Below the pieces are notes generated by a model. That model was not told the origin of the DNA, did no database searches, and was given only the letters and a program-made list of their open reading frames with translations. The position numbers and the translations under genes were made by a program. A DNA stretch of 64,000 bases from an uncultured Paracoccaceae bacterium (GTDB lineage Bacteria > Pseudomonadota > Alphaproteobacteria > Rhodobacterales > Rhodobacteraceae), in NCBI GenBank assembly GCA_947489325.1, contig CANLDA010000006.1:105799-169798 (forward strand). Reading direction: 5' to 3'. Of this stretch, positions 1-64,000 are shown in pieces. Every line of letters starts with the position of its first letter. The first letter of the stretch is position 1.

Positions 1-1
1 C

Positions 2-256
2 CGTGCCATGGGTGGTTTGGTTATCTTGTCGATAACGGATCAACAGGGCGCGCCTGTTCAAGTGGCCGCATTGGATGCTGTACTGGGCAGGGCTACGCAT
101 GTGAAAGATGACATTGCACCCAATTTCCAATTTGATGGCACAGCTTATGTGGCGCCTGTTGAATTGGGTGACGGCAATTGGAATATTCGTATGACGGCCA
201 AATCCCAAGACGGCATTGAGTTTAAGCAACGCGTTATTCTGCACGTCAAAAGGTAA
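2..256 (+). CDS. ccoH: FixH/CcoH family protein, C-terminal part (runs off the window)
   Basis: This is the last 84 codons of a frame that is open to the left edge, so the N-terminal membrane anchor lies outside the window. The visible part is a small beta-rich periplasmic domain of the kind that ends FixH/CcoH, a helper for assembly of cbb3-type cytochrome oxidase. The call rests mainly on context: the stop is followed after 3 bases by the copper ATPase gene ccoI and then ccoS, the standard fixGHIS order. An internal ATG at base 8 should not be taken as the start. Confidence 0.8.
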   Translation, partial: RAMGGLVILSITDQQGAPVQVAALDAVLGRATHVKDDIAPNFQFDGTAYVAPVELGDGNWNIRMTAKSQDGIEFKQRVILHVKR

Positions 257-259
257 GAT

Positions 260-2449
260 ATGACCGCCGTAATGCGCCCAAATGCTTCTGTTTGCCCGGC
301 TTGTGATGCAGGTCCGGCGGCGGCTGCCTTGGCCAGTGGCGCTGAGTTGGCCCAAGATGCACGACTGGCGCTGTCATTGCCCACCATTCATTGTGGGGCG
401 TGTATTTCGACGGTTGAACGGACTTTGGATGCCCATCCCGGTGTGCGGTCCTCTCGAGTGAACCTGACGCTTAAGCGTGCAACGGTTGAGGCCGACGCAG
501 ATGTGACAGCCGATGCGTTGATCGCGCTTTTGGAGTCGGCCGGCTATGAGGCGCATGAATTGGATGCAGGGAGCCTGTCTGCAACCCAAGCTGACAAGGC
601 AGGGCGTGATCTGTTGATGCGGCTGGCCGTTGCTGGGTTTGCATCAATGAACGTGATGCTTTTGTCAGTATCGGTGTGGTCTGGTGCCGAGGCAGCGACT
701 CGTGATTTATTCCATTGGATCAGCGCGGCGATTACACTGCCAACGATCCTTTTTTCCGGCAAGCCGTTCTTTGTGAGCGCATGGGCGGCGTTGCGGCATC
801 GCCGCCTGAATATGGACGTGCCAATCGTATTGGCGATTGTTCTTGCGGTGATGACATCGCTTTGGGAAACCATGCTGTCGGGCGAGCATGCCTATTTTGA
901 TGCGGCACTTGCCCTGACGTTCTTTTTGCTCGCAGGGCGGTATCTGGACCATCGTACCCGTGCAATTGCGCGTTCTGCCGCCGAAGAACTTGCCGCATTA
1001 GAGGTGCCACGTGCGCATCGTTTGACTGGGGATACCGAGGAAACAGTTGCGGTCAGCGCATTGGAGGTAGGGGACCTGATCCGTGTGCGACCCGGTGGGC
1101 GGATGCCGGTCGACGGTGTGATCACCGAAGGTCAATCCGAGTTGGATCGATCTTTGCTGACCGGGGAAACCGTACCTGTCTTTGCCGAGACAGGGCTTCA
1201 GGTTAGCGCGGGCGAAGTCAATCTGACCGGCCCCCTGACCATTCGCGCGAGTGCCGTGGGCAAAGATACCAGCTTGCACCGCATGGCTGATCTGGTGGCT
1301 ATCGCAGAGTCCGGGCGCTCGCGTTATACATCTCTCGCTGATGCTGCGGCCAAACTCTATGCGCCGGGGGTTCATATCCTGTCAGCACTCGCATTTGTGG
1401 GATGGTATCTGTACACATTCGACATTCGAACGGCCCTTAATATCGCGGCGGCTGTGCTGATCATCACCTGTCCCTGTGCGCTTGGGTTGGCGGTGCCTGC
1501 TGTGACAACGGCGGCTTCTGGGCGACTATTTCGTAAAGGGATGCTGATCAAGCACGCCACAGCGTTGGAACGTTTGGCGCAGGTGGACACAGTGGTGTTT
1601 GACAAAACCGGAACCTTGACTCAAGGCACGCCGGATCTGGTGAATGCCGAAGACATGACACTTACGCAGTTTGAAATTGCCATGGCGCTGTCAGTGGGGT
1701 CTTCACATCCGTTGGCGCAGGCGATTTTCTCAAAAGGGCAAAAAGCAGGCGTTGGCCTCGCATTGGTCAGCGAGATATTCGAAGTCCCGGGGTATGGCAC
1801 AACCGGGGTGTGGAACGGTCAACCTGTGCGGTTGGGCCGTGCAAGCTGGGTTGGAGCAGAACCTTTGGGCCAAGTGTCCACTTTCCTTCAGATTGGCGCA
1901 GAAGATGCGATTGCTCTGCGGTTCAAGGATGCCCTGCGTCCTGGTGCGGCGGATGCGGTGCGTGCGCTTAGGGAAAGTGGCAAGGATGTTTTGCTGATCT
2001 CAGGCGATTCCACAGGTGCAGTAGAGGAACTCTCTGCACGGTTGGGTATCGCCAAATGGATTGCAGAGGCCTTGCCTGCAGACAAGGCTCAGAAGATCAC
2101 AGCACTTTCGGAGGCTGGCAGGCATGTGTTGATGGTTGGAGACGGCTTGAACGATACCGCAGCACTTGCGGCGGCGCATGTGTCGATTTCTCCAGCAACT
2201 GCACTGGATGCAGCACGGGTGGCGTCTGATATCGTGTTGCTCGGAAATGATCTTGGACCCATACCAGAGGCCGTGGAGGTTGCGCAGAAAGCTACCCGCC
2301 GCATTCGTGAGAATTTCCGAATAGCGACCCTCTATAATGTGATCGCGGTGCCTTTGGCCATTGCAGGCCTTGCAACACCCCTAATTGCGGCTTTGGCTAT
2401 GTCGACCAGTTCGATTACCGTTTCCCTAAATGCACTGAGATTGAGATAA
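260..2449 (+). CDS. ccoI: Copper-translocating P1B-type ATPase for cbb3 oxidase assembly
   Basis: This 729-residue P-type ATPase supplies copper for cbb3 cytochrome oxidase. In order it shows an N-terminal CPAC motif (residues 12-15), a heavy-metal-associated domain with HCGAC (44-48), transmembrane helices, the membrane metal-binding CPC (about 403-405), the phosphorylation motif DKTGTLT (about 447), an SSHPLA motif of the nucleotide-binding domain and the hinge motif GDGLND (about 627). The length and the CPC motif fit the FixI/CcoI group rather than zinc or cadmium pumps. It starts 3 bases after ccoH and is followed 3 bases later by ccoS, so the genes are surely cotranscribed. No promoter for the group is visible because its start is outside the window. 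Confidence 0.95.
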   Translation: MTAVMRPNASVCPACDAGPAAAALASGAELAQDARLALSLPTIHCGACISTVERTLDAHPGVRSSRVNLTLKRATVEADADVTADALIALLESAGYEAHELDAGSLSATQADKAGRDLLMRLAVAGFASMNVMLLSVSVWSGAEAATRDLFHWISAAITLPTILFSGKPFFVSAWAALRHRRLNMDVPIVLAIVLAVMTSLWETMLSGEHAYFDAALALTFFLLAGRYLDHRTRAIARSAAEELAALEVPRAHRLTGDTEETVAVSALEVGDLIRVRPGGRMPVDGVITEGQSELDRSLLTGETVPVFAETGLQVSAGEVNLTGPLTIRASAVGKDTSLHRMADLVAIAESGRSRYTSLADAAAKLYAPGVHILSALAFVGWYLYTFDIRTALNIAAAVLIITCPCALGLAVPAVTTAASGRLFRKGMLIKHATALERLAQVDTVVFDKTGTLTQGTPDLVNAEDMTLTQFEIAMALSVGSSHPLAQAIFSKGQKAGVGLALVSEIFEVPGYGTTGVWNGQPVRLGRASWVGAEPLGQVSTFLQIGAEDAIALRFKDALRPGAADAVRALRESGKDVLLISGDSTGAVEELSARLGIAKWIAEALPADKAQKITALSEAGRHVLMVGDGLNDTAALAAAHVSISPATALDAARVASDIVLLGNDLGPIPEAVEVAQKATRRIRENFRIATLYNVIAVPLAIAGLATPLIAALAMSTSSITVSLNALRLR

Positions 2450-2452
2450 GCC

Positions 2453-2611
2453 ATGAATATCCTGACATATCTAATCCCGATTTCCCTGCTTTTGGGTGGG
2501 GTGGGTCTTGTCGCATTCATCTATACGGTGCGCAGCAATCAATATGATGACCCCGAGGGGGACGCGCGGCGTATCCTGAATGACGAATGGGACGATCGTC
2601 CAAAGCCGTGA
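2453..2611 (+). CDS. ccoS: Cbb3 oxidase assembly protein CcoS/FixS
   Basis: A 52-residue protein starts 3 bases after the ccoI stop. It has one N-terminal membrane helix (residues about 5-25) followed by a short acidic tail with YDDPEGDARRIL, the pattern of CcoS/FixS. The family is needed for insertion of cofactors or copper into cbb3 oxidase. Its small size explains why simple gene finders may miss it. It ends 1 base before the stop of the convergent hydrolase gene. Confidence 0.93.
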   Translation: MNILTYLIPISLLLGGVGLVAFIYTVRSNQYDDPEGDARRILNDEWDDRPKP

Positions 2612-2612
2612 A

Positions 2613-3302
2613 TTATGTTAGGGTGATTTCTGCGTAGCTGAGGCCAGCAATTTCGATACGACAGCTTTGCCCGCGTGCGATAGGGCCGACGCCTGCGGGG
2701 GTGCCCGTCATGATCAGATCGCCCGGTGCGAGGGTCACAAAATGTGACAGATGGGCGATTACATCAGCAATGGGCCAAATCATTTCGCTAAGATCCGCCT
2801 CTTGGCGCAGCTCCTCATCGACATAGGCGGCGATACGTCCCGAAGTCATTGAACCGACCTCAGATATAGGATGCAGTGGGCCAATGACGGCGGAATGATC
2901 AAACCCTTTGGCCATGTCCCAAGGTCTACGGGCGGCCTTGGCTTGGGATTGCAAATCCCGTCGCGTCAGGTCATTGCCCGCAGCAAATCCCCAGATATGA
3001 TGTTGTGCCTTATCAGTGGGAATCTTTGCCCCACCCACACCGATGGCGACGACGAGTTCCGCCTCATGATGCAAGTTTTCGGTAGCAGGGGGGTAGGGGA
3101 TGTGGGTGCCTGAATGCACAATAGCGTCAGCGGGTTTTGTGAAAAAGAAAGGTGGTTCGCGGTCTGGGTCGTGCCCCATTTCGCGTGCATGTTCTGCGTA
3201 ATTGCGCCCGACACAAAATATCCGGCGTACCGGGAAATGAAGATCACTATTGGCGACAGGCAACAGAGGTTGCGACGGGGTGGGGATGACGGTTTTGCTC
3301 AT
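2613..3302 (-). CDS. Fumarylacetoacetate hydrolase family protein (fumarylpyruvate hydrolase-like)
   Basis: A 229-residue protein of the FAH fold. Visible family features are FCVGRNYAEHAREMG near residue 30, the metal-site HHEAELVVAIG around residue 77, and the C-terminal LAPGDLIMTGTPAGVGP. Proteins of this size with these motifs cleave acylpyruvates such as fumarylpyruvate, or act as oxaloacetate decarboxylases; the sequence alone does not fix the substrate. It is convergent with ccoS and separated by 39 bases from the upstream carboxypeptidase gene on the same strand. Confidence 0.85.
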   Translation of the reverse strand: MSKTVIPTPSQPLLPVANSDLHFPVRRIFCVGRNYAEHAREMGHDPDREPPFFFTKPADAIVHSGTHIPYPPATENLHHEAELVVAIGVGGAKIPTDKAQHHIWGFAAGNDLTRRDLQSQAKAARRPWDMAKGFDHSAVIGPLHPISEVGSMTSGRIAAYVDEELRQEADLSEMIWPIADVIAHLSHFVTLAPGDLIMTGTPAGVGPIARGQSCRIEIAGLSYAEITLT

Positions 3303-3341
3303 GGCTTATTGATGCGCAACGCTTGGCCATAGTGCAAGGGG

Positions 3342-4754
3342 TTAGCTTGGACCGATCATAAAGCAGGAGATTTGACGCGCTTGCAGGCGGCGACAGGCAA
3401 GGTCAGCCGTTTCCCGTGTCAGCCCCATAAAGTTCGCATCAAACCCACGCGTACTTTGGACGACTTTGCGCAACGCACCATCCAAAGTTGTGATTTCTGA
3501 AAGAGCAGTCTTCAACAGAACTTTCTCGGCGGCGTATCGGCTGGGATAGCGACCGACATTGATACCCCAGTGCCGCCCACCAGAGGTTGACAGCCGGGTC
3601 ACGACTTCTGGTTCTGGTGCGCGTTCGGGGCGGGCCACGGGGCGAATGTTTGCAAGGGCGACGAGACGTTCCTTAGAGATACTTTCGACTTCTGGTTCTT
3701 TTTGCACTTCGACTTCGGCCACTTTGGCCTCGTCCAGCGCTGATTGAATGTCCGCTTCGATCACAGCGGCATCTGCAACTATGACAGGAGGAGGCGCATC
3801 AGACGTGGGGCGCAATTTCGGGCGCAGGCTTTGACGAATGGCGGTGGCAACGCGGATTGTCTGCCCCTTGGTCAGGCCTTGGTAGTCAGGCAATCCGGGT
3901 TTGCGCAGCGCGACCCGACTGGGTGCACGGCGAAAGCCAAGGTCAAGCAATTCGGCCACTTTGGCGTTGCGTGTGACAGTAGAGCGACCACCAAAAACCG
4001 TGGCGATAATTCGTTCATTACCGCGCTCAGCAGAGGCCACAAGGTTAAATCCGGCGGCACGTGTATACCCCGTCTTGATACCGTCAGCCCCCCGATATGC
4101 CGCCAGTAGGCGACGGTTGGTGTTGTTCACGGTTTTGATGCCCGCATCGGTCGATTTACGTGAAAACAGATTGTAATATTGCGGATAATCATAAAGCACA
4201 TGACGTCCCAAAATGGACATGTCGCGTGCGGTCGACAGATGCCCGGATTCAGTCAAACCATGCGCATTCTTAAACGTGGTGTTGGTCATGCCCAACGCCT
4301 TGGCTGTACGGTTCATGCGGCGAGCAAAGGCCGCTTCTGATCCAGAGATAGCCTCACCAAGGGCTGTGGCGGCGTCATTCGCGGATTTTACAGCAGCCGC
4401 GCGCACCAGATAACGTAATTTGATACGTTGCCCTGCAACGAGGCCAAGCTTGGATGGTGGCTCTGCGGCGGCGGTGCGGGAAATGCGGACCTGTGTATCC
4501 ATCGTGATTTCACCAAGGCGAACCGCCTCAAACACGACATAGAGCGTCATCATTTTTGTCAAAGAGGCGGGATGCAGGCGTGTGTCAGCATTGCGCGAAT
4601 GCAGAACTTTGCCGGATCGTGCATCCATTACCATCGCGGCGTAAGGGGCTGCGTATGCCGACAAAGGCACCACAACCAGCATCCAGATTGCTGCTGCTAA
4701 ATACAGGCCCAAGCGGGCCGGGCTGCTGCGCCGTACCTTCACTGTTCTTGCCAT
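3342..4754 (-). CDS. D-alanyl-D-alanine carboxypeptidase with C-terminal SPOR domain
   Basis: A 470-residue exported serine peptidase of family S11, which trims the terminal D-alanine of peptidoglycan side chains. It has a basic N-terminus and a signal-peptide hydrophobic stretch (about residues 14-36). All three catalytic motifs are present: SLTK (64-67), SAN (123-125) and KTG (226-228). After a proline/acid-rich linker, the last 75 or so residues have the pattern of a SPOR domain, which binds denuded glycan at the division site. The domain order dacA-like plus SPOR is common in Rhodobacterales. Nothing unusual is seen; the 168 bases upstream should hold its promoter. Confidence 0.92.
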   Translation of the reverse strand: MARTVKVRRSSPARLGLYLAAAIWMLVVVPLSAYAAPYAAMVMDARSGKVLHSRNADTRLHPASLTKMMTLYVVFEAVRLGEITMDTQVRISRTAAAEPPSKLGLVAGQRIKLRYLVRAAAVKSANDAATALGEAISGSEAAFARRMNRTAKALGMTNTTFKNAHGLTESGHLSTARDMSILGRHVLYDYPQYYNLFSRKSTDAGIKTVNNTNRRLLAAYRGADGIKTGYTRAAGFNLVASAERGNERIIATVFGGRSTVTRNAKVAELLDLGFRRAPSRVALRKPGLPDYQGLTKGQTIRVATAIRQSLRPKLRPTSDAPPPVIVADAAVIEADIQSALDEAKVAEVEVQKEPEVESISKERLVALANIRPVARPERAPEPEVVTRLSTSGGRHWGINVGRYPSRYAAEKVLLKTALSEITTLDGALRKVVQSTRGFDANFMGLTRETADLACRRLQARQISCFMIGPS

Positions 4755-4922
4755 TTCTGCCTCATGCCGCCGATTTTTTCGGTCTGGCTTTTATAGTTAT
4801 CAACAGGCTAACACAGAGCGGATGTTGAAGAAAGCCATTGTTTTCAGAGGATTTGAAGCAATCAGCGTGAAATGGATTACACAATGTGGTGTATGGATTG
4901 CTGCGCACCACAGCATAGGGTG

Positions 4923-5624
4923 TCAGTTGATCACATCAATCAAATTTGGCAGTTCTGCAAGTGTTGTGATCTCGTGAAATCGTGAAGAGTCGATGGGGGG
5001 ATCGGCGTGTTCCAATGCCCAGATTTCCCCGTGGGGTACATAAATGCCCCACCCTCCTGCCTCGATGGCGGGGATCACATCGGATTTCATGGAATTACCA
5101 ATCATCATGGCACGATCAGCACCATCACCATGGCGATGAAAAATCTCGGAATAGGCCCGTTTGGTTTTGTGGGACACGATCTCGACGTGATTAAACAAGT
5201 CACCCAACCCGGATTGGGCCAGTTTGCGTTCTTGATCCAAAAGGTCGCCTTTGGTGATCAAGATGATGCGGTGATTTTCAGCGCATCGTGCCACGGCGTC
5301 CTGTGCATGGGGCAACAGATCAATTGGGTGATTCAACATCTCTTGTCCCGCAGCAATGAGCTCTGAGATGACAGAGGCGGGAACGCGTTCTTCGGTGACC
5401 TCAATTGCGGTTTCGATCATGGATAGGACGAAACCTTTGATGCCAAAACCATACTGGCCAATATTGCGCCGCTCCGCCTCCAGAAGTCGTTGTTCAAGGT
5501 GCGCGCGTTCGGTGAAATCGGCCAGCAATTCGGCGAATCGTTCTTGGGTGATGCGAAAGAAACGCGCGTTGTGCCAAAGCGTGTCATCGGCATCAAAACC
5601 AATTGTTGTAAGATTCTTTGCCAT
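4923..5624 (-). CDS. HAD-superfamily hydrolase
   Basis: A 233-residue HAD-type phosphatase. Motif I is DADDT near the N-terminus (GFDADDTLWHNA), where both aspartates are expected to be catalytic; motif II is ITKGD and motif IV falls in MIGNSMKSDV. I take the start at the ATG giving MAKNLTT, which has GGAAC upstream and places motif I about 10 residues in, as is usual. An upstream ATG at 5645 has AGAGG only 3 bases away. The substrate cannot be told. It is divergent from clpS. Confidence 0.85.
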   Translation of the reverse strand: MAKNLTTIGFDADDTLWHNARFFRITQERFAELLADFTERAHLEQRLLEAERRNIGQYGFGIKGFVLSMIETAIEVTEERVPASVISELIAAGQEMLNHPIDLLPHAQDAVARCAENHRIILITKGDLLDQERKLAQSGLGDLFNHVEIVSHKTKRAYSEIFHRHGDGADRAMMIGNSMKSDVIPAIEAGGWGIYVPHGEIWALEHADPPIDSSRFHEITTLAELPNLIDVIN

Positions 5625-5718
5625 CTGAGGTTCCAATCTGTGCATGGGCCTCTTTTCTATTCAGACCACAAGGTTATATAACCGCCAAAGGACAATTTCG
5701 GAACCAAAGGTATTCTGT

Positions 5719-6057
5719 ATGGCGCTGGGCCCTGTGTACATGTCTGACCGAAATGACGATGATACCGATATAGGTGTCGCGACCAAGACGCGTGCGCGGA
5801 CCAAACGGCCACCGCTGTATAAAGTCATGCTGCTGAATGATGATTTCACGCCGATGGAATTTGTGGTTCACATTCTGGAGCGCTTCTTTGGGATGACCCA
5901 TGCAGAGGCGTTTGAGATCATGTTGATCGTTCACAAAAAAGGCCTTGCGATTGTTGGGGTATACAGCCATGAAATTGCTGAGACCAAGGTCACACAGGTG
6001 ATGGAGTTTGCCCGTCGCCACCAGCATCCGCTGCAATGTACAATGGAAAAGGAATGA
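5719..6057 (+). CDS. clpS: ATP-dependent Clp protease adaptor ClpS
   Basis: A 112-residue N-degron adaptor that delivers proteins with bulky N-terminal residues to ClpAP. Diagnostic stretches are [34 protein letters not shown] and [11 protein letters not shown], covering the N-degron pocket and the ClpA-binding face. The start is chosen because AAAGG lies 8 bases upstream and the length equals the family norm; MSDRND at 5740 is an alternative. The frame is open further upstream to 5644, but that gives a non-conserved extension overlapping the HAD gene promoter region. Confidence 0.94.
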
Positions 6058-6086
6058 TCCGCCATTTGGTGTGATTAGGGGATTAT

Positions 6087-7070
6087 ATGGCCGTTTCACG
6101 ACTAACGCTGGCGCTTGAGAACGGCGATGTTGTTTTGCCTGATACTGGCGAGATTGGGGTATATCATCCCGTTGGAGATGTTGATTTATCTGCGTTGCCC
6201 AAAGATCGTGTGCGCATCATTCAGCCGTTTTTTCCGGATTATCGAGCGTTTGAAAAACAGGGGTATGCCTGTTCTGTTGCGGCTGATGGAAAATTTTCAA
6301 TGTCTGTCGTCCGTTTGCCGCGATCCAAGGATCAAGCGCGTGATCTGATTGCAAATGCCGCAGCACGATCCGATTACGTGATCGTAGATGGGCAAAAGAA
6401 CGAAGGTGCAGAGAGCCTGCTTAAGGAATGCCGCAAGCGGGCGGATGTCTCGTCGGTCATGTCCAAGGCTCATGGCAAGCTGTTTGTGATGCAAGGTGGC
6501 GATTTCACAGATTGGGTCGCCGAGGCGCAAACCACGTTGGAATGCGGTTTTGTTACGCGATGTGGTGTGTTCTCCGCAGATGGTATTGATCCCGCATCGC
6601 GTTTGCTTGCGGACAGCCTGCCGGAAAAACTTGGGCGCAATGTTGCTGATCTTGGTGGTGGTTGGGGATATTTGTCCCGCGCCATTTTGGAACGCAAATC
6701 GGTGGAAACTTTGTGGTGTGTCGAGGCCAATCATGATGCGCTGGAATGTGCGCGCCTGAATGTGACCGATCCCCGTGCCCGGTTTGAATGGGCTGATGCC
6801 ACGCAATGGGCTGCGCGGGCGAACATGGACAGTGTCGTGATGAATCCACCATTCCACACATCACGCACGGCTGATCCGCAAATCGGACGTGATTTCATTG
6901 CTGCGGCTGCGCGCATGCTGGCGCCATCCGGACAACTGTGGATGGTTGCAAATCGGCACCTGCCATATGAGGCCACGCTGGATGCGAATTTTGTGCAAGT
7001 GGCAGAGGTTGCGGGCGACAATCGGTTCAAAATCTTACAAGCGAGCCGACCCGCTCGCCCCCGGCGTTAA
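6087..7070 (+). CDS. rsmC: Class I SAM methyltransferase, RsmC-like (16S rRNA guanine-N2)
   Basis: A 327-residue protein with the RsmC/RsmD-type two-domain build: a degenerate N-terminal half and a C-terminal catalytic Rossmann domain. The SAM-binding loop is VADLGGGWGYLS and the catalytic motif is NPPF (in VVMNPPFHTSR), typical of methylation of an exocyclic amino group. The following MVANRHLPYE is characteristic of the RsmC family, which methylates G1207 of 16S rRNA. It follows clpS after 29 bases on the same strand and may be cotranscribed. Confidence 0.85.
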   Translation: MAVSRLTLALENGDVVLPDTGEIGVYHPVGDVDLSALPKDRVRIIQPFFPDYRAFEKQGYACSVAADGKFSMSVVRLPRSKDQARDLIANAAARSDYVIVDGQKNEGAESLLKECRKRADVSSVMSKAHGKLFVMQGGDFTDWVAEAQTTLECGFVTRCGVFSADGIDPASRLLADSLPEKLGRNVADLGGGWGYLSRAILERKSVETLWCVEANHDALECARLNVTDPRARFEWADATQWAARANMDSVVMNPPFHTSRTADPQIGRDFIAAAARMLAPSGQLWMVANRHLPYEATLDANFVQVAEVAGDNRFKILQASRPARPRR

Positions 7071-7117
7071 AACCGCCTAGTCTGACCTGAATACAGGCCC
7101 GGAAGCAGGAGAGTCAT

Positions 7118-7918
7118 ATGTCCTTTTCGATAACAGGTAAAACCGCCATTATCACCGGGGCGGCTAATGGTGTTGGTCTCGCTATTGCGCGGCACTTTGC
7201 AGACCACGGGGCAAATGTGATGTTTGCCGATATGGATGAAAAACAACTGTCCAAAGAACTTAGCGATGTGCCAGAAGATGGCAATGTCCGCTATTTTGCC
7301 GGAGATTTGCGCGAAAAACTGACCATCGCGAATTTGCTGTCTGCAACAATTGATGCCTTTGATTCAATTGATATCCTGATCAATTGCTGCCGTCAGGTCA
7401 AAGTTACCGATCCGTTGGATTCCGAGGATGACACGGTTGAGGAGCTGTTACAGCAAAACCTGATGATTTCGTTGCGGTTGTCGCAAATGGTGGCAAAACG
7501 TATGATTAAACAATCCGCCGATGAAGACGAAGGTTGCGCAGGAACCATCGTCAATCTGTCCTCGATTGCGGCGCGTCGATCCCATCCTGAATTGCTGGGT
7601 TATTCTGTGTCTACAGCGGCGCTTGATCAAATGACGCGATCGTTGGCTGTGGCGTTGGCGCCGCATCGTATTCGGGTCAATGCGGTGTCTTTTGGGTCGG
7701 TGATGAGTGCAAGCCTGCAATCTGCCCTGAAAGACGATGCGAACTGCCGTCAGGACATCGAAGATCATACGCCGCTGGGGCGGATTGCCAGCGGGTGGGA
7801 AATCGCCGAGGCCGCCCAGTTTTTGGCCTGCGACGCATCGGCCTTCATGACAGGGCAAATTGTCACCCTGGATGGGGGGCGCAGCCTGTTGGATTCAGTG
7901 GCAACCGCTGCGCATTGA
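7118..7918 (+). CDS. SDR-fold protein with non-canonical active site
   Basis: A 266-residue short-chain dehydrogenase/reductase fold. The N-terminal cofactor loop is kept (TGAANGVG, residues 13-20) and DMDEKQ follows where NAD specificity is read. The catalytic Ser (148/149) and Tyr162 are present, but the lysine of the YxxxK pair is threonine (YSVST, 162-166), and the usual NNAG is INCC (88-91). The C-terminal FMTGQIVTLDGG is normal. By family knowledge, loss of the lysine should cripple ordinary hydride transfer, so the enzyme may be inactive, binding-only or use another mechanism. It lies 47 bases after rsmC with GCAGGAGAG as ribosome-binding site. Confidence 0.85.
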   Translation: MSFSITGKTAIITGAANGVGLAIARHFADHGANVMFADMDEKQLSKELSDVPEDGNVRYFAGDLREKLTIANLLSATIDAFDSIDILINCCRQVKVTDPLDSEDDTVEELLQQNLMISLRLSQMVAKRMIKQSADEDEGCAGTIVNLSSIAARRSHPELLGYSVSTAALDQMTRSLAVALAPHRIRVNAVSFGSVMSASLQSALKDDANCRQDIEDHTPLGRIASGWEIAEAAQFLACDASAFMTGQIVTLDGGRSLLDSVATAAH

Positions 7919-7933
7919 TACCAGAGCGAAGGC

Positions 7934-8479
7934 CTATTTCTTTTTGAATGGCTGAATTTCAGCCAAGTCAGGATGAAATCTGATTACGTGTTTGAGTTGA
8001 CGTTTTTTGAAAACGTCATAGCCGTACCATTTATTGCCCTCTTTATACGCAATATAGGTCGCAGTCCCTTTTCTACTCAGAAGTAACCCACCTTTAATAT
8101 CCTCATACACGGGAACAATGGCATAGGGTCTGCCAGCCGAAGTTACGCCATTGTGAATCTTGTCGAAATTCGGTTGCACCACCAAAGATGATTTGTCGAT
8201 TTTTTTCTCCAAAAGGTGAACATATTGGCGAATGAAACCTTCACGGTTCATATCTATTTTTCGTGCCAAAAACTCCAAGACTTGTGGTTCTGTCATATAC
8301 AGGGTGGTTGAATATTTTCCGGCAGCGCTTGCGGCAATATATGCCTTTAACAACTTTAACGCGGCCTTTTGGTCGGGGGTTGAAGGGGTTTGAGCAACAC
8401 TGACTGTGGCCCCCATAACAATTAGGACGACAAGCAGATAGCGTGTGCATGCTTTGAAAGCGGAATGTAGCAATTTCAT
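7934..8479 (-). CDS. Exported protein of unknown function
   Basis: A 181-residue protein that I do not recognise. It begins with a basic segment and a hydrophobic signal peptide (about residues 12-30, ending near VSVAQ), so it is probably periplasmic. The mature part is lysine-rich with a helical N-terminal section (ALKLLKAYIAASAAG) and a beta-rich C-terminal section ending in PFKKK. It sits alone between the convergent SDR gene and the divergent hemF. The region has more A+T than its neighbours. Confidence 0.7.
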   Translation of the reverse strand: MKLLHSAFKACTRYLLVVLIVMGATVSVAQTPSTPDQKAALKLLKAYIAASAAGKYSTTLYMTEPQVLEFLARKIDMNREGFIRQYVHLLEKKIDKSSLVVQPNFDKIHNGVTSAGRPYAIVPVYEDIKGGLLLSRKGTATYIAYKEGNKWYGYDVFKKRQLKHVIRFHPDLAEIQPFKKK

Positions 8480-8647
8480 TATTAATCTCGGGTTGATTTA
8501 CCTTATATGAAATCACCTTATTGATGTGTTTTGCTAGGGCCAAGCCCTTTTCAGATTATTCATCGCGTGATCTTCTTAAACAGCGCAAAGCAGTGTGGTA
8601 GTGCCCAAGATGTCCTGATATTGACGGCATAATAAGAGGGAAATGTA

Positions 8648-9541
8648 ATGACCGACCAGATGCTGGATCAGAAAGCGCGCGCGAGCGCATGGTTTCGTGA
8701 GCTGCGTGATCAAATCGTTGCGCGCTTTGAAGAGCTGGAGCACACACACGCCAACGGGCCTTTCAATGATTTTTCTGAAGGTCAGTTCGAAGTAAAGCAA
8801 ACCACACGCACGTCGGATGATGGGTCGGATGCCGGGGGCGGATTGATGTCCGTCATGCGCGGAGGGCGTGTGTTTGAAAAGGTCGGTGTGAATATCTCGA
8901 CGGTTTACGGCACCTTGGGGGAGCGCGCCCAAGCGGCGATGGCTGCGCGCAAAGGCATTGCCGGAATGCAGGACGATCCGCGTTTCTGGGCGTCAGGAAT
9001 TTCGCTGGTGGCACATATGCGTAATCCGCATTGTCCGGCCGTGCATATGAACACCCGTATGTTCTGGACACCACACGCGTGGTGGTTTGGGGGGGGGTCC
9101 GATCTGAACCCATGCTTGGAATATGACGAAGACACTACGCATTTTCATGCAGTTCAAAAAGATCACTGTGATCGTCACAATCCGGCACATTATCCACGTT
9201 TCAAAGAATGGGCTGATGAATATTTTTATGTTCCCCATCGTAAACGGGCGCGGGGCGCAGGAGGCATTTTCCTGGATGATTACAATTCCGGCGATTGGGA
9301 TGCAGATTTTACCTTTATCCAAGACGTTGGGCGTGCTTTTTTACCGGCCTTTGCCCCATTGATTGAAAAACGTCGGGTTCAGGATTTTGATGATGCCGAC
9401 AAAGATGCACAGCTTGTGCATCGTGGTCTCTATGCCGAATATAATCTGGTTTATGATCGCGGCACGAAGTTTGGCCTAGAGACAGGTCACGACCCGGATG
9501 CCGTGTTGATGAGCCTGCCTCCGTTGGCAAAATGGGTGTGA
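8648..9541 (+). CDS. hemF: Oxygen-dependent coproporphyrinogen III oxidase
   Basis: A 297-residue cytoplasmic enzyme that oxidatively decarboxylates coproporphyrinogen III to protoporphyrinogen IX with O2. The length equals the family norm, and the highly conserved blocks are all present: GGGLMSVMRGGRVFEKVGVN near residue 70, NPHCPAVHMNTRMF, the WWFGGGSDLNP block, RGAGGIFLDD, and the C-terminal MSLPPLAKW. GAGGGAAATGTA precedes the ATG. Together with hemC and hemE nearby it forms a loose heme cluster. A hairpin follows directly. Confidence 0.96.
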   Translation: MTDQMLDQKARASAWFRELRDQIVARFEELEHTHANGPFNDFSEGQFEVKQTTRTSDDGSDAGGGLMSVMRGGRVFEKVGVNISTVYGTLGERAQAAMAARKGIAGMQDDPRFWASGISLVAHMRNPHCPAVHMNTRMFWTPHAWWFGGGSDLNPCLEYDEDTTHFHAVQKDHCDRHNPAHYPRFKEWADEYFYVPHRKRARGAGGIFLDDYNSGDWDADFTFIQDVGRAFLPAFAPLIEKRRVQDFDDADKDAQLVHRGLYAEYNLVYDRGTKFGLETGHDPDAVLMSLPPLAKWV

Positions 9542-9542
9542 T

Positions 9543-9565
9543 CAGAAAGCGTCAGGCGCTTTCTG
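9543..9565. terminator. Stem-loop at the convergent end of hemF and the next gene
   Basis: CAGAAAGCG and CGCTTTCTG form a perfect 9-bp stem around a TCAGG loop, starting 2 bases after the hemF stop and covering the last codons of the opposite gene. There is no run of T on either side, so it may act as a bidirectional transcript-end or mRNA-stabilising hairpin rather than a full intrinsic terminator. Confidence 0.6.
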
Positions 9566-10118
9566 CAAGGCGAATATCGCGACAAAGGTGGCGGTGCAGA
9601 GATTCAATCTCTTCATTGTCCCCTCGAATAACGCAAATCTCGCGGATTGAATTTTTCAGGCGTACCCGAAGCTCTGCAGGCGTACCCGTTGTCTCTGGGC
9701 GCTTTACATAAATGCTTTTGACATCGTTCAGCGACAGTTTCATCGCCGATTTTGGTTCGTCACGACGAGACAGATGATAGATGTGAATTTCGCTGTGCCC
9801 TGGATCATACAGAACCTCACAGCGATGCCCGCGTGTTGCAAACGAATACACCGCAAGCCCAATGAGTGAGAAAGCGACAGCCAACAAAACCTTTGTCAGC
9901 ATTGGGTCACCCAAAGCGTTCGCGTTCGGGAAGGTCCATTGTACAAATGTCCCCATCACGATGATGATTCCGACGAAACGCACAACTGCTTCGTTGCGTT
10001 CTGAGTGCCTGAAAAACCCGTCAGCTTCGCGAATGCGATAACCTGCACCATTTTTCGAAGAATTAAGACTTTGCCAATTTGGCAGAGCCGTGCCGTCCAT
10101 TCTGGAGACCATGTTCAT
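9552..10118 (-). CDS. Conserved membrane protein of unknown function
   Basis: About 188 residues with two adjacent membrane helices in the middle (FVGIIIVMGTF... and VLLAVAFSLIGLAVYSF), followed by a beta-rich soluble C-terminal domain (YDPGHSEIHIYHLSRRDE..., about residues 100-188). The layout resembles small proteins with a PH-like C-terminal domain, but I do not recognise the family. The start is taken at the ATG giving MNMVSRMDG because GGAG lies 7 bases upstream; the frame is open further to 10235 without a ribosome site. It converges on hemF. Confidence 0.65.
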   Translation of the reverse strand: MNMVSRMDGTALPNWQSLNSSKNGAGYRIREADGFFRHSERNEAVVRFVGIIIVMGTFVQWTFPNANALGDPMLTKVLLAVAFSLIGLAVYSFATRGHRCEVLYDPGHSEIHIYHLSRRDEPKSAMKLSLNDVKSIYVKRPETTGTPAELRVRLKNSIREICVIRGDNEEIESLHRHLCRDIRLAESA

Positions 10119-10298
10119 GTCCCAACTCCATTTTGCTATCCCCAGATGCAGCTTCTGCGGGAAAAGTGGCAAAAAACGCGCAAAAGCGTGGTGAAGGGTG
10201 GGAATATTCAGGAAGATTTCAAGCTGGAGCGGCACAATCCATAAAAATAGCCTGAATGAAGCAAGGAATTTAAATCAAAACTACAGAAAAAAGCACAA

Positions 10299-11255
10299 TT
10301 AACGCCAATCGAAAAAGCCATCACCTGCACGTTTGAGGAGAACACGCGCCATTTCGTGTCCTAGGTCGGCCGCATCCTGAACGGGTGCTGACATATCCTC
10401 ACTGATACTTTCACTGCCATCTGGGCGCAAAACTTCACCACGTAAGCGCAAAGTTGATCCCTCTAATGTGGCCAAGCCCGCGATGGGAGTTTCACACGAC
10501 CCATCCAGCCCGGCCAAAAGCGCACGTTCTGCGCTTAGACGCTGGGCAGTGGGGGTGTCATGAATCGCGGCAAGCAGATCGCCAGTTTGCGAATCATCTG
10601 CACGTCGTTCAATGCCAATGGCCCCCTGGGCGATGGCGGGCAGCATGTCGTCCGGATTGATCGCCGAGGCGGCCTTATCCGCCATGCCAAGCCGGTTCAG
10701 TCCTGCCAGCGCTAAGAATGTGCAATCGGCCACGCCGTCGTCCAGTTTTTTCAGGCGGGTCTGCACATTCCCGCGAAATTCCACGACATTCAGGTCAGAC
10801 CGGAAATGCAAAAGCTGTGCCTTGCGGCGCAAAGAGGATGTTCCGACAACCGCCCCTGTAGGCAAATCCGCAAGGGTTTTGACGGTTGGAGACATAAACG
10901 CATCGCGCACGTCTTCGCGGGGCAAAAAGGTATCCAGAACCAACCCATCCGGTTGGGCTACGGGCATATCCTTGGTGGAATGCACGGCGATGTCGATATC
11001 ACCACGCAGCATGGCCTCTTCGATTTCTTTGGTGAACAGACCCTTGTTGCCGATTTCCTTAAGGGGGCGATCCTCGTCGATCATGCGTTTGTTGTCGCCG
11101 GTGGTGGTGATTACCACGACTTCGAATGCCTCAAGCGGCAAATCATGCGCTTTCGCCAATCGCTCCCGCGTCTCATAGGCTTGCGCCAATGCCAACGGCG
11201 AGCCGCGTGTGCCAATTTTCAGGGGCGAGTCGGGGGAAGGAAGCATACGTGTCAT
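10299..11255 (-). CDS. hemC: Hydroxymethylbilane synthase (porphobilinogen deaminase)
   Basis: A 318-residue enzyme that polymerises four porphobilinogens into hydroxymethylbilane. Conserved blocks are [14 protein letters not shown] at the N-terminus, [28 protein letters not shown], and the cofactor-attachment cysteine in [11 protein letters not shown]. The length fits the family. It is divergent from hemE with a 99-base shared control region. Confidence 0.96.
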
Positions 11256-11282
11256 ATCCCCCGTCTAATCGCGCCAGATTGT

Positions 11283-11307
11283 CCTGACAAGTCAGGAAGT
11301 CTTGACA
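11283..11307 (+). promoter_or_regulatory. Inverted repeat and -35-like element between hemC and hemE
   Basis: CCTGACAAGTCAGG is a 6+6 inverted repeat (11283-11296), followed at 11302 by TTGACA, a good -35 element pointing to hemE. No clear -10 is seen at the ideal distance; TGTAAA further on is the nearest candidate if a neighbouring TTGACG is the -35. The repeat could be an operator for the divergent pair. Its binding protein is unknown. Confidence 0.4.
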
Positions 11308-11354
11308 TCTTGACGCTGGCACACGACCTAGCGTGTAAAGCAAAGAGGTGGATC

Positions 11355-12389
11355 ATGGCACAGACGAAAACAATCCTGCGGGCATTGGCGGGTGAAACCC
11401 TTGAAACACCTCCGATTTGGATGATGCGTCAGGCGGGGCGGTATCTGCCGGAATACCGCGCAACGCGGGGGCAAGCAGGGGATTTCTTGTCTTTATGCTA
11501 TAATTCAGAGCTGGCGGCCGAAGTCACACTGCAACCCATTCGCCGTTATGGATTTGATGCGTCGATCCTGTTTGCGGATATCCTGCTCTTACCTCAGGCG
11601 CTGGGTGCTGATCTATGGTTTGTCACAGGCGAAGGTCCGCGATTGTCGACCATTCAGTCACAAGCGGATTTTGATGTTTTGAAACCAGCCAGTGCCATTC
11701 ATGACAAACTGTCCCCGATCTATGAAACTGTGCGTATCCTGCGGCGTGAGCTGCCCGCAGATACCACATTGATTGGTTTTGCCGGCGCGCCCTGGACTGT
11801 GGCAACCTATATGATTGCAGGGCGTGGAACGCCTGATCAGGGACCCGCGCATGCGCTTAAAGATACCAAACCTGCACTGTTTGATCAGGTGATGGAGCGT
11901 CTGATTGAAGGCACGATTGACTATCTGTCCATGCAGATTGAGGCTGGGGCCGAAGTGGTTAAGCTGTTTGACAGCTGGGCCGGATCACTCAAAGGCGCGG
12001 ATTTTGATCGTTATGCGCTTGAGCCTGTAAAGCGCATCATTGCGGCGCTAAAAGCCAAACATCCCGACACTCCAATCATTGCTTTCCCTCGTGGTGCGGG
12101 AGAGAGGTATATTGGCTTTGCCGAGGCAACAGGCGCAGATTGTGTGGCATTGGATGATGGCGTCACGGCAGCTTGGGCTGCAGAGCACGTTCAGAAAGAT
12201 GGATGTGTGCAGGGCAACCTTGCGTCGTCACATATGGTCACTGGTGGCCAGAGCTTGGTGGAGGAAACACGCCGCATTGTCGATGCGCTGTCAAAAGGTC
12301 CGCATATTTTCAACTTGGGTCATGGGATTACACCGGATGCCGATCCTGAGAATGTGCAGTTGATGATTGATACGGTACGCGGGACCTGA
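11355..12389 (+). CDS. hemE: Uroporphyrinogen decarboxylase
   Basis: A 344-residue enzyme converting uroporphyrinogen III to coproporphyrinogen III. The N-terminal signature [16 protein letters not shown] holds the arginine and the aspartate-region residues that bind the substrate; [16 protein letters not shown] and the C-terminal FNLGHGI are also standard. AGAGGTG precedes the chosen ATG. The frame continues open upstream to 10806, antisense to hemC, which is not coding. Confidence 0.96.
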
Positions 12390-12413
12390 GTGTCCCTACT
12401 CAATTCTGATGTT

Positions 12414-13148
12414 TTAGCTGCTTTTCAGAATTCTGGCGACGTCGGTTTCTTTCACGGCGTCGCGTTCTAAATCCAGACCATTCTGAATATGAATCAGGTG
12501 ATGGCATACCTTTTGTTCGGCCAGTTCGGCATCGCCCGCGACAATTGCCTCAACAATTTGACGGTGCTCATCGTCCGGGCAACTTGAATTTCGGCTGGAG
12601 CCAAACAAGCCAACAATCAAGGATGTACGCGTTACCAACTCGCGGATCATTCGTGTCAGCACCGCGTTTTGGTGCCCTTTGGCGAGCACGACATGAAATT
12701 CACCTGACAGGCGGATGATGTCTGTGCGTTCTTGCTGCGCGCGCGCGGCGTCTTCTTTGTCGATATGGGTGCGCAGTTGCGTGATGGCATGATCTGAAAT
12801 GTTCTCAGCCAACTTGCGCACCACACCGGTTTCGATCATCAGCCGTGCGTCAAAAACTTCGCGGGCTTCGTCGGGGCTTGGGCAAGATATATATGCCCCG
12901 CGATTGGATTGCAGGTCCACAATTCCCTGACTCCCTAGCAACAACAATGCACGGCGTACGCGCATTCGCCCCACCCCGAATGTTTCGCAAAGCGCCGCTT
13001 CGCTTAGCTTTGTGCGGGGGGCCAGTCGTTGCTCCATAACCGCCGAATAGATCCGATCAACAATCATTTGTTCATCGGCGTCTATATCGATTTTCTTGAT
13101 GGATGGTTTGTCGCTGGGGCGCATCTTTTGTCCAGATTTCTTTGCCAT
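12414..13148 (-). CDS. GntR-family (FCD subfamily) transcriptional regulator
   Basis: A 244-residue repressor-type protein. An N-terminal winged HTH (residues about 30-95, LSEAALCETFGVGRMRVRRAL) is followed by an all-helical FCD ligand-binding domain that should bind a small carboxylate or related ligand with a metal. It is divergent from the Liv-type ABC importer genes; the palindromes between them fit autoregulation and control of the importer. Ends convergent with hemE. Confidence 0.88.
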   Translation of the reverse strand: MAKKSGQKMRPSDKPSIKKIDIDADEQMIVDRIYSAVMEQRLAPRTKLSEAALCETFGVGRMRVRRALLLLGSQGIVDLQSNRGAYISCPSPDEAREVFDARLMIETGVVRKLAENISDHAITQLRTHIDKEDAARAQQERTDIIRLSGEFHVVLAKGHQNAVLTRMIRELVTRTSLIVGLFGSSRNSSCPDDEHRQIVEAIVAGDAELAEQKVCHHLIHIQNGLDLERDAVKETDVARILKSS

Positions 13149-13215
13149 ATCTTACATTAATGCCAAGCTGATGTGATTTACAATAGGCGCAAAAATTGTT
13201 GATGTTAAGAATTTT

Positions 13216-13240
13216 TTTGTTGACAAAGATTGTTAACAAT
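13216..13240. promoter_or_regulatory. Palindromic operator candidates overlapping a -35 element
   Basis: ATTGTTAACAAT (13229-13240) is a perfect 12-base palindrome. Eleven bases upstream TTTGTTGACAAA (13216-13227) is nearly symmetrical and contains TTGACA, a consensus -35 for the importer operon. Two half-similar sites over the promoter are what one expects for repression by the divergent GntR regulator. The pairing of protein and site is inferred from position only. Confidence 0.6.
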
Positions 13241-13334
13241 ACCTCAATCTAGGGTGCCAACGCCGGGATTCGCTCGGCCTTTGGCAAACCGGCAACCGCA
13301 AAAATGGTGCCTGAGATCAACAAGGGAGTGAACG

Positions 13335-14522
13335 ATGAAACGCAGAACGCTTGTAAAGGCATCTGTTGCGGCGGTGGTTGCTGCATCAATGCAGATCAGT
13401 ACCGCTTGGGCGGAAAACCCGGTTCTTAAGATCGGATTTGTCGGGGTGACATCAGGCCCTGCCGCAGCATGGGGGATTTCCAATCAACGTTCGATGGAGG
13501 CGCGCGCGGCGTGGCTGAACGAGATTGGTGGCTATACCATTGGCGGCACGACTTATGATATTGAGATTGTCTCGTTTGACGATCAAAAAGACCCCAAACG
13601 CGCTATCGCGGGTATGGAAAAAATGGCCCAAGAGGGCATTCACTATGTCGTTGGGCCAAACGTGGATGATGGCGCCGCTGCCGTGCGACCCGTGGCAGAA
13701 GCAAATGGCATTATGTATTTCCCATACGCTTTCCCTAAAGAGCTTTATACAGCGCCAGCATCTAATGCGATCTTGGGCATGGTGGCAAATTACCAGTCTG
13801 GCCCAGCGATTTACAAATATCTCATGGAAGAAAAGGGCGTGAAAACAGCGGCCTTTATCGCGGCGAATGAATCCGACCCGCTGAGCCAACGTGATGGTGG
13901 TGTGGCTGCGGCAACCGCATTGGGTATCGAAGTTGTCTCTGACAGCGTGACCTATCAGGTGGATACAACCGATTTTACACCGGTTCTGACACCCATCATG
14001 CGCACGCGTCCTGATTTGCTTGTGTTGTCAGGTGTTTCCCCTGCCAATGCACCACAGTTGATCCGCTCTGCGCGCGAGCTGGGCTTTCAAGGCGTGATTT
14101 CCACGGAAACCGCACAGGACGCAAGCGTTTTGCGCGAAGGGGCCGGGGATCTGGCGAATGGGTTCATCTCTGTTGGCGGTGCCTCTACGCCAGAACTTGC
14201 ATCGGATGCTATGCGTGAATTCGTAGAGCGCTACACCACGATGTTTGGCGAATATAACGATGAGTCCAACACCAAGGTTTATGCGTTGGAATATATCCTT
14301 GAAACGCTTAAGGCGAACCCTGCGGCGCTCACTGATGTTGATGCGTTCCAGACAACCATGGATACTTTCGAAGCGCCGAACCCGTATATGGTGGGCGATG
14401 CCAAGCTGCGTTACGTCGGCATGTCCTCTTTTGGGCAAAAACGTCAGGTGTCGGTGCCATTGGTGGTGAATGTCTATCAAGACGGCGCATTTGAGACACT
14501 ATTTGTCGCTCAGGTTGACTGA
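13335..14522 (+). CDS. ABC importer substrate-binding protein (branched-chain amino acid/amide type)
   Basis: A 395-residue periplasmic-binding protein of the Liv/urea type I fold. A cleavable signal peptide is clear (MKRRTLVKASVAAVVAASMQ, cleavage after AWA near residue 27). The mature protein starts LKIGFVGVTSGPAAAWG, the usual first strand and ligand loop. AGGGAGTG precedes the ATG. It opens an operon with two permeases, two ATPases and a racemase. The presence of a hydantoin-racemase-like gene suggests a cyclic amide or derived amino acid as substrate, but the binding protein itself does not reveal it. Confidence 0.9.
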   Translation: MKRRTLVKASVAAVVAASMQISTAWAENPVLKIGFVGVTSGPAAAWGISNQRSMEARAAWLNEIGGYTIGGTTYDIEIVSFDDQKDPKRAIAGMEKMAQEGIHYVVGPNVDDGAAAVRPVAEANGIMYFPYAFPKELYTAPASNAILGMVANYQSGPAIYKYLMEEKGVKTAAFIAANESDPLSQRDGGVAAATALGIEVVSDSVTYQVDTTDFTPVLTPIMRTRPDLLVLSGVSPANAPQLIRSARELGFQGVISTETAQDASVLREGAGDLANGFISVGGASTPELASDAMREFVERYTTMFGEYNDESNTKVYALEYILETLKANPAALTDVDAFQTTMDTFEAPNPYMVGDAKLRYVGMSSFGQKRQVSVPLVVNVYQDGAFETLFVAQVD

Positions 14523-14564
14523 GCCGGGCCTTTCCCCGACAGGCAGAAATCCGAGCAGATCTTT

Positions 14565-14588
14565 CCCCGAACCGCATCAGGTTCGGGG
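14565..14588 (+). terminator. Intergenic stem-loop after the binding-protein gene
   Basis: CCCCGAACC and GGTTCGGGG form a perfect 9-bp stem with a GCATCA loop, 42 bases after the binding-protein stop and 26 bases before the first permease. No T run follows. Hairpins in this spot are known to protect the binding-protein mRNA or partially stop transcription, so that more binding protein than permease is made. Confidence 0.7.
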
Positions 14589-14614
14589 GGCTTAACAAAT
14601 ATATTGAGGACCAA

Positions 14615-15484
14615 ATGGAACAGATTCTCGCCAATGGGGTCTATCTGGGCGCGCAATATGCGATGATCGCCCTTGGGCTTACCCTGATTTTCGCGCTTAT
14701 GAATGTGCTGAACTTTGCTCATGGGCAGATGTATGTTCTAGGTGGTTTTGTCACCTATACGTTTTATGGACAGATGGGGTGGCCCTTTGTGGTCGCGCTG
14801 GCAATGTCCTGTATCACACTTGCGATACTTGGCGCGTTGGTTGAAAGGTTTCTGTTTGCCCCGGTCATCAAGCGGTCCACACGCGACGAAAGCACGATGC
14901 TGTTGGCGGCTGCGATTGCCTTTTTCTTGGATGCCGTTGTGTTGCTTGTTTTCGGTGAAAAACAACGCGGCGTGCCCAAAATCGTGGATGGGGTGTTCAA
15001 CTATGATTTTCGTCTGATCATGCCCTATGACCGAATTCTGATTTGTGGTCTTGCGATCCTGTCCATCGTAACTTTTATCCTGTTCATGCAATATTCCAAA
15101 ACGGGTCGTGCCCTGCGCGCCCTTGCCCAAGATCGCACCGCGGCACAGCTGATGGGCGTGAATGTGGATCGGTATTCGATGGTTGGCTTTGCGCTGGGCG
15201 CGATGTTGGCTGGGCTGGTCGGTGGCTTGCTGGTGACCATTACCGGTGTCAATTTAGGTATGGGCGGCCCAACATCCATCAAGGCCTTTATGATGGTTAT
15301 GATTGGCGGGGCAGGGGTGATCTCTGGCGCGATTGCAGGGGGGGTTATCCTCGGGTTTATGGAGGCAATTGGCCTCGCTGTTCTATCTCAATACGGTGAT
15401 ATCACCTATTTGCTGATCTTCGTCTCCTTGATGATTTTCCTGGCCATTCGCCCGCAAGGGTTGATGGGCAAGCCGTGGGGTTAA
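14615..15484 (+). CDS. ABC importer permease, LivH type
   Basis: A 289-residue inner-membrane permease with about eight hydrophobic helices. The N-terminus LANGVYLGAQYAMIALGLTL and NVLNFAHGQMYVLGGF are the standard LivH features. TGAGG lies 7 bases before the ATG. It pairs with the LivM-type permease that follows after 4 bases. Confidence 0.92.
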   Translation: MEQILANGVYLGAQYAMIALGLTLIFALMNVLNFAHGQMYVLGGFVTYTFYGQMGWPFVVALAMSCITLAILGALVERFLFAPVIKRSTRDESTMLLAAAIAFFLDAVVLLVFGEKQRGVPKIVDGVFNYDFRLIMPYDRILICGLAILSIVTFILFMQYSKTGRALRALAQDRTAAQLMGVNVDRYSMVGFALGAMLAGLVGGLLVTITGVNLGMGGPTSIKAFMMVMIGGAGVISGAIAGGVILGFMEAIGLAVLSQYGDITYLLIFVSLMIFLAIRPQGLMGKPWG

Positions 15485-15488
15485 GAAC

Positions 15489-16475
15489 ATGATGGGACTT
15501 TCTTCAAAACAGTTGATGGCTGTTGGCGTGTTTCTAGTAGCTCTTTTTGTGATCGTACCTGCAGTCATCGCCACCACTGGGCGTGTGGATTTCTATTACA
15601 CGCTGACCTCAGTTGCGTTGCTGGCGATTGCCAGTTCTGGTGTTTGGCTGACGTTTTACATTGGGCGCATCAATATCGGGCAGGGCGCGTTTGCCCTGAT
15701 CGGGGCCTATGTGTCTGCCATTCTGGTCACCAAGGCGGGTATGTCGTTCTGGGTGTCATTGCCTTTGGCCGGACTGTTCGCGGCATTGGTTGCAGTTTTG
15801 ATCGGGCTTCCAATCCTGCGCTTGCGTGGGGTTTATTTTGCGATGATCACTTTGGTGTTGACCCAAGTTGTCACGCTTACAGCGCTTGCATTGCCAATCA
15901 CCAATGGGGCTAAGGGGATCACATCCATTCCGCTCCCTAGTGCCTTGTCGATATTTGGGCTGACTATTATCCCGGATTTTGCCACGCTTCAGAATCCGCG
16001 ATTGGCGTTTTACTTTACCGCCTGCACATTGATGGTTCTGACCTTTGCGGCGATGTACCGTCTGGTCAATTCGCGATTGGGACATCTGTGCCGATCCATG
16101 CAGCAAAACGAAGAACTTGCCAGCTCTATCGGAGTCAACATTTCCTACATTCGGGTGGTGGTCTTTGCGATTTCCTCTTTCGTGGGTGGCATCGGAGGCG
16201 CAGTCTTTGGATCAATCGCACAGTCGGTATACCCGTCCAGCTTTCAGGTGGCAGATAGTGTGAATTTCATGCTCAATTGCTTCCTCGGCGGCCTAGGATA
16301 TGTCTTTGGTCCAATGCTTGGCACATTGGTGCTCTATTTCGGGTGGGACTTGCTGTTTGAATTCGGCAAGTATCAGATGCTGATTTATTCCAGCGTGCTG
16401 ATCATCCTGATGCTGTTCTTGCCCAATGGCTTGCTTAGCCTGCGGATATCCAAGCGCGGAGGAAACAGCAAATGA
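15489..16475 (+). CDS. ABC importer permease, LivM type
   Basis: A 328-residue inner-membrane permease with about nine or ten helices. Visible family stretches are YIGRINIGQGAFALIGAYVSA and LRLRGVYFAMITLVLTQ, typical of LivM proteins. Its stop overlaps the start of the next ATPase gene by 4 bases (ATGA), pointing to coupled translation. Confidence 0.92.
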   Translation: MMGLSSKQLMAVGVFLVALFVIVPAVIATTGRVDFYYTLTSVALLAIASSGVWLTFYIGRINIGQGAFALIGAYVSAILVTKAGMSFWVSLPLAGLFAALVAVLIGLPILRLRGVYFAMITLVLTQVVTLTALALPITNGAKGITSIPLPSALSIFGLTIIPDFATLQNPRLAFYFTACTLMVLTFAAMYRLVNSRLGHLCRSMQQNEELASSIGVNISYIRVVVFAISSFVGGIGGAVFGSIAQSVYPSSFQVADSVNFMLNCFLGGLGYVFGPMLGTLVLYFGWDLLFEFGKYQMLIYSSVLIILMLFLPNGLLSLRISKRGGNSK

Positions 16476-17254
16476 GCGCGCTTCTTCAAGTCAAAGGTGT
16501 CACCAAGAAATTCGGGGGCCTAACAGCCAACAACGATATTTCTTTTGATGTGGCGGAAAATGAAATCCTGTCAGTGATCGGCCCAAATGGTGCGGGAAAA
16601 TCGACCTTGTTTAAGATGATTTCTTCGTTTTTACCCACCACATCCGGCGAGGTGCTGTTTCAGGGGGACCGGATATCTAATCTTCAACCTCATGCTGTGG
16701 CACGCAAAGGTATTGTGCGCACCTTTCAGGAAACCACGATTTTCAAATCCATGACTGTGCGCGAAAGCATCGTTGTCGCCCAACATCTGCGCGCCAAGGC
16801 ATCGCTTGCGGGATATTTCTGGGGGAGCAAAACTGCCCATGATGACGTGCAATCCTTTGGTCAATATGCGGATGAACTGATCGATTTTTTAGGCATGACC
16901 GACATCGCAAACGAGCAGGCCTCAAACCTGCCGCAGGGCAATCTGCGAGCACTGGGAATTGCCATTGGCTTGGCCACTGCTCCCAAGGTTTTGCTGTTGG
17001 ATGAACCATTTGCAGGTATGAACCATGATGAGACTATGACGATGGTCGATCTGGTCCGCAAAGTGCGTGATGACAGAGGCGTCACTGTTCTGCTGGTGGA
17101 ACATGACATGCCTGCAGTTATGAATATTTCTGATCGGATTGTCGTGTTGAATTTCGGCGAAAAGATCGCCGAGGGCACACCAAGTGATATTCAGAACAAC
17201 GACAAAGTTATCGAGGCCTATCTCGGCAGCGCAGATGACGAGATAGGAGTGTAA
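16472..17254 (+). CDS. ABC importer ATPase, LivG type
   Basis: A 260-residue cytoplasmic ATPase. Walker A is GPNGAGKST (about residue 33) and Walker B is KVLLLDEPFAGMN; the H-loop is LLVEHDM. The signature region reads LPQGNLRALGIAIGLA, not LSGGQ, a LivG-type variant with a still more unusual start. The insertion between Walker A and signature (FWGSKTAHDDV) is LivG-like. It acts with the LivF-type ATPase downstream. Confidence 0.92.
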   Translation: MSALLQVKGVTKKFGGLTANNDISFDVAENEILSVIGPNGAGKSTLFKMISSFLPTTSGEVLFQGDRISNLQPHAVARKGIVRTFQETTIFKSMTVRESIVVAQHLRAKASLAGYFWGSKTAHDDVQSFGQYADELIDFLGMTDIANEQASNLPQGNLRALGIAIGLATAPKVLLLDEPFAGMNHDETMTMVDLVRKVRDDRGVTVLLVEHDMPAVMNISDRIVVLNFGEKIAEGTPSDIQNNDKVIEAYLGSADDEIGV

Positions 17255-17257
17255 TCC

Positions 17258-17980
17258 ATGGCTACGATGTTGGAATTCAAGGATGTCGAGGTCTATTATG
17301 ATCATGTCTATGCCCTAAAGGGTGTGTCGATTGATTTGCAAAAAGGTGAAACCGTTGCTTTGATCGGGGCCAATGGGGCCGGGAAATCCTCTATTTTACG
17401 GGCGATCACCGGGCTTGCAAAAATCACCTCGGGGTCAGTGCATTTTGAAGGGGAACAGATCAACGGCCGTAACCCTGCCGAAATTGTCGCGCGCGGCATT
17501 GCTATGGTGCCCGAAGGGCGTCGCGTATTCCCATATATGTCTATTAAGGACAATCTGTTGATGGGGGCCTTTACCCGTTCGGATAAGGCCGGGATTAAGG
17601 ACACGTTAGACAGTGTTCTGACACGATTTCCACGCCTCAAGGAACGCTACAGTCAAAGCGCGGGAACCCTGTCAGGGGGTGAGCAGCAAATGATGGTGAT
17701 AGGGCGTGCCCTGATGGCCAAGCCACGCCTGTTGTTGTTGGATGAACCGTCCTTGGGTATCGCGCCCAAACTTGTGCAAGACATTGCCCGATCCATCGTT
17801 GCGATCAACCGCGACGAAGGCGTGTCCGTGCTGTTGGTAGAGCAAAATTCGCGTATGGCACTGTCGATTTCCAACCGGGCCTATGCTCTGACCACAGGGA
17901 ATGTGGTGATCGAAGGGAATTCGAAAAAGTTGCTGAACGATGATCGGATCAAGGCTGCCTATCTGGGCGGTGAGGTGTAA
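17258..17980 (+). CDS. ABC importer ATPase, LivF type
   Basis: A 240-residue ATPase with Walker A GANGAGKSS, signature LSGGEQQMM and Walker B RLLLLDEPSLGIAP. VPEGRRVFPYMSIKDNL is the family hallmark of LivF. It starts 3 bases after the LivG-type gene and is followed 3 bases later by the racemase gene, so all are read together. Confidence 0.93.
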   Translation: MATMLEFKDVEVYYDHVYALKGVSIDLQKGETVALIGANGAGKSSILRAITGLAKITSGSVHFEGEQINGRNPAEIVARGIAMVPEGRRVFPYMSIKDNLLMGAFTRSDKAGIKDTLDSVLTRFPRLKERYSQSAGTLSGGEQQMMVIGRALMAKPRLLLLDEPSLGIAPKLVQDIARSIVAINRDEGVSVLLVEQNSRMALSISNRAYALTTGNVVIEGNSKKLLNDDRIKAAYLGGEV

Positions 17981-17983
17981 GGT

Positions 17984-18667
17984 ATGAAAATTCTTGTGAT
18001 CAACCCCAATACCACCGGGTCAATGACTGATAAAATCGCGGCTGCCGCGCGTCGTGTTGCGCGTCCAGATACAGAGATCATCGCCACAAATTCACAATCG
18101 GGTCCCGCCAGCATTCAAGGATATCTAGATGTGGCGATGTGCCTGCCCGGTTTGCTGGATGAGGCGCAGCGCCACAAGGATTTCGACGCCATCGTAGTAG
18201 GATGTTTTGATGACACTGGCGTGGATGCACTGCGGTGTGTCGTGGACACGCCCGTTATTGGCATCGGCGAGGCCGCGTATCATGCGGCCGCGATGATCAG
18301 CAGCAAATTCAGCGTTGTGACAACGCTGTCGCGATCCGTTGCAGGGCTTGAGGCCAATTTGATGCGATATGGGTTGGATCGACGGTGTGGGCGGGTACGA
18401 GCAAGTGATATTCCAGTTTTGAAGTTGGAAGAGGGCGACCCGGCAACCATCGACATCATTCGCGATCAAATCAGCCAAGCAATTCTATATGACGGCGCCG
18501 AGGCGATTGTTCTTGGGTGTGCAGGGATGACCGATTTGATGAACACATTGTCCGACGAATTTGGATTGCCCATTATCGATGGGGTGACCTGCGGTGTCAC
18601 GATGGCAGAGGCCATGGTGGCAAGCGGTCTTAAAACTTCCAAAAAGAACACCTACTCCTTGGGATGA
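17984..18667 (+). CDS. Aspartate/glutamate/hydantoin racemase family protein
   Basis: A 227-residue protein with the two-cysteine racemase fold. KILVINPNTTGSMTDKI at the N-terminus is the hallmark of the hydantoin racemase (HyuA) branch. The two candidate catalytic cysteines lie in VVGCFDDTG (about residue 72) and VLGCAGMTD (about residue 179). It is the last gene of the Liv-type importer operon; the importer may bring in a hydantoin, allantoin-like or related chiral compound. The last 16 bases overlap the 3' end of the convergent CoA-transferase gene. Confidence 0.85.
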   Translation: MKILVINPNTTGSMTDKIAAAARRVARPDTEIIATNSQSGPASIQGYLDVAMCLPGLLDEAQRHKDFDAIVVGCFDDTGVDALRCVVDTPVIGIGEAAYHAAAMISSKFSVVTTLSRSVAGLEANLMRYGLDRRCGRVRASDIPVLKLEEGDPATIDIIRDQISQAILYDGAEAIVLGCAGMTDLMNTLSDEFGLPIIDGVTCGVTMAEAMVASGLKTSKKNTYSLG

Positions 18668-19743
18668 GCCCAAAGTTCGCGTAAAATATCAGCGCGATCT
18701 GCATCCCGAGATGTTGATGCATTGATCGGGGCGCAATGCCCATCAAATCGTGGTGCTGGGGCGGGTTGCAATGTGTCGCCGGGCATTTGCCAGATTTGGC
18801 GCGCCGCCATATGCGGATCATGCGCGGCCTCTGAGGGGGGATAAACCGCCGCCACGCAGGCATCGCTGTTTTCGAACAGTTTGATCCAATGTGCACGGGT
18901 CTTGTTGGCAAAGATTTCTGTCAGACGAAGGGTCAAGTGGGGCCATGAAGATGCATCGAACTGTTCTTGAAACTCTGGATCATCTGACAAATCCAGTCGC
19001 TCCAGAAACAGCGCGTAAAATTTTGGCTCTAGACATTGCACGGTCATAAATCCTCCGTCTGCACAGCGGTAACTGCGTGACCAGTGGGGGCCGTCCAGCA
19101 GGCTTTGACCGCGGTTTGCGGTAAATTGACCAGCCTGTTGAATGGCCATCAGAAGGCTCATCATGTGGGCTGATCCATCTACTATGGCGGCGTCTACCAC
19201 AGTGCCTTTGCCAGTGCTGCGCGCGTTGAGAACTCCCGCCAACATACCAATCACCAAATAAAGCGCCCCTCCGCCAATATCGCCAACCAATGTGGCAGGG
19301 GTAAGGGGGGTGGTGTCAGGATCTGAAGCATACCAAAGCGCGCCAGAGGTGGCGATATAGTTCAGATCATGTCCGGCCATCTGTGACTTTGGGCCTGTTT
19401 GACCCCATCCTGTCATGCGTCCGTAAACCAGTTTGGGGTTTTCGACCTGACACTTCTGAGGCCCAAGACCCAGACGTTCCATCACACCCGGTCGAAACCC
19501 TTCGATCAGACCATCAGCCGTGGCAATCAACGCGCGTGCGATTTTCAAATCATCCGAGTCTTTAAGGTCCAGAGAAATCGATCGCTTTCCTCGATCTAAC
19601 AGACTTGCATCACCAGTGACGCTTCCAGATGACTCTTTGCGATGAATGGTGATCACATCGGCCCCAAGATCTGCCAATGTCATCGCTGCAAAGGGGGCAG
19701 GGCCAAGCCCCTCGATTTCAACTATCCGGATACCGTTCAGCAT
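18652..19743 (-). CDS. CaiB/BaiF-family CoA-transferase
   Basis: A 363-residue class III CoA-transferase. The N-terminus LNGIRIVEIEGLGPAPFAAM and LADLGADVI, the KRSISLDLK stretch and ADGLIEGFRPGVMERLGLG are typical of the family (alpha-methylacyl-CoA racemase/CaiB type). The start is chosen at the ATG with GGAGC upstream; the frame is open to 19929, over the AraC gene's promoter region. The substrate is unknown. It is convergent with the racemase and divergent from the GlxA-type regulator. Confidence 0.87.
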   Translation of the reverse strand: MLNGIRIVEIEGLGPAPFAAMTLADLGADVITIHRKESSGSVTGDASLLDRGKRSISLDLKDSDDLKIARALIATADGLIEGFRPGVMERLGLGPQKCQVENPKLVYGRMTGWGQTGPKSQMAGHDLNYIATSGALWYASDPDTTPLTPATLVGDIGGGALYLVIGMLAGVLNARSTGKGTVVDAAIVDGSAHMMSLLMAIQQAGQFTANRGQSLLDGPHWSRSYRCADGGFMTVQCLEPKFYALFLERLDLSDDPEFQEQFDASSWPHLTLRLTEIFANKTRAHWIKLFENSDACVAAVYPPSEAAHDPHMAARQIWQMPGDTLQPAPAPRFDGHCAPINASTSRDADRADILRELWAHPKE

Positions 19744-19893
19744 GGGGTGCTCCTGTATTGTGTGATCCAGAATAAGGGCTGCCTGATCTTGTGCCACTGA
19801 AACGTTACGCCATTTGGGATATGCGCTATACCTTGCGCCTTGATCCTGCGCCCTGTTACAAGACCTGACACCGACAATTATCGGAGAAAGCCC

Positions 19894-20895
19894 ATGCGGG
19901 AAGGTCTTGTGCCACATGGGGTGGCGCATATTCCCTTAGACGAGCAACACGACCCTGTACATGTGGCGTTTGTTCTGTTGCCCAATATGTCGATGCTGGC
20001 CTTTAGTGCTGCGATCGAGCCGCTGCGCGTGGCCAATCAACTGACTGGGCAGGTGCTGTTTCGTTGGACTGCAATGTCAGAAGATGGCGGACCTGTGGCC
20101 TGTTCCAACGGGCTTGAGATAAACGTGGATTGTGCGCTGGAAGAGACGGATGCCGGGGCCTATGTGTTTGTGTGTTCTGGAGTGCAGCCCGAAAAGGCGA
20201 CGTCTCAGAAAGTGGCGGATTGGGTGCGTCATCAATGGCGTACGGGACGTACGGTTGGAGGGCTGTGCACCGGGGCTTACACGCTTGCACGGGCGGGAAT
20301 TTTGAAAGGTAAATGTTTCACACTGCACTGGGAAAACATCCTTCCATTTCAAGAAAGCTATCCTGATCTGGACCCTTCCGAGCAACTCTATGCAATTGAT
20401 GGGCGTATCATGACCTGTGGCGGTGGGGCCGCTGCGACCGATTTGTTTTTGAAAATCATCTACGAACGCTTTGGCCCTATCTTATCTGAGGCGGTGTTGA
20501 ACATGTGTTTGCATTTCGTGCATCGCTCAGAACAAGACAGCCAACAATCATCACTTTCTGCGTCACTTGGGACACGGAATGCCAAGCTGGTACAGATTAT
20601 TGGTTTGTTTGATCAGCATTTGGATGAAGCATTGAATCTTGACGATGTCGCAGGGCAAGCGGGCATTTCACGTCGCCAGATGGAACGCCTGTTTAATCGA
20701 CATATAGGCAAAACACCCAAACAATATCTGATGGATTTGCGATTGCAACGCGCCCGCGCCTTAATGGCGGAAACTGATCTGTCTGTCAGTGAGGTTGCGG
20801 CGGCCTGTGGCTTTGAGGCTGTGTCGCATTTCTCCAAACGCTTCCGTGAACGCTTTGGCATGTCGCCTTATGCGTTTTCCATCGGGCGTGGCTGA
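19894..20895 (+). CDS. GlxA/CdhR-type AraC-family transcriptional regulator
   Basis: A 333-residue regulator with an N-terminal DJ-1/PfpI-like amidotransferase fold (about residues 18-190, with GGLCTGAYTLARAG at the nucleophile-elbow position) and a C-terminal AraC double HTH (about 230-325, ending FSKRFRERFGMSPYAF). This architecture is that of GbdR/CdhR/ArgR-type regulators, several of which sense betaine, carnitine derivatives or arginine. The BCCT carrier encoded next to it on the other strand agrees with a quaternary-amine theme. GGAGAAAG precedes the chosen ATG. Confidence 0.88.
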   Translation: MREGLVPHGVAHIPLDEQHDPVHVAFVLLPNMSMLAFSAAIEPLRVANQLTGQVLFRWTAMSEDGGPVACSNGLEINVDCALEETDAGAYVFVCSGVQPEKATSQKVADWVRHQWRTGRTVGGLCTGAYTLARAGILKGKCFTLHWENILPFQESYPDLDPSEQLYAIDGRIMTCGGGAAATDLFLKIIYERFGPILSEAVLNMCLHFVHRSEQDSQQSSLSASLGTRNAKLVQIIGLFDQHLDEALNLDDVAGQAGISRRQMERLFNRHIGKTPKQYLMDLRLQRARALMAETDLSVSEVAAACGFEAVSHFSKRFRERFGMSPYAFSIGRG

Positions 20896-20918
20896 ATGCT
20901 GAAGGTATCGTAAAGGTT

Positions 20919-20952
20919 TCGGGGCGCCGCAGATGGGCGCCCCGAGATATTT
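20919..20952. terminator. Intrinsic terminator between the AraC regulator and the BCCT gene
   Basis: TCGGGGCGCC and GGCGCCCCGA form a perfect 10-bp stem with a 7-base loop (20919-20945), followed by GATATTTTTT. The strong GC stem plus T run suits the plus-strand regulator gene; on the minus strand the same stem serves the BCCT gene, whose stop lies just before it. Confidence 0.85.
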
Positions 20953-20953
20953 T

Positions 20954-22609
20954 TTATTCTGCTGCGCTTTGAGACGCGGCCTCATCAGACTTTGCACGCA
21001 TCCCATCACGGACCAGCGCTTTGAACAGGGAAACCCCCATCAAGGCCATGATGAATGAGAACGGCAAGGCACCGATGATCATCGCTGTGTTGATGGCACC
21101 TAAGCCGCCGGCCAGAAGAAGGCCGCCGATCACTAGCGTCAGGATCAAACCCCATGTGATGATGTGAACGCGCCCTTTAGGGCTCTCGTCACCGGCTGCT
21201 GCGATTGTGTTGATGATCAACACGGCAGAGTCAGCAGACGTCACAAGGTAGGTCAGAAGCAACACAACGATGACAACAGACATGAGTGTCGCCAAGGCTG
21301 GAGACAGCATATAGTTGATCATTGCAAACAGCTGCGAGCTGAGGCCGGCGCCTGTGATCTGATCGCCTGCACCACCATTCAGCGTCAGGTCAATTGCGGT
21401 ACCGCCGGCGAATGAGAACCAGACGAAACACATGATCGAAGGAACGATCATGGCACCCAGAACGTATTCACGAATGGTTCTGCCCTTGGAGATACGCGCT
21501 AAGAACAGCCCGACAAACGGTGCAAATGCAACCCACCATGCCCAGTAGAAGATGGTCCAGCCACCTTGCCAGCCAGCCAGCTGTGTCGCGACGCTGCCTT
21601 CAACGCCATCGCTTTTCCACACGGTCAGAACCATGGCTGGAAGAGATATGATGTAGTCAAAAATGCCAACGAACAGTGATTGCAGCGCGAACATGGTCGA
21701 ACCGAACACCAACAGGAATGCCAAGATAAAGAACGACAGGCCCATGTTGATGTTAGACAGCCATTTGATGCCTTTGCCCACACCAGAAAGCGCAGAAAGC
21801 GTGGAGCACGCCATCACGACAACAAGTGCAAAGATCATGGCTGCATTGGTTGGATTGCCTTCTGCATTCATCAACCAGCCCATGCCAGTGATATTGTGAA
21901 TACCGGCTGCAAACTGTGCAACACCATATCCCAAGGTCACAGACACACCCAAGATCGTGGCGATAACAGACACGATGTCGATGATGTGGCCCAGCGGCCC
22001 TTCCAAAGATTTACCAAGTAAAGGTGTCAGGCCTGAACGAATGGTCAGTGGCAAACCGCGAGAGTAGCTAAAGAATGCCAGCGCAAGGCCGACAATCGCA
22101 TAACAACCCCAAGCCGAGAAACCCCAATGCAAGAAGGACCATTTCATCGCAGAGCGTACGTTATCAGCACTGGATGCTGTGGCATCCCCAACGATCACAT
22201 CTGGGTTTGTTCCAAAGTGATAGATTGGCTCGCCGGTTGCATAGGTCAACATGCCGATACCGATACCGGCACCAAACATCATTGAGAACCAGGAAAAGCT
22301 TGAAAACTCTGGTTTAGAGTCATTACCGCCAAGGCGAATTTTGCCAGTTGCAGGCCAGATCGCAAGGACCAGACACACAACGATATAAAACGCCATGACA
22401 TACATGTACCAGCTGCCGGTATTGGCGTCGATCGCGCCACGAATACCTGTCAGAACGCTGCCGGCTGCCTCTGGGAACACAATCGCCCAAAGGATCAATG
22501 CTCCGAGGAGCAATTTGGAACCAACGGCTACGAACTTCGAAAAGCCCTCGTAAAAACCGCTGTCTTGGGTCTTGATATCAAGACCTGTAATTGGTGGTGG
22601 TAAAGCCAT
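20954..22609 (-). CDS. BCCT-family transporter (betaine/carnitine/choline type)
   Basis: A 551-residue carrier with about twelve membrane helices. The glycine-rich unwound helix reads GAGIGIGMLTYATGEP, and WSFLHWGFSAWGCYAIVG is the aromatic substrate-site helix that binds trimethylammonium groups. The conserved FYWAWWVAFAPFVGLFLARIS also fits. It is the last gene of a minus-strand run that starts at DUF1185 near 27.5 kb, so it probably imports the compound broken down by that operon. The exact solute is not readable. Confidence 0.9.
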   Translation of the reverse strand: MALPPPITGLDIKTQDSGFYEGFSKFVAVGSKLLLGALILWAIVFPEAAGSVLTGIRGAIDANTGSWYMYVMAFYIVVCLVLAIWPATGKIRLGGNDSKPEFSSFSWFSMMFGAGIGIGMLTYATGEPIYHFGTNPDVIVGDATASSADNVRSAMKWSFLHWGFSAWGCYAIVGLALAFFSYSRGLPLTIRSGLTPLLGKSLEGPLGHIIDIVSVIATILGVSVTLGYGVAQFAAGIHNITGMGWLMNAEGNPTNAAMIFALVVVMACSTLSALSGVGKGIKWLSNINMGLSFFILAFLLVFGSTMFALQSLFVGIFDYIISLPAMVLTVWKSDGVEGSVATQLAGWQGGWTIFYWAWWVAFAPFVGLFLARISKGRTIREYVLGAMIVPSIMCFVWFSFAGGTAIDLTLNGGAGDQITGAGLSSQLFAMINYMLSPALATLMSVVIVVLLLTYLVTSADSAVLIINTIAAAGDESPKGRVHIITWGLILTLVIGGLLLAGGLGAINTAMIIGALPFSFIMALMGVSLFKALVRDGMRAKSDEAASQSAAE

Positions 22610-22638
22610 GGTTTCCTCCCTGTATGGCTTAGGATATT

Positions 22639-24102
22639 TTATCGCATCACGAATGGATCCGGGATGGGGTCATCGCTGGTGCGCAACCAAACTGATTTGA
22701 CCTTTGTGTAATCGAGTGCAGCTTGAAGTCCTCCCTCACGCCCATGTCCTGATAACCCATGCCCGCCAAAGGGCGCAATCGGGCTGACCACACGGTATGT
22801 GTTGACCCAGACAATCCCCGCCCGAATGGCGCGGATCATGCGATGAGCGCGTGTCAGGTTTTGAGTAAACACACCCGAAGCTAGGCCGAATTTGGTATCA
22901 TTTGCAAGCTCGACGGCTTCGGCCTCGTCCTCAAAGGACACAACAGATAGAACTGGGCCAAAGAATTCATTGCTTAGACTGGGGGCGTCATGGGCGTCAG
23001 AGCAATCGATAATCGTTGGAGTGAAGTAGAAGCCATCGCGCGCGGGAACCTCTCCTCCAGTGACCAATTTTGCTCCGGCCTTAATGGATCGATCAATTAG
23101 ATCCAATGCAGTTTCGCGTTGGCGTAGCGTGCAAAGGGGCCCAACCTCGGTTGCCATATCATCGGGGGCACCAATGACGACCGCTTCGGCCTTGGCTTTT
23201 AGTTTGGCCAGAAACGCATCCTTGATAGATGCTTGGACCAACAAACGAGAACCGGCCACACAACTTTGGCCAGTGGCTGCGAAAATGCCAGACACCTGCG
23301 CGTTCACAGCACTTTCCATGTCGGCATCTTCAAAGACGATGAAAGGAGATTTCCCACCCAATTCCAAAGAAGTAGAAGCAAGGTTATCCGCCGAGTTGCG
23401 CACAATATGACGTGCGGTATCTGGGCCACCGGTAAAGGCAACATGGTCAACGTTTTGGTGGCTGGTCAGGGCCGCTCCGGCTGCGGGACCGCCTGTAATC
23501 ACATTGAAGACACCCTTTGGGAAACCTGCCTGATCAAAGATCTTGGCAAATTCCAACATGGGTGTTGGGCCTTCTTCCGACGCCTTCAACACAACCGTAC
23601 AGCCCGCAGCGAGTGCGGGGCCAATTTTCACAGCAGACAGGAACAGTTGGGAATTCCATGGCACGATCGCAGCCACGACCCCCACAGGCTCGCGTCGCAA
23701 CCAGACTTCCATATCCGGTTTATCAATCGGTAGGTGCGCGCCTTCAATCTTGTCAGCAAGACCTGCGTAATACCGATAATATTCTGCAACATAAGCGATT
23801 TGTGCGCTGGTCTCACGGATGATTTTTCCGGTGTCGCGGGTTTCAAGCTCTGCCAAACGCGGTGCACTTTCCGCAATAAGGTCGGCAAGGCGCATCAACA
23901 ATTTGCCACGCGCCGTTGCTGTCATCAGGGCCCATTCAGGGGCGAAAAATGCAGTATGGGCTGCATCAACAGCAGCATTTACATCCTCAACACCAGCCTC
24001 TGCCACGGTTGCCCAAGGGGTTCCAGTGGCTGGGTCGATGGTTTGGAATTGCGCGGAGCCATCTGAAAAGGCGCCATTAATATACTGTTGAAAAGACTGC
24101 AT
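22639..24102 (-). CDS. NAD(P)-dependent aldehyde dehydrogenase
   Basis: A 487-residue enzyme oxidising an aldehyde to an acid. The general-base glutamate is in LELGGKSPFIVFEDAD and the catalytic cysteine in FAATGQSCVAGSRLL; VPWNSQLFLSAVKIGPALAAG is the cofactor region. The ATG is chosen because AAGGA lies 8 bases before it. It follows the luciferase-like monooxygenase in the same direction and precedes the BCCT gene, so it probably oxidises an aldehyde released by the monooxygenase step. Confidence 0.92.
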   Translation of the reverse strand: MQSFQQYINGAFSDGSAQFQTIDPATGTPWATVAEAGVEDVNAAVDAAHTAFFAPEWALMTATARGKLLMRLADLIAESAPRLAELETRDTGKIIRETSAQIAYVAEYYRYYAGLADKIEGAHLPIDKPDMEVWLRREPVGVVAAIVPWNSQLFLSAVKIGPALAAGCTVVLKASEEGPTPMLEFAKIFDQAGFPKGVFNVITGGPAAGAALTSHQNVDHVAFTGGPDTARHIVRNSADNLASTSLELGGKSPFIVFEDADMESAVNAQVSGIFAATGQSCVAGSRLLVQASIKDAFLAKLKAKAEAVVIGAPDDMATEVGPLCTLRQRETALDLIDRSIKAGAKLVTGGEVPARDGFYFTPTIIDCSDAHDAPSLSNEFFGPVLSVVSFEDEAEAVELANDTKFGLASGVFTQNLTRAHRMIRAIRAGIVWVNTYRVVSPIAPFGGHGLSGHGREGGLQAALDYTKVKSVWLRTSDDPIPDPFVMR

Positions 24103-24122
24103 TTCTCGTTCCTTCATGTGCC

Positions 24123-25160
24123 TTAGGAAAAGGCAGGCATCACTTCGTTGATAAACCGCAGCAGTGATGCTTTCTTACGTTCAAAAGACATAGAGCTGTC
24201 AATCCAGAACGAATATTCATCATAGCCCATCGCCTCATAGGATTTCAGGCGTTCGATGACCTTATCAGGTGTGCCAATCACCAGATCGCGTTCCATCGCC
24301 TCAGGCGAATAGAACGGGTGCGCTGCGATTTCTTCATCGCTCAGGGGTTCGATCAAGCCTTGAGTAATCTCACGCTTGTTCATGAACCACGCACCAAAGT
24401 AGCAATAGAACCGGTTCAGTTCGATCGCGCCCAGCTTGGTGTCCTCTTCGCTGTCAGCCACGTAGGTATGCTGCAAAAGCATGATCCTCGGCCGTGGTTG
24501 CTCAGGGAACTTTGCACAGGAATCGTTGAACTTTCCGATCAAATCCTTGATCTCGTCATCGCCCTTCCAAAGTGGTGTCACCTGTACGTGGCATCCATTG
24601 GAAACAGCAAAGTCATGGCTGTTTGGGTCACGTGCTGCAATCCAAATAGGGGGGCCGTCCTGCTGCAACGGCTGAGGCGCAGAGGTGGTTTTCGGGAACT
24701 GGTCATACTCGCCGTTATGTTCGTAATCGCCCTTCCAGAGGTTTTGAACAGCAGGTACCAATTCGCGCATACGCTTCCCAGCTTCCCATGCGTCCATTCC
24801 GGGCATCATGCGTTCATATTCAAAAGAGTACGCGCCACGTGCGATACCCAACTCAAGGCGGCCATCGGTGATGATGTCGGTCATGGCTGCTTCGCCAGCA
24901 AGGCGAATGGGATGCCAAAATGGTGCAATCACCGTGCCTGTGCCCAGACGTACGTTTTTGGTTACACGTGCCACATCCACAAGATTCAAGAATGGGTTTG
25001 GTGCGATAGTGAAATTCATCCCATGATGTTCACCCGTCCAAACGGCATGCATCCCGCCTTCATCGGCGATTTTGCACAGTTCCACGAATTCGTCATAAAG
25101 CTGTTTATGATCGTCCTCGGGTGAGATGCGTTCCATATGTGCGAAAAGCGAAAATTTCAT
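24123..25160 (-). CDS. Luciferase-like flavin-dependent monooxygenase (LLM class)
   Basis: A 345-residue TIM-barrel flavoprotein of the bacterial luciferase/alkanesulfonate monooxygenase superfamily. AVWTGEHHGMNF, RLGTGTVIAPFWHPIRLAGE and LELGIARGAYSFEYE are its marks. Such enzymes use reduced flavin and O2 and need a partner reductase, which is encoded 3 bases upstream in the same operon. The substrate is unknown; the BCCT carrier suggests a betaine-like compound. Confidence 0.9.
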   Translation of the reverse strand: MKFSLFAHMERISPEDDHKQLYDEFVELCKIADEGGMHAVWTGEHHGMNFTIAPNPFLNLVDVARVTKNVRLGTGTVIAPFWHPIRLAGEAAMTDIITDGRLELGIARGAYSFEYERMMPGMDAWEAGKRMRELVPAVQNLWKGDYEHNGEYDQFPKTTSAPQPLQQDGPPIWIAARDPNSHDFAVSNGCHVQVTPLWKGDDEIKDLIGKFNDSCAKFPEQPRPRIMLLQHTYVADSEEDTKLGAIELNRFYCYFGAWFMNKREITQGLIEPLSDEEIAAHPFYSPEAMERDLVIGTPDKVIERLKSYEAMGYDEYSFWIDSSMSFERKKASLLRFINEVMPAFS

Positions 25161-25163
25161 GCT

Positions 25164-26081
25164 TTAGCTCCAAGATGTCAGGGGGCGTACTTTGCCACTG
25201 ATCTGGTTTCCGTAATAAACCCCGAAATTGCCCATTTGGCTTTCGCCTGCGAACCGTTCCAGCATCGTACAGACCGCCGGGTCCGTGATGTCCATTAAGG
25301 TCGTAGGAGAAAGTTCGGTGAATTTGCCCTTGGTTGCAGCATCTTCACTTGCTTGGCACAAAAACGAGATATGTTGCGTTTCGCGCGCTTCATCTTCGTA
25401 AACTGAATAGATAAATCCGGGCTCTGCCGTGGCACCACAGGACGCAATGAGCCCTTCAAGTGCGCTGGTGGCGCCTTCTTTACCTACTTTAATCTCTGGC
25501 AAAGCCAATTGTCCTGCGCCGTCATCGGTCAGCAGAATTTTACCTTCGTGAACAATGATCGCCGACACCATCAAATTGCGGGCGTTGCTCAATGCCTCGC
25601 TCTCTATAGCAGAGGTCACATAGGCCCCGCGTGCATAACCAAGACCTGGGTGGATGGTGTTTTCAAAAGCTTCAACTTTGCCGATCAGGATCAGGTGATC
25701 GCCTGCTTCGATTGTGTCGTGCATGGAACAGTCAAACCATGCAGATACGCCGTCGAATACGGGTGACCCCTGCGGGCCTTTTTGCCAATCCACAGCCGCA
25801 AATCGATCTTCTACAGGGCGCGCAAAGGTGTTGGATACGTCTTTTTGTGCCTCAGACAATACGTTGATCGCAAACCCTTCTGCGGTGCTGAAGGCGTCAT
25901 AGTTGCGTGAACTGTTTGCAAGACATACCAAAACCAACGGTGGATCTAATGATACCGACGTAAAGGAATTTGCGGTGAACCCCAAAGGGTTCCCGTCCTT
26001 ATCATGGGTTGTCACTACGGTCACACCAGTCATGAACGCCCCAAAGGCATTACGAAGGGCGCGGGGATCAATCGTGCTCAT
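25164..26081 (-). CDS. Flavin reductase with C-terminal Nudix-like domain
   Basis: A 305-residue protein, about twice the size of a simple flavin reductase. Residues 1 to about 165 are the FMN-binding split-barrel reductase domain (FMTGVTVVTT, GFTANSFTSVSLDPPLVLVC). Residues about 165-305 begin SAIIVHEGKILLTDD and continue with a beta/alpha pattern like a Nudix domain, but the metal-binding REUXEEXGU box is missing. The reductase should feed reduced flavin to the adjacent monooxygenase; the tail could sense a ligand. Its start has AGGAAA upstream and overlaps the preceding hydrolase gene by 14 bases. Confidence 0.85.
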   Translation of the reverse strand: MSTIDPRALRNAFGAFMTGVTVVTTHDKDGNPLGFTANSFTSVSLDPPLVLVCLANSSRNYDAFSTAEGFAINVLSEAQKDVSNTFARPVEDRFAAVDWQKGPQGSPVFDGVSAWFDCSMHDTIEAGDHLILIGKVEAFENTIHPGLGYARGAYVTSAIESEALSNARNLMVSAIIVHEGKILLTDDGAGQLALPEIKVGKEGATSALEGLIASCGATAEPGFIYSVYEDEARETQHISFLCQASEDAATKGKFTELSPTTLMDITDPAVCTMLERFAGESQMGNFGVYYGNQISGKVRPLTSWS

Positions 26082-26904
26082 GGCAGGTTTCCTGTACATC
26101 TGAAAAGGCGTTGATGGGTGTGTTCAACCATTCCTGAAGGGCGGTGTTCACAAGGTCTGGTGCAGTCATATTCACCATGTGACGATGGCCTGAGATTACG
26201 ACAGATTTGCCGTTTTGTGCCGCCTTTGCCATGGCGTCAGACATGGCTGGGCTGGAATTCAGATCACCATCACCGGTCAGGGCCAACAACGGGCACGTGA
26301 TCGTCGTGAACTGATCTGCATAGGTCGCATCGCCACGTGCAAAGGCGCCGTATGCAGTCGCGTACCCCTCAAGATCCACCGACGAGAGCCATTCTGAAAC
26401 CAACGCACTTGCTGCCTGATCAGAAGCGCCGTCGCCAAACCAACGTGTTAAGGGTGTTTCAAGGTCAAACGCCCCTGCTTGAATTTCTTCGGCGCGAGCG
26501 ACAACCGCTGCGCTTGCTGCGTCGGATCTGCGGAATACGCCATTTAACAGTGCCACGTGGGTCACCATTTCGGGATGGGATACGGCATATCCACCAGCAA
26601 TCAGTGCACCCATAGAGTGCCCGGCAAGGCTAACTGGTCCAGTGTGGAGTGTCTGCAAGACTGCATGCAGCCAAGCCACAAAATCAGGCAGATCACTGCC
26701 TGTTGGCAACGGATCACTACCACCATGGCCGGGCATATCAACTGCGATCACACGATGTGTCTTCGCTAAAACATCAATCTGCGGCGCCCAGGCCGCAGAT
26801 TGCATGCCGACCCCATGGATTAAGACCACGGGCGCGCCGCTTCCGGTTTCACGGAACGCGACCGTGCCGTATGGTTTAGACAGCTGCTGGGTTGTCAACG
26901 TCAT
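26068..26904 (-). CDS. Alpha/beta-fold hydrolase
   Basis: A 278-residue hydrolase. The oxyanion region is VVLIHGVGMQSAAW, the nucleophile serine lies in AGHSMGALIAGG, and the histidine in SGHRHMVNM; the acid is probably in TGDGDLN. The likely start overlaps the end of the DUF1185 gene by 29 bases, and its stop overlaps the flavin reductase start. It is probably an esterase or C-C/amide hydrolase within the catabolic operon. Confidence 0.87.
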   Translation of the reverse strand: MTLTTQQLSKPYGTVAFRETGSGAPVVLIHGVGMQSAAWAPQIDVLAKTHRVIAVDMPGHGGSDPLPTGSDLPDFVAWLHAVLQTLHTGPVSLAGHSMGALIAGGYAVSHPEMVTHVALLNGVFRRSDAASAAVVARAEEIQAGAFDLETPLTRWFGDGASDQAASALVSEWLSSVDLEGYATAYGAFARGDATYADQFTTITCPLLALTGDGDLNSSPAMSDAMAKAAQNGKSVVISGHRHMVNMTAPDLVNTALQEWLNTPINAFSDVQETCHEHD

Positions 26905-27478
26905 GGCCAAGGTCCTTGAGGTCTTGATAACGATCACCAATGCGGTGATGCGGACGTCCGCCAATAGAAGCGCCAAGCGCGATTACGATTTCGTCAGGTC
27001 CGGGCGCATCTGCCACTTGCAATTGGATGGTCAGATAGTGGCTGCGACGACCACCATCGTTTTTATCCATCAATGGAATTTGCAAGGGCGCGTTTGCCGG
27101 GCCGCGTGTGTTGGTAAATGCAAGATAGGATTTCGCGCCAACCGCTTCGCGGTAATGGTTGCCAAAACGCAGTGTGTGGATCAGGGCAGAGGCGTGCTCA
27201 ACCTCACCATTTACACCGACAATGCCAGATTTACCGTAACCTTCGACTTTGTCACCGCCACCTGCGGCGTCCAAGACCATTTTAGTCAGCAATTCCCCCA
27301 AACCGGGTGCACAATCCAAAATGGCAGGCTTTAGATCTTCTACAAAGCCCATGCCTGCCCAAGGGTTTTTAATGACAGCGATTGCCGCAATCATTCTGAG
27401 CGGCGTTTCAGCCGTTTTGCCACCCTCGATCAGGGTGTCTTCGATGTGGAGGAGTGTCTTGCGGATTTCAGCGGGCAT
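26876..27478 (-). CDS. Amino acid synthesis family protein (DUF1185)
   Basis: A 200-residue protein of the DUF1185/AA_synth family: RKTLLHIEDTLIEGG at the start, NPWAGMGF, and GKSGIVGVNGEVEHASA are typical. The family's true reaction is not something I can state. It is the first gene of the operon driven leftward from the operator near 27.52 kb, with hydrolase, flavin reductase, monooxygenase, aldehyde dehydrogenase and BCCT genes after it. Regular pairing with LLM monooxygenases argues for a catabolic role, despite the family name. Confidence 0.8.
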   Translation of the reverse strand: MPAEIRKTLLHIEDTLIEGGKTAETPLRMIAAIAVIKNPWAGMGFVEDLKPAILDCAPGLGELLTKMVLDAAGGGDKVEGYGKSGIVGVNGEVEHASALIHTLRFGNHYREAVGAKSYLAFTNTRGPANAPLQIPLMDKNDGGRRSHYLTIQLQVADAPGPDEIVIALGASIGGRPHHRIGDRYQDLKDLGHDVDNPAAV

Positions 27479-27515
27479 TGTGGGACCTGGAGTTTGTGAT
27501 TCGTTACAGTGTATG

Positions 27516-27527
27516 ATGGTATACCAT
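27516..27527. promoter_or_regulatory. GntR-type operator palindrome
   Basis: ATGGTATACCAT is a perfect 12-base palindrome lying 38 bases before the DUF1185 start and 57 bases before the divergent GntR gene. The core TGGTATACCA has the form of known operators of FCD-type GntR repressors. It is the only such palindrome in the gap and probably controls both directions. Confidence 0.75.
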
Positions 27528-27584
27528 AATGTTGTATGTCAATACTTCCTTGTTCCCTCCGCGCCGCGCTGGTATCTTAATCTC

Positions 27585-28271
27585 ATGACAACACCTGCCC
27601 TTTCAAAGATTACCCAGCCGCCGATAACTTTGCGTGACATGGTCCAAGATCGGATGCGCGAAGCCATCATCGAAGGACATTTCAAACCCGGTGAGCGTTT
27701 GGTGGAACGCCCTTTATGCGATCAGCTTGGGGTTAGTCGCACAGTCATTCGCGAAACCATTCGATATCTTGAAGCAGAAGGATTGGTGGAAATTCTGCCC
27801 GGCCGTGGCCCGATTGTCGCGATGATGAATTGGGAAGATGCGCATCAGATATACGAAATCCGACGCATGCTTGAAACTGCTGCGGCAAGCGCCTGTGCAA
27901 AACGCATCACTTCTGAACGCGCGGATCGGTTGCGTGCTGCATTGGCTCGACTAAAGCAAAGCGCGACAGACAAAACGCCGGGCACGATTTTCCGTACAAC
28001 ATCTGATTTCTATTCAGAGATTTTTGACGGTGCTGGGCATCACGTGGCCTGGGAAATCGTGCAACGCCTGAATGGGCGTATCAGTCGCTTGCGCATGATG
28101 ACCTTGTCTTCAACCGCCCGTGAACGTCCCGGCCCGGAACACATGCAAGCGATTTGTAGTGCAATTACTTCAGGTGATTCTGAAGCTGCTATCGTGGCCG
28201 TAACCCGTCACCTTAAGGATACAGCCGCCATCGCTGAGCGTTTGTTGGCGGAAGAAGAAGGCACGAAATAA
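27585..28271 (+). CDS. GntR-family (FCD subfamily) transcriptional regulator
   Basis: A 228-residue regulator with an N-terminal winged HTH (LVERPLCDQLGVSRTVIRETI, about residues 35-55) and a helical FCD domain ending with repeated HL/RHLKDTA helices. It is divergent from the six-gene monooxygenase operon and presumably represses it until the substrate or a product binds. The start is the ATG giving MTTPALSK; longer frames run back over the operator. Confidence 0.88.
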   Translation: MTTPALSKITQPPITLRDMVQDRMREAIIEGHFKPGERLVERPLCDQLGVSRTVIRETIRYLEAEGLVEILPGRGPIVAMMNWEDAHQIYEIRRMLETAAASACAKRITSERADRLRAALARLKQSATDKTPGTIFRTTSDFYSEIFDGAGHHVAWEIVQRLNGRISRLRMMTLSSTARERPGPEHMQAICSAITSGDSEAAIVAVTRHLKDTAAIAERLLAEEEGTK

Positions 28272-28349
28272 ATTCGGTGTTTGGCTTCTCCGAGGGAAAC
28301 GTCGGATCAGTGATATGATCGCCAAATCTGTTTGACTTCATACCTGAGA

Positions 28350-28377
28350 TAAAAAAACACCCGCCAAAATGGCGGAT
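28350..28377 (-). terminator. Intrinsic terminator of rpsO
   Basis: On the minus strand, TCCGCC and GGCGGG form a hairpin around ATTTT, followed by a run of seven T. It lies 25 bases past the rpsO stop. Confidence 0.88.
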
Positions 28378-28402
28378 GTTCAAATATCTATGGCAGGTCG
28401 GA

Positions 28403-28672
28403 TTAGCGACGGATGCCGAGGCGTTTGATCAGGTCTTGATAACGCGCTTCTTCTTTACCTTTCAGGTAATCCAGCAGCTTACGACGCTGAGCAACCAGTT
28501 TCAGAAGGCCACGGCGACCGTGGTTGTCCTTCTTGTGCACTTTGAAGTGCTCGGTCAGGGTAGTGATGCGCGAGGTCAGGATAGCAACCTGTACTTCTGG
28601 CGAGCCGGTGTCGCCTTCTTTGGTTGCGAATTCTTTTAGCACACGTGCTTTATCTTCTACAGTAATCGACAT
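28403..28672 (-). CDS. rpsO: 30S ribosomal protein S15
   Basis: An 89-residue ribosomal protein binding 16S rRNA at the central three-way junction. [31 protein letters not shown] and [12 protein letters not shown] are diagnostic. AAAGGAGAC precedes the ATG; the frame is open further upstream but this is not coding. It belongs to the widespread rbfA-truB-rpsO order, here with several extra genes inserted between truB and rpsO. Confidence 0.97.
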
Positions 28673-28811
28673 CGGGGTCTCCTTTGATTGAAAGGTGAAG
28701 GGCGCAAGCCGGGATGTCGTCCAGCATGGTCCGTGGAGAGTGCCACAGGGATTCCCTGCGGATGGGCGCGTATAGGCCAATTTGACCGCTAAGAAAAGAG
28801 AAATTCGCGGA

Positions 28812-29792
28812 TCAGGCGTTCAGCAACGTTTGGGCCTGAGTGCTGCTTTGCATAAGCACAGTCAAATCCTCCAATGCAAGGTCGCCTCCACCGTTGAGGG
28901 CGGCAATCGAAACCCCGTTCAAAACGATATGGTTGATATTGGGCGAGAGCGGATCCTGAACAATTGTCAGGCTGGAGGTTGGATCAATCCCGTCTTCTAA
29001 TATCAGGACAAGATTGTCTTCTTCAGAATTGAAATCCATTACGGTGATTTCATCTTCGTCCTCATCCACAGGCTCTCCAATGACAATGGTATCTTCGCCT
29101 TCGCCAGATGTGACAATGTCAGATGCGCCTGCCAGAATGGTGTCATTCCCGTTGCCACCATTCAGGAAATCCTGATCATCCGAATCCGTGGTCGTGCTGG
29201 CCTGATACTGGGCACCCAGAGTGGAGGTGAGACCATCAAGGACATCGTCCCCATCGCCGCCAAAAAGAGTGTCGTTGCCTTCACCCCCGGTCAGATCATC
29301 ATTGTCTAGGCCGCCGTGTACTGCATCATCGCCTGCGCCGCCAGTAAGAGTGTCATCCCCCATGCCGCCGTGCATGCTGTCATCACCATCCCCGCCATCT
29401 AAGAAATCGTTGTCCAAATAGCCAAAAAGGTCATCATCGCCGGCATCTCCAAAAAGCTGGTCTTCGCCATCTTCGCCGTGCAGCGTGTCATTGTCCTCGC
29501 CACCTCGAAGAACGTCGTCACCTTCTGCGCCGTGCAGGTCATCATCTCCGGCTCCGCCTAGGATGGTATCCTGATCCGCATATCCGTTGATTTGATCATC
29601 TCCGGCATCCCCCGTAATCTCGTCAGAGGTGTCTGTGCCTGATAGAATAAGATTGTTTGGCACATCCAGTGTGCCCGTAGTGGTATCTTCCTCTGGTGGA
29701 AGGTCTTCTTCTTCGGCTTGGGTGTCTTCAAACCCAATCATGCTCGAAGCGCCAACCGCAACAAGGCCCAAAATGCCAGCAATCATCCACAT
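28812..29792 (-). CDS. Calcium-binding RTX-repeat protein with N-terminal membrane anchor
   Basis: About 326 residues, strongly acidic. One N-terminal hydrophobic segment ([18 protein letters not shown]) is followed by an acidic linker and about thirteen nonapeptide-like units of GGxGxD type (for example [10 protein letters not shown] and [10 protein letters not shown]) between about residues 60 and 190, which form a calcium-loaded beta roll. The C-terminal part ([13 protein letters not shown]) resembles the end of RTX proteins. It could be anchored or exported by type I secretion, though no ABC exporter is nearby. Start chosen by GGAGAG 5 bases upstream. Confidence 0.88.
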
Positions 29793-29914
29793 AAGCACTC
29801 TCCAAACACACCACACCACGATCAGGGTGGTGGATAGGTGGCTGTGTGTAAAGGGAAAGCCATGAAGTGGGTTAACTGAAAATTAACATAATCAGCGCCG
29901 TCAGCGATGATAGA

Positions 29915-30181
29915 TCACTCGTTTTTCTGAATTTCCTGCATGATTTGTGCAGTCCACTCCCCAATAACCGGGATGAATTCGATCTGTGAGGCCCACCACC
30001 CTAAAAGGGAAACAAGGATAGTGGCACCCAGAACGGATCCGAGACCAAAGGCCAATCCCCGGATCAGTTGAAAGAGAACCAGACGCCACAGAGAATTCTG
30101 AACCTGTATAAAGCGATGGCTGTTCAAGCGCGCAACCTCTTGGGTCAATCGTTCAATGGCGTCAGCGTTTTGTTCTTGCAT
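29915..30181 (-). CDS. Small membrane protein, DUF5665-like
   Basis: An 88-residue protein: an N-terminal helix (ADAIERLTQEVARLNSHRF), then two hydrophobic stretches (LVLFQLIRGLAFGLGSVLGATILVSLLGWW) and a short amphipathic tail. The pattern matches a small family often labelled DUF5665; I am fairly but not fully sure of that name. Starts 13 bases after the DUF1643 stop. Confidence 0.72.
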   Translation of the reverse strand: MQEQNADAIERLTQEVARLNSHRFIQVQNSLWRLVLFQLIRGLAFGLGSVLGATILVSLLGWWASQIEFIPVIGEWTAQIMQEIQKNE

Positions 30182-30194
30182 GATATTTATAGCC

Positions 30195-30716
30195 CTATCT
30201 GTCAGTCTCAATACGCCATAACTCGGGTTGGGTTGCATAGGAAATATAAAGCGGATGACGAGGATGGCCATGTTTGGTCAATCCAAGGTGGTGAATGGGT
30301 CTGTCTGTTTCAAGCAGTACCTGACGCACCACTTTGCCGCGGTTGAGGTGGTCCCCATGTGCACCCCATGCAGCAATCGTTGTATCAGCCCAAGCCACTG
30401 CTTTGTTTAACTGTACATCATTATCGGGACCATTGGGCGCAGAATGCGCACGCATTTCGCGAGGGTCGGTTTCACGTAATGCAAAGATGTTCACGGCGCA
30501 AAACCCCCCAAATCCAAGGGCGCGGGCACGACGTTCGCAACGCTCTATTGTGGGGTCGTTCTGACGTTCGGTGGCCTTAGATGGATTGAGCATAACGAAG
30601 GTCACCCGTGGCTCTTTTGGGTTCCAAACCCGCGTCAGTGCATAGCGATAGGTTTCGCAATCTGAATAGAGCGCGGTAGAGGCCGCATCTTCCTTTTGGA
30701 AGTGTCGTGTGATCAT
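30195..30716 (-). CDS. DUF1643 family protein
   Basis: A 173-residue protein with YRYALTRVWNP, VTFVMLNPSKA, NDPTIERCERRARALGFGGF and VNIFALR, the conserved blocks of DUF1643. The family's activity is not established to my knowledge. It lies 16 bases after truB in the same direction and overlaps nothing. Confidence 0.85.
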   Translation of the reverse strand: MITRHFQKEDAASTALYSDCETYRYALTRVWNPKEPRVTFVMLNPSKATERQNDPTIERCERRARALGFGGFCAVNIFALRETDPREMRAHSAPNGPDNDVQLNKAVAWADTTIAAWGAHGDHLNRGKVVRQVLLETDRPIHHLGLTKHGHPRHPLYISYATQPELWRIETDR

Positions 30717-30732
30717 GCGGCCCTCTATTGTT

Positions 30733-31644
30733 TTAATCTGCGGTCACAAATACCCGGTTTGGATGCAATTCGCCTGCTTTGAAAACACCAACCGCGACGG
30801 CATTACCTTCAAAAGAGGCCCAGCAAGTATCACCGTATTCCGCATCGTGGGCAATGACCATTCCGGGGTTGCCATTACGCAATCGTGCGGCTCCGTCCGG
30901 GGTGCATTTGACCTCAATTAGATCTGCAAGACCTTGTTCAAGCGGATGCAGATAAGCATCTAATGCAGTGGTCTTTGCCATTTCGTCAACTTGTTCGAGG
31001 GTCAAGCCATCCTTGGCGTCAAACGGGCCAGACCAGATGCGGCGCAATTCGCGTACGTGACCGAAGCATCCCAAGGCCTGCCCTAGATCACGCGCGATGG
31101 AGCGAACGTAGCCGCCTTTGCCGCAGGTCATTTCCAATGTGACATGGTCTTCATCTGGGCGGTCCACTAGCAAGAGTTCTTCGACCCAAAGAGGGCGCGC
31201 GGCAAGTTCTATGTCTTCGCCGTCACGGGCGAGTTTGTAAGCACGTTGCCCGTCAATTTTCACAGCCGAGAACTTTGGTGGCACCTGCATGATGTCACCG
31301 ATGAATTGGCCAAGCGCGCCTTTGATATCTTCGTCAGAGGGGCGGGTGTCAGATTGCGCGATGATTTCGCCTTCGGCGTCATCGGTGTTGGTTGCCTGAC
31401 CCAGACGGATGGTGAATTCATAGGCTTTGAGTGCGTCAGTGATGAAGGGCACGGTTTTGGTGGCTTCGCCCAGTGCAATCGCCAGAACGCCGGTGGCTTC
31501 GGGATCAAGGGTGCCCGCATGGCCCGCCTTTTTGGCGTCAAAGGCCCAACGCACCTTGTTCACCACGGCGGTCGAGGTGATGCCCGCAGGTTTATCCACA
31601 ACAAGCCAGCCCGAAATGTCACGCCCTTTGCGTTTGCGTCCCAT
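30733..31644 (-). CDS. truB: tRNA pseudouridine-55 synthase
   Basis: A 303-residue enzyme making pseudouridine 55 in the T loop of tRNAs. [12 protein letters not shown], the catalytic aspartate in [14 protein letters not shown], and the C-terminal [10 protein letters not shown] are diagnostic. It lies downstream of rbfA as in most proteobacteria. T-loop modification is of interest here because the Y RNAs near 55 kb carry perfect T arms that such an enzyme could recognise. Confidence 0.96.
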
Positions 31645-31751
31645 GATATACCTTTTGTCTGATGAAGCGCCGGCCTAGCGGATGCGGAGAGAACTGTCAA
31701 TTTAGGGATCGCTCATCGGTCCCTTAGGGTCCCTCTTCGCTGAGGGCGCGA

Positions 31752-32480
31752 TTATTTGACCACACCTATGATTGGGCCCAGCCAGAAACCCGCATCTGAT
31801 CGCCCCAGTTCTGGCGCATGGAGGCGAGATACTTTGCCGTCGAAATAAAGGGCTTGTGGCAATTTCAGATACTCCCGGAAGAAACTGCCGAATTCGTGGA
31901 AATTGATCGTATTATTTGAGATTGCAAAGACGATTTGGGTGCCGTCTGAGGAGGTGCCAACACCATTTCGGATGTATTTAGATGTGCCATCCTTTAAGAA
32001 GCGGGGATGCAATTTACCATCGATTACCAACATGGGGCCGGATTGGGTGGCATAGGTGCAGTCAGGGAGGGCTTTTTGAAATCTCAGGCTTTCAATGACA
32101 TCTGCGCGCGCGGGGCGGATGCAGAACACCCCATTTGGTAACAGGCCGAAATTGCCGGGCCCATCGGCGGTGATCAGCCGCTGTTCCAGTTGGGTGTTCT
32201 CGACATAGAGCCCAACAGGGCTGCGGTCATCGTGATACATGCCCGCATTCATGGCAAAGATCAGTCGCTGCCCGAGACCCAGTTGTTTTTCAATGCGACT
32301 GAATTGACCCAATACAGCGCCTTGATCGTCACGTAAAAACAGACGTAGGGCATCGCGTGTCGCATCGACCTCGCAGATTGAATAGCTGTTGCCTGCATAA
32401 TCCACATCTCGGCATTCCACAGCCTGTGCGAAGAAGGGAATGCACATCAGGAATGCAGATATGATCAGGCGTGGTGTCAC
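31752..32480 (-). CDS. Exported phosphodiester glycosidase family protein (DUF2233)
   Basis: A 242-residue protein with a signal peptide (residues 1 to about 20, ending AQAVEC). [34 protein letters not shown] and [10 protein letters not shown] are hallmarks of DUF2233, a family related to the uncovering enzyme that cleaves phosphodiester glycosides. Its ATG overlaps the rbfA stop by 4 bases, so it is translated together with a ribosome-assembly gene, though a functional link is not evident. Confidence 0.88.
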
Positions 32481-32890
32481 TCTGAGTCGTCGTCGCTTTC
32501 GCTGATGTCTTGACGAACGCGTGCTTCGCTGAGCATACGGCGGGTGTCGTCCATCTGATCAAAAGTCTGGTCGAGTTGAAAACGCAGATCAGGGGTGAAT
32601 TTTAACCCAACCTTTTTACCAATGGCGCGGCGCAATTCGTGTTTGTTCTGGCTAAGCAATTTCAGCACATTTTCTTGGCCGATACCGCCAAGAGGCAGCA
32701 CATAGGCCGTCGCGATTTTCAGGTCAGGGGAAGTGCGCACTTCGCCCACGGTGATGGACATGCGATTGAGATCTGGGTCGTGAATATCGCCACGCGCCAA
32801 CACTTCGGATAATGCACGACGGATCAATTCACCAACACGCAATTGGCGTTGGGATGGTCCGGGGCCGTCTTGAAACTTGTTCTTTGCCAT
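32477..32890 (-). CDS. rbfA: Ribosome-binding factor A
   Basis: A 137-residue KH-fold protein needed for 16S rRNA 5'-end maturation and cold growth. [20 protein letters not shown] and the block [13 protein letters not shown] are typical; the acidic tail SESDDDSE is common in this group. I take the ATG giving MAKNKF; a GTG three codons upstream is possible. It precedes the DUF2233 gene and truB. Confidence 0.94.
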
Positions 32891-32974
32891 AGAGGTCACT
32901 TATGCTGTTTCGCGGCCTTTGCCAAGGCGCGCTGAATGGGGTAAGGCGGGGTCAATACCGCAAAGGAGAAGGTT

Positions 32975-33784
32975 ATGGAAGAGCTGCCAGGTATCGTAAT
33001 CACAGGAGCATCCGGCCGAATGGGTCAGATGCTGATCAACACGGTGTTGCAAAGCGATAAAGCGCGGCTTGTTGGTGCGGTTGAACGTACGGGTCATGAA
33101 TGGGTAGGGCGCGACGTGGGCGAAGCCATGGGCGGTGCTGCCGTCGGGGTAAACGTAACCGATGATGCGCTGGAGGCCTTTGCCAAAGCGCAGGCTGTGA
33201 TCGACTTTACTGCACCAGCGGCAACCATTCAGTTTGCCAAACTGGCGGCACAAGCGCGTGCGGTCCATGTGATTGGCACCACCGGTATGACGGACGATGA
33301 CATCGCGCAACTGGCGCCTTGCGCGCTGCATGCGGTGATTGTGCGCGCAGGTAACATGTCATTGGGTGTGAACCTGCTGACACAGCTGACCAAACGCGTC
33401 GCGGCTGCGTTGGACGAGGATTTCGATATCGAAGTGATCGAAGCGCATCACCGACACAAAGTGGATGCCCCAAGCGGCACGGCCTTGATGCTGGGCGAGG
33501 CGGCGGCGGAAGGTCGTGGCGTGGCATTATCAGATGTGGCGGATCGCGGACGTGACGGTATCACAGGCCCGCGCAAACGCGGTGACATTGGCTTTACTGC
33601 AATTCGAGGTGGCGACATTGTGGGCGAACACGACGTTCTGTTCGCCGCAGATGGCGAACGTATTGTGCTGCGCCATCTTGCCAGTGACCGATCTGTGTTT
33701 GCTCGAGGGGCCCTTAAGGCGGCTCTGTGGGGGCAAAGTCAGAAGCCGGGTGAATATGATATGGTGGATGTATTGGGGCTGTAA
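32975..33784 (+). CDS. dapB: 4-hydroxy-tetrahydrodipicolinate reductase
   Basis: A 269-residue enzyme of lysine and diaminopimelate synthesis. The NAD(P) loop GASGRMGQ (about residues 10-17), the substrate motif [15 protein letters not shown] and [14 protein letters not shown] are diagnostic. AAAGGAGAAGG precedes the ATG. It is divergent from rbfA with an 84-base gap. Confidence 0.96.
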
Positions 33785-33857
33785 GAACCAGAAGGAACCC
33801 CTTATTTTCCTTTGTTATTGCTGGGGGCGTCTTTGGACTCGTAACGTCATTTAATGT

Positions 33858-33883
33858 GCGCTTTGCCTTTTTTGGCAAAGCGC
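33858..33883. terminator. Stem-loop after dapB
   Basis: GCGCTTTGCC and GGCAAAGCGC form a perfect 10-bp stem with a TTTTTT loop, 73 bases past the dapB stop. No T run follows, so termination efficiency is uncertain. Confidence 0.65.
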
Positions 33884-33954
33884 TTAAACTCGTACTGAAG
33901 AGAATGCCCTTGGCAAAATGGGTATCGTATGTTTTGGTATATGTGTATAAAAAG

Positions 33955-33970
33955 TTAAATGATCATTTAA
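33955..33970. promoter_or_regulatory. Perfect 16-base palindrome upstream of the betaine-type importer
   Basis: TTAAATGATCATTTAA is a complete 16-base palindrome ending 25 bases before the binding-protein ATG. It is in the A+T-rich promoter zone and is a good operator candidate. The cognate regulator is not encoded in the window as far as I can tell. Confidence 0.55.
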
Positions 33971-33995
33971 TAAATGACGTAACGGGGAGAGAAAA

Positions 33996-34955
33996 ATGAA
34001 AACAACCATCAAAATGGGTGTGTCTGCATTGGCTGTTATGGCGGCTGGTGCTGTTAGTGCGGCGGACATGGGTGCGGTTGACGAACCGATCAAACTGGCA
34101 ATTAACGAATGGACAGGACAGCATATTTCGACTCACATCGCCGGCGAAATGCTTAAGGCGGCGGGCTATAAGGTCGAATATACCACTGCTGGATATATGA
34201 ACATGTATCAGGCCATGTCCGAAGGCGAAGTGCATGCCGCGATGGAAGTGTGGTCGTCGAATGTGTCTGATCAGTTTGCCGCATTGGTGGCCGACGGTAA
34301 GTTGGAAGAGATTTCCGATCTTGGTTTGGATGCCAAAGAAGGGATCGCCTATCCTGCACATGTTGCCGAAATCTGCCCGGGCTTGCCAGCGTGGGAAGCC
34401 TTGAAAGATTGCGCTCAGAATTTTGCTACTGCAGAAACCATCCCCAGTGGACGTTTGGTGGATTACCCGGCTGATTGGGGTACGCCTGGTGCAGATCGCA
34501 TGACAGGCTTGGAATTACCATTCAAGGCAGTCCCAGCCGGGTCCGAAGGAGCATTGATTGCGGAACTGCGTGCTTCAACTGAGAAAAAGTCACCGTTGTT
34601 GATCACATTCTGGCAACCGCATTGGGCGATGTCCGCTTACGATGTGCAGTTTGTTAACCTGCCAGCCGGTGAAGATGCTTGTTTCAATGATCCTGCGTGG
34701 GGACCAAATCCAAATGCGATCAACGACTGTGATTTCGCGGCTTCTCGTATTTTTAAGGCAGGCTGGATTGGTATCGCGGACAAATGGCCCGCGGCACATG
34801 AAATCCTGAAGAACTACAAATTGGATGTTTCGGATCAACAACCGATGATGGGTGCTGTCGATGTGGACGGGAAATCGGTTGAAGAGGTCGTTGCAGCCTG
34901 GATGGCTGAAAACGAAGCCACTTGGAAACCTGTCGTGGATGCGGCGACGCAATAA
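33996..34955 (+). CDS. Glycine betaine/proline betaine-type ABC importer substrate-binding protein
   Basis: A 319-residue periplasmic protein of the OpuAC/ProX fold with a signal peptide ending near VSAAD (about residue 23). LAINEWTGQHISTHIAGEML, EVWSSN and the aromatic FWQPHWAM stretch agree with binding of quaternary-ammonium solutes by an aromatic cage. GGGGAGAG precedes the ATG. It opens an operon with a ProV-like ATPase and a double ProW-like permease. Confidence 0.9.
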   Translation: MKTTIKMGVSALAVMAAGAVSAADMGAVDEPIKLAINEWTGQHISTHIAGEMLKAAGYKVEYTTAGYMNMYQAMSEGEVHAAMEVWSSNVSDQFAALVADGKLEEISDLGLDAKEGIAYPAHVAEICPGLPAWEALKDCAQNFATAETIPSGRLVDYPADWGTPGADRMTGLELPFKAVPAGSEGALIAELRASTEKKSPLLITFWQPHWAMSAYDVQFVNLPAGEDACFNDPAWGPNPNAINDCDFAASRIFKAGWIGIADKWPAAHEILKNYKLDVSDQQPMMGAVDVDGKSVEEVVAAWMAENEATWKPVVDAATQ

Positions 34956-34960
34956 GAGCG

Positions 34961-36016
34961 ATGAGCGAAGCAAAGAGCGCCGCTCCGGCGATCGCTGTCG
35001 AGGGCCTGTGGCAGGTCTTCGGCAGCAATGCTCGTGCAGTCCTGAATGAAGTTCGGGTCGCTGGGGGCATGCGAGAAACCGCCAGTAAGCTGATTGATAA
35101 AGGGTTAATTCCGGCGGTTCGAGAGGCGAGCTTCGAAGTTGCCTCGGGCGAGTTGTTTGTCATCATGGGCTTGTCAGGGTCAGGGAAATCGACGCTCATT
35201 CGTTGTATTTCGCGCCTTATTGATCCCACTTCGGGGGCAGTGCGTATTGATGGCGAGGATATCCTGACCGCCAAGGATGCCCGCATGATTGAGTTGCGTC
35301 GTCATAAGCTGGGTATGGTGTTTCAGCATTTCGGTCTGTTCCCGCATATGACTGTTAGCGACAACGTGGGCTTTCCCTTGAAAATGCAAGGTGCTGGCAA
35401 AGCAGAGCGTCGCAAACGCGCACTTGAGGTGATCAACCTTGTCGGGCTTGAGGGGCGCGAGGATGCGTATCCACGCGAGTTATCTGGCGGCCAACGCCAA
35501 CGTGTCGGTATTGCGCGATCTTTGGCGGTGAATCCAGACATCTGGTTTCTGGACGAACCGTTTTCCGCGCTTGATCCGCTGATCCGACGTCAGTTGCAGG
35601 ATGAATTTCTCAATATTCAGGCGACGCTGAAGAAATCTATTGTTTTCATCACACATGACATTGCCGAAGCGCTGAAGTTGGCCGATCGGATTGCCATTAT
35701 GCGTGATGGTGAAATCGTGCAAATTGGCACGCCAACACAGATCGTATTAAACCCGGTTGATGATTATGTGCGTGAATTTGCCCGTGATATTCCAAAGGGC
35801 AGGCATATGACATTGGGTGAGGTGATGGAACCCATGGGCGAGGCAGCACTCGCGGGTGATTGGCCCGAATTGCGTACAGGTATGTCACTAGAGGATGCTC
35901 TGACGCGTTGTGCCGCTAGTTTTGAGGCCGTCCCGGTCCATGATGGAGACGGTAAGGTGGTGGGCATGGTGCGCCCCGAGAATTTTGTAAAGGCGCTGGG
36001 TGGGGAAACATCATGA
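34961..36016 (+). CDS. Betaine-type ABC importer ATPase (ProV/OpuAA type)
   Basis: A 351-residue ATPase. Before the ATPase core it has the ProV-type lead segment (residues about 10-50, IAVEGLWQVFG...). Walker A is GLSGSGKST, signature LSGGQRQRVGIAR, Walker B IWFLDEPFSALDP. The last 70 residues are a shortened CBS-like region (VPVHDGDGKVVGMVRPENF), which in the family senses ionic strength. The stop overlaps the permease start by 4 bases. Confidence 0.92.
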   Translation: MSEAKSAAPAIAVEGLWQVFGSNARAVLNEVRVAGGMRETASKLIDKGLIPAVREASFEVASGELFVIMGLSGSGKSTLIRCISRLIDPTSGAVRIDGEDILTAKDARMIELRRHKLGMVFQHFGLFPHMTVSDNVGFPLKMQGAGKAERRKRALEVINLVGLEGREDAYPRELSGGQRQRVGIARSLAVNPDIWFLDEPFSALDPLIRRQLQDEFLNIQATLKKSIVFITHDIAEALKLADRIAIMRDGEIVQIGTPTQIVLNPVDDYVREFARDIPKGRHMTLGEVMEPMGEAALAGDWPELRTGMSLEDALTRCAASFEAVPVHDGDGKVVGMVRPENFVKALGGETS

Positions 36017-38043
36017 CCCTGACCCGAGGAAGTCTTGCAGCCTTGGTAACGCTGATCATCGGGGCGATCTGTCTGATGTTGGAGCCTTCATTTGACTGGG
36101 TGGTGAAGTGGCCTGCGGCGTGGACTTTGCCTATTACACAATGGTTGGGTGATGGGGTTGGGACCGTATTGCAGGTGCTCAAGCCAGGCACTCGATTGAT
36201 TGCGGCAGGGTTGCAAACAGTATTGGATGTAGCCGGTGCCGCCCTTGCTGGCATGCCTTGGCCATTGTTGTTGGGTGGGACAACGGCGTTGGGGTGGTAT
36301 CTTGGCGGTTTACGCCTTGCGGCTCTTGGATTTCTTGGATTGGGCTATGTTCTGATTTCTGGCTACTGGATCGAAAGCATGGCAACGCTGTCTTTGGTAC
36401 TGGTATCTGTTCCGATGGCTGCGTTGGCTGGGCTGGCCATTGGAATACTGGCATATGAGGTCCCGCGTATTAAAAATGGCGTTCAGGCTGTATTGGATAT
36501 TATGCAAACAATTCCAACATTTGCCTATTTGACGCCGCTGTTGGTCTTGTTCAGTTTTGGGCCTGTGGTGGGGCTGATTGCGTCTGCGATCTATGCTGCA
36601 CCGCCAATGGCGCGGAATGTCTTGTTGGGATTGGAACGCGTCGACAGTGACATCCGTGAGGCTGCGATCATGTCCGGAGGAAAGCGCTGGCAGCAACTCT
36701 TTCTGGTTGAGCTGCCAGCAGCCACGTCGCAGGTGATGGTTGGCGTGAATCAATGTATCATGGCGGCCCTGTCGATGGTTATCATCGCTGCGGTTATTGG
36801 TGGCTTTGGGGATATCGGTTGGGAAGTATTATTGACCATGCGCAAAGCTTGGTTTGGCCCTGCATTGATTGCAGGTACGGTTATCGTCATGTTTGCTGTC
36901 GTGATGGATCGGATGTCTTTTGCTTTGTCACAACCGCGCCGCAGCCACAGCAGTCGGGTTTTAATGGTGATTGGCCTTCTGACATTAATCAGTGCTGCAG
37001 TTGTTGCTTTGGCTTATCCGGATCCTTCAAGAATTTCCCTGTTGGGCGGTATTTCAGACGCGATGAATTCTGCGCTGACGGATGTAAATGTGTCCTATGG
37101 GGCATCTCTGGATAGCGTAAAGAATACGGCGATGTTTTATGGGCTTCTGCCTATGAAAATCGGTCTTGATAACGCGGTTTTACCGTTCACTTGGGGTTTT
37201 GAGTGGACGTCGAGTCATACCGTTTGGTATTTTGCCACAGTCATTGGAATAGGTGCGCTTTTGGCATGGCGAGGGCATGTGACAGGTGGATTGGTGGCTG
37301 TGATTGTTGCTGGAATGTTGGAAACTGGCATCGCCGAATTGCCTTGGCCTTTCGTGTTGGTGGGGGCCGCAGCCATTGGATGGGTGCCCGGGGGGTGGAA
37401 ACTCGCTCGACTCCCGTTGATTTGGCTCACAGTGATCCTGCTAAGCGGGCTTTGGGACAAATCGCTGCAATCGCTGTATTTGTCAGGCGCGGCTATTCTG
37501 GCGTGTGGCCTGTTGGGGGGGCTGCTCGGTCTTTGGGGAGCTCTGAGCGTCAACGCTTGGCGGGTTCTGCAGCCGATCTGTGATATGTTGCAAACCATTC
37601 CGCTTTTTGTATTTCTGATCCCGGTGATCATGTTCTTTCAGATCGGGGATTTTTCGGCCTTTCTGGCAATTTGCATGTATGCGATTGCCCCGATGATCCG
37701 CTATACGCGCCATGGGTTGACCACGACGCCTGATGAAATGATTGAGGCGGCAGTGTCATCGGGGGCAAATACACGCCAGATATTAACCGAAGTGCGCATT
37801 CCCTATGCGGTGCCCTCCATTCTTCTCGGGTTAAATCAGACAATCCTTTATGCATTTGCCATGCTGGTAATTGCGGCACTTGTCGGAACGACAGAATTGG
37901 GGCAATTGATTTATCAATCCCTAACCAAAAACGATGTCGGCCTTGGCCTTGCATCAGGGGGTGCGATGTTGATTCTGGCGCTGGTGGCAGATCGTCTGGT
38001 GCAAGGATTTGCCGAAGAGAGGCGCAAGGCGTTGGGGCTTTGA
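36013..38043 (+). CDS. Betaine-type ABC importer permease, double-length fusion
   Basis: A 676-residue membrane protein, about twice the normal ProW length. Two copies of the permease domain are visible, each with an EAA-type loop: EAAIMSGGKRWQQLFLVELP (about residues 217-236) and EAAVSSGANTRQILTEVRIP (about 577-596). Each is followed by a GVNQ/GLNQ helix. One polypeptide can therefore supply both halves of the channel. About fourteen helices are predicted by eye. It ends 1 base short of the convergent PaiB-like gene. Confidence 0.9.
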   Translation: MTLTRGSLAALVTLIIGAICLMLEPSFDWVVKWPAAWTLPITQWLGDGVGTVLQVLKPGTRLIAAGLQTVLDVAGAALAGMPWPLLLGGTTALGWYLGGLRLAALGFLGLGYVLISGYWIESMATLSLVLVSVPMAALAGLAIGILAYEVPRIKNGVQAVLDIMQTIPTFAYLTPLLVLFSFGPVVGLIASAIYAAPPMARNVLLGLERVDSDIREAAIMSGGKRWQQLFLVELPAATSQVMVGVNQCIMAALSMVIIAAVIGGFGDIGWEVLLTMRKAWFGPALIAGTVIVMFAVVMDRMSFALSQPRRSHSSRVLMVIGLLTLISAAVVALAYPDPSRISLLGGISDAMNSALTDVNVSYGASLDSVKNTAMFYGLLPMKIGLDNAVLPFTWGFEWTSSHTVWYFATVIGIGALLAWRGHVTGGLVAVIVAGMLETGIAELPWPFVLVGAAAIGWVPGGWKLARLPLIWLTVILLSGLWDKSLQSLYLSGAAILACGLLGGLLGLWGALSVNAWRVLQPICDMLQTIPLFVFLIPVIMFFQIGDFSAFLAICMYAIAPMIRYTRHGLTTTPDEMIEAAVSSGANTRQILTEVRIPYAVPSILLGLNQTILYAFAMLVIAALVGTTELGQLIYQSLTKNDVGLGLASGGAMLILALVADRLVQGFAEERRKALGL

Positions 38044-38673
38044 TCACTCGCCCTGATCTGGAACACCATGTATCAGGGCGGCCAAGGCTCTAACGTCCGA
38101 TCCAATGCCATAGGCCGCTGTATGGTCCGCCGCAGCATGCCGTACAGCGTCAGATTTGTTTTGGTTAAGCTTCCATGTGCCCTGAATATCAGACACATGA
38201 AACCGGAAGGGCTGAATCATGCGCGCCATCCTGTCAAATGTTCCATCAGACATTTTACGGCGCAACCATGGTGGTTTTGGGAGCAGTCGACTTTCAAAAT
38301 GATCAGAAAGCTTATCCAGCAAGGCGGGAAGCGAATTGTCAGGCATAGGCTCTAATGTGCCAATCAGATGCACTGCGACGTAGTTCCATGTGGGCACCTG
38401 GTCTTCAATGCCATACCAGTCAGGAGAGACATAGCTGTCAGGACCGCTGACGGCGATGCAAGCGGGCAGGGAGGGCTTGCAAGCCCGGGCAATTAGGTTT
38501 GAGCGCACAAGATGCAAATCAGCGTGTGCAGCGTCTTCTGCCAGAAAAAAGGGTACGTGGCTGAGCATCGGATGACGTGTTCCATTCACCGATAAAACAC
38601 CAAACCCCCGTTCACGCGCAAAAGCGATGTTTTCAGGTGCGAGAGTATCTCGGAAAATTGGATTGGGGTGCAT
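38044..38673 (-). CDS. FMN-binding, PaiB-like protein
   Basis: About 209 residues of the PaiB/FMN-binding split-barrel family: PNPIFRDTLAPENIAFA, the VPFFL block, VSPDWYGIEDQVPTWNYVAVH and KLNQNKSDA. The start is taken at the ATG with AGAGG upstream; seven extra residues are possible. PaiB proteins were described as negative regulators in Bacillus, but a flavin-linked enzymatic role is equally open. It is divergent from the FMN riboswitch and ribH. Confidence 0.85.
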   Translation of the reverse strand: MHPNPIFRDTLAPENIAFARERGFGVLSVNGTRHPMLSHVPFFLAEDAAHADLHLVRSNLIARACKPSLPACIAVSGPDSYVSPDWYGIEDQVPTWNYVAVHLIGTLEPMPDNSLPALLDKLSDHFESRLLPKPPWLRRKMSDGTFDRMARMIQPFRFHVSDIQGTWKLNQNKSDAVRHAAADHTAAYGIGSDVRALAALIHGVPDQGE

Positions 38674-38736
38674 CAAAAACCTCTGGTCAGTCAAAATGAT
38701 GTTGCGGTGTCGTGATCACCTTGGCAAGGTGAATCC

Positions 38737-38874
38737 GTTCTCAGGGCGGGGCGGAATGCCCCACCGGCGGTAAACGAGGTGACCTTGTAAGCCCGCGAGC
38801 GGCCTCGCATTTGAGGTGTCAGCAGATCTGGTGCAACTCCAGATCCGACGGTCAAAGTCCGGATGGAAGAGAAC
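38737..38874 (+). ncRNA. FMN riboswitch (RFN element)
   Basis: The conserved RFN core is recognisable from GTTCTCAGGGCGGGGCG through the CCACCGGCGGTAAA block, AGCCCGCGAGCG, the GATCTGGTGCAACTCCAGATC hairpin region, CCGACGGTCAAAGTCCGGATG and the closing GAAGAGAAC. GTTCTC and GAGAAC make the closing helix. It lies 81 bases before ribH and should reduce ribH expression when FMN is plentiful. Confidence 0.96.
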
Positions 38875-38955
38875 GTGCAATTGGGTGTGGTCAAAGGACC
38901 GCGCACGATTACTCGTGATCGCTTTGGGTGACGTGTCAAACCAACGGAGATCACT

Positions 38956-39405
38956 ATGACACACACCCGATTTGCATTCATTAAGGCCCAGGGGCACGCG
39001 GACATTGTTGCCCGCGCATTGGACGGATTTTGCGAGGTTGTTCCCAAGGAGCAAGTGGACGTATTTGACGTGCCCGGCGCTTTTGAAATGCCGCTGCTGG
39101 CGCGCAACTTGGCAGCTCGTGGTGGGTATGGGGCCATTGCTACTGCGGCGTTTGTGGTGGATGGCGGGATATATCGGCATGATTTTGTTGCCCAAGCCGT
39201 TGTTGATGGTTTGATGTGCGCTGGGTTGGAAACCGGAATACCAATACTGCCCATCAGCCTGATCCCGCATCAGTATCAAGAGACGGATCATCACAATTCG
39301 ACCTTTCGTGCGGATTTTGTCGAGAAGGGGCGAGAGGCGGCGCATGCAGGATTAAACATTGCAGAAGCTCATGCGCGCATGGGAACGTGGTCGCATTCCA
39401 AATGA
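38956..39405 (+). CDS. ribH: 6,7-dimethyl-8-ribityllumazine synthase, RibH2-like
   Basis: A 149-residue enzyme of riboflavin synthesis, condensing the pyrimidine intermediate with dihydroxybutanone phosphate. VPGAFEMPLLARNLA and GAIATAAFVVDGGIYRHDFVA are the substrate-site blocks. The stretch HHNSTFRADFVEKGREAA replaces the more usual HxxFFxxHFxxKGxEAA form, as in the second lumazine synthase type of rhizobia and relatives. It is a solitary gene behind an FMN riboswitch, away from other rib genes. Confidence 0.92.
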   Translation: MTHTRFAFIKAQGHADIVARALDGFCEVVPKEQVDVFDVPGAFEMPLLARNLAARGGYGAIATAAFVVDGGIYRHDFVAQAVVDGLMCAGLETGIPILPISLIPHQYQETDHHNSTFRADFVEKGREAAHAGLNIAEAHARMGTWSHSK

Positions 39406-39451
39406 GCGCCTGAGGCGCGCTTTATGAGGGGTGGGTGCCGCCCATCCCGGT

Positions 39452-39483
39452 GCCTCCGGCGGGGATATTTATACCAAGAAGAA
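39452..39483. repeat. Intergenic repeat-like element at the ribH/GST junction
   Basis: GCCTCCGGCGGGGATATTT followed by ATACCAAGAAGAA resembles a short element that I recall seeing many times at gene ends in Rhodobacterales genomes. It spans the stop codon of the GST gene. Only one copy is seen in this window, so the repeat status rests on memory. Confidence 0.4.
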
Positions 39484-40098
39484 TCTTGGTGCGTCTTGGG
39501 GGGTCCACACCGAGTACTTTGGCATGATGGACTGAAACAAGTCGGATTTAAGAAATGCATCAAGCCAGCGTGTCAGGTGGGGCCAGTTTTCTGCATCAAA
39601 GCGGGCTTTGTCGATGAAGGCGAATTGGCGTACGAAAGGCAGAATGGCCATATCCGCAAGCGAAGGCGTGCCTTTGTAGAGATAGGTGTTTTGGGCGAGC
39701 TGTAGGTTGAGGTCGTGCAAAAATGCGTGCGCTTTGGCCCGTTCCTCTTCAGCATCGGCATCCGGATAACGTGTTGCGTATTTTGTGCGATCAAGAGCGC
39801 GTTTAAATGGGCCATCTGCTGTTGCAATCAAATTATGCCCTGCATCGGGCATATCAAGCCATCCCATGGGGTCGCTTTGAGACAAAGCCCAGATCATGAT
39901 GTCCAGACTTTCATCCAACACGGTGGTGTCTGTTTTCAGGCAGGGCACGGTGCCGCTTGGGCTTGTGGCAAGGAATTCCGACGCCTTGTCGCGCAATAAT
40001 ATCTCACGCAATTCAACGGTGGTGCCAGAGACAGCAATGGCAAGGCGTGCGCGCATGGCATAAGGGCAGCGGCGAAAGCTATAGAGAATGGGTGTCAT
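39469..40098 (-). CDS. Glutathione S-transferase family protein
   Basis: A 209-residue protein with an N-terminal thioredoxin-like domain (YSFRRCPYAMRARLAIAVSG) and a helical C-terminal domain (PSLADMAILPFVRQFAF). The CPYAM segment places a cysteine at the active site, as in omega-like or glutaredoxin-like GSTs. The SGTVPCL stretch binds glutathione. The start overlaps the mtaB stop by 4 bases. Confidence 0.88.
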   Translation of the reverse strand: MTPILYSFRRCPYAMRARLAIAVSGTTVELREILLRDKASEFLATSPSGTVPCLKTDTTVLDESLDIMIWALSQSDPMGWLDMPDAGHNLIATADGPFKRALDRTKYATRYPDADAEEERAKAHAFLHDLNLQLAQNTYLYKGTPSLADMAILPFVRQFAFIDKARFDAENWPHLTRWLDAFLKSDLFQSIMPKYSVWTPQDAPRFFLV

Positions 40099-41354
40099 GC
40101 GATCAGTTGTTGGTCACGTGACCCGGTGATTTTCGCGTCTACGATTCTGCCCTCGGTTTGCGGTACGTCAAAGGAGACTTCGGTGAATTGTGCGGTGCGG
40201 CCCATGTGGGGGTTTTCCATCAAGATGTGATGAGTTTTGCCGATCTGTGCAGCAAGGTGGCGCGTGACTTGAGCTTCGCCCGCAGAACGCAGGCGCGCGG
40301 CGCGGTCTTTGATTGTTGTGCCGTTGACCTGATTGGGGATTTTGGCGGCCGGTGTGCCTTCGCGTTTGGAATATGGAAACACATGCAGCCAAGTGAGGTC
40401 ACAGTCTGTCACCAGTTTCAAAGAGTTCTCAAAATGCGCGTCGGTTTCGGTTGGAAAGCCTGCAATGATGTCTGCGCCGAAGGTCATATCAGGGCGCAGT
40501 TTGCGGGCCTCTGCGCAAAAGGCGATGGCGTCATCGCGCAAATGGCGGCGTGCCATGCGTTTCAGGATCAGATCATCGCCATGTTGCAGGCTGAGATGCA
40601 GATGCGGCATCAGGCGTGGTTCGGTTGCAATGGCTTGCATCAGGTTATCATCCACCTCAATCGAATCTATGGATGAAATGCGCAAACGAGGAAGGTCAGG
40701 CACCAGTCGCAGGATACGCATCACCAGATCACCAAGTTTTGGCGTAAGCGGCAGATCCGCGCCCCAACTGGTAAGGTCTACACCCGTTAGCACAACCTCG
40801 TTAAAGCCTTTGTCGACCAGTCGCTTGATTTGATCCACCACCACACCGGCGGGGACAGACCGCGAATTTCCCCGCCCATAGGGGATAATACAGAAGGTAC
40901 AGCGGTGGTCACATCCGTTTTGCACCTGAACATAGGCGCGGGAACGGGTGCCAAAACCATCAATCAGATGACCGGCCGTTTCGGTAACGGACATGATGTC
41001 GTCAACCTGAACCTTTTCAGTCTCGCCAATGAAATCTGCGGCCATACCTTGCCAGGTTTCCGGGCGCATCTTTTCGCTGTTGCCGATGATTTTGTCGACT
41101 TCATCCATGGCAGCAAAGGTTTCGGGTTCCGTTTGCGCGGCGCACCCTGTGACGATGATGCGCGCGTCCGGGTTTTCACGTCGCAGCTTGCGAATCTCTT
41201 GGCGTGCCTTGCGTACAGCCTCGGCCGTTACCGCACATGTGTTGACGATAACTGCGTTATCAAGCCCCGCTTGCTGGCTGAGCTCTTTCATGGCCTCGGT
41301 TTCATAGGCATTCAGCCGACAACCGAGTGTTGTGAATTTGGGGGGGTGTGACAT
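40095..41354 (-). CDS. mtaB: tRNA (t6A37) methylthiotransferase MtaB
   Basis: A 419-residue radical-SAM enzyme that adds a methylthio group to t6A37 of ANN-decoding tRNAs, including Lys and Asn tRNAs. The N-terminal domain has its three cluster cysteines (TLGCRLN, VNTCAVT, VTGCAAQ), the radical-SAM motif is CDHRCTFC, and a C-terminal TRAM-like domain follows. The start gives MSHPPKFTTLG; the frame is open further over dapF. It overlaps dapF (TGATG) and GST (ATGA). Confidence 0.93.
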   Translation of the reverse strand: MSHPPKFTTLGCRLNAYETEAMKELSQQAGLDNAVIVNTCAVTAEAVRKARQEIRKLRRENPDARIIVTGCAAQTEPETFAAMDEVDKIIGNSEKMRPETWQGMAADFIGETEKVQVDDIMSVTETAGHLIDGFGTRSRAYVQVQNGCDHRCTFCIIPYGRGNSRSVPAGVVVDQIKRLVDKGFNEVVLTGVDLTSWGADLPLTPKLGDLVMRILRLVPDLPRLRISSIDSIEVDDNLMQAIATEPRLMPHLHLSLQHGDDLILKRMARRHLRDDAIAFCAEARKLRPDMTFGADIIAGFPTETDAHFENSLKLVTDCDLTWLHVFPYSKREGTPAAKIPNQVNGTTIKDRAARLRSAGEAQVTRHLAAQIGKTHHILMENPHMGRTAQFTEVSFDVPQTEGRIVDAKITGSRDQQLIA

Positions 41355-42184
41355 CAATCGGTTCCAAGAAATTCTGGCGTAAATGTTCCAGAAAACACAT
41401 GCATGGTTGTGCCAGTCATCCAAACTCCGTCGTCTGCCCAGTCGATCCAGAGTGTCCCACCATCCAAGTCTATCTGAACCTTGCGATCGCACAACCCACG
41501 GCGGACTGCGGCCACAGCAGTGGCACAAGAAGAAGAGCCAGACGCCAACGTAACGCCGACGCCCCGTTCCCAGACCCGCATACGAATATGATTCTTACCA
41601 ATAACTTGTGCAAACTGCACATTGGTGCGTTCTGGATACATTGGGTGATTTTCGATGGCCGCGCCACGCGCCGCAAGGTCCACAGCCATGACGTCATCAA
41701 CGAAAAAGGTGCAATGCGGGTTGCCCATGCCTGTGGCGGTCGGGTTGCCCTCTATGGGCAAGGCCAGAGTGTCCAGGTCTTGCGCCAAAGGTATGTCTTG
41801 CCATGCAAGTTGAGGATGCCCCATGTTTACCGAAACAAGCCCATTTCCCGCTTCACGTGCCAAAAGCACACCACGCTCGGTTGTCAGTTCAAGATTGCTT
41901 TGCCCACTTTCATCCAAAAGTTTGCGCGCAATACAGCGCGTGGCGTTACCACAGGCACCGGAAAGAGAGCCATCACTGTTGTAAAAGGTCAAATGAGCAT
42001 CGTGACTGCCCTTACTTATCATAGCCAACTGATCAAAGCCCACGCCGCAATGGCGATCTGCGATTCGTGTAATCTGGCGAGCTGTAAGAGACACACTTTG
42101 AGCACGTGCATCAATGACAACGAAGTCGTTGCCTAGCCCATGCATTTTTTCAAACGGAATCAGAGATGTGTTTTGGTCTGTCAT
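41354..42184 (-). CDS. dapF: Diaminopimelate epimerase
   Basis: A 276-residue enzyme converting LL- to meso-diaminopimelate. The first catalytic cysteine is in SGACGNATRC; the second is in SGSSSCATAV, a slight variant of the usual GSGTCA form. FEKMHGLGNDFVVID is the N-terminal hallmark. The start is the ATG giving MTDQNTS. It is followed directly by mtaB on the same strand. Confidence 0.94.
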   Translation of the reverse strand: MTDQNTSLIPFEKMHGLGNDFVVIDARAQSVSLTARQITRIADRHCGVGFDQLAMISKGSHDAHLTFYNSDGSLSGACGNATRCIARKLLDESGQSNLELTTERGVLLAREAGNGLVSVNMGHPQLAWQDIPLAQDLDTLALPIEGNPTATGMGNPHCTFFVDDVMAVDLAARGAAIENHPMYPERTNVQFAQVIGKNHIRMRVWERGVGVTLASGSSSCATAVAAVRRGLCDRKVQIDLDGGTLWIDWADDGVWMTGTTMHVFSGTFTPEFLGTD

Positions 42185-42290
42185 GGGGAGCATATACTCT
42201 CCCAAGATAACTATTTCCAGTGGATGCAGAATTTCTGCGTTTTCGGGGTTGACCACACCCCCCAGTATTTCTAGAAGCGCCGCAAGTGTG

Positions 42291-42366
42291 GGCCGTTAGC
42301 TCAGTTGGTAGAGCAACTGACTTTTAATCAGTGGGTCGCAGGTTCGAATCCTGCACGGCTCACCAC
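42291..42366 (+). tRNA. tRNA-Lys (anticodon TTT), canonical
   Basis: A full cloverleaf of 76 bases with encoded CCA: acceptor GGGCCGT paired with ACGGCTC (one G-T pair), D arm GCTC/GAGC, anticodon stem ACTGA/TCAGT with loop CTTTTAA, T arm GCAGG-TTCGAAT-CCTGC. The anticodon is at 42324-42326. The RNA-repair island starts within 150 bases of its 3' end, so it is a possible integration site. Confidence 0.98.
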
Positions 42367-42389
42367 ATTTCACAATTTGTCTGTCATTA

Positions 42390-42409
42390 ACGCAAAAGAG
42401 TGCGTTTTG
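42390..42409 (+). terminator. Weak terminator-like hairpin after tRNA-Lys
   Basis: AACGCA and TGCGTT pair around AAAGAG, followed by only two further T. It lies 24 bases past the tRNA and may end its transcript. Confidence 0.45.
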
Positions 42410-42516
42410 AACGCATAAGCGTGCAAGCGCCGTGTTTAGCGGTAGATGTCAGCGCAAAGCAGTGCGATCGTTTTGGACAATTTTCATAACAGGCGGGTTC
42501 AGTTTTAAGCTTTTTG

Positions 42517-43056
42517 TCAGGCAGTTTGCCCGAATCCAAGATAACTTGCCGGCACCTTATCTGTGAGCCAAACACCATTGTCTGCACAGAAGAACTCGAA
42601 GCCATCGTCGAACATTCGCTTAGCTTCGACACGTAATACAACTGGCTTGCCGTGACGCTGGCCAACGCGTTCGGCGGTTTCAGGGTTGGTTGAGAGATGC
42701 ACTTGACGACGGCTCCCAGAGTTTAACCCATCGGAGAAAATTGCATCTAAATTTGCGCTGGCTGTTCCGTGGTATAACTCGTCTGGTGGACGCCGAGTTT
42801 CTAAGCCAAGGTCCACATCTACCGAATGACCTTGTGCTGCCCTAATCCGGGAACCATCCTCAGACAACGTGAACCGTTTTTTGTCGCTGCTTTCTACAAG
42901 CTGAAAAAGCTCGTCGTGGCTTAACTTTCGGTTCGCCTTTTTCAGCTTCCGCAGCAGCTCATCAACGCGAACCCACCCATGCTTATCAAGCTGAATACCG
43001 ATCTCTTCAGGTTTGTGCCGAAGCACCAGGCTTAAGAATTTGCTTTCTCTACTCAT
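42517..43056 (-). CDS. kptA: RNA 2'-phosphotransferase (KptA/Tpt1)
   Basis: A 179-residue NAD-dependent enzyme that removes an internal 2'-phosphate from RNA, making ADP-ribose 1'',2''-cyclic phosphate. The N-terminal winged-helix part holds KFLSLVLRHKPEEIGI, the family signature with its Arg and His; the ADP-ribosyl-transferase-like half has YHGTA, QVHLS and KPVVLRVEA. The start is the ATG giving MSRESK; a GTG two codons upstream is possible. It is the last gene of the minus-strand RNA-repair series. Its presence fits ligation routes that leave a 2'-phosphate, or removal of 2'-phosphate or ADP-ribosyl marks; RtcB itself leaves none. Confidence 0.93.
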   Translation of the reverse strand: MSRESKFLSLVLRHKPEEIGIQLDKHGWVRVDELLRKLKKANRKLSHDELFQLVESSDKKRFTLSEDGSRIRAAQGHSVDVDLGLETRRPPDELYHGTASANLDAIFSDGLNSGSRRQVHLSTNPETAERVGQRHGKPVVLRVEAKRMFDDGFEFFCADNGVWLTDKVPASYLGFGQTA

Positions 43057-43276
43057 ACCCACCCCGTAGGAACGCTCTTTCGTCGTTGACTATCACGAAT
43101 AGAGCGTTCGAGAAAACAACTAGCCAGCTTTACATCCATGTTAACATCTTTGAGCGGCCCTAGCCGGACATTCATCTTGCCTATCGTCGCAACATCGCAG
43201 CTTCCCCGAAGCAGACATTGACCTGTGAGCGCAGCATTTGACATGCTGTATGACTGCATCGCGGCCTAAGCCGACA

Positions 43277-44599
43277 CTATCTCTCACTACATTCGTTTCG
43301 CAATACTGTATCAAAGGATGGCGGTTCGATGAGGCGCATGATCGTCGAGGGCTGTTCAACGGAAGCTCGTTCGTCTTGTAAGGTTTTTGCGATCTGATCT
43401 AGCATCTGCACAACGTCTGGTGGGCATCCATTGCTGATAAAAATGCCTCTGAAATAAGAATATGCTTGGTACCCGCATCGTTGCACAGCACATGACAGCG
43501 TCGATATCATTATGGAAGGTTCGTCGCCTTCCAACATTAACCGAAACGAAATTTGGATTGCATCCGTCCATGCTGCTGGATCATTCTCCAATAGGTAGCT
43601 CAGAATAATCGACGCACAAAAGGCATGCTCGTAATGCTCACCGTCAATGGCGTTCTGCATTATGTCGGACCAGAACTCCGGTTTGGATAATAATACATTT
43701 TGGTCGAGATTGTTTTGCTTGAGGTATTCGACAAGCCAACTTGCCGCATGAGCTTTGACATTCCCCTCGGTGGCTTCGAATTGGTCGTTGGACTTTGAAG
43801 CTTCATCATAGAATTTCTCTGCCTTGTCGGGTTGGCCCCTGAACAAGTATGCGTCCCCCGCACAGATCGCAGTTTGCGCATTTGCTTCAATCGCATGGGC
43901 CGCTTCGTAGACCTTTGATGACAGCCGGTACCGCTTCAAAAAATAGAGCGTGGCCCCCAATTCCGCCAGAAAGTAACCCTTTTCGAGATATCTGGGATAC
44001 TTGCGTCGCGCTAAGTTAAATTGCTTGAATGCTGCCTCGTATTCGAATGCAACCCGCAGCGAATTTCCAAAAGAGTAGTGTATGACTGCCTGTTCGCGCA
44101 CTGATCGACTGGCGTGTGCATCGATGGCATCCTGATAGAAACTTTGCAAAGCTGATAGTTTCTTTTCGTGCGTTGCGGGACAACTAAGTAGAGCGCGGAT
44201 ATAGCGAGAATAGTTGTCGTCTTGCCTTTCATGAATCCCGTTGATGCTTGCGATGATTGCCGCCATTTCACAATGGTCGACAACACTGGACGCAACAACA
44301 GAGGCAAGCTCCCTGCTTTCACAGGTAAGGTTCTCACGCACAAAGAAACCGGCTAAATCATTCAAGTGCTCTTTGAAGTCCGAACGAGAGGCCATGCAAG
44401 CGATCACATAGCTGAGGACCTTAAGGATCTCATCTTGATCGGTAGGATCAACTTCAATTGAGACCGATGCGATGGAATCTATTGAGACCCGCAGTGTTTC
44501 ACCATTCAACAAAATGAGCAGCGGCAGGCAGCTTTCGGGGTTACAATTAGTCGTAAAACGCGGGGAGACCTCTACAATTTTGCTGACCGCGACGTTCAT
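43277..44599 (-). CDS. TPR-like repeat protein of unknown function
   Basis: About 440 residues, almost wholly helical. The middle section has TPR-like pairs (FKQFNLARRKYPRYLEKG, YFLKRYRLSSKVYEAAHAI, YLFRGQPDKAEKFYDEASK), about residues 190-290. I do not recognise the family. The ATG used lies 19 bases after the KAP NTPase stop; a TTG at 44677 would overlap that gene by 59 bases. Tight spacing makes it a probable partner or scaffold of the KAP NTPase. Its codons look less GC-rich than neighbouring repair genes. Confidence 0.7.
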   Translation of the reverse strand: MNVAVSKIVEVSPRFTTNCNPESCLPLLILLNGETLRVSIDSIASVSIEVDPTDQDEILKVLSYVIACMASRSDFKEHLNDLAGFFVRENLTCESRELASVVASSVVDHCEMAAIIASINGIHERQDDNYSRYIRALLSCPATHEKKLSALQSFYQDAIDAHASRSVREQAVIHYSFGNSLRVAFEYEAAFKQFNLARRKYPRYLEKGYFLAELGATLYFLKRYRLSSKVYEAAHAIEANAQTAICAGDAYLFRGQPDKAEKFYDEASKSNDQFEATEGNVKAHAASWLVEYLKQNNLDQNVLLSKPEFWSDIMQNAIDGEHYEHAFCASIILSYLLENDPAAWTDAIQISFRLMLEGDEPSIMISTLSCAVQRCGYQAYSYFRGIFISNGCPPDVVQMLDQIAKTLQDERASVEQPSTIMRLIEPPSFDTVLRNECSER

Positions 44600-44618
44600 A
44601 GCAAACGCGGCGTTTGGT

Positions 44619-46115
44619 TCAGATTGATCGCAGTGAATTTCCAATCCGAAAGGTATGCTGCGAGAGCCTGTCCGCAAAGTACGATAGGTTTGAAGGGTAG
44701 GCCGTCAACTCATCAAGGATGTATGAGGCTTTGGTCCGCCCTTCAGCCTGAGTGATCTCTATCGCGTCCCGAACACGGTCCTGAATCTCTTCAAACGTCC
44801 TCGATGCGTCGAGGAGATAGTCGAGTTCTGCTTTCGGTATGGTCTTCGGCGAGACTGAAAATTGGAAATAGGTGTCAAAGTGTTCGTTTGAGCAAACTCG
44901 CCTTTGACGAGCCCATTCCCTTGTCCCTGAGTGAATGGTGTTTGCGAAGACATTCTGCAACTGAGGGAATAGTCTCATAAGGGCTTCCCGAAGTTGCCTA
45001 TGATCTTCTTCAGGTTCACTCCCCAGGAGCATCGATGTGTATTGGGCAGAACGGTCATCACGCTGGTCGTACCTATCGTCCTGACCTGCGTTCAGGATGG
45101 CTGACTTGTTCTGCCGTATGGCCCTATAGACCGTTGGCCGGAACACTCTCAGAGTCTCAAGACTCACAAAATCTGGAAAAAAGACATCCGACTTGATGGG
45201 GGTGATCGTGATCGAAAGCGTATTGGCCAACCGCAACACATCCCGTGGCGTTTTTAGCTCCGGCACAACGATAGAATGTAACAAATTACCAAATTCGACC
45301 GGATCAATGTCAGGTAGATCAGCCGCCATACCATCCAGCACCTCACCCATCATGACGTTCAGATGTGATTGATCGGGTTGAGGAAGCTCGAATCCCGCTT
45401 GGATGATTTTCTCAAGGTAATGTGCGCCTTCAGACGGAAACCGACGTGCAACGGCCTGCTCAGTGGTCTCTCGATCATAGGCTAAGAGATACATCACGTT
45501 TGGAAGCCGTCCTACAGATTTGACCAACCGGAAGATGACAAGCGCCTCCTCCGGTGAAAGACGGTCCAGATCGTCAATGATTACAAGGAACTTCTTCCCT
45601 GCTTCACGAAGAGCGTCTGCAAGAGTCGCCTGTAGGTCCTCTGCAGTTTCACCCTGCTCGATGAAGCCGCCGAGTGCGTCCAGGGTCGCTGTCGTTGCCT
45701 TCTCTCCCAATGACCCTGCAAACAAGCCTACAGCCATACCCGCAAGACTGCTTGCGCCTGCAAGGTTGGCCCCCAACTTGCGGAGGGCTCCAGCGGCCTT
45801 TGTCTGCTCCGAAAGGACGGGCGAAAGCCCAGCGTAGAGTTCCTTGAAGAAGCCCACGGCCAACGCATCTTCGGTTCGATACATCCACGCCGGAAAGTTA
45901 ATCACTTCGAGGTCGGGTGCATCATTCGCAAGATGGTGCCGGACAAGATTGATAACGCTGCTCTTGCCAGAGCCCCAAGGACCGTAGATTGCCACGACGC
46001 TGCCAAGCGGGTTCGCGACACTACGAATGCAATCGCTGATGGCCTTGGCGAATGGGTCAAACCCAAATCGATCTTTGTCGGGGGTGGTGATTGGAACGTC
46101 GTCAAAGTTACTCAT
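44619..46115 (-). CDS. KAP-family P-loop NTPase
   Basis: A 498-residue STAND-like NTPase. Walker A is GPWGSGKSS (residues 45-53) and Walker B is FLVIIDDLDRL (about 175-185), both in KAP form. The insert between them includes a hydrophobic stretch (GASSLAGMAVGLFAGSL, about 119-135), as KAP proteins often carry membrane helices there. Family members include the phage-exclusion protein PifA. It stands between a multispanning membrane protein and a TPR-like protein, together resembling a membrane-linked signalling or defence module inside the RNA-repair island. Confidence 0.88.
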   Translation of the reverse strand: MSNFDDVPITTPDKDRFGFDPFAKAISDCIRSVANPLGSVVAIYGPWGSGKSSVINLVRHHLANDAPDLEVINFPAWMYRTEDALAVGFFKELYAGLSPVLSEQTKAAGALRKLGANLAGASSLAGMAVGLFAGSLGEKATTATLDALGGFIEQGETAEDLQATLADALREAGKKFLVIIDDLDRLSPEEALVIFRLVKSVGRLPNVMYLLAYDRETTEQAVARRFPSEGAHYLEKIIQAGFELPQPDQSHLNVMMGEVLDGMAADLPDIDPVEFGNLLHSIVVPELKTPRDVLRLANTLSITITPIKSDVFFPDFVSLETLRVFRPTVYRAIRQNKSAILNAGQDDRYDQRDDRSAQYTSMLLGSEPEEDHRQLREALMRLFPQLQNVFANTIHSGTREWARQRRVCSNEHFDTYFQFSVSPKTIPKAELDYLLDASRTFEEIQDRVRDAIEITQAEGRTKASYILDELTAYPSNLSYFADRLSQHTFRIGNSLRSI

Positions 46116-46190
46116 TAACTACCTCGTGTAAATTTGGCCCAGGGAAGGACGTTTTTGCAGCAAAAACGAAGTCCATGCATTGGTCTATGC

Positions 46191-47555
46191 TCATCGCGAT
46201 AGAGTCAGAAACACTTCAAAGCCTTTATTGCTCGGATATCTTTCACCCCAAGCCCTTATCGTTGTGCCATCAATGACCATTTCGTTTTCAAATATTTGGG
46301 AACTTAGAATGAGTGAATCAATTGCGATATCGCCATGCCCTAAAGCTTTCTCGCAAAGCAAAGCACCGATCACTTTGAACTTCTGGATTGCTTCCCCGCT
46401 GTCGAAGTCATCCATGAACTTCCCCGTCAGTTTGAGCGTGGTAACGACGCCTTCTTGCCCTTCGATGTAGAACACCGCCTTGTTCGGAAGGATATGGCTA
46501 TCAAGATCGACATATTCTGAACTGGCCCAGTATTCATCGTAACCCTTGTGGTAATCGTTTGTCCTCAATCCCTTCTCCCTGAGGAAATCTCTGGCTACAA
46601 AAGGGCTCCAGCCCTCCGTCGGGCCCACGATTGGCGGAGCTTCTTCGTCTCGCTCGTAGTTGAGTATGTCGGAGATGATCTGGTCCACATCTGCATTGGT
46701 TCTTGCAGGAAGCACGTGGAATTGACGTGTTGCCCGCCGTAGAAGCCAGGGCCGCAACGGGAAGATTAGAAAGAAGCGTTTACGTGCATACTCTTTCAGG
46801 TCGTCAGACTGAAAGGTCTTTTGATCAATCTGAATACGGGCTTGTTCGATGTGCGAGTAGCAAAACAGCAGGTAGAAAACTGGGATGCTTCCGACGGTGA
46901 GCAGGATCGGTAGAACGAAGTTGCGCCCCGTATCTGTTGTGAAGAACTGGTCTGGCTGTGACCAAATCGATGACAAAGAGTTCCAGACCAAAACAATGGC
47001 CAAGGTAGCCAAAATCAACTCTAGCAGAACCTTTGCCTTCGCATGCTCTGGTTTTGTTTCTGCAAATGCCAGAGTGGCCACCAAAAAGAAGAGGATAGGG
47101 ACCAAGACTAACTCGGTTACGAGGCTGAAAGTGTAGGCAACCACGATAAACTCAAAGATGCCGCCGAGCCTCAAGCTGCCGCGAAACAGCTTGCGGAAAT
47201 ACTGGTCATCTTCCTTCGATTGCAATGCTCGACCAGCAAAAACGCAGCCGCCCATCACAAACCACAGAATAGTGGGTGGCATCTGGGACATCGACCACAA
47301 TCCTACTTCTGCCAGCAGCCAGCACAGAGCGACCACGTTGATGGCAACTATGCCGAAGAACAATAGTAGCTTTGGCGCAATCAGAGCACTTGCAAGGTTC
47401 CAGAGACTGCTTCGCAGGTCTGCCCTGGATAGACAAAACAAGAGGCCAAGGATGATCCACAGGCCGATGGCAATTTCACGATTGTTGAAGGCTTGCTGCA
47501 ACCAGGTGAGAAACTGTTCGATATTGATATCCCTTGAACTCGCAAAGTGAGGCAT
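46191..47555 (-). CDS. Multispanning membrane protein with cytosolic C-terminal domain
   Basis: About 454 residues. Six to eight hydrophobic helices occupy residues about 25-250 (for example IAIGLWIILGLLFCL, LLLFFGIVAINVVALCWLL and LPILLTVGSIPVFYLLF). The last 200 residues are soluble and mixed alpha/beta with no motif I know. The ATG lacks a good ribosome site; GTG at 47576 is an alternative. It is 75 bases before the KAP NTPase and probably works with it. The 128-base gap to pnkp may hold a promoter for this three-gene module. Confidence 0.7.
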   Translation of the reverse strand: MPHFASSRDINIEQFLTWLQQAFNNREIAIGLWIILGLLFCLSRADLRSSLWNLASALIAPKLLLFFGIVAINVVALCWLLAEVGLWSMSQMPPTILWFVMGGCVFAGRALQSKEDDQYFRKLFRGSLRLGGIFEFIVVAYTFSLVTELVLVPILFFLVATLAFAETKPEHAKAKVLLELILATLAIVLVWNSLSSIWSQPDQFFTTDTGRNFVLPILLTVGSIPVFYLLFCYSHIEQARIQIDQKTFQSDDLKEYARKRFFLIFPLRPWLLRRATRQFHVLPARTNADVDQIISDILNYERDEEAPPIVGPTEGWSPFVARDFLREKGLRTNDYHKGYDEYWASSEYVDLDSHILPNKAVFYIEGQEGVVTTLKLTGKFMDDFDSGEAIQKFKVIGALLCEKALGHGDIAIDSLILSSQIFENEMVIDGTTIRAWGERYPSNKGFEVFLTLSR

Positions 47556-47682
47556 TCGATGGCATAGGGCCAACACTGAAAACTGTCAGCTCAGCGTCAA
47601 CAAGTTCATTCATATGTCTATTCGAAGTTGTGACCAATAACAGAGCAGAACTAGTTTTGAGTTTTGCACCGCAGCACTTGAT

Positions 47683-50238
47683 CTACAATCTGGGGTCAAC
47701 TGGCTCACTTTCCAACGCAAGCACCGCCAATGCGCATTCATGCACCTTGGAAAGTGGAAGCCCCTCAACAAACCTATGCAGCCCTTCAAATCCAAGTTTA
47801 AATTCCCGTTCGGCGAGCGAGAATTTACGACCCAGTCCGCGTTGGCGGAGGCGTTCGATATTCTTAGGCAGATCATAATCGGGACCATAAATTATCCGAA
47901 GATAGTCACGTCCGCGCACCTTCATTGCCGGTTGGATTAGACCTTTATCGCCACGCAGGATAAATGCGTTGGGTTTGAACACCAGCCCTTCCCCTCCCGA
48001 GCCGGTGTGTTTCATCCACCAGTCAACGACCGTCTCGCGATCAGCCGCACTGTTCAGGTCAATGCGTTTCCAGCCGGTCGTTTGCAGGATCGGATCGACG
48101 TCGGCTAATTTGCCCAGGGTTTCCATATGCCATGTATGGGGCTGATCCGCATGAACTTTGCCTGCGCTCGCCAGGATGTGGAAGGGTGCTATGCGATAGT
48201 CTTCAATACTGTCCGCTGCCCAGCAGTACCCGTCGATTGTCAGGCCCATGAGTTCCGCGTTGGAAAACTGGGTTTCTGCACGCGCGCTCAACACATCCAG
48301 CCCATCGATTTCCTCAGCTTTGGAAATTGCCCCCAGCAACGCCGAAGCTGATGATTTTGCCGCGGCGACTGTTGGCAGGTATTGCCGTTTGAGCAAATCC
48401 TGCGCCTTGGCAGACCAAGGCATAAGTTCAGCATCAAGTAGCACCCAGTCGGTCTGAAGTTCCTCCCACAGACCCGCCGATTGCATTGCTTTTCCAATTC
48501 GCGTAACAACCGCGGCTTCTTCCGACTCGTCCTTGAAGAAGGGCCGTCCGGTCCGTGTATAGATCACGCCCGCTTTGCCGTCTTCCACGCCAAATCTGGC
48601 CTTGGCGGCGTCGGCGTCTTTGGCAATCACCAACAAGGCACGCGACCCCATGTGCTTTTCCTCGACAACCAGGTCTGTCACACCCCGGCTGGCAAAGTGC
48701 TCCATCGCCTGGTCGGGATGTTCCAGAAACGGACCTTCGGGTGCCGTCGGGCAAGCGGCCATCGTAGGCGGTAGGTAGATCAGCCATCTCGGATCAACGG
48801 CAAAACGGCTCATGACCTCCAGCGCAGCAAGACTGTTTTCTTCGGGGATTTGCAAGGTGGATCTGAACCGGGTTTCGATCCGCATCTGGGTTGCATAATC
48901 ATCGAAGTAAAGCAGACGGTCATGATCTTGTTGTGCAGACAAGGATTGGTCAGCATCCAAAGGTTTAGCGGGAATCGCGTATTGCGTTTTTGCCGGAACG
49001 GAAACCGTTTCCCGCTCAGGCCACCGCAATGCCGTAAGCTTGCCGCCAAAGACGCATCCCGTGTCGATGCACATGGTGTGGTTCAGCCATTCGGCCTCGG
49101 CCATTGGCGTATGGCCAAAAACGACATCTGCCTTGCCACGATAATCGCGCGCCCATTCCAAACGCACGGGCAGGCCGAACTCATCAACCTCGCCAGTTGT
49201 TTCGCCGAACATTGCGAAGTTGCGCACATGGCCCGAGCCGCGCCCGTGCATTTCCTCTTTCAAGCCGGCGTGGGCAATGACCAGCTTGCCATCGGCCAAC
49301 CAGGCATGAGAGCGCAAATCCCAAATGAAGTCCGAGACCCGTTTGCGAAAGGTCTCCGAGGTTTTTTCAAGCTCAGAAACGGTCAGATCCAATCCATGCG
49401 CTTGCGTCACATTCCGGCCCTTCAACCATTTGTTCAGTTTGAAGTCGTGGTTGCCAATCACGCAGCGTCCAGAGCCTTCATCGCACATGCCCATGACAAG
49501 GCGCAAAGCATCCAGATTGCGCGGACCCCGGTCCGTGATATCGCCGACAAAGAACGCGGTACGGCCTTCCGGATGACGGGCGCGGATCAGGTCCTCGGAA
49601 CCGGCTTCGAACGGGTCTATCACGTATCCGAGGTTTCCAAGCAATTCGGTCAATTCATCAAAGCAGCCGTGAACGTCACCGATGATGTCAAAGGGACCAT
49701 GATCAGTGCGGTTGTCCGTCCAGAGGGGTTCGCGGTTGACCTCCAGCCCGCCCACCTCCTCGGGGGATTTCATGATCTGGACCTGTCGGAAGCCCTCTTT
49801 CTGCAGGCCGCGCAATCCACGTCTGAGTGCCTTTGCATGGTTGCGCGGCACATGTTCGCCAAAGTCTCGATTGGGGCGGTTTTGATTGCGTTCATGGCAA
49901 ATCTTAGGATCGATATCCAACACCAGCGCAACTGGGAGCGCATGATACTTGCGCGCCAGTTGCACAAGCCTTGCCCGGTCTTCGCGCCTCACTGATGTCG
50001 CATCAATGACTGTCATCAAGCGGCGCTTCAGTCGAATGGCTGCCGTGTAGTTGAGCAGATCAAAAGCATCGCCCGTCGCCGCAAGATCGGTTTCATCGTC
50101 CGACACGATCGCCCGGCAGGCGTCCGAGGAGACGATTTCGGTTTCCAGAAAATGTTTGCGCGCAAAACTGGACTTGCCCGAGCCGGTGGCGCCGATCAGG
50201 ACAACAAGAGCAAAATCGGGGATGGAAATCTTGGTCAT
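47683..50238 (-). CDS. pnkp: Polynucleotide kinase-phosphatase-ligase Pnkp
   Basis: An 851-residue three-domain RNA end-healing and sealing enzyme. Domain 1 (about 1-170) is a 5'-OH kinase with Walker A GATGSGKSS at 16-24. Domain 2 (about 180-420) is a metallophosphatase with GDVHGC (187-192), GDITDRG, GNHD and GHTPM, which removes 2',3'-cyclic phosphate. Domain 3 (about 470-851) is a nucleotidyltransferase ligase with the lysine in EEKHMGSRALL (about 525) and EGLVFKP and MKVRGRDYLRI. This matches bacterial Pnkp, which seals with Hen1; hen1 is two genes upstream. Its start overlaps the nucleotidyltransferase stop by 4 bases. Confidence 0.95.
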   Translation of the reverse strand: MTKISIPDFALVVLIGATGSGKSSFARKHFLETEIVSSDACRAIVSDDETDLAATGDAFDLLNYTAAIRLKRRLMTVIDATSVRREDRARLVQLARKYHALPVALVLDIDPKICHERNQNRPNRDFGEHVPRNHAKALRRGLRGLQKEGFRQVQIMKSPEEVGGLEVNREPLWTDNRTDHGPFDIIGDVHGCFDELTELLGNLGYVIDPFEAGSEDLIRARHPEGRTAFFVGDITDRGPRNLDALRLVMGMCDEGSGRCVIGNHDFKLNKWLKGRNVTQAHGLDLTVSELEKTSETFRKRVSDFIWDLRSHAWLADGKLVIAHAGLKEEMHGRGSGHVRNFAMFGETTGEVDEFGLPVRLEWARDYRGKADVVFGHTPMAEAEWLNHTMCIDTGCVFGGKLTALRWPERETVSVPAKTQYAIPAKPLDADQSLSAQQDHDRLLYFDDYATQMRIETRFRSTLQIPEENSLAALEVMSRFAVDPRWLIYLPPTMAACPTAPEGPFLEHPDQAMEHFASRGVTDLVVEEKHMGSRALLVIAKDADAAKARFGVEDGKAGVIYTRTGRPFFKDESEEAAVVTRIGKAMQSAGLWEELQTDWVLLDAELMPWSAKAQDLLKRQYLPTVAAAKSSASALLGAISKAEEIDGLDVLSARAETQFSNAELMGLTIDGYCWAADSIEDYRIAPFHILASAGKVHADQPHTWHMETLGKLADVDPILQTTGWKRIDLNSAADRETVVDWWMKHTGSGGEGLVFKPNAFILRGDKGLIQPAMKVRGRDYLRIIYGPDYDLPKNIERLRQRGLGRKFSLAEREFKLGFEGLHRFVEGLPLSKVHECALAVLALESEPVDPRL

Positions 50239-51059
50239 GTGACATCCCCTTCGAGAGTTCTTTCATTTACGATCTGCCGCAACAGCTCGTCACCTTCAGC
50301 CATCAAATCCGGTCGCTCATCCTGTTTCGCCACGACCTCAGCCCAGCCGATCTGATCGAGGATGAAAGTATCAATCATCGGAATGCGCGCGCCACGCCCT
50401 ATTTCCTTGGCAGCGGATTTCAGGACCAGCAGTCGTTCAATATGTTCGACGAGTTCTCGGTCCAGAGATTGTCCCACTACCAGCGCCTGTAGGTTCATTG
50501 GCGGCTGGACCGAGGGGTTTTGCCTGATCCACGAAATCGCCAGAGCGGGCCGCAGGATGTAGAAGTATTTTTTCAAAGACACATCTGGGTTGTCCCCGAC
50601 ATGCTTGTCCCATTGCTTCACCGCCAGGTTGCGATAGTGATGCAGGCAGCTTTCGCCAAATGTCGTCTTGTCCGCAAATTGGATCAGACGGTCACAGACC
50701 GCATCATTCCAGCGATACCGGATCGGGCTCGACAGCCATTCCAGCATCACCGGGTTGGGTTTGATCAATAGCCCAAGCGCTTTGCGAATGTCCCAGCCGT
50801 TGATGTCCCAGTCGCCTTCGATGGGCAGTTCTATGACATCACGACCGGGCTCAATGCTGAGATACCAGTCAGGCTGGCGGGCATAGATGAACCGCACATC
50901 GTAATCACTGTCAGGCGACGGAAATCCCCAAGCCCGGCTGCCGCTTTCAATAGCAAAAAGAATGCGCACATCGTGATCGACCTCCAAAGCAGTGAGCTTG
51001 GATTGGATAACCGCTTCGACATCTGGCGCTACGGACGGAATGAATGTAGGCAGATTCAT
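50235..51059 (-). CDS. Predicted nucleotidyltransferase of the RNA-repair type (RlaP/YcgL-like)
   Basis: A 274-residue protein with the polymerase-beta-type nucleotidyltransferase signature GSRAWGFPSPDSDYDVRFIY, which includes the GS and DxD of the catalytic metal site. The C-terminal half is helical. Members of this family are known from comparative genomics to sit beside RNA ligase and Pnkp genes and have been called RlaP. The reaction is unproved; adding or removing a terminal nucleotide at a broken end is plausible. It overlaps both hen1 and pnkp by 4 bases, so the three are translated as a unit. Confidence 0.87.
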   Translation of the reverse strand: MNLPTFIPSVAPDVEAVIQSKLTALEVDHDVRILFAIESGSRAWGFPSPDSDYDVRFIYARQPDWYLSIEPGRDVIELPIEGDWDINGWDIRKALGLLIKPNPVMLEWLSSPIRYRWNDAVCDRLIQFADKTTFGESCLHHYRNLAVKQWDKHVGDNPDVSLKKYFYILRPALAISWIRQNPSVQPPMNLQALVVGQSLDRELVEHIERLLVLKSAAKEIGRGARIPMIDTFILDQIGWAEVVAKQDERPDLMAEGDELLRQIVNERTLEGDVT

Positions 51060-52453
51060 GCGGCACCCTCCTGTTTGAACACAGCCATCTGCGATGGGCC
51101 GCCATGGGTGTCGTCAACCGGCCCCAAAGGCGTGAAACTGACGCTATAGCCATGTTCTTCAGCCACCATATTGGCCCAGGTTTCGAATTCCGCTCGGGTC
51201 CATTCGAACCGGTGATCTGGATGGCGCAGTTTGCCGTCCTTCAGACCTTCGAACAGCACATTGTATTCCCGGTTGGGTGTCGTCATCACCACCATACGTG
51301 GGCGGGCATCGGCAAAGAGCGACAGAACAAGCGCCGACAAGCGGTGTGGTTCGATATGTTCGATCACCTCGACCAGTGTTGCGGCATCAAAGCCCTGCCA
51401 GCGCCTGTCCCCATAAGTCAGGCTGCCCATCTGCAGCGACACGCGCTCGGCCATGGCGTCCCCTGCCTGATGCAGTCGCAGCTTGCGATGCGCCGTTTCC
51501 AGAGTTCTTACTGACGCATCCACGCCAACAATGCGCGCCAGACCGCGCTCCTTGATCAGCCGCGACATCAACTTGCCTTCGCCGCATCCCAGATCGAGAA
51601 CCGAAGCGACATTGTTCTGCCTAAGCACCTCTGCCACCGTATCCAACCGCAAGGCATGCAAGCGCAATGGCTTTTCAAGCTGCTCTTCAGGCTTGATCTT
51701 CGGAGCTTCCTCCGGTTCTTCTTCCCGCAGCGCCGTTTCTTCAAGGCGGGCGAGGGCCATGTTCATCAATGAGCGGCGATGCTTCAAGGCGCGGCGCGTG
51801 ATGAGTTCCTTATCGGGATGCTCGGACAACCATCCCTCACCCTTTGCCAGAAGCTTGTCGATTTCTTCTTCGCTCACATAGTAATGCTTGAAGTTATCCA
51901 GGACGGGGACCAGCACATAAAGGTGCTTGAGAATGTCCGCGAGGCGCAGTGTTGCGGACAGACGCAGATCGACAACCTGCGCTTCGCCGATCTCTGATGG
52001 TGAGAGAATGTTATAACCCAATGGCTCGAACAGACGTTTGACCAGATCCAGATCACCCGACAAGGCGACAGGCACAACGCGGATTTCGAACCGCAGCGCA
52101 CGGTCCGCCAGAGCCTGTCGATCCTTCGATTTCCCAGCCATCGTCTGGGCAAAGGCCCGTCCCATTGCGACCGACAGAAATGAGCTTGCCACAAAGGGGC
52201 GGTCATTCACGTATTGCGCGAGTAGGCCATCGCTGTGCTGGTTTTTCCCGCGCACCAACCCAACCGGATCGACATCAAGATGCATCACAGCTGTGGTGCG
52301 CTCCTGCGATTTTTCAGGATAGAAAATCATGACCTCGCCTGCCGATGTTTCCCGCCTGTGCATGTGGTCAGGATGCTTGTGCAGCAAGAATCCAAGATCG
52401 CTTGCAGCGTAGTCAGCATCAGCCGGTGCGGTAAGGGTAATTTCGATTTGCAT
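51056..52453 (-). CDS. hen1: RNA 3'-terminal 2'-O-methyltransferase Hen1
   Basis: A 465-residue protein of full bacterial Hen1 length. The N-terminal half (about 1-240) is the Hen1-N domain that contacts Pnkp and helps its ligase; the C-terminal half is a SAM methyltransferase with VLDLGCGEG (about 283-291) and the metal motif EVIEHIEPHR (about 360). It methylates the 2'-OH at the 3' end before sealing, so that the repaired junction resists renewed cleavage. The ATG giving MQIEITL is used; longer frames reach toward rtcB. It is read with rlaP and pnkp. Confidence 0.93.
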   Translation of the reverse strand: MQIEITLTAPADADYAASDLGFLLHKHPDHMHRRETSAGEVMIFYPEKSQERTTAVMHLDVDPVGLVRGKNQHSDGLLAQYVNDRPFVASSFLSVAMGRAFAQTMAGKSKDRQALADRALRFEIRVVPVALSGDLDLVKRLFEPLGYNILSPSEIGEAQVVDLRLSATLRLADILKHLYVLVPVLDNFKHYYVSEEEIDKLLAKGEGWLSEHPDKELITRRALKHRRSLMNMALARLEETALREEEPEEAPKIKPEEQLEKPLRLHALRLDTVAEVLRQNNVASVLDLGCGEGKLMSRLIKERGLARIVGVDASVRTLETAHRKLRLHQAGDAMAERVSLQMGSLTYGDRRWQGFDAATLVEVIEHIEPHRLSALVLSLFADARPRMVVMTTPNREYNVLFEGLKDGKLRHPDHRFEWTRAEFETWANMVAEEHGYSVSFTPLGPVDDTHGGPSQMAVFKQEGAA

Positions 52454-52590
52454 AATGTAGTCAACCAAGAACGTTTTGAAATTTAAGGCATAAATGCCAA
52501 TTTGGGCGAATAGAAGGCGGTCGAATTCGATGTGTTTTAAAACTGGAACCCAACGTCCGCCCATGAATGGATCGCAAAGGTCGCCGGTGA

Positions 52591-54006
52591 TTACCGGCGG
52601 CCTTTCTTCTTGTTTAGCCAGAACGGTGGCACGTCGCCTGCCATAATACAGCCGTAAGGGTCGATATAATCTTCGATCTCGGCCAGATCGTAGGATTTGA
52701 TCTGAGCAACCACGTTGTCGGCGTTTTTATAGCTCGACGGTAGTTCCGAGGCGTCCACGCCCCCGGCATGGAACCGGATATCCAAACCCTCGGTTTCGGC
52801 CTTCAGCATCTGATCGGGCGTGACCGACCCCATCCGGCGTTTGTGTTCCGAGCGCGAGAAGTTGCGCCCTGCACCGTGCGGGCTGAACCCCAAACCGTGA
52901 CCCGCGTCCTTGCCACGCACAACAAGCACGGGTTCGGACATGTTCAGCGGAATAAGCGTGAGCCCCGTCGCATCCGTGGCGTATCCATCCCAGGCAGGGG
53001 TCGCGCCCTTGCCATGATAATAGATATCGCCCCGCTTGAAGACGAAGTTGTGCTCGTTCCAGAACCGCTCACCCACATCGCCCACGCGTGCGGCCTCGAC
53101 CGTGGCTTGGTGGATGGCATTGTGGTTAGCCTTGGTCCACTTACGGATCAGCTGCAGCGCCTCCCAATAGTCGCGCCCTTCCTCGGTATCTGCCGGAATC
53201 CAGGCGTTCTGCTTGGCAGTCTCGGGCGACAGTTCTTTGCGGAACTTCTCGGCCACATGCATCCCATGCTTATACAGAACCGCCCCCGGTCCGCGCGACC
53301 CGTGGTGGGTCACAATCGCGGTCCGTCCGGTTTTGCGTGAGCGTCCGACAAACAGGAAGTGGTTCCCGTCCCCTTGTGTGCCCATGTGCTCCTGTGCCAT
53401 GCGCAGGGATTTCGGGTTGTCCAGAAACGGATTTTCGCGAAACGCATCCATCAGCTTCATCGACGTGGTGAACCGCTTGCCCTGAGGCCGGCCACCGGGC
53501 CCGAAATGCGTGACCGACTGGGCCGCATCCAGCACAACCTTGGGATCGGCATTGCCCAGATCGGTGATCATGACCGAACAGCAGATGTCAGCCGAGTGCA
53601 TCCCTGGATGGATCGCATTACGCGCCGCTGCCACACCTCCAACCGGGATGGTGCCAACAGGCCCAGCCGGACAGGCATCGGGCATGATGGCCCCTGCCTC
53701 TATTGTCGGCGTGCGCATCAGAGCGGTCATGGTTTCGCGTACCTTGTCGACATTGTCTTCCTCGTCTGGATGATCCATGCCGATGTTTTCATGAAACGGC
53801 ACTTCACCGGGCGCGCGCAGGTCCAGCGTCACTGGAGCGGGAGGAATCTCGCCCTCCAGTTCCTGCCGGATACGCACCAAACCGAACCCTTCGGTGCGCA
53901 TCTCATTCGCACGCGCCAACAGCGCCGGGAATTGCTTGCCGGGGCGATGCCCCCATTCCTTCAGGTGTTCACCGGTAACCGGGTAGTTTGTGTTTTCGCT
54001 ACTCAT
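52591..54006 (-). CDS. rtcB: RNA ligase RtcB, Ro60-operon type
   Basis: A 471-residue ligase joining 3'-phosphate (or 2',3'-cyclic phosphate) to 5'-OH using GTP and manganese. The metal ligands appear conserved although their settings differ from the common form: SADICCSVM replaces VDIGCGM, then GTQGDGNHF, THHGSRG, YYHGKGATPAW, and HGAGRNFSR with the guanylylated histidine. Thus it belongs to a divergent RtcB branch distinct from the second copy at 60.6-61.7 kb. It is preceded by the Y-RNA array and rsr, and followed after 137 bases by hen1. Confidence 0.94.
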   Translation of the reverse strand: MSSENTNYPVTGEHLKEWGHRPGKQFPALLARANEMRTEGFGLVRIRQELEGEIPPAPVTLDLRAPGEVPFHENIGMDHPDEEDNVDKVRETMTALMRTPTIEAGAIMPDACPAGPVGTIPVGGVAAARNAIHPGMHSADICCSVMITDLGNADPKVVLDAAQSVTHFGPGGRPQGKRFTTSMKLMDAFRENPFLDNPKSLRMAQEHMGTQGDGNHFLFVGRSRKTGRTAIVTHHGSRGPGAVLYKHGMHVAEKFRKELSPETAKQNAWIPADTEEGRDYWEALQLIRKWTKANHNAIHQATVEAARVGDVGERFWNEHNFVFKRGDIYYHGKGATPAWDGYATDATGLTLIPLNMSEPVLVVRGKDAGHGLGFSPHGAGRNFSRSEHKRRMGSVTPDQMLKAETEGLDIRFHAGGVDASELPSSYKNADNVVAQIKSYDLAEIEDYIDPYGCIMAGDVPPFWLNKKKGRR

Positions 54007-54030
54007 CTATCCATCTCACTCTAACATCGG

Positions 54031-54158
54031 TCACGGCGACAAGGGGTTGGTGAAACATTTTCAACTGCTCTATCCAACTGAGCTACATCGCGGAATGCGA
54101 TGGCGGGGCTCGAACCCGCGACCAGGTGATTATGTAGTTCCACCGGCATTCGCCGTGA
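54031..54158 (-). ncRNA. Y-RNA-like ncRNA 6 (with tRNA-like module)
   Basis: A 128-base RNA on the minus strand whose ends pair: TCACGGCGA with TCGCCGTGA. After the AATGCC / CTTG internal loop an upper helix GGTGGAAC/GTTTCACC follows. The interior is a permuted tRNA module: T arm GCGGG-TTCGAGC-CCCGC (54103-54119), a closed acceptor-like hairpin CATCGC-ATTCC-GCGATG (54086-54102), then a D arm TAGCTCAGTTGGATAGAGCA. It ends 25 bases before rtcB. Nearly identical in its core to copy 3. Confidence 0.9.
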
Positions 54159-54167
54159 TATTTCGGG

Positions 54168-54245
54168 TCCGGGGGACAAGAGGTTCGTGAGAGGCCTTTC
54201 GGCGGTTCGTTTCAAGCGATGTACTCCCACGGGCATTCCCCCGGA
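54168..54245 (-). ncRNA. Y-RNA-like ncRNA 5 (short form)
   Basis: A 78-base RNA with paired ends TCCGGGGGA/TCCCCCGGA, the GAATGCC and CTTGT internal-loop elements, and an upper helix CGTGGGAG/CTCTCACG. It has no T or D arm, so it lacks the tRNA-like module. A GAAATGAAAGGAAAATA leader precedes it, overlapping the stop of the small protein gene upstream. Nine bases separate it from copy 6. Confidence 0.85.
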
Positions 54246-54255
54246 TATTTTCCTT

Positions 54256-54591
54256 TCATTTCCTTTCGTCCAGCACGTTGAGAAATAACTGAACGCTCTT
54301 GTTCCAGTCTGATTTGGAACCTGGCTTCTTTAGGTAGAGCTCTGACACCGGACCTTCAGTTTCGACAAAGAGATCCACATATTGTGCTTCGTCCATAGGC
54401 AAGGTCGTAAGCGCGTCATCTCCCATTCCCTTGAAGCGAAGCTGGACCATAAGCCCGTCGTACGAGCGGCGAGCGAACCAAACTTCGGAAACCCATTGCA
54501 GGGCTCCGTAATCCTGCTCATTTTCAACTTTCGATATCACAAAACGCTTAGCTTCGAGAGCGGCCTCCAGTGCTTTGAACTGTGGTTGCAT
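54256..54591 (-). CDS. Small protein of unknown function within the Y-RNA array
   Basis: A 111-residue protein that I do not recognise. It begins with a helix (ALEAALEAKRF) and continues beta-rich (WVSEVWFARRSYDGLMVQLRF), ending in SDWNKSVQLFLNVLDERK. AGGA lies 9 bases before the ATG, 19 bases after the tRNA-Asn 3' end. Its stop lies in the leader of Y RNA 5. Position suggests a cotranscribed RNA-binding or accessory protein, but nothing in the sequence proves it. Confidence 0.72.
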   Translation of the reverse strand: MQPQFKALEAALEAKRFVISKVENEQDYGALQWVSEVWFARRSYDGLMVQLRFKGMGDDALTTLPMDEAQYVDLFVETEGPVSELYLKKPGSKSDWNKSVQLFLNVLDERK

Positions 54592-54610
54592 GTCTTTGGT
54601 CCTAGATGTC

Positions 54611-54685
54611 TGGCTCGGCTGGTTGGGATCGAACCAACGACATCCTGATTAACAGTCAGGCGCTCTACCACTGAGCTACAGCTGA
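54611..54685 (-). tRNA. tRNA-Asn (anticodon GTT) embedded in the Y-RNA array
   Basis: A 75-base cloverleaf with encoded GCCA end. D arm GCTC/GAGC, anticodon stem CCTGA/TCAGG, loop CTGTTAA (anticodon at 54651-54653), T arm GTTGG-TTCGATC-CCAAC. The acceptor TCAGCTG/CAGCCGA pairs except for an A-C mismatch at position 3-70. G73 is right for Asn. It begins 11 bases after the end of Y RNA 4, in the same transcript. Functional status is open because of the mismatch. Confidence 0.9.
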
Positions 54686-54696
54686 AAAATTTGGAC

Positions 54697-54851
54697 CCCG
54701 GCGACAAGGAGAGAAGAAACAACCCGGGACCCGCCCCGCATCCGAATGGGCGGATGCGTTTGCCGTCTGGGCGCCTGCAAGGAGGGGAGTTGAACCCGCT
54801 CGGTTTACCCCGGAAGGGTGCTGCAATGTAGTTCCTTCGGCATTCGCCGGG
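54697..54851 (-). ncRNA. Y-RNA-like ncRNA 4 (long, diverged interior)
   Basis: A 155-base RNA with ends CCCGGCGA/TCGCCGGG, the AATGCC / CTTG loop and an upper helix GAAGGAAC/GTTTCTTC. The interior has GGGTTCAACTCCCC, a weakened T-arm-like segment, and a strong extra hairpin CGCATCCG-CCCATT-CGGATGCG, but no clear D arm. A GAATGAAAGGAAAAA leader lies just before it. It is flanked by the two tRNA genes. Confidence 0.82.
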
Positions 54852-54874
54852 TTTTTCCTTTCATTCGTTTCGTC

Positions 54875-54949
54875 TGGTGTGCCCGGTGGGGATCGAACCC
54901 ACGACACACCGCTTAAAAGGCGGTTGCTCTACCACTGAGCTACGGGCGC
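54875..54949 (-). tRNA. tRNA-Lys (anticodon TTT) embedded in the Y-RNA array
   Basis: A 75-base cloverleaf with encoded ACCA end. D arm GCTC/GAGC, anticodon stem ACCGC/GCGGT, loop CTTTTAA, T arm GTGGG-TTCGATC-CCCAC. The acceptor GCGCCCG/CGGGCAC has one C-A mismatch at position 2-71. Its sequence differs clearly from the canonical tRNA-Lys at 42.3 kb but has the same anticodon and loop. Only 6 bases separate it from Y RNA 3. Confidence 0.9.
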
Positions 54950-54955
54950 GTGCCC

Positions 54956-55076
54956 CGGCGACAAGGGTTTGGTGAAACGCCTGCTCTACCATCTGAGCTA
55001 CATCGCGGAATGCGATGGCGGGGCTCGAACCCGCGACCTGGAGAGTGACAGTCTGTAGTTCCACCGGCATTCGCCG
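54956..55076 (-). ncRNA. Y-RNA-like ncRNA 3 (with tRNA-like module)
   Basis: A 121-base RNA with ends CGGCGA/TCGCCG, the AATGCC / CTTG loop and upper helix GGTGGAAC/GTTTCACC. The permuted tRNA module has T arm GCGGG-TTCGAGC-CCCGC (55018-55034), acceptor-like hairpin CATCGC-ATTCC-GCGATG (55001-55017) and D arm TAGCTCAGATGGTAGAGCA. A TTGAAAGGATAGAT leader precedes it. Confidence 0.9.
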
Positions 55077-55099
55077 AGATCTATCCTTTCAATTCGGGT

Positions 55100-55184
55100 C
55101 AGGCGGACAAGTGGGGGCGAGACCTACGGCCCACTTGGGGCGCGTATCGGGTTCAGCGATGTAGTCCCACCGGCATTCCGCCTG
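55100..55184 (-). ncRNA. Y-RNA-like ncRNA 2 (short form)
   Basis: An 85-base RNA with ends CAGGCGG/CCGCCTG, GAATGCC and CTTGT loop elements, and upper helix GGTGGGAC/GTCTCGCC. It lacks T and D arms. A CTCGAAATATCAC leader precedes it, the same type as before copy 6. Confidence 0.85.
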
Positions 55185-55197
55185 TGATATTTCGAGT

Positions 55198-55324
55198 CTG
55201 GCGACAAGAACTTACGAAACGTTTCCGCGCGTCTACCAATTCCGCCACATCGCGGTTGCGATGGTGGGATTCGAACCCACAATATACGGGCACCTGAAGC
55301 TGTAGTTCCGCAGGCATTCGCCAG
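55198..55324 (-). ncRNA. Y-RNA-like ncRNA 1 (with Leu-like tRNA module)
   Basis: A 127-base RNA, the first of the array after rsr. Ends CTGGCGA/TCGCCAG, AATGCC / CTTG loop and upper helix TGCGGAAC/GTTTCGTA. The permuted tRNA module has a perfect T arm GTGGG-TTCGAAT-CCCAC (55264-55280), an acceptor-like hairpin CATCGC-AACC-GCGATG, and a D arm TGGCGGAATTGGTAGACGCG that looks like that of a tRNA-Leu rather than the D arms of copies 3 and 6. An ATGAAAGGAATGACAT leader precedes it. Confidence 0.9.
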
Positions 55325-55344
55325 ATGTCATTCCTTTCATGGTT

Positions 55345-55368
55345 CCCCGGGCGGCGATCCGCCCGAGG
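55345..55368 (-). terminator. Hairpin between rsr and the first Y RNA
   Basis: CCTCGGGCGG and CCGCCCGGGG form a 10-bp stem (one G-T pair) around ATCG, 5 bases after the rsr stop. There is no T run after it, so it may be a processing or mRNA-end-protecting hairpin rather than a full terminator, allowing read-through into the array. Confidence 0.6.
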
Positions 55369-55373
55369 TGTTG

Positions 55374-56930
55374 TTACAGATCGATCTTTTCGATCTCGCC
55401 GACCCAATGGTCCGGGCCTGTCTGACCGGAGGCAAAGGCCGCGATCTGGTCAAAGACCGCGTCCGAGAACCCGCCGACATTCAGCACGTCTTCACGTGTC
55501 TGGGCCTGCGTGGTCCCGTACGGCGCGATGTCGATGCAGACCAGTTTGGCCTTTGGGTTGCGACGCTTGATCGCCTCCCATTCCTTCAGCATCGCTGTTC
55601 CCTGACCACCGGTGCGGGCATCTACCCACGACTGGTTGTCAGACACGAACACCACCAGATCCGGCGCACGACCACGATCGTTCAGCCACTTCAGCGGCGC
55701 GGAACAATTTGTTCCACCACCGGCCAGAGCGGCCAGACGCTCGGCATTGGTCAGGATCGTGTCGCGCGGCTCCAGACGTACGTCACGCACGTCGAAGTCG
55801 AACGGCAGAACCTGACCTCCACGGTTCACGCGCTGGAACGACGCGGCCACAAGGGCTGCTACGTCCACGTGACGCACGGCCGAGGTCGCTCCCGGGCGAT
55901 ACCCGGTCACAGACCAGGTCATGGACCCGGAGACGTCCGGACACACGACCACCTGGCCCGCGATCTTCGGCACGTTCTGCACCGCGATTTCCATCGCATC
56001 ATGCAGGGCGTCCACTATGTCGCGTGGCATATCGCTGTTCACGTTTTGCGCCGCCACCATCAACTGGTACGGAAACGCACGTGCCTTGGCGATCGCCTCT
56101 GGGTCGCGCAGCAAGGCCGCAACGTGATCCACGTTCTTTGCCACACCGAAAACGCCGTGACGCTGAAATGTGTTCAGGTTCTGGCGCACCATCTGCCACG
56201 AGCCTTTGCGTGCGATCCGCGCCCAGTGGGCCGAGGACAGCTCCAGCTGCGTCAACATCTGGAACGGCACGTCAGGCACCGGCCCTCGGCCTGTTTCCTT
56301 GAACGCCATCCAATCCTGCACAGCCTGTGGCAACCGTGCCAAATCGCTCGGCCGCCCGACAATCCAGGCAAACAGCGCCTCCCGCTCGGCCGAGGCCGGT
56401 TTCGGGTGCACCATCTTGATCACGTCCGCCAAGGACGGGTCGTTGCCGATATTGGCGTTCAGTAGCGCCCAGTCAGACGCGGTGTTCAGCCAGTTCTGCA
56501 CCATAGCTTTGGGCGCAGAACCCAATGACTTACGACCGGTCTGGCCGGAGCGGACTATCTGCACAAAGGTACGCAGCATTTTGCCGTTATCGACCACACG
56601 GGCGAAAGCCGCACGGAACAGGACCGGATCACGCCGGGCCAGAACAGCCAGCAACACAGCAGGCATGTCCTTCATGTAACCCGAACGGCGAGCATAGATG
56701 GCCGCCTGCGCCAGATAGCGCGGATCAACGGATTCGGCGACGTCCAGAACATATTCCAGTTCTTCCTGCGGCGACTGATAGAACATGCCCCCGAAAGTGC
56801 CGGTAACAGCGACCTGCGCCAGGGCATGGGCATCGGAATAAGCGTAGGCCGGTGCCGCGTGGGCATTCTTTGCAGTCGCTTTCGGCAGCAACCGGCCTTT
56901 GATCGATGCAAACACGGATTTGTTCGCCAT
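55374..56930 (-). CDS. rsr: Ro60-family RNA-binding protein (TROVE domain)
   Basis: A 518-residue ring-shaped RNA-surveillance protein. The first 330 or so residues are HEAT-like helical repeats of the TROVE domain (EYVLDVAESVDPRYLAQAAIYAR). The C-terminal part is a von Willebrand A domain with an intact metal site: DVSGS (about 335), GGGTN and FVSDNQS. Bacterial Ro60 binds Y RNAs and ends of misfolded RNAs and may tether PNPase. The gene is divergent from rtcR and followed by six Y-RNA-like genes, its expected ligands. Confidence 0.96.
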   Translation of the reverse strand: MANKSVFASIKGRLLPKATAKNAHAAPAYAYSDAHALAQVAVTGTFGGMFYQSPQEELEYVLDVAESVDPRYLAQAAIYARRSGYMKDMPAVLLAVLARRDPVLFRAAFARVVDNGKMLRTFVQIVRSGQTGRKSLGSAPKAMVQNWLNTASDWALLNANIGNDPSLADVIKMVHPKPASAEREALFAWIVGRPSDLARLPQAVQDWMAFKETGRGPVPDVPFQMLTQLELSSAHWARIARKGSWQMVRQNLNTFQRHGVFGVAKNVDHVAALLRDPEAIAKARAFPYQLMVAAQNVNSDMPRDIVDALHDAMEIAVQNVPKIAGQVVVCPDVSGSMTWSVTGYRPGATSAVRHVDVAALVAASFQRVNRGGQVLPFDFDVRDVRLEPRDTILTNAERLAALAGGGTNCSAPLKWLNDRGRAPDLVVFVSDNQSWVDARTGGQGTAMLKEWEAIKRRNPKAKLVCIDIAPYGTTQAQTREDVLNVGGFSDAVFDQIAAFASGQTGPDHWVGEIEKIDL

Positions 56931-56993
56931 TTTTCAGTTCCTCTTATTTGGTGAGGACGTTTTGGCATGATATTCGGTTCACTCGAAAGAAAA

Positions 56994-57028
56994 TCGAAAA
57001 ATCTGACAAGCCATTGATATTAAATCAA
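56994..57028 (-). promoter_or_regulatory. Candidate control region of the rsr operon
   Basis: Read leftward, TGGCTTGTCAGATTTTT (57013 down) keeps the GG of a sigma54 -24 element but lacks the GC at -12, so it is a poor sigma54 match. TTGATATTAAATCAA (57014-57028) is an interrupted inverted repeat (TTGAT/ATCAA) just upstream and may bind RtcR. The gap between rsr and rtcR is A+T-rich and 173 bases long. No convincing sigma70 pair was found either. Confidence 0.35.
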
Positions 57029-57103
57029 TAATATGGAGTTTGAGTTTTTGCGCGAGTACATATACTATCTTACTTTATCGCAATTTATAAAATTGGATAC
57101 GAA

Positions 57104-58666
57104 ATGAAGAACGTGGTTATCGGCTTTCTCGGAACCCAGTTGGATATGGGCAAGAAAAGGCGTTGGAAACCGACGCCCAGCCTTGTCAGCCACGATCATT
57201 TCAAGGTGGATCGGCTCGAAATCCTTTATGACATGCGGTTCAATCGTCTGGCCAAGCAGGTTCAGCGCGAGATTGAAGAAGCATCACCAGATACGGAGGT
57301 ACTGCTCCAACAGCTTGACCTGAATGATCCATGGGATTTTCAGGAGGTCTATGGCAAGCTGTTCGACTTCGCGCGATCCTATGGGTTTGACGATGAACGC
57401 GAACAGTACCATGTGCATCTGACCACCGGGACACATGTAGCCCAGATCTGCTGGTTCCTGCTGACGGAAAGCCGCCACGTGCCTGCCCGTCTGGTCCAAA
57501 CTGGTCCGCCGGGGCCGGAAGAGGAGGTGCCAAAGTTCGATGTCATCGACCTGGACCTGAGCCGTTATAACGCGCTTCAGCAGCGTTTTGACCAACTGTC
57601 GCGCGAACACAGTGACCAGCTGAAGGGCGGGATCGAGACGCTCAATGCAGAATACAACGATCTGATCGACCGAGTTGAGCTGGTCGCCAGCAATTCCAAC
57701 GAACCTATCCTGCTGCTCGGCGAAACCGGCACTGGCAAGACCGAACTGGCCGAGCGCATTCATAGCCTCAAACTCGATCGACGCCGCGTCAAAGGCCGTC
57801 TGGTCCACGTGAATTGCGCAACATTGAACGGGCCAGATGCCATGGCAACGCTTTTTGGTCAGCGCCGCTCTTACCTTGGGGCGGCGGGGACTGAACGCAG
57901 CGGGTTGTTGCGCGAAGCGGATGGCGGCGTCCTGTTTCTGGATGACGTGGACGAGTTGAACTCCAACATGCAGTCGGTTCTGCTGCATGCGATTGAAACC
58001 GGGCGGTTTTATCCACTGGGGTCCGACCACGAAATCTCAAGCCGATTTCACCTGGTTGCCGGTGCCAACCGCGATCTGCGCAGCTTGACGGCGTCGGGGC
58101 AGTTTCGACCCGACCTTTTGGCCCGGTTGAACACTTGGAGTTTTACCTTGCCTGCGCTGCGCAATCGCAGCGAGGATATAGAGGCAAATCTGCTGCATGA
58201 ACTGGATCGCTGCGAAAGGGATTTGGGCACCCATGTCGGATTCAACTCGGATGCCCGCGTGCAATATCTGGACTTTGCCAAAGATCCGGCAACCCATTGG
58301 CCGGGAAACTTCCGTGACTTCTCGGGTTCGATCCGAAGGTTGTGCACGCTTGCGCCACGTGGTCGGATTACGCGGGCGATGGTCTCGGCCGAAATCGAGA
58401 CGCTTCAGGCGGATTGGAAGTCTGCTCAGTCGAATGACGATTTCAAGCTGGTTGCAGATGTGATGGGTGATGCCGTGTCTGATGTGGACCCGTTTGACCT
58501 TGTTCAGCTGGCCGAGGTGATCCGGGTCTGTCGTCGTTCCTCAAGCCTAAGCGCTGCGGGGCGCGCCTTGTTTGTAGTGTCGCGCAGCAAGCGCAAGACC
58601 CAGAACGATGCTGATCGGCTGCGGAAGTATCTTGGTAAGTTTGATTTAGAGTGGGGTGCAATCTAG
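57104..58666 (+). CDS. rtcR: RNA-repair operon regulator RtcR
   Basis: A 520-residue AAA+ transcription activator. Residues 1 to about 180 are the CARF-like sensor domain (HLTTGTHVAQICWFLL), expected to bind RNA fragments with 2',3'-cyclic phosphate ends. The AAA+ core has Walker A GETGTGKT (about 205-212). Where relatives have GAFTGA, this protein reads SYLGAA (about 255), and Walker B is LFLDD where LFLDE is usual. The C-terminal DNA-binding part keeps SLSAAGRALF and NDADRLRKYLGKF. It is divergent from rsr and alone in its direction. Confidence 0.94.
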   Translation: MKNVVIGFLGTQLDMGKKRRWKPTPSLVSHDHFKVDRLEILYDMRFNRLAKQVQREIEEASPDTEVLLQQLDLNDPWDFQEVYGKLFDFARSYGFDDEREQYHVHLTTGTHVAQICWFLLTESRHVPARLVQTGPPGPEEEVPKFDVIDLDLSRYNALQQRFDQLSREHSDQLKGGIETLNAEYNDLIDRVELVASNSNEPILLLGETGTGKTELAERIHSLKLDRRRVKGRLVHVNCATLNGPDAMATLFGQRRSYLGAAGTERSGLLREADGGVLFLDDVDELNSNMQSVLLHAIETGRFYPLGSDHEISSRFHLVAGANRDLRSLTASGQFRPDLLARLNTWSFTLPALRNRSEDIEANLLHELDRCERDLGTHVGFNSDARVQYLDFAKDPATHWPGNFRDFSGSIRRLCTLAPRGRITRAMVSAEIETLQADWKSAQSNDDFKLVADVMGDAVSDVDPFDLVQLAEVIRVCRRSSSLSAAGRALFVVSRSKRKTQNDADRLRKYLGKFDLEWGAI

Positions 58667-58703
58667 CTAGGCGGACGCGAGATATCCGGGTACCCATGCT
58701 TTC

Positions 58704-59948
58704 TCATTCGGCGGCTATATCTTGTATTCGGCCTTCTAGTCCCGACGCTTGTGCAGCCGCTTTTGGGTCGGCGCTATTGGCCAAGAGCCAACCTTGTATT
58801 TGGGCCGGGCTGTGTCTTTGTTTTCCCAACCGCCGTTCGAATGCCTCGGCCAAATCGCGTTCACCGGGGAAAAAGCGCTCAAACAGACGGCGGGCTGTTG
58901 CTGCACCCACCAATCCAAGCTCGGTATGCACATCGGCGCGGCCCGGACGGATCAAGGCCGGGTCCAGCTTTTCCTTGTGATTGGTCGTCATGACCAACGC
59001 ACGCCCCTCCTGAGCAGCCACCCCATCAATGGCATTGAGCAAGCCTGAGAAGCTGACGCCCGAGCGTTTCTCGCCACCTTCGCGCTGCGTAAACACGGCG
59101 TCCACATCCTCGATTGCGATCAGAGACCCCTTGGGGGCACACATCATCGCTTCGCGGAGGTCATCATCCGTCAGCGTGACGCGCCCGATATCCAGCGACG
59201 CGATATCCAATGACAGGTCTGATGCCAGCGCGCGAATGAGGCTTGACTTGCCCGTGCCCGGAGGGCCGTAAAACAGATACCCCCGCCGCCAAGGAACACC
59301 ACGTTCCGCGTACCAGTTGCTGGCCCTATAGAACCAACGCATGTCCTCCAGCACTTTCTCAATACGGTCGTCATCCACTAGCACTGTGTTGATGGAACGG
59401 CGTGGGACATCCCCGACATGATCCCACCAATCCCCTTTCAGAATATGGAGGCCAGGGCCGATGCGATCCCTGGTCTGGGAAAGCGTACGTCCCTCGGCGA
59501 TCCAGCCAAGAATTGTCTCAACCTTCCCGAACAGGACGGTGATATTCAACACCTCCATGGGTCGCTGGTTGTGAGCGGCCCCGACCTTTGACTTTTCATT
59601 GATATCGCGCTCCAGGCGGCAAAGGTGGCCGCGCCAGAAAAACCAATGCCGACCCGGAGCCGGTGCATAGCCCTTTGTTCCCCGAGCCCATTTCCCATCC
59701 GTCATGCGCACATGGCGCGAATGGGACAGGACGTGGTTCTGCTCCATCCAGATACAGAAATGGCGATAAGCCGCGCTTCGGTTGTCGAGTGTCAGGCTCA
59801 CCCAAACTCGCCGCACAATCACGCGGTACATAGCCATGAACGCAATGCGCAGAAAGGCTGCCGCGACCCCGAAGGCCCCGAGTGCCAAGCCGCCCGCGAA
59901 AAAATCGCTGGTCAGAGCGCTGGTCAGGAATTGATCGAATGCTTCCAT
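58704..59948 (-). CDS. BCS1-like AAA ATPase
   Basis: A 414-residue protein with one N-terminal membrane helix (FFAGGLALGAFGVAAAFLRIAF), a BCS1-N-like region (about 40-200) and an AAA domain with Walker A GPPGTGKSS (about residue 225), Walker B SLIAIEDVDAVF, and arginine finger in RPGRAD. Mitochondrial BCS1 moves folded proteins across a membrane; bacterial relatives have no settled role and often occur near conflict genes. Its ATG begins 1 base after the prfH stop, so it belongs to the rtcB2-prfH operon. Confidence 0.9.
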   Translation of the reverse strand: MEAFDQFLTSALTSDFFAGGLALGAFGVAAAFLRIAFMAMYRVIVRRVWVSLTLDNRSAAYRHFCIWMEQNHVLSHSRHVRMTDGKWARGTKGYAPAPGRHWFFWRGHLCRLERDINEKSKVGAAHNQRPMEVLNITVLFGKVETILGWIAEGRTLSQTRDRIGPGLHILKGDWWDHVGDVPRRSINTVLVDDDRIEKVLEDMRWFYRASNWYAERGVPWRRGYLFYGPPGTGKSSLIRALASDLSLDIASLDIGRVTLTDDDLREAMMCAPKGSLIAIEDVDAVFTQREGGEKRSGVSFSGLLNAIDGVAAQEGRALVMTTNHKEKLDPALIRPGRADVHTELGLVGAATARRLFERFFPGERDLAEAFERRLGKQRHSPAQIQGWLLANSADPKAAAQASGLEGRIQDIAAE

Positions 59949-59949
59949 C

Positions 59950-60591
59950 TTAGCCCCCTTTCACTTCGCGAAAATCGCGGCCCTTGAAGCACCGCACCGG
60001 ATTGCCGCGTTCGAGCGCATAGTGCAGCTCGTTTCGGCTTGCCTTTTGTGCGGCTTCATCCGCTGCGGCTTGGGCGGCCATCAGATGCTGAAGACGTTCC
60101 AACGCCAGCGCCTTATTGCGGTGTTGTGAACGCTCCTCACGCGCCACTGCTGTCAGCCCGGTTTGCTTGTGCGTCGCCCGTACCGCGCTATCGGTTGTGT
60201 TCTGGTGCTGCCCGCCGGGGCCGCCGGCACGGAAGGTGTCGAATGTGACGTCGCTCGCGCGAACGCACTCAGGCGTTTGCACCGGTGCAGGCAGGTCGAA
60301 CACCCCAATGAACCAGTTGGCCCGTTTATGCGTCGGACGCAGATCGCTCTGCGCACGCCACTGGATCGTACCGCGCCACTTCTTGGCGAAGGTTTCCGCG
60401 TCGGCACCGCTGATCAGAACCACTGCGGATTTATAGCCATGTTTTGTGCGCGCGCCATTGGCGTCGAAGTCCACGGCGAGGAGCTCGGCCTCGTTGCGCA
60501 TGACATCCAGCACGCCTGCAATAGCTTGCTGGCATTCCGCCGGACCGCTGCCACTGGTGATCAGGAGTGAGATATGCCGGGAGGCAGTCAT
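59950..60591 (-). CDS. prfH: Peptide chain release factor homolog PrfH
   Basis: A 213-residue class-I release factor homolog without the N-terminal domain of RF1/RF2. The catalytic GGQ is at residues 126-128 in RAGGPGGQHQNTTDSAVRA. PrfH acts on ribosomes with damaged decoding centres, hydrolysing peptidyl-tRNA so that the partner RtcB can reseal the 16S rRNA. The start overlaps the rtcB2 stop by 4 bases, the usual arrangement of this pair. Confidence 0.95.
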   Translation of the reverse strand: MTASRHISLLITSGSGPAECQQAIAGVLDVMRNEAELLAVDFDANGARTKHGYKSAVVLISGADAETFAKKWRGTIQWRAQSDLRPTHKRANWFIGVFDLPAPVQTPECVRASDVTFDTFRAGGPGGQHQNTTDSAVRATHKQTGLTAVAREERSQHRNKALALERLQHLMAAQAAADEAAQKASRNELHYALERGNPVRCFKGRDFREVKGG

Positions 60592-61721
60592 GACCGCCTC
60601 CCGTCACGTGTTTTCTTGAAGGTCAGCAGTGGATGAAACTCCGCCACGCAATGTGCAGCACCTGTGCGCTCCAGGTCTTCGGCAACAGACTTGGCCGATT
60701 TGTAGGCCAAAGGCGCCTCTTCAATCAGAAGGTCGCGATCTTCGCACAGAATACGACCGCCGAAGGATGTACGCTGCATGGCCTGTATATCGGATTTCTT
60801 GGCGCGCAGACGACCATGCATCGAGGATCGGTCGTAGCGTCGTCCGGCACCATGAGCGAGGCTGCCTAGTGCGTCGTCATGACCGTTCGGAGCCATCAGA
60901 TAGCTCGGACTAGCCCGCGATCCGGCAAGCGGAACAAATCCCTGCTTGGCGACTGCCGCGCCCTTGCGGTGCAGCCAGCCATCGCCATACCGCGCAAGCA
61001 AGTTATGCGGGGCATCCGCAATCAATGTAAGGTCCGCCCGAAGCGCCTCGGCCGCCCGTTCTGCAATGACCTGACGATTGAGGCGGGCCCAGCGAACCGC
61101 TTTGTCTTGATCTTTCAGATAGATCTGAGCTGCGTCACTATCCTCTTGCAGTCCGGCATAAGCTCCCTGTGGCACAGCCTCTAGAACGGCATTGCCAAAA
61201 CCACGCGATCCGGAATGCACCAGAAGATAAAGGCGCGATGTGTCGAGGCAGGTGCTTTCATCTGCCTCAGCCAAAGCCAGCACCTCGCAGAAATGATTAC
61301 CACCGCCCACAGTGCCGAGCGATGCGGCAAACAGATCGGTCGGCAGACCAGCATCTTCCAGTCGCCAGCGCTGATCTTCAGATGCAGGCTCTCCAAGTAC
61401 ACGCATCCGGCGCAGCGCCTTTTCCAGCTTCAGCTTCCGCACAGGCAGATCAAGCTGGAACAGCGACATTCCACAACCGATATCGTTGCCGATAAGTTGC
61501 GGAAAGATCCGATCAGCCAGCACTGCGCAGCCAACCGGCCCGTATTTGCCGGGATGCAAATCAGGAAAGGTTGCGATTTCTTGCACGCCGGTCCAGCCGG
61601 CAATTTCTTCAAGTTGCGCTTCGGCCCGTCCTTCGATCCAGGCCGCAGATGTATAGAATTTCGTGATGATGGCGTCGCCGGACACAGCTGACGCACGACC
61701 ATCCAAGACAGAATTGCCCAT
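60588..61721 (-). CDS. rtcB2: RNA ligase RtcB2, PrfH-associated type
   Basis: A 377-residue RtcB. Unlike the copy near 53 kb it has textbook motifs: GNDIGCGM, GTVGGGNHF, HSGSRG, HRKGA and HGAGRRYDR with the guanylylated histidine. The shorter length and the adjacency to prfH match the RtcB2 group that repairs cleaved 16S rRNA. The start is taken at the ATG giving MGNSVLDG; no strong ribosome site is seen, and a frame to 61781 is open. Confidence 0.93.
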   Translation of the reverse strand: MGNSVLDGRASAVSGDAIITKFYTSAAWIEGRAEAQLEEIAGWTGVQEIATFPDLHPGKYGPVGCAVLADRIFPQLIGNDIGCGMSLFQLDLPVRKLKLEKALRRMRVLGEPASEDQRWRLEDAGLPTDLFAASLGTVGGGNHFCEVLALAEADESTCLDTSRLYLLVHSGSRGFGNAVLEAVPQGAYAGLQEDSDAAQIYLKDQDKAVRWARLNRQVIAERAAEALRADLTLIADAPHNLLARYGDGWLHRKGAAVAKQGFVPLAGSRASPSYLMAPNGHDDALGSLAHGAGRRYDRSSMHGRLRAKKSDIQAMQRTSFGGRILCEDRDLLIEEAPLAYKSAKSVAEDLERTGAAHCVAEFHPLLTFKKTRDGRRS

Positions 61722-61799
61722 GAGATAGTACCCAATAAACGTATGTAGATGCGCCCGCGACGAGCCGGCGAACTGGATCAAACCTGATCTGATTTCAGC

Positions 61800-61844
61800 T
61801 TAGGTGTTGATCGGCCCCGAAAGGGCGAAATGACGAATAAGCAT
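61800..61844 (-). CDS. Possible 14-codon leader peptide upstream of rtcB2
   Basis: ATG with a very good ribosome site (AAGGAAAGGGA, 6 bases before) starts the short frame MLIRHFALSGPINT, ending in TAA 78 bases before the rtcB2 ATG. It is in the same frame as rtcB2, so the ribosome site could also serve translational coupling. No regulation is proved. Confidence 0.35.
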   Translation of the reverse strand: MLIRHFALSGPINT

Positions 61845-62313
61845 GTATGTCCCTTTCCTTGTTTGGGGTTACGATTTGGGTCCGATGGACCAATTGGAGA
61901 TTGTCACCTAGTCGGGATCGATGATTCAAGCAAAGGTTTTGACCAAGCTCGCATTGTCGTGTGTCCAAATTACAACGATAGTGTAACTCGATGATCACGA
62001 GACGATAAATGTCCAACGGTTTTGGAGCCAAAAAAACTTTGCGAATGCCACGTCCATGAAATCTATATGTTGTGCCTGAGCGCTGCTCTTATCCCCGCAT
62101 CATCTTAAAGATAATATTCTCCAATCATTCCGTGGGCTTAGTTTTTCGATTGTCCGTCAACGGGTTGAAAAACCGCAAGCGAAAATCGAAATCTGGGTTA
62201 AAACTCAATTTAATCATTAACTTAAGAAACCCCTACTGAGGGCGAGAGGTCAAATTGCAGGCCTTGACAGGGGATTCTCGAACGTTGCAAAACGTAGATG
62301 AGAATTAAGCTTA
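61845..62313. other. 469-base gap without recognised genes
   Basis: Between the rtcB2 operon and the HTH gene I see no coding frame, RNA gene or repeat that I can support. The section from about 62.08 to 62.22 kb is A+T-rich and could hold promoters for both sides. Read leftward, TGGTCAAAACCTTTGC (near 61.94 kb) looks like a sigma54 site but its spacing is one base too long. Confidence 0.5.
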
Positions 62314-62571
62314 ATGCCAGCATTCGGTGATCTATCTGCCATGATGACACTAGATATAGAGTTGCACAAACGGATCCTCGAACGGCTCCATGAGCGCGGT
62401 GTAACGCTTGCGCAGGTGGCTCGTGAGCTGAAGAGGTCTCCAACTTTAGTGACATATGTGTCCCAGGGGAGATGCCGGAGTCGGCCTGTTGAATCTGCTA
62501 TAGCCCGCCACCTGAACTGCGAAGCGGCGGAGCTGTGGCCGGCACGCTATCAAAAGAGGGGGGACAAATGA
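62314..62571 (+). CDS. Ner/Nlp-like HTH DNA-binding protein
   Basis: An 85-residue protein (or 76 if the second ATG at 62341 is used). ILERLHERGVTLAQVARELK is a lambda-repressor-type HTH, and the ending AELWPARYQKRGDK matches the LWPSRY motif of the Ner/Nlp family from Mu-like phages and related elements. Neither start has a good ribosome site. It comes directly before a terminator and a TniQ gene. Confidence 0.8.
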   Translation: MPAFGDLSAMMTLDIELHKRILERLHERGVTLAQVARELKRSPTLVTYVSQGRCRSRPVESAIARHLNCEAAELWPARYQKRGDK

Positions 62572-62590
62572 ACATAGCATAAATGCAAAA

Positions 62591-62616
62591 GGTCCGGAGG
62601 TTGCAGCCTCCGAACC
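62591..62616 (+). terminator. Hairpin after the HTH gene
   Basis: GGTCCGGAGG and CCTCCGAACC form a 10-bp stem with one C-A mismatch and a TTGCAG loop, 20 bases after the HTH stop. It lacks a T run; the next hairpin has one. Confidence 0.55.
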
Positions 62617-62628
62617 CTTAAAAATCCG

Positions 62629-62671
62629 GGTATCAAGGACACCCTTCTCTGACTTCCTTGATCCCCTTTTT
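62629..62671 (+). terminator. Intrinsic terminator before the TniQ gene
   Basis: ATCAAGGA (62632-62639) pairs with TCCTTGAT (62655-62662); GGG before and CCC after extend the stem past a bulge, and CTTTTT follows. It probably ends the transcript of the HTH gene. Confidence 0.7.
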
Positions 62672-62747
62672 CGAGCCAACAGTCAAGCCTTTGGTGTCCT
62701 CACTAGGCCACCAAAGCGCTCGACCTGTACGAAAACAGGAGAGGCAC

Positions 62748-63953
62748 GTGCTGAGTAAAACTCAAGGGAAACAACCGTATTTTCACAACAGGCAACTATG
62801 TCTGCCGGATGCTAGACATAGTGTCAGACCGCTTGCGCTAAGTGTCGGTCTCCAACAGAGAGAAACGCCGCAGTCTTTCGTGTCCCGTCTTTCTGTGCGC
62901 AACGGCTGCGCGACGGTTCAGGATTTTTGCCGCCACATGGGCATCAAATGGACCGACGTCGTGACCGGAAAAGGAGCAACGCTTCAACATGTCGGTTTCT
63001 TAGTCGGCACGAGCGCCGATGATCTTGAACGGTTTGCAGTTAAGACCCAAGGCTACCAGCGATACACCGTAAATGGCCAAGCGCTCACATCTTGGACAAC
63101 CCGACGACAAGATCTTCGCTTGTGTCCTGCATGTTACGTGGAGGACATCCAACAGGATTGCGCAGATGCAGCTTATGGTCGCGTAGAGTGGCAGCTAAGC
63201 GGATTTCGAATTTGCCCTCGCCATTCGCTGCAGATCCTGACGCTGCCGGCATCAGAATATCCCAGGTCACCCTACGATTTCGCGGGTAGGGTTTCAGATC
63301 ATCATCAGAGGATTCTCGCAGCTGCAGAAGAAGCGAAACCTCAAACACAGCAAGCTGTGGTCGAACCCTACTTGATCACCCGCTTGACCGGCGGCTCCAG
63401 CGCATCTTGGGTCGACCGCCTGGATTTGGACATTGCTTGTAAGTTCATCATGACACTTGGTGTCGTGCTTGAGTTTGGCGCCCATACAAGGCCAACAACA
63501 CTTACCGAAGAGCAGATGTCACAGGCTTGTGGTGTAGGTCTTCAAGCGGCGGGTTCGCGCATTGACGATTTGTGCTCAACATTCGAGCTGATTGCCAAGC
63601 GCTCTACAACGTCCGCCAAGAATTTTCACAAAGACTTTGGTGCTCTGTCATGCTGGTTGTCGCGTGTCGATCACAGTGATGCCCGTTATGAAATGCTGCT
63701 CGATTGTCTGTCGAAGTTTGCCTTTGATCACTACCCGTTTGCGTCGGGCCACAATCTGTTCGGCCGAGATTGCGCGCAGCGCAAAGTCCATAATCTTGTC
63801 AGTGCTTCGGCAGAATTCGGCGTTACCATCAGTCGCCTCAGAAAGTTCCTGATTGCAAAGAAGTTGCCGCACAACACGTTTGACATTGGCGTTGCCTTTT
63901 CGGCTGAGCAGTATCGCAATGAGCTAGGCTCTGGACTCATAACCAGAATATGA
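62748..63953 (+). CDS. TniQ-family protein
   Basis: A 401-residue protein. ETPQSFVSRLSVRNG near residue 40 is the TniQ N-terminal signature, and the zinc site is seen as LCPACYVED ... RVEWQLSGFRICPRHSLQIL. TniQ/TnsD proteins choose target sites for Tn7-like and Tn5053-like transposons. A GTG start is used because AGGAGAGG lies just before it; a TTG at 62658 would overlap the terminator. No transposase gene is in the window, so the element may be a remnant or continue to the right. Confidence 0.85.
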   Translation: MLSKTQGKQPYFHNRQLCLPDARHSVRPLALSVGLQQRETPQSFVSRLSVRNGCATVQDFCRHMGIKWTDVVTGKGATLQHVGFLVGTSADDLERFAVKTQGYQRYTVNGQALTSWTTRRQDLRLCPACYVEDIQQDCADAAYGRVEWQLSGFRICPRHSLQILTLPASEYPRSPYDFAGRVSDHHQRILAAAEEAKPQTQQAVVEPYLITRLTGGSSASWVDRLDLDIACKFIMTLGVVLEFGAHTRPTTLTEEQMSQACGVGLQAAGSRIDDLCSTFELIAKRSTTSAKNFHKDFGALSCWLSRVDHSDARYEMLLDCLSKFAFDHYPFASGHNLFGRDCAQRKVHNLVSASAEFGVTISRLRKFLIAKKLPHNTFDIGVAFSAEQYRNELGSGLITRI

Positions 63954-64000
63954 CGGTTGCAGCCAGGGCGATTGCCGAGAGGAAGACCTTGGGGCATCGA

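Follow-up and report, generated by a model that had tools for sequence, protein, structure and literature searches.

In the present study, a tandem of six Y-RNA units and two interleaved tRNA genes was located between rsr and rtcB, on the minus strand (54031-55325) of the window, the 64,000-nucleotide stretch of DNA from an uncultured Paracoccaceae bacterium that was analysed, and three of the six units (1, 3 and 6) carry a circularly permuted tRNA body. This anatomy of Y units, tRNA genes and permuted bodies is well supported. As to its function, we tentatively favour the reading that the six units and the two tRNA genes are damage-induced, Ro60-bound anticodon baits with spare tRNAs, and that, once enzymes cleave the tRNAs of the cell, the array would act as a bait or as a backup. 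If this is true, the anticodon-arm sequence of the array has a direct function, as bait for anticodon nucleases, and Ro60, the sensing of tRNA damage and spare tRNAs are joined in one operon. The array can be described as a YrlA array of new composition, with tRNA genes and an anticodon insertion. Its priority over earlier work is not established; neither anticodon arms in Y RNAs nor tRNA genes in rsr-rtcB arrays appeared in the titles and abstract openings that were searched, a scope outside which the main Y-RNA papers lie.

The genes on the minus strand follow in the order rsr, array, rtcB, Hen1, RlaP and PNKP-ligase. The rsr gene (55374-56930) encodes a Ro60-type protein, which matches Pfam vWA_Ro60 (54.9 bits) and TROVE (26.8 bits), both above the cut-off, and scores 81 bits against NCBIfam Rsr, the cut-off of which is 900. 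The RNA ligase gene rtcB (52591-54006) is followed by three other RNA-repair genes, Hen1 (51056-52564), RlaP (50235-51059) and PNKP-ligase (47683-50238). The divergent regulator gene rtcR lies at 57104-58666 on the plus strand (Pfam RtcR; NCBIfam RtcR 675 bits, cut-off 650). The divergent RtcR and the RtcB by which an RtcR-controlled RNA-repair operon is recognized are thus both present.

The sequence-only reading had described six tandem Y-RNA units between rsr and rtcB, and all six were recovered on the minus strand by a motif-plus-helix finder with shuffle control. In its strict form, in which a unit must have AATGCC, CTTGT and five or more pairs in its outer helix, the finder gave 6 units in the interval of the window and 105 across 31 intervals (29 rsr-rtcB intervals, that of the window included, and two running from rsr to the contig end). 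It gave none elsewhere within the window and none in the rest of the 30 loci, which comes to 1.07 Mb with both strands counted, and sets of base-shuffled intervals averaged 0.02. A looser finder made 127 hits, which after removal of two merged artefacts left 125 units. The inner 8-bp helix, said to covary, was not a criterion in unit detection; it has 8/8 pairs in all six units of the window and at least 7/8 in 124 of the 125 units, against a mean of 61 (maximum 74) after swapping of partners. The identity as Y RNA is upheld by the Rfam YrlA matches of two units, the outer and inner helices common to all six and the adjoining Ro60-type gene.

The units, all on the minus strand, are of several forms. 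Unit 1 (55197-55325) has a permuted tRNA body with a tRNA-Leu-like D-arm, TGGCGGAATTGGTAGACGCG, and matches Rfam YrlA (RF02553) at 55195-55324 with 58.6 bits, under the cut-off of 69; ARAGORN calls a tRNA in it after de-permutation only. Unit 3 (54953-55079), the permuted body of which includes an anticodon-loop sequence, matches at 54952-55077 with 71.1 bits, and unit 6 (54031-54158), with a permuted body and no anticodon segment, at 54030-54156 with 79.9 bits. No RF02553 match was found for units 2, 4 and 5. Units 2 (55100-55184) and 5 (54168-54245) are of a short form without tRNA body, and unit 4 (54697-54851) is of a long form with T-arm-like sequence that is present in 24 of the 31 homologous intervals (one label corrected by hand). 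A 111-aa open frame without Pfam or NCBIfam match also lies within the array, after the tRNA-Asn gene (54256-54591). In addition, a hairpin of the GGTCG...CGACC kind recurs directly ahead of CTTGT across various types of unit and various species, like a movable insertion; its carriers are L041, L046, L049 and L062 among the anticodon-arm units, and L041_7, L058_3 and L061_2.

YrlA is known to resemble the D, T and acceptor arms of tRNA, as stated in the part of PMC8394870 drawn on here. In units 1, 3 and 6, as in YrlA units generally, these parts are read as T-arm, closed acceptor-like stem and D-arm, in that order. When the Y stem was cut away, the core rotated and ARAGORN run, a tRNA was called in 24 of the 125 units, the three of the window among them, and none was called among the 125 without rotation or in 10 shuffled replicates. 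The anticodon assigned by ARAGORN to such cores is often not a natural one, and the remaining majority of the units fail this test, some for having no tRNA-like body and others being divergent. In an alignment of 24 units, two-sided changes are frequent in the acceptor-like stem. A second permutation was seen in relatives (8 units by script, L039_5 by eye), in which the D-arm is split in its loop, with GGTAGACGC (or GGCAGACGC) at the 5' side and TGGCGGAA at the 3' side; these halves stand in normal order in a tRNA-Leu of the window's genome. In L004 (G000:C18:27298-27416) the YrlA model also scores on two identical tRNA-Gly genes that stand side by side, since the permuted order results where the first gene ends and the second starts. 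Tandem tRNA genes might have been the origin of YrlA bodies.

Thirteen nucleotides of unit 3, at 55042-55054 (minus strand), are absent from the Rfam consensus; this insertion, AGA-CTGTCAC-TCT, offers as RNA three possible base pairs around CUGUCAC. This heptamer is the exact anticodon loop of tRNA-Asp(GUC) in the window's genome, and 21 nt beginning two bases past the hairpin are identical to the same tRNA. The 31 intervals hold 36 comparable units, of which 24 have a segment of 19-21 nt at this site and 12, window unit 6 among them, have 6-15 nt and no room for an anticodon arm. When segments were chosen by length only, 18 of the 24 could make three Watson-Crick pairs round 7 nt (shuffle mean 1.6, maximum 7), 15 of these 18 had U33 and a purine at position 37 (shuffle mean 0.25, maximum 3), and five loops were anticodon loops of the window's genome (0.004 expected). 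A wider set of 38 distinct segments was taken from the interval units, other families and a search with a stem-blind pattern, leaving out segments below 17 nt and the long form of the unit 4 type. Here the hairpin is possible in 29 segments, from several families, compared with a mean of 3.0 (maximum 11) after shuffling and 6.6 (maximum 13) after partner swapping, all uncorrected for kinship. Both sets thus show the stem covariation expected of an anticodon-arm mimic. The 29 hairpins have ten kinds of stem, namely AGA/TCT (15), CGA/TCG (3), GCG/CGC, GGA/TCC and AGG/CCT (2 each) and five others once, although those with CTG/CAG (L081) and TGG/CCA (L070) may be due to chance. Their loops include the types of Asp GUC, Asn GUU, Lys UUU, Arg UCU, UCG and CCU, Cys GCA and Met CAU; U33 is found in 22, together with a purine at 37 in 18, and is missing from seven, some loops having C at position 33.

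The folding results point the other way. The anticodon stem was not predicted by RNAalifold on 24 aligned units. In alignment A1, MAFFT displaces this stem in four rows. In single-sequence folds with nearest-neighbour energies, all three pairs reached a probability of at least 0.5 in 7 of 27 units, and the fold of window unit 3 gives them values close to 0 and prefers a GACT/GGTC pairing instead. Judged from the nucleotide sequences, the covarying stem with changing loop identity would count for the bait reading and the folding results against it.

The two tRNA genes of the window are a tRNA-Lys(UUU) at 54875-54949, which starts 11 nt past the CTTGT of unit 3, and a tRNA-Asn(GUU) at 54611-54685, with A3.C70 in its acceptor stem, both on the minus strand. 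The tRNA-Lys scores 69.0 bits with the Rfam tRNA model, is called tRNA-Lys(UUU) by ARAGORN, encodes CCA and folds as a tRNA. Across the 31 intervals (31,023 bases) ARAGORN found 29 tRNA genes (13 Lys, 13 Asn and 3 Gln) in 20 intervals and none in the other 11, while about 0.3 would be expected from a genome search with at least 40 tRNA matches in 4.0 Mb; a '???' call in L049 and an 'Asp' call in L063, itself a Y unit, were left out of this tally. The anticodon loops of the array tRNAs are unchanged from those of the housekeeping genes. All array genes for tRNA-Lys, tRNA-Asn and tRNA-Gln encode CCA, apart from the tRNA-Lys of L037 and the tRNA-Asn of L049, which folds differently. In the L037 tRNA-Lys (interval positions 373-444), TCA stands where the other array tRNA-Lys genes encode CCA. 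The distance from CTTGT to the start of tRNA-Lys is 11 nt in 9 of 13 cases, and this recurrent spacing suggests that the RNase P cut may also set the 3' end of the Y RNA.

The acceptor stems of these genes differ in quality. The array tRNA-Lys has C2.A71 in all 13 intervals having one (12 by script, L037 by eye), and one further copy from the wider family search (L134/L145) has C2-G71 instead; among 10 tRNA-Lys genes retrieved from outside arrays, nine have G2-U71 and one A2-U71. In Borrelia, the only organism for which the requirement is known, G2-U71 is essential for the class I enzyme LysRS-1, according to the part of PMC9976931 consulted. The window's tRNA-Lys, with C2.A71, lacks this pair, which the housekeeping tRNA-Lys has, and the window's genome encodes a class I LysRS, the sole class II lysS match being AspRS. 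On these grounds, poor charging by the cell's class I LysRS is predicted for the array tRNA-Lys, a property that would suit a bait better than a backup. Among the scored array tRNA-Asn genes, that of the window has A3.C70 and that of L059 a mismatch at acceptor pair 6; the remaining ten are free of acceptor mismatches, as are the three for tRNA-Gln. With their ordinary acceptor stems, most of the tRNA-Asn genes and the three for tRNA-Gln could be real backups.

The 30 rsr relatives, with best-segment identities of 59-95%, come mostly from records of Roseobacter-clade genera (Shimia, Roseovarius, Ruegeria and others), and rtcB lies downstream of rsr in 28 of them, the two exceptions (L050, L063) being short contigs. 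A row of six units had been considered unusual. The array is real, but the 31 homologous intervals carry from 1 to 7 units, most often 4 (seven units in one interval, six in four, five in five, four in twelve, three in four, two in four and one in one); since such arrays are general in relatives, six is not unique. Overall, the sequence-only reading of a Y-RNA array is partly supported: its units stand, and it overlooked the tRNA genes between the units, the permutation of the tRNA bodies and the sequence that matches an anticodon loop. A genome of another family of the class (L104/L077) has 6 or 7 units, no tRNA gene was found in the rsr-rtcB gaps of L104-L109, from other families, and Rsr was detected in 7 of 289 genomes of the class, two of them weakly. 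The stem-blind pattern, from which the anticodon stem was left out to avoid a circular choice of segments, gave 25 matches among the 394 genomes of the family, spread over 15 of them, and 8 among the 385 of the class, spread over 7, two of these seven having no adjoining Y units. The reversed pattern gave 15 matches in the 394 and 5 in the 385 genomes, and the pattern is thus not very specific; for this reason the count of spread rests on adjoining Y units, which stand beside the match in 28 of 30 retrieved loci (L122-L151). Rfam YrlA matches near 45 bits were rejected as evidence of spread, at least one (L004) being an artefact of two tRNA-Gly genes, and owing to this tandem-tRNA artefact the 39 of 398 genomes with such matches were not tallied as Y-RNA carriers. 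A phage origin was likewise set aside, as one scan of viral contigs found no Rsr relative.

In the bait reading, anticodon nucleases would cut cellular tRNAs, and the 5' tRNA fragments would activate RtcR, as described for Salmonella RtcR in the portion of PMC7790460 used here, where the protein responds to cuts in the anticodon loop. An rsr-array-rtcB transcript would then be made, and RNase P and 3' processing would, to judge from the spacing, cleave it at the tRNAs. Rsr, like others of its family, would attach to the Y stems, and the permuted tRNA bodies would display anticodon loops outside translation and so draw the nuclease off; alternatively, these bodies may themselves be cut, in which case RtcB or the Hen1-PNKP system would reseal them. 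In that same portion of PMC7790460, Salmonella YrlA is not cut by the SOS-linked nuclease of this organism, which fits an inhibitor and not a sacrificial bait, and competitive inhibition of the nuclease by YrlA is suggested as one possibility. A more specific form of the bait reading, which we hold a little less readily, is a library of swappable anticodon decoys on the Ro60 ring, with loops that differ by species and with poorly charged bait tRNAs. The permuted bodies of such a library would have their break either inside the D-loop or where the D-stem meets the anticodon part, and the library would evolve against whichever anticodon nucleases attack.

These proposals have to be weighed against rival ones. 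The units may have the ordinary YrlA role, tethering Rsr to PNPase and steering RNA decay, with the tRNA-like body for effector binding and the anticodon stretch as a relic of descent from tRNA genes. We consider this somewhat unlikely, although it agrees with the published picture of YrlA (in the parts of PMC8394870 and PMC7790460 consulted), with folding that does not favour the anticodon stem and with the lack of the segment in 12 of 36 comparable units. Complementary stems of ten kinds and loops of several tRNA identities would be unexpected in a relic, and the interleaved tRNA genes are left unexplained. These genes are the starting point of another explanation, in which the operon supplies fresh tRNA-Lys, tRNA-Asn or tRNA-Gln for cut ones and the tRNAs are also cutting points that free the Y RNAs. 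The nearly general CCA, the recurrent 11-nt spacing and a stress-induced operon of 26 tRNAs in Anabaena, with rtcB in its regulon (from the passages of PMC10272220 searched), argue for a backup supply; the absence of G2-U71, essential for Borrelia LysRS-1 (PMC9976931, in part), from the array tRNA-Lys, the 11 of 31 arrays without a tRNA gene and the anticodon-loop sequences inside the Y RNAs, for which it does not account, make it an improbable explanation of the whole.

A tRNA-modifying enzyme could also be the partner of the hairpin, which would titrate it or be modified by it. The queuosine enzyme Tgt, for example, prefers UGU in a 7-nt loop. The hairpin loops read NUGUNNN in 13 of 29 cases, and DusA and TruB act on YrlA (PMC8394870, in the part consulted), yet 16 of the 29 loops have no UGU, and we give this explanation very little weight.

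Among known systems, YrlA (RF02553) and the Salmonella rsr-yrlBA-rtcBA operon are the most directly comparable in structure, with Y stem, T-arm, closed acceptor-like stem and D-arm in equal order. In Salmonella too, the units adjoin rsr and rtcB and RtcR is divergent (PMC7790460, the portion used here). The present locus and its relatives differ in that an interval may hold as many as 7 units, in the tRNA genes among these, in the 13-nt anticodon-hairpin insertion and, in relatives, in the second permutation point; furthermore, Hen1, RlaP and PNKP stand next to rtcB here instead of RtcA. The Anabaena trn operon also has extra tRNA genes and, in the passages of PMC10272220 searched, is induced under translational stress in the same regulon as rtcB. 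It differs in its 26 tRNAs under the repressor TrcR and in having rtcB at another locus, and those passages do not mention Y RNA. Some algae and archaea have circularly permuted tRNA genes, with the tRNA halves in reversed order, but here the body sits on a Y stem and nothing points to its maturation into a tRNA that works. Phage-borne replacement tRNAs, which counter host anticodon nucleases, are likewise extra tRNA copies tied to tRNA damage; unlike them, the present copies belong to a bacterial repair operon and have the same anticodon loops as the housekeeping genes.

With regard to regulation, no sigma-54 promoter for rsr was found, none of the 31 rtcR-rsr gaps matching the -24/-12 patterns that we drew up. 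The window's RtcR is without the GAFTGA motif of sigma-54 activators and reads RRSYLGAAGT there. RtcR may work here with another sigma factor. Inverted-repeat-like stretches are conserved in the rtcR-rsr gaps (56931-57103 in the window). Beyond rtcR, at 58704-61781, lie a BCS1-like AAA gene, prfH and a second rtcB, and this cluster, in full or in part, also adjoins rtcR in several relatives, L035, L037, L039, L046, L051 and L054. Elsewhere in the window, an FMN riboswitch was detected at 38733-38878 with 110 bits.
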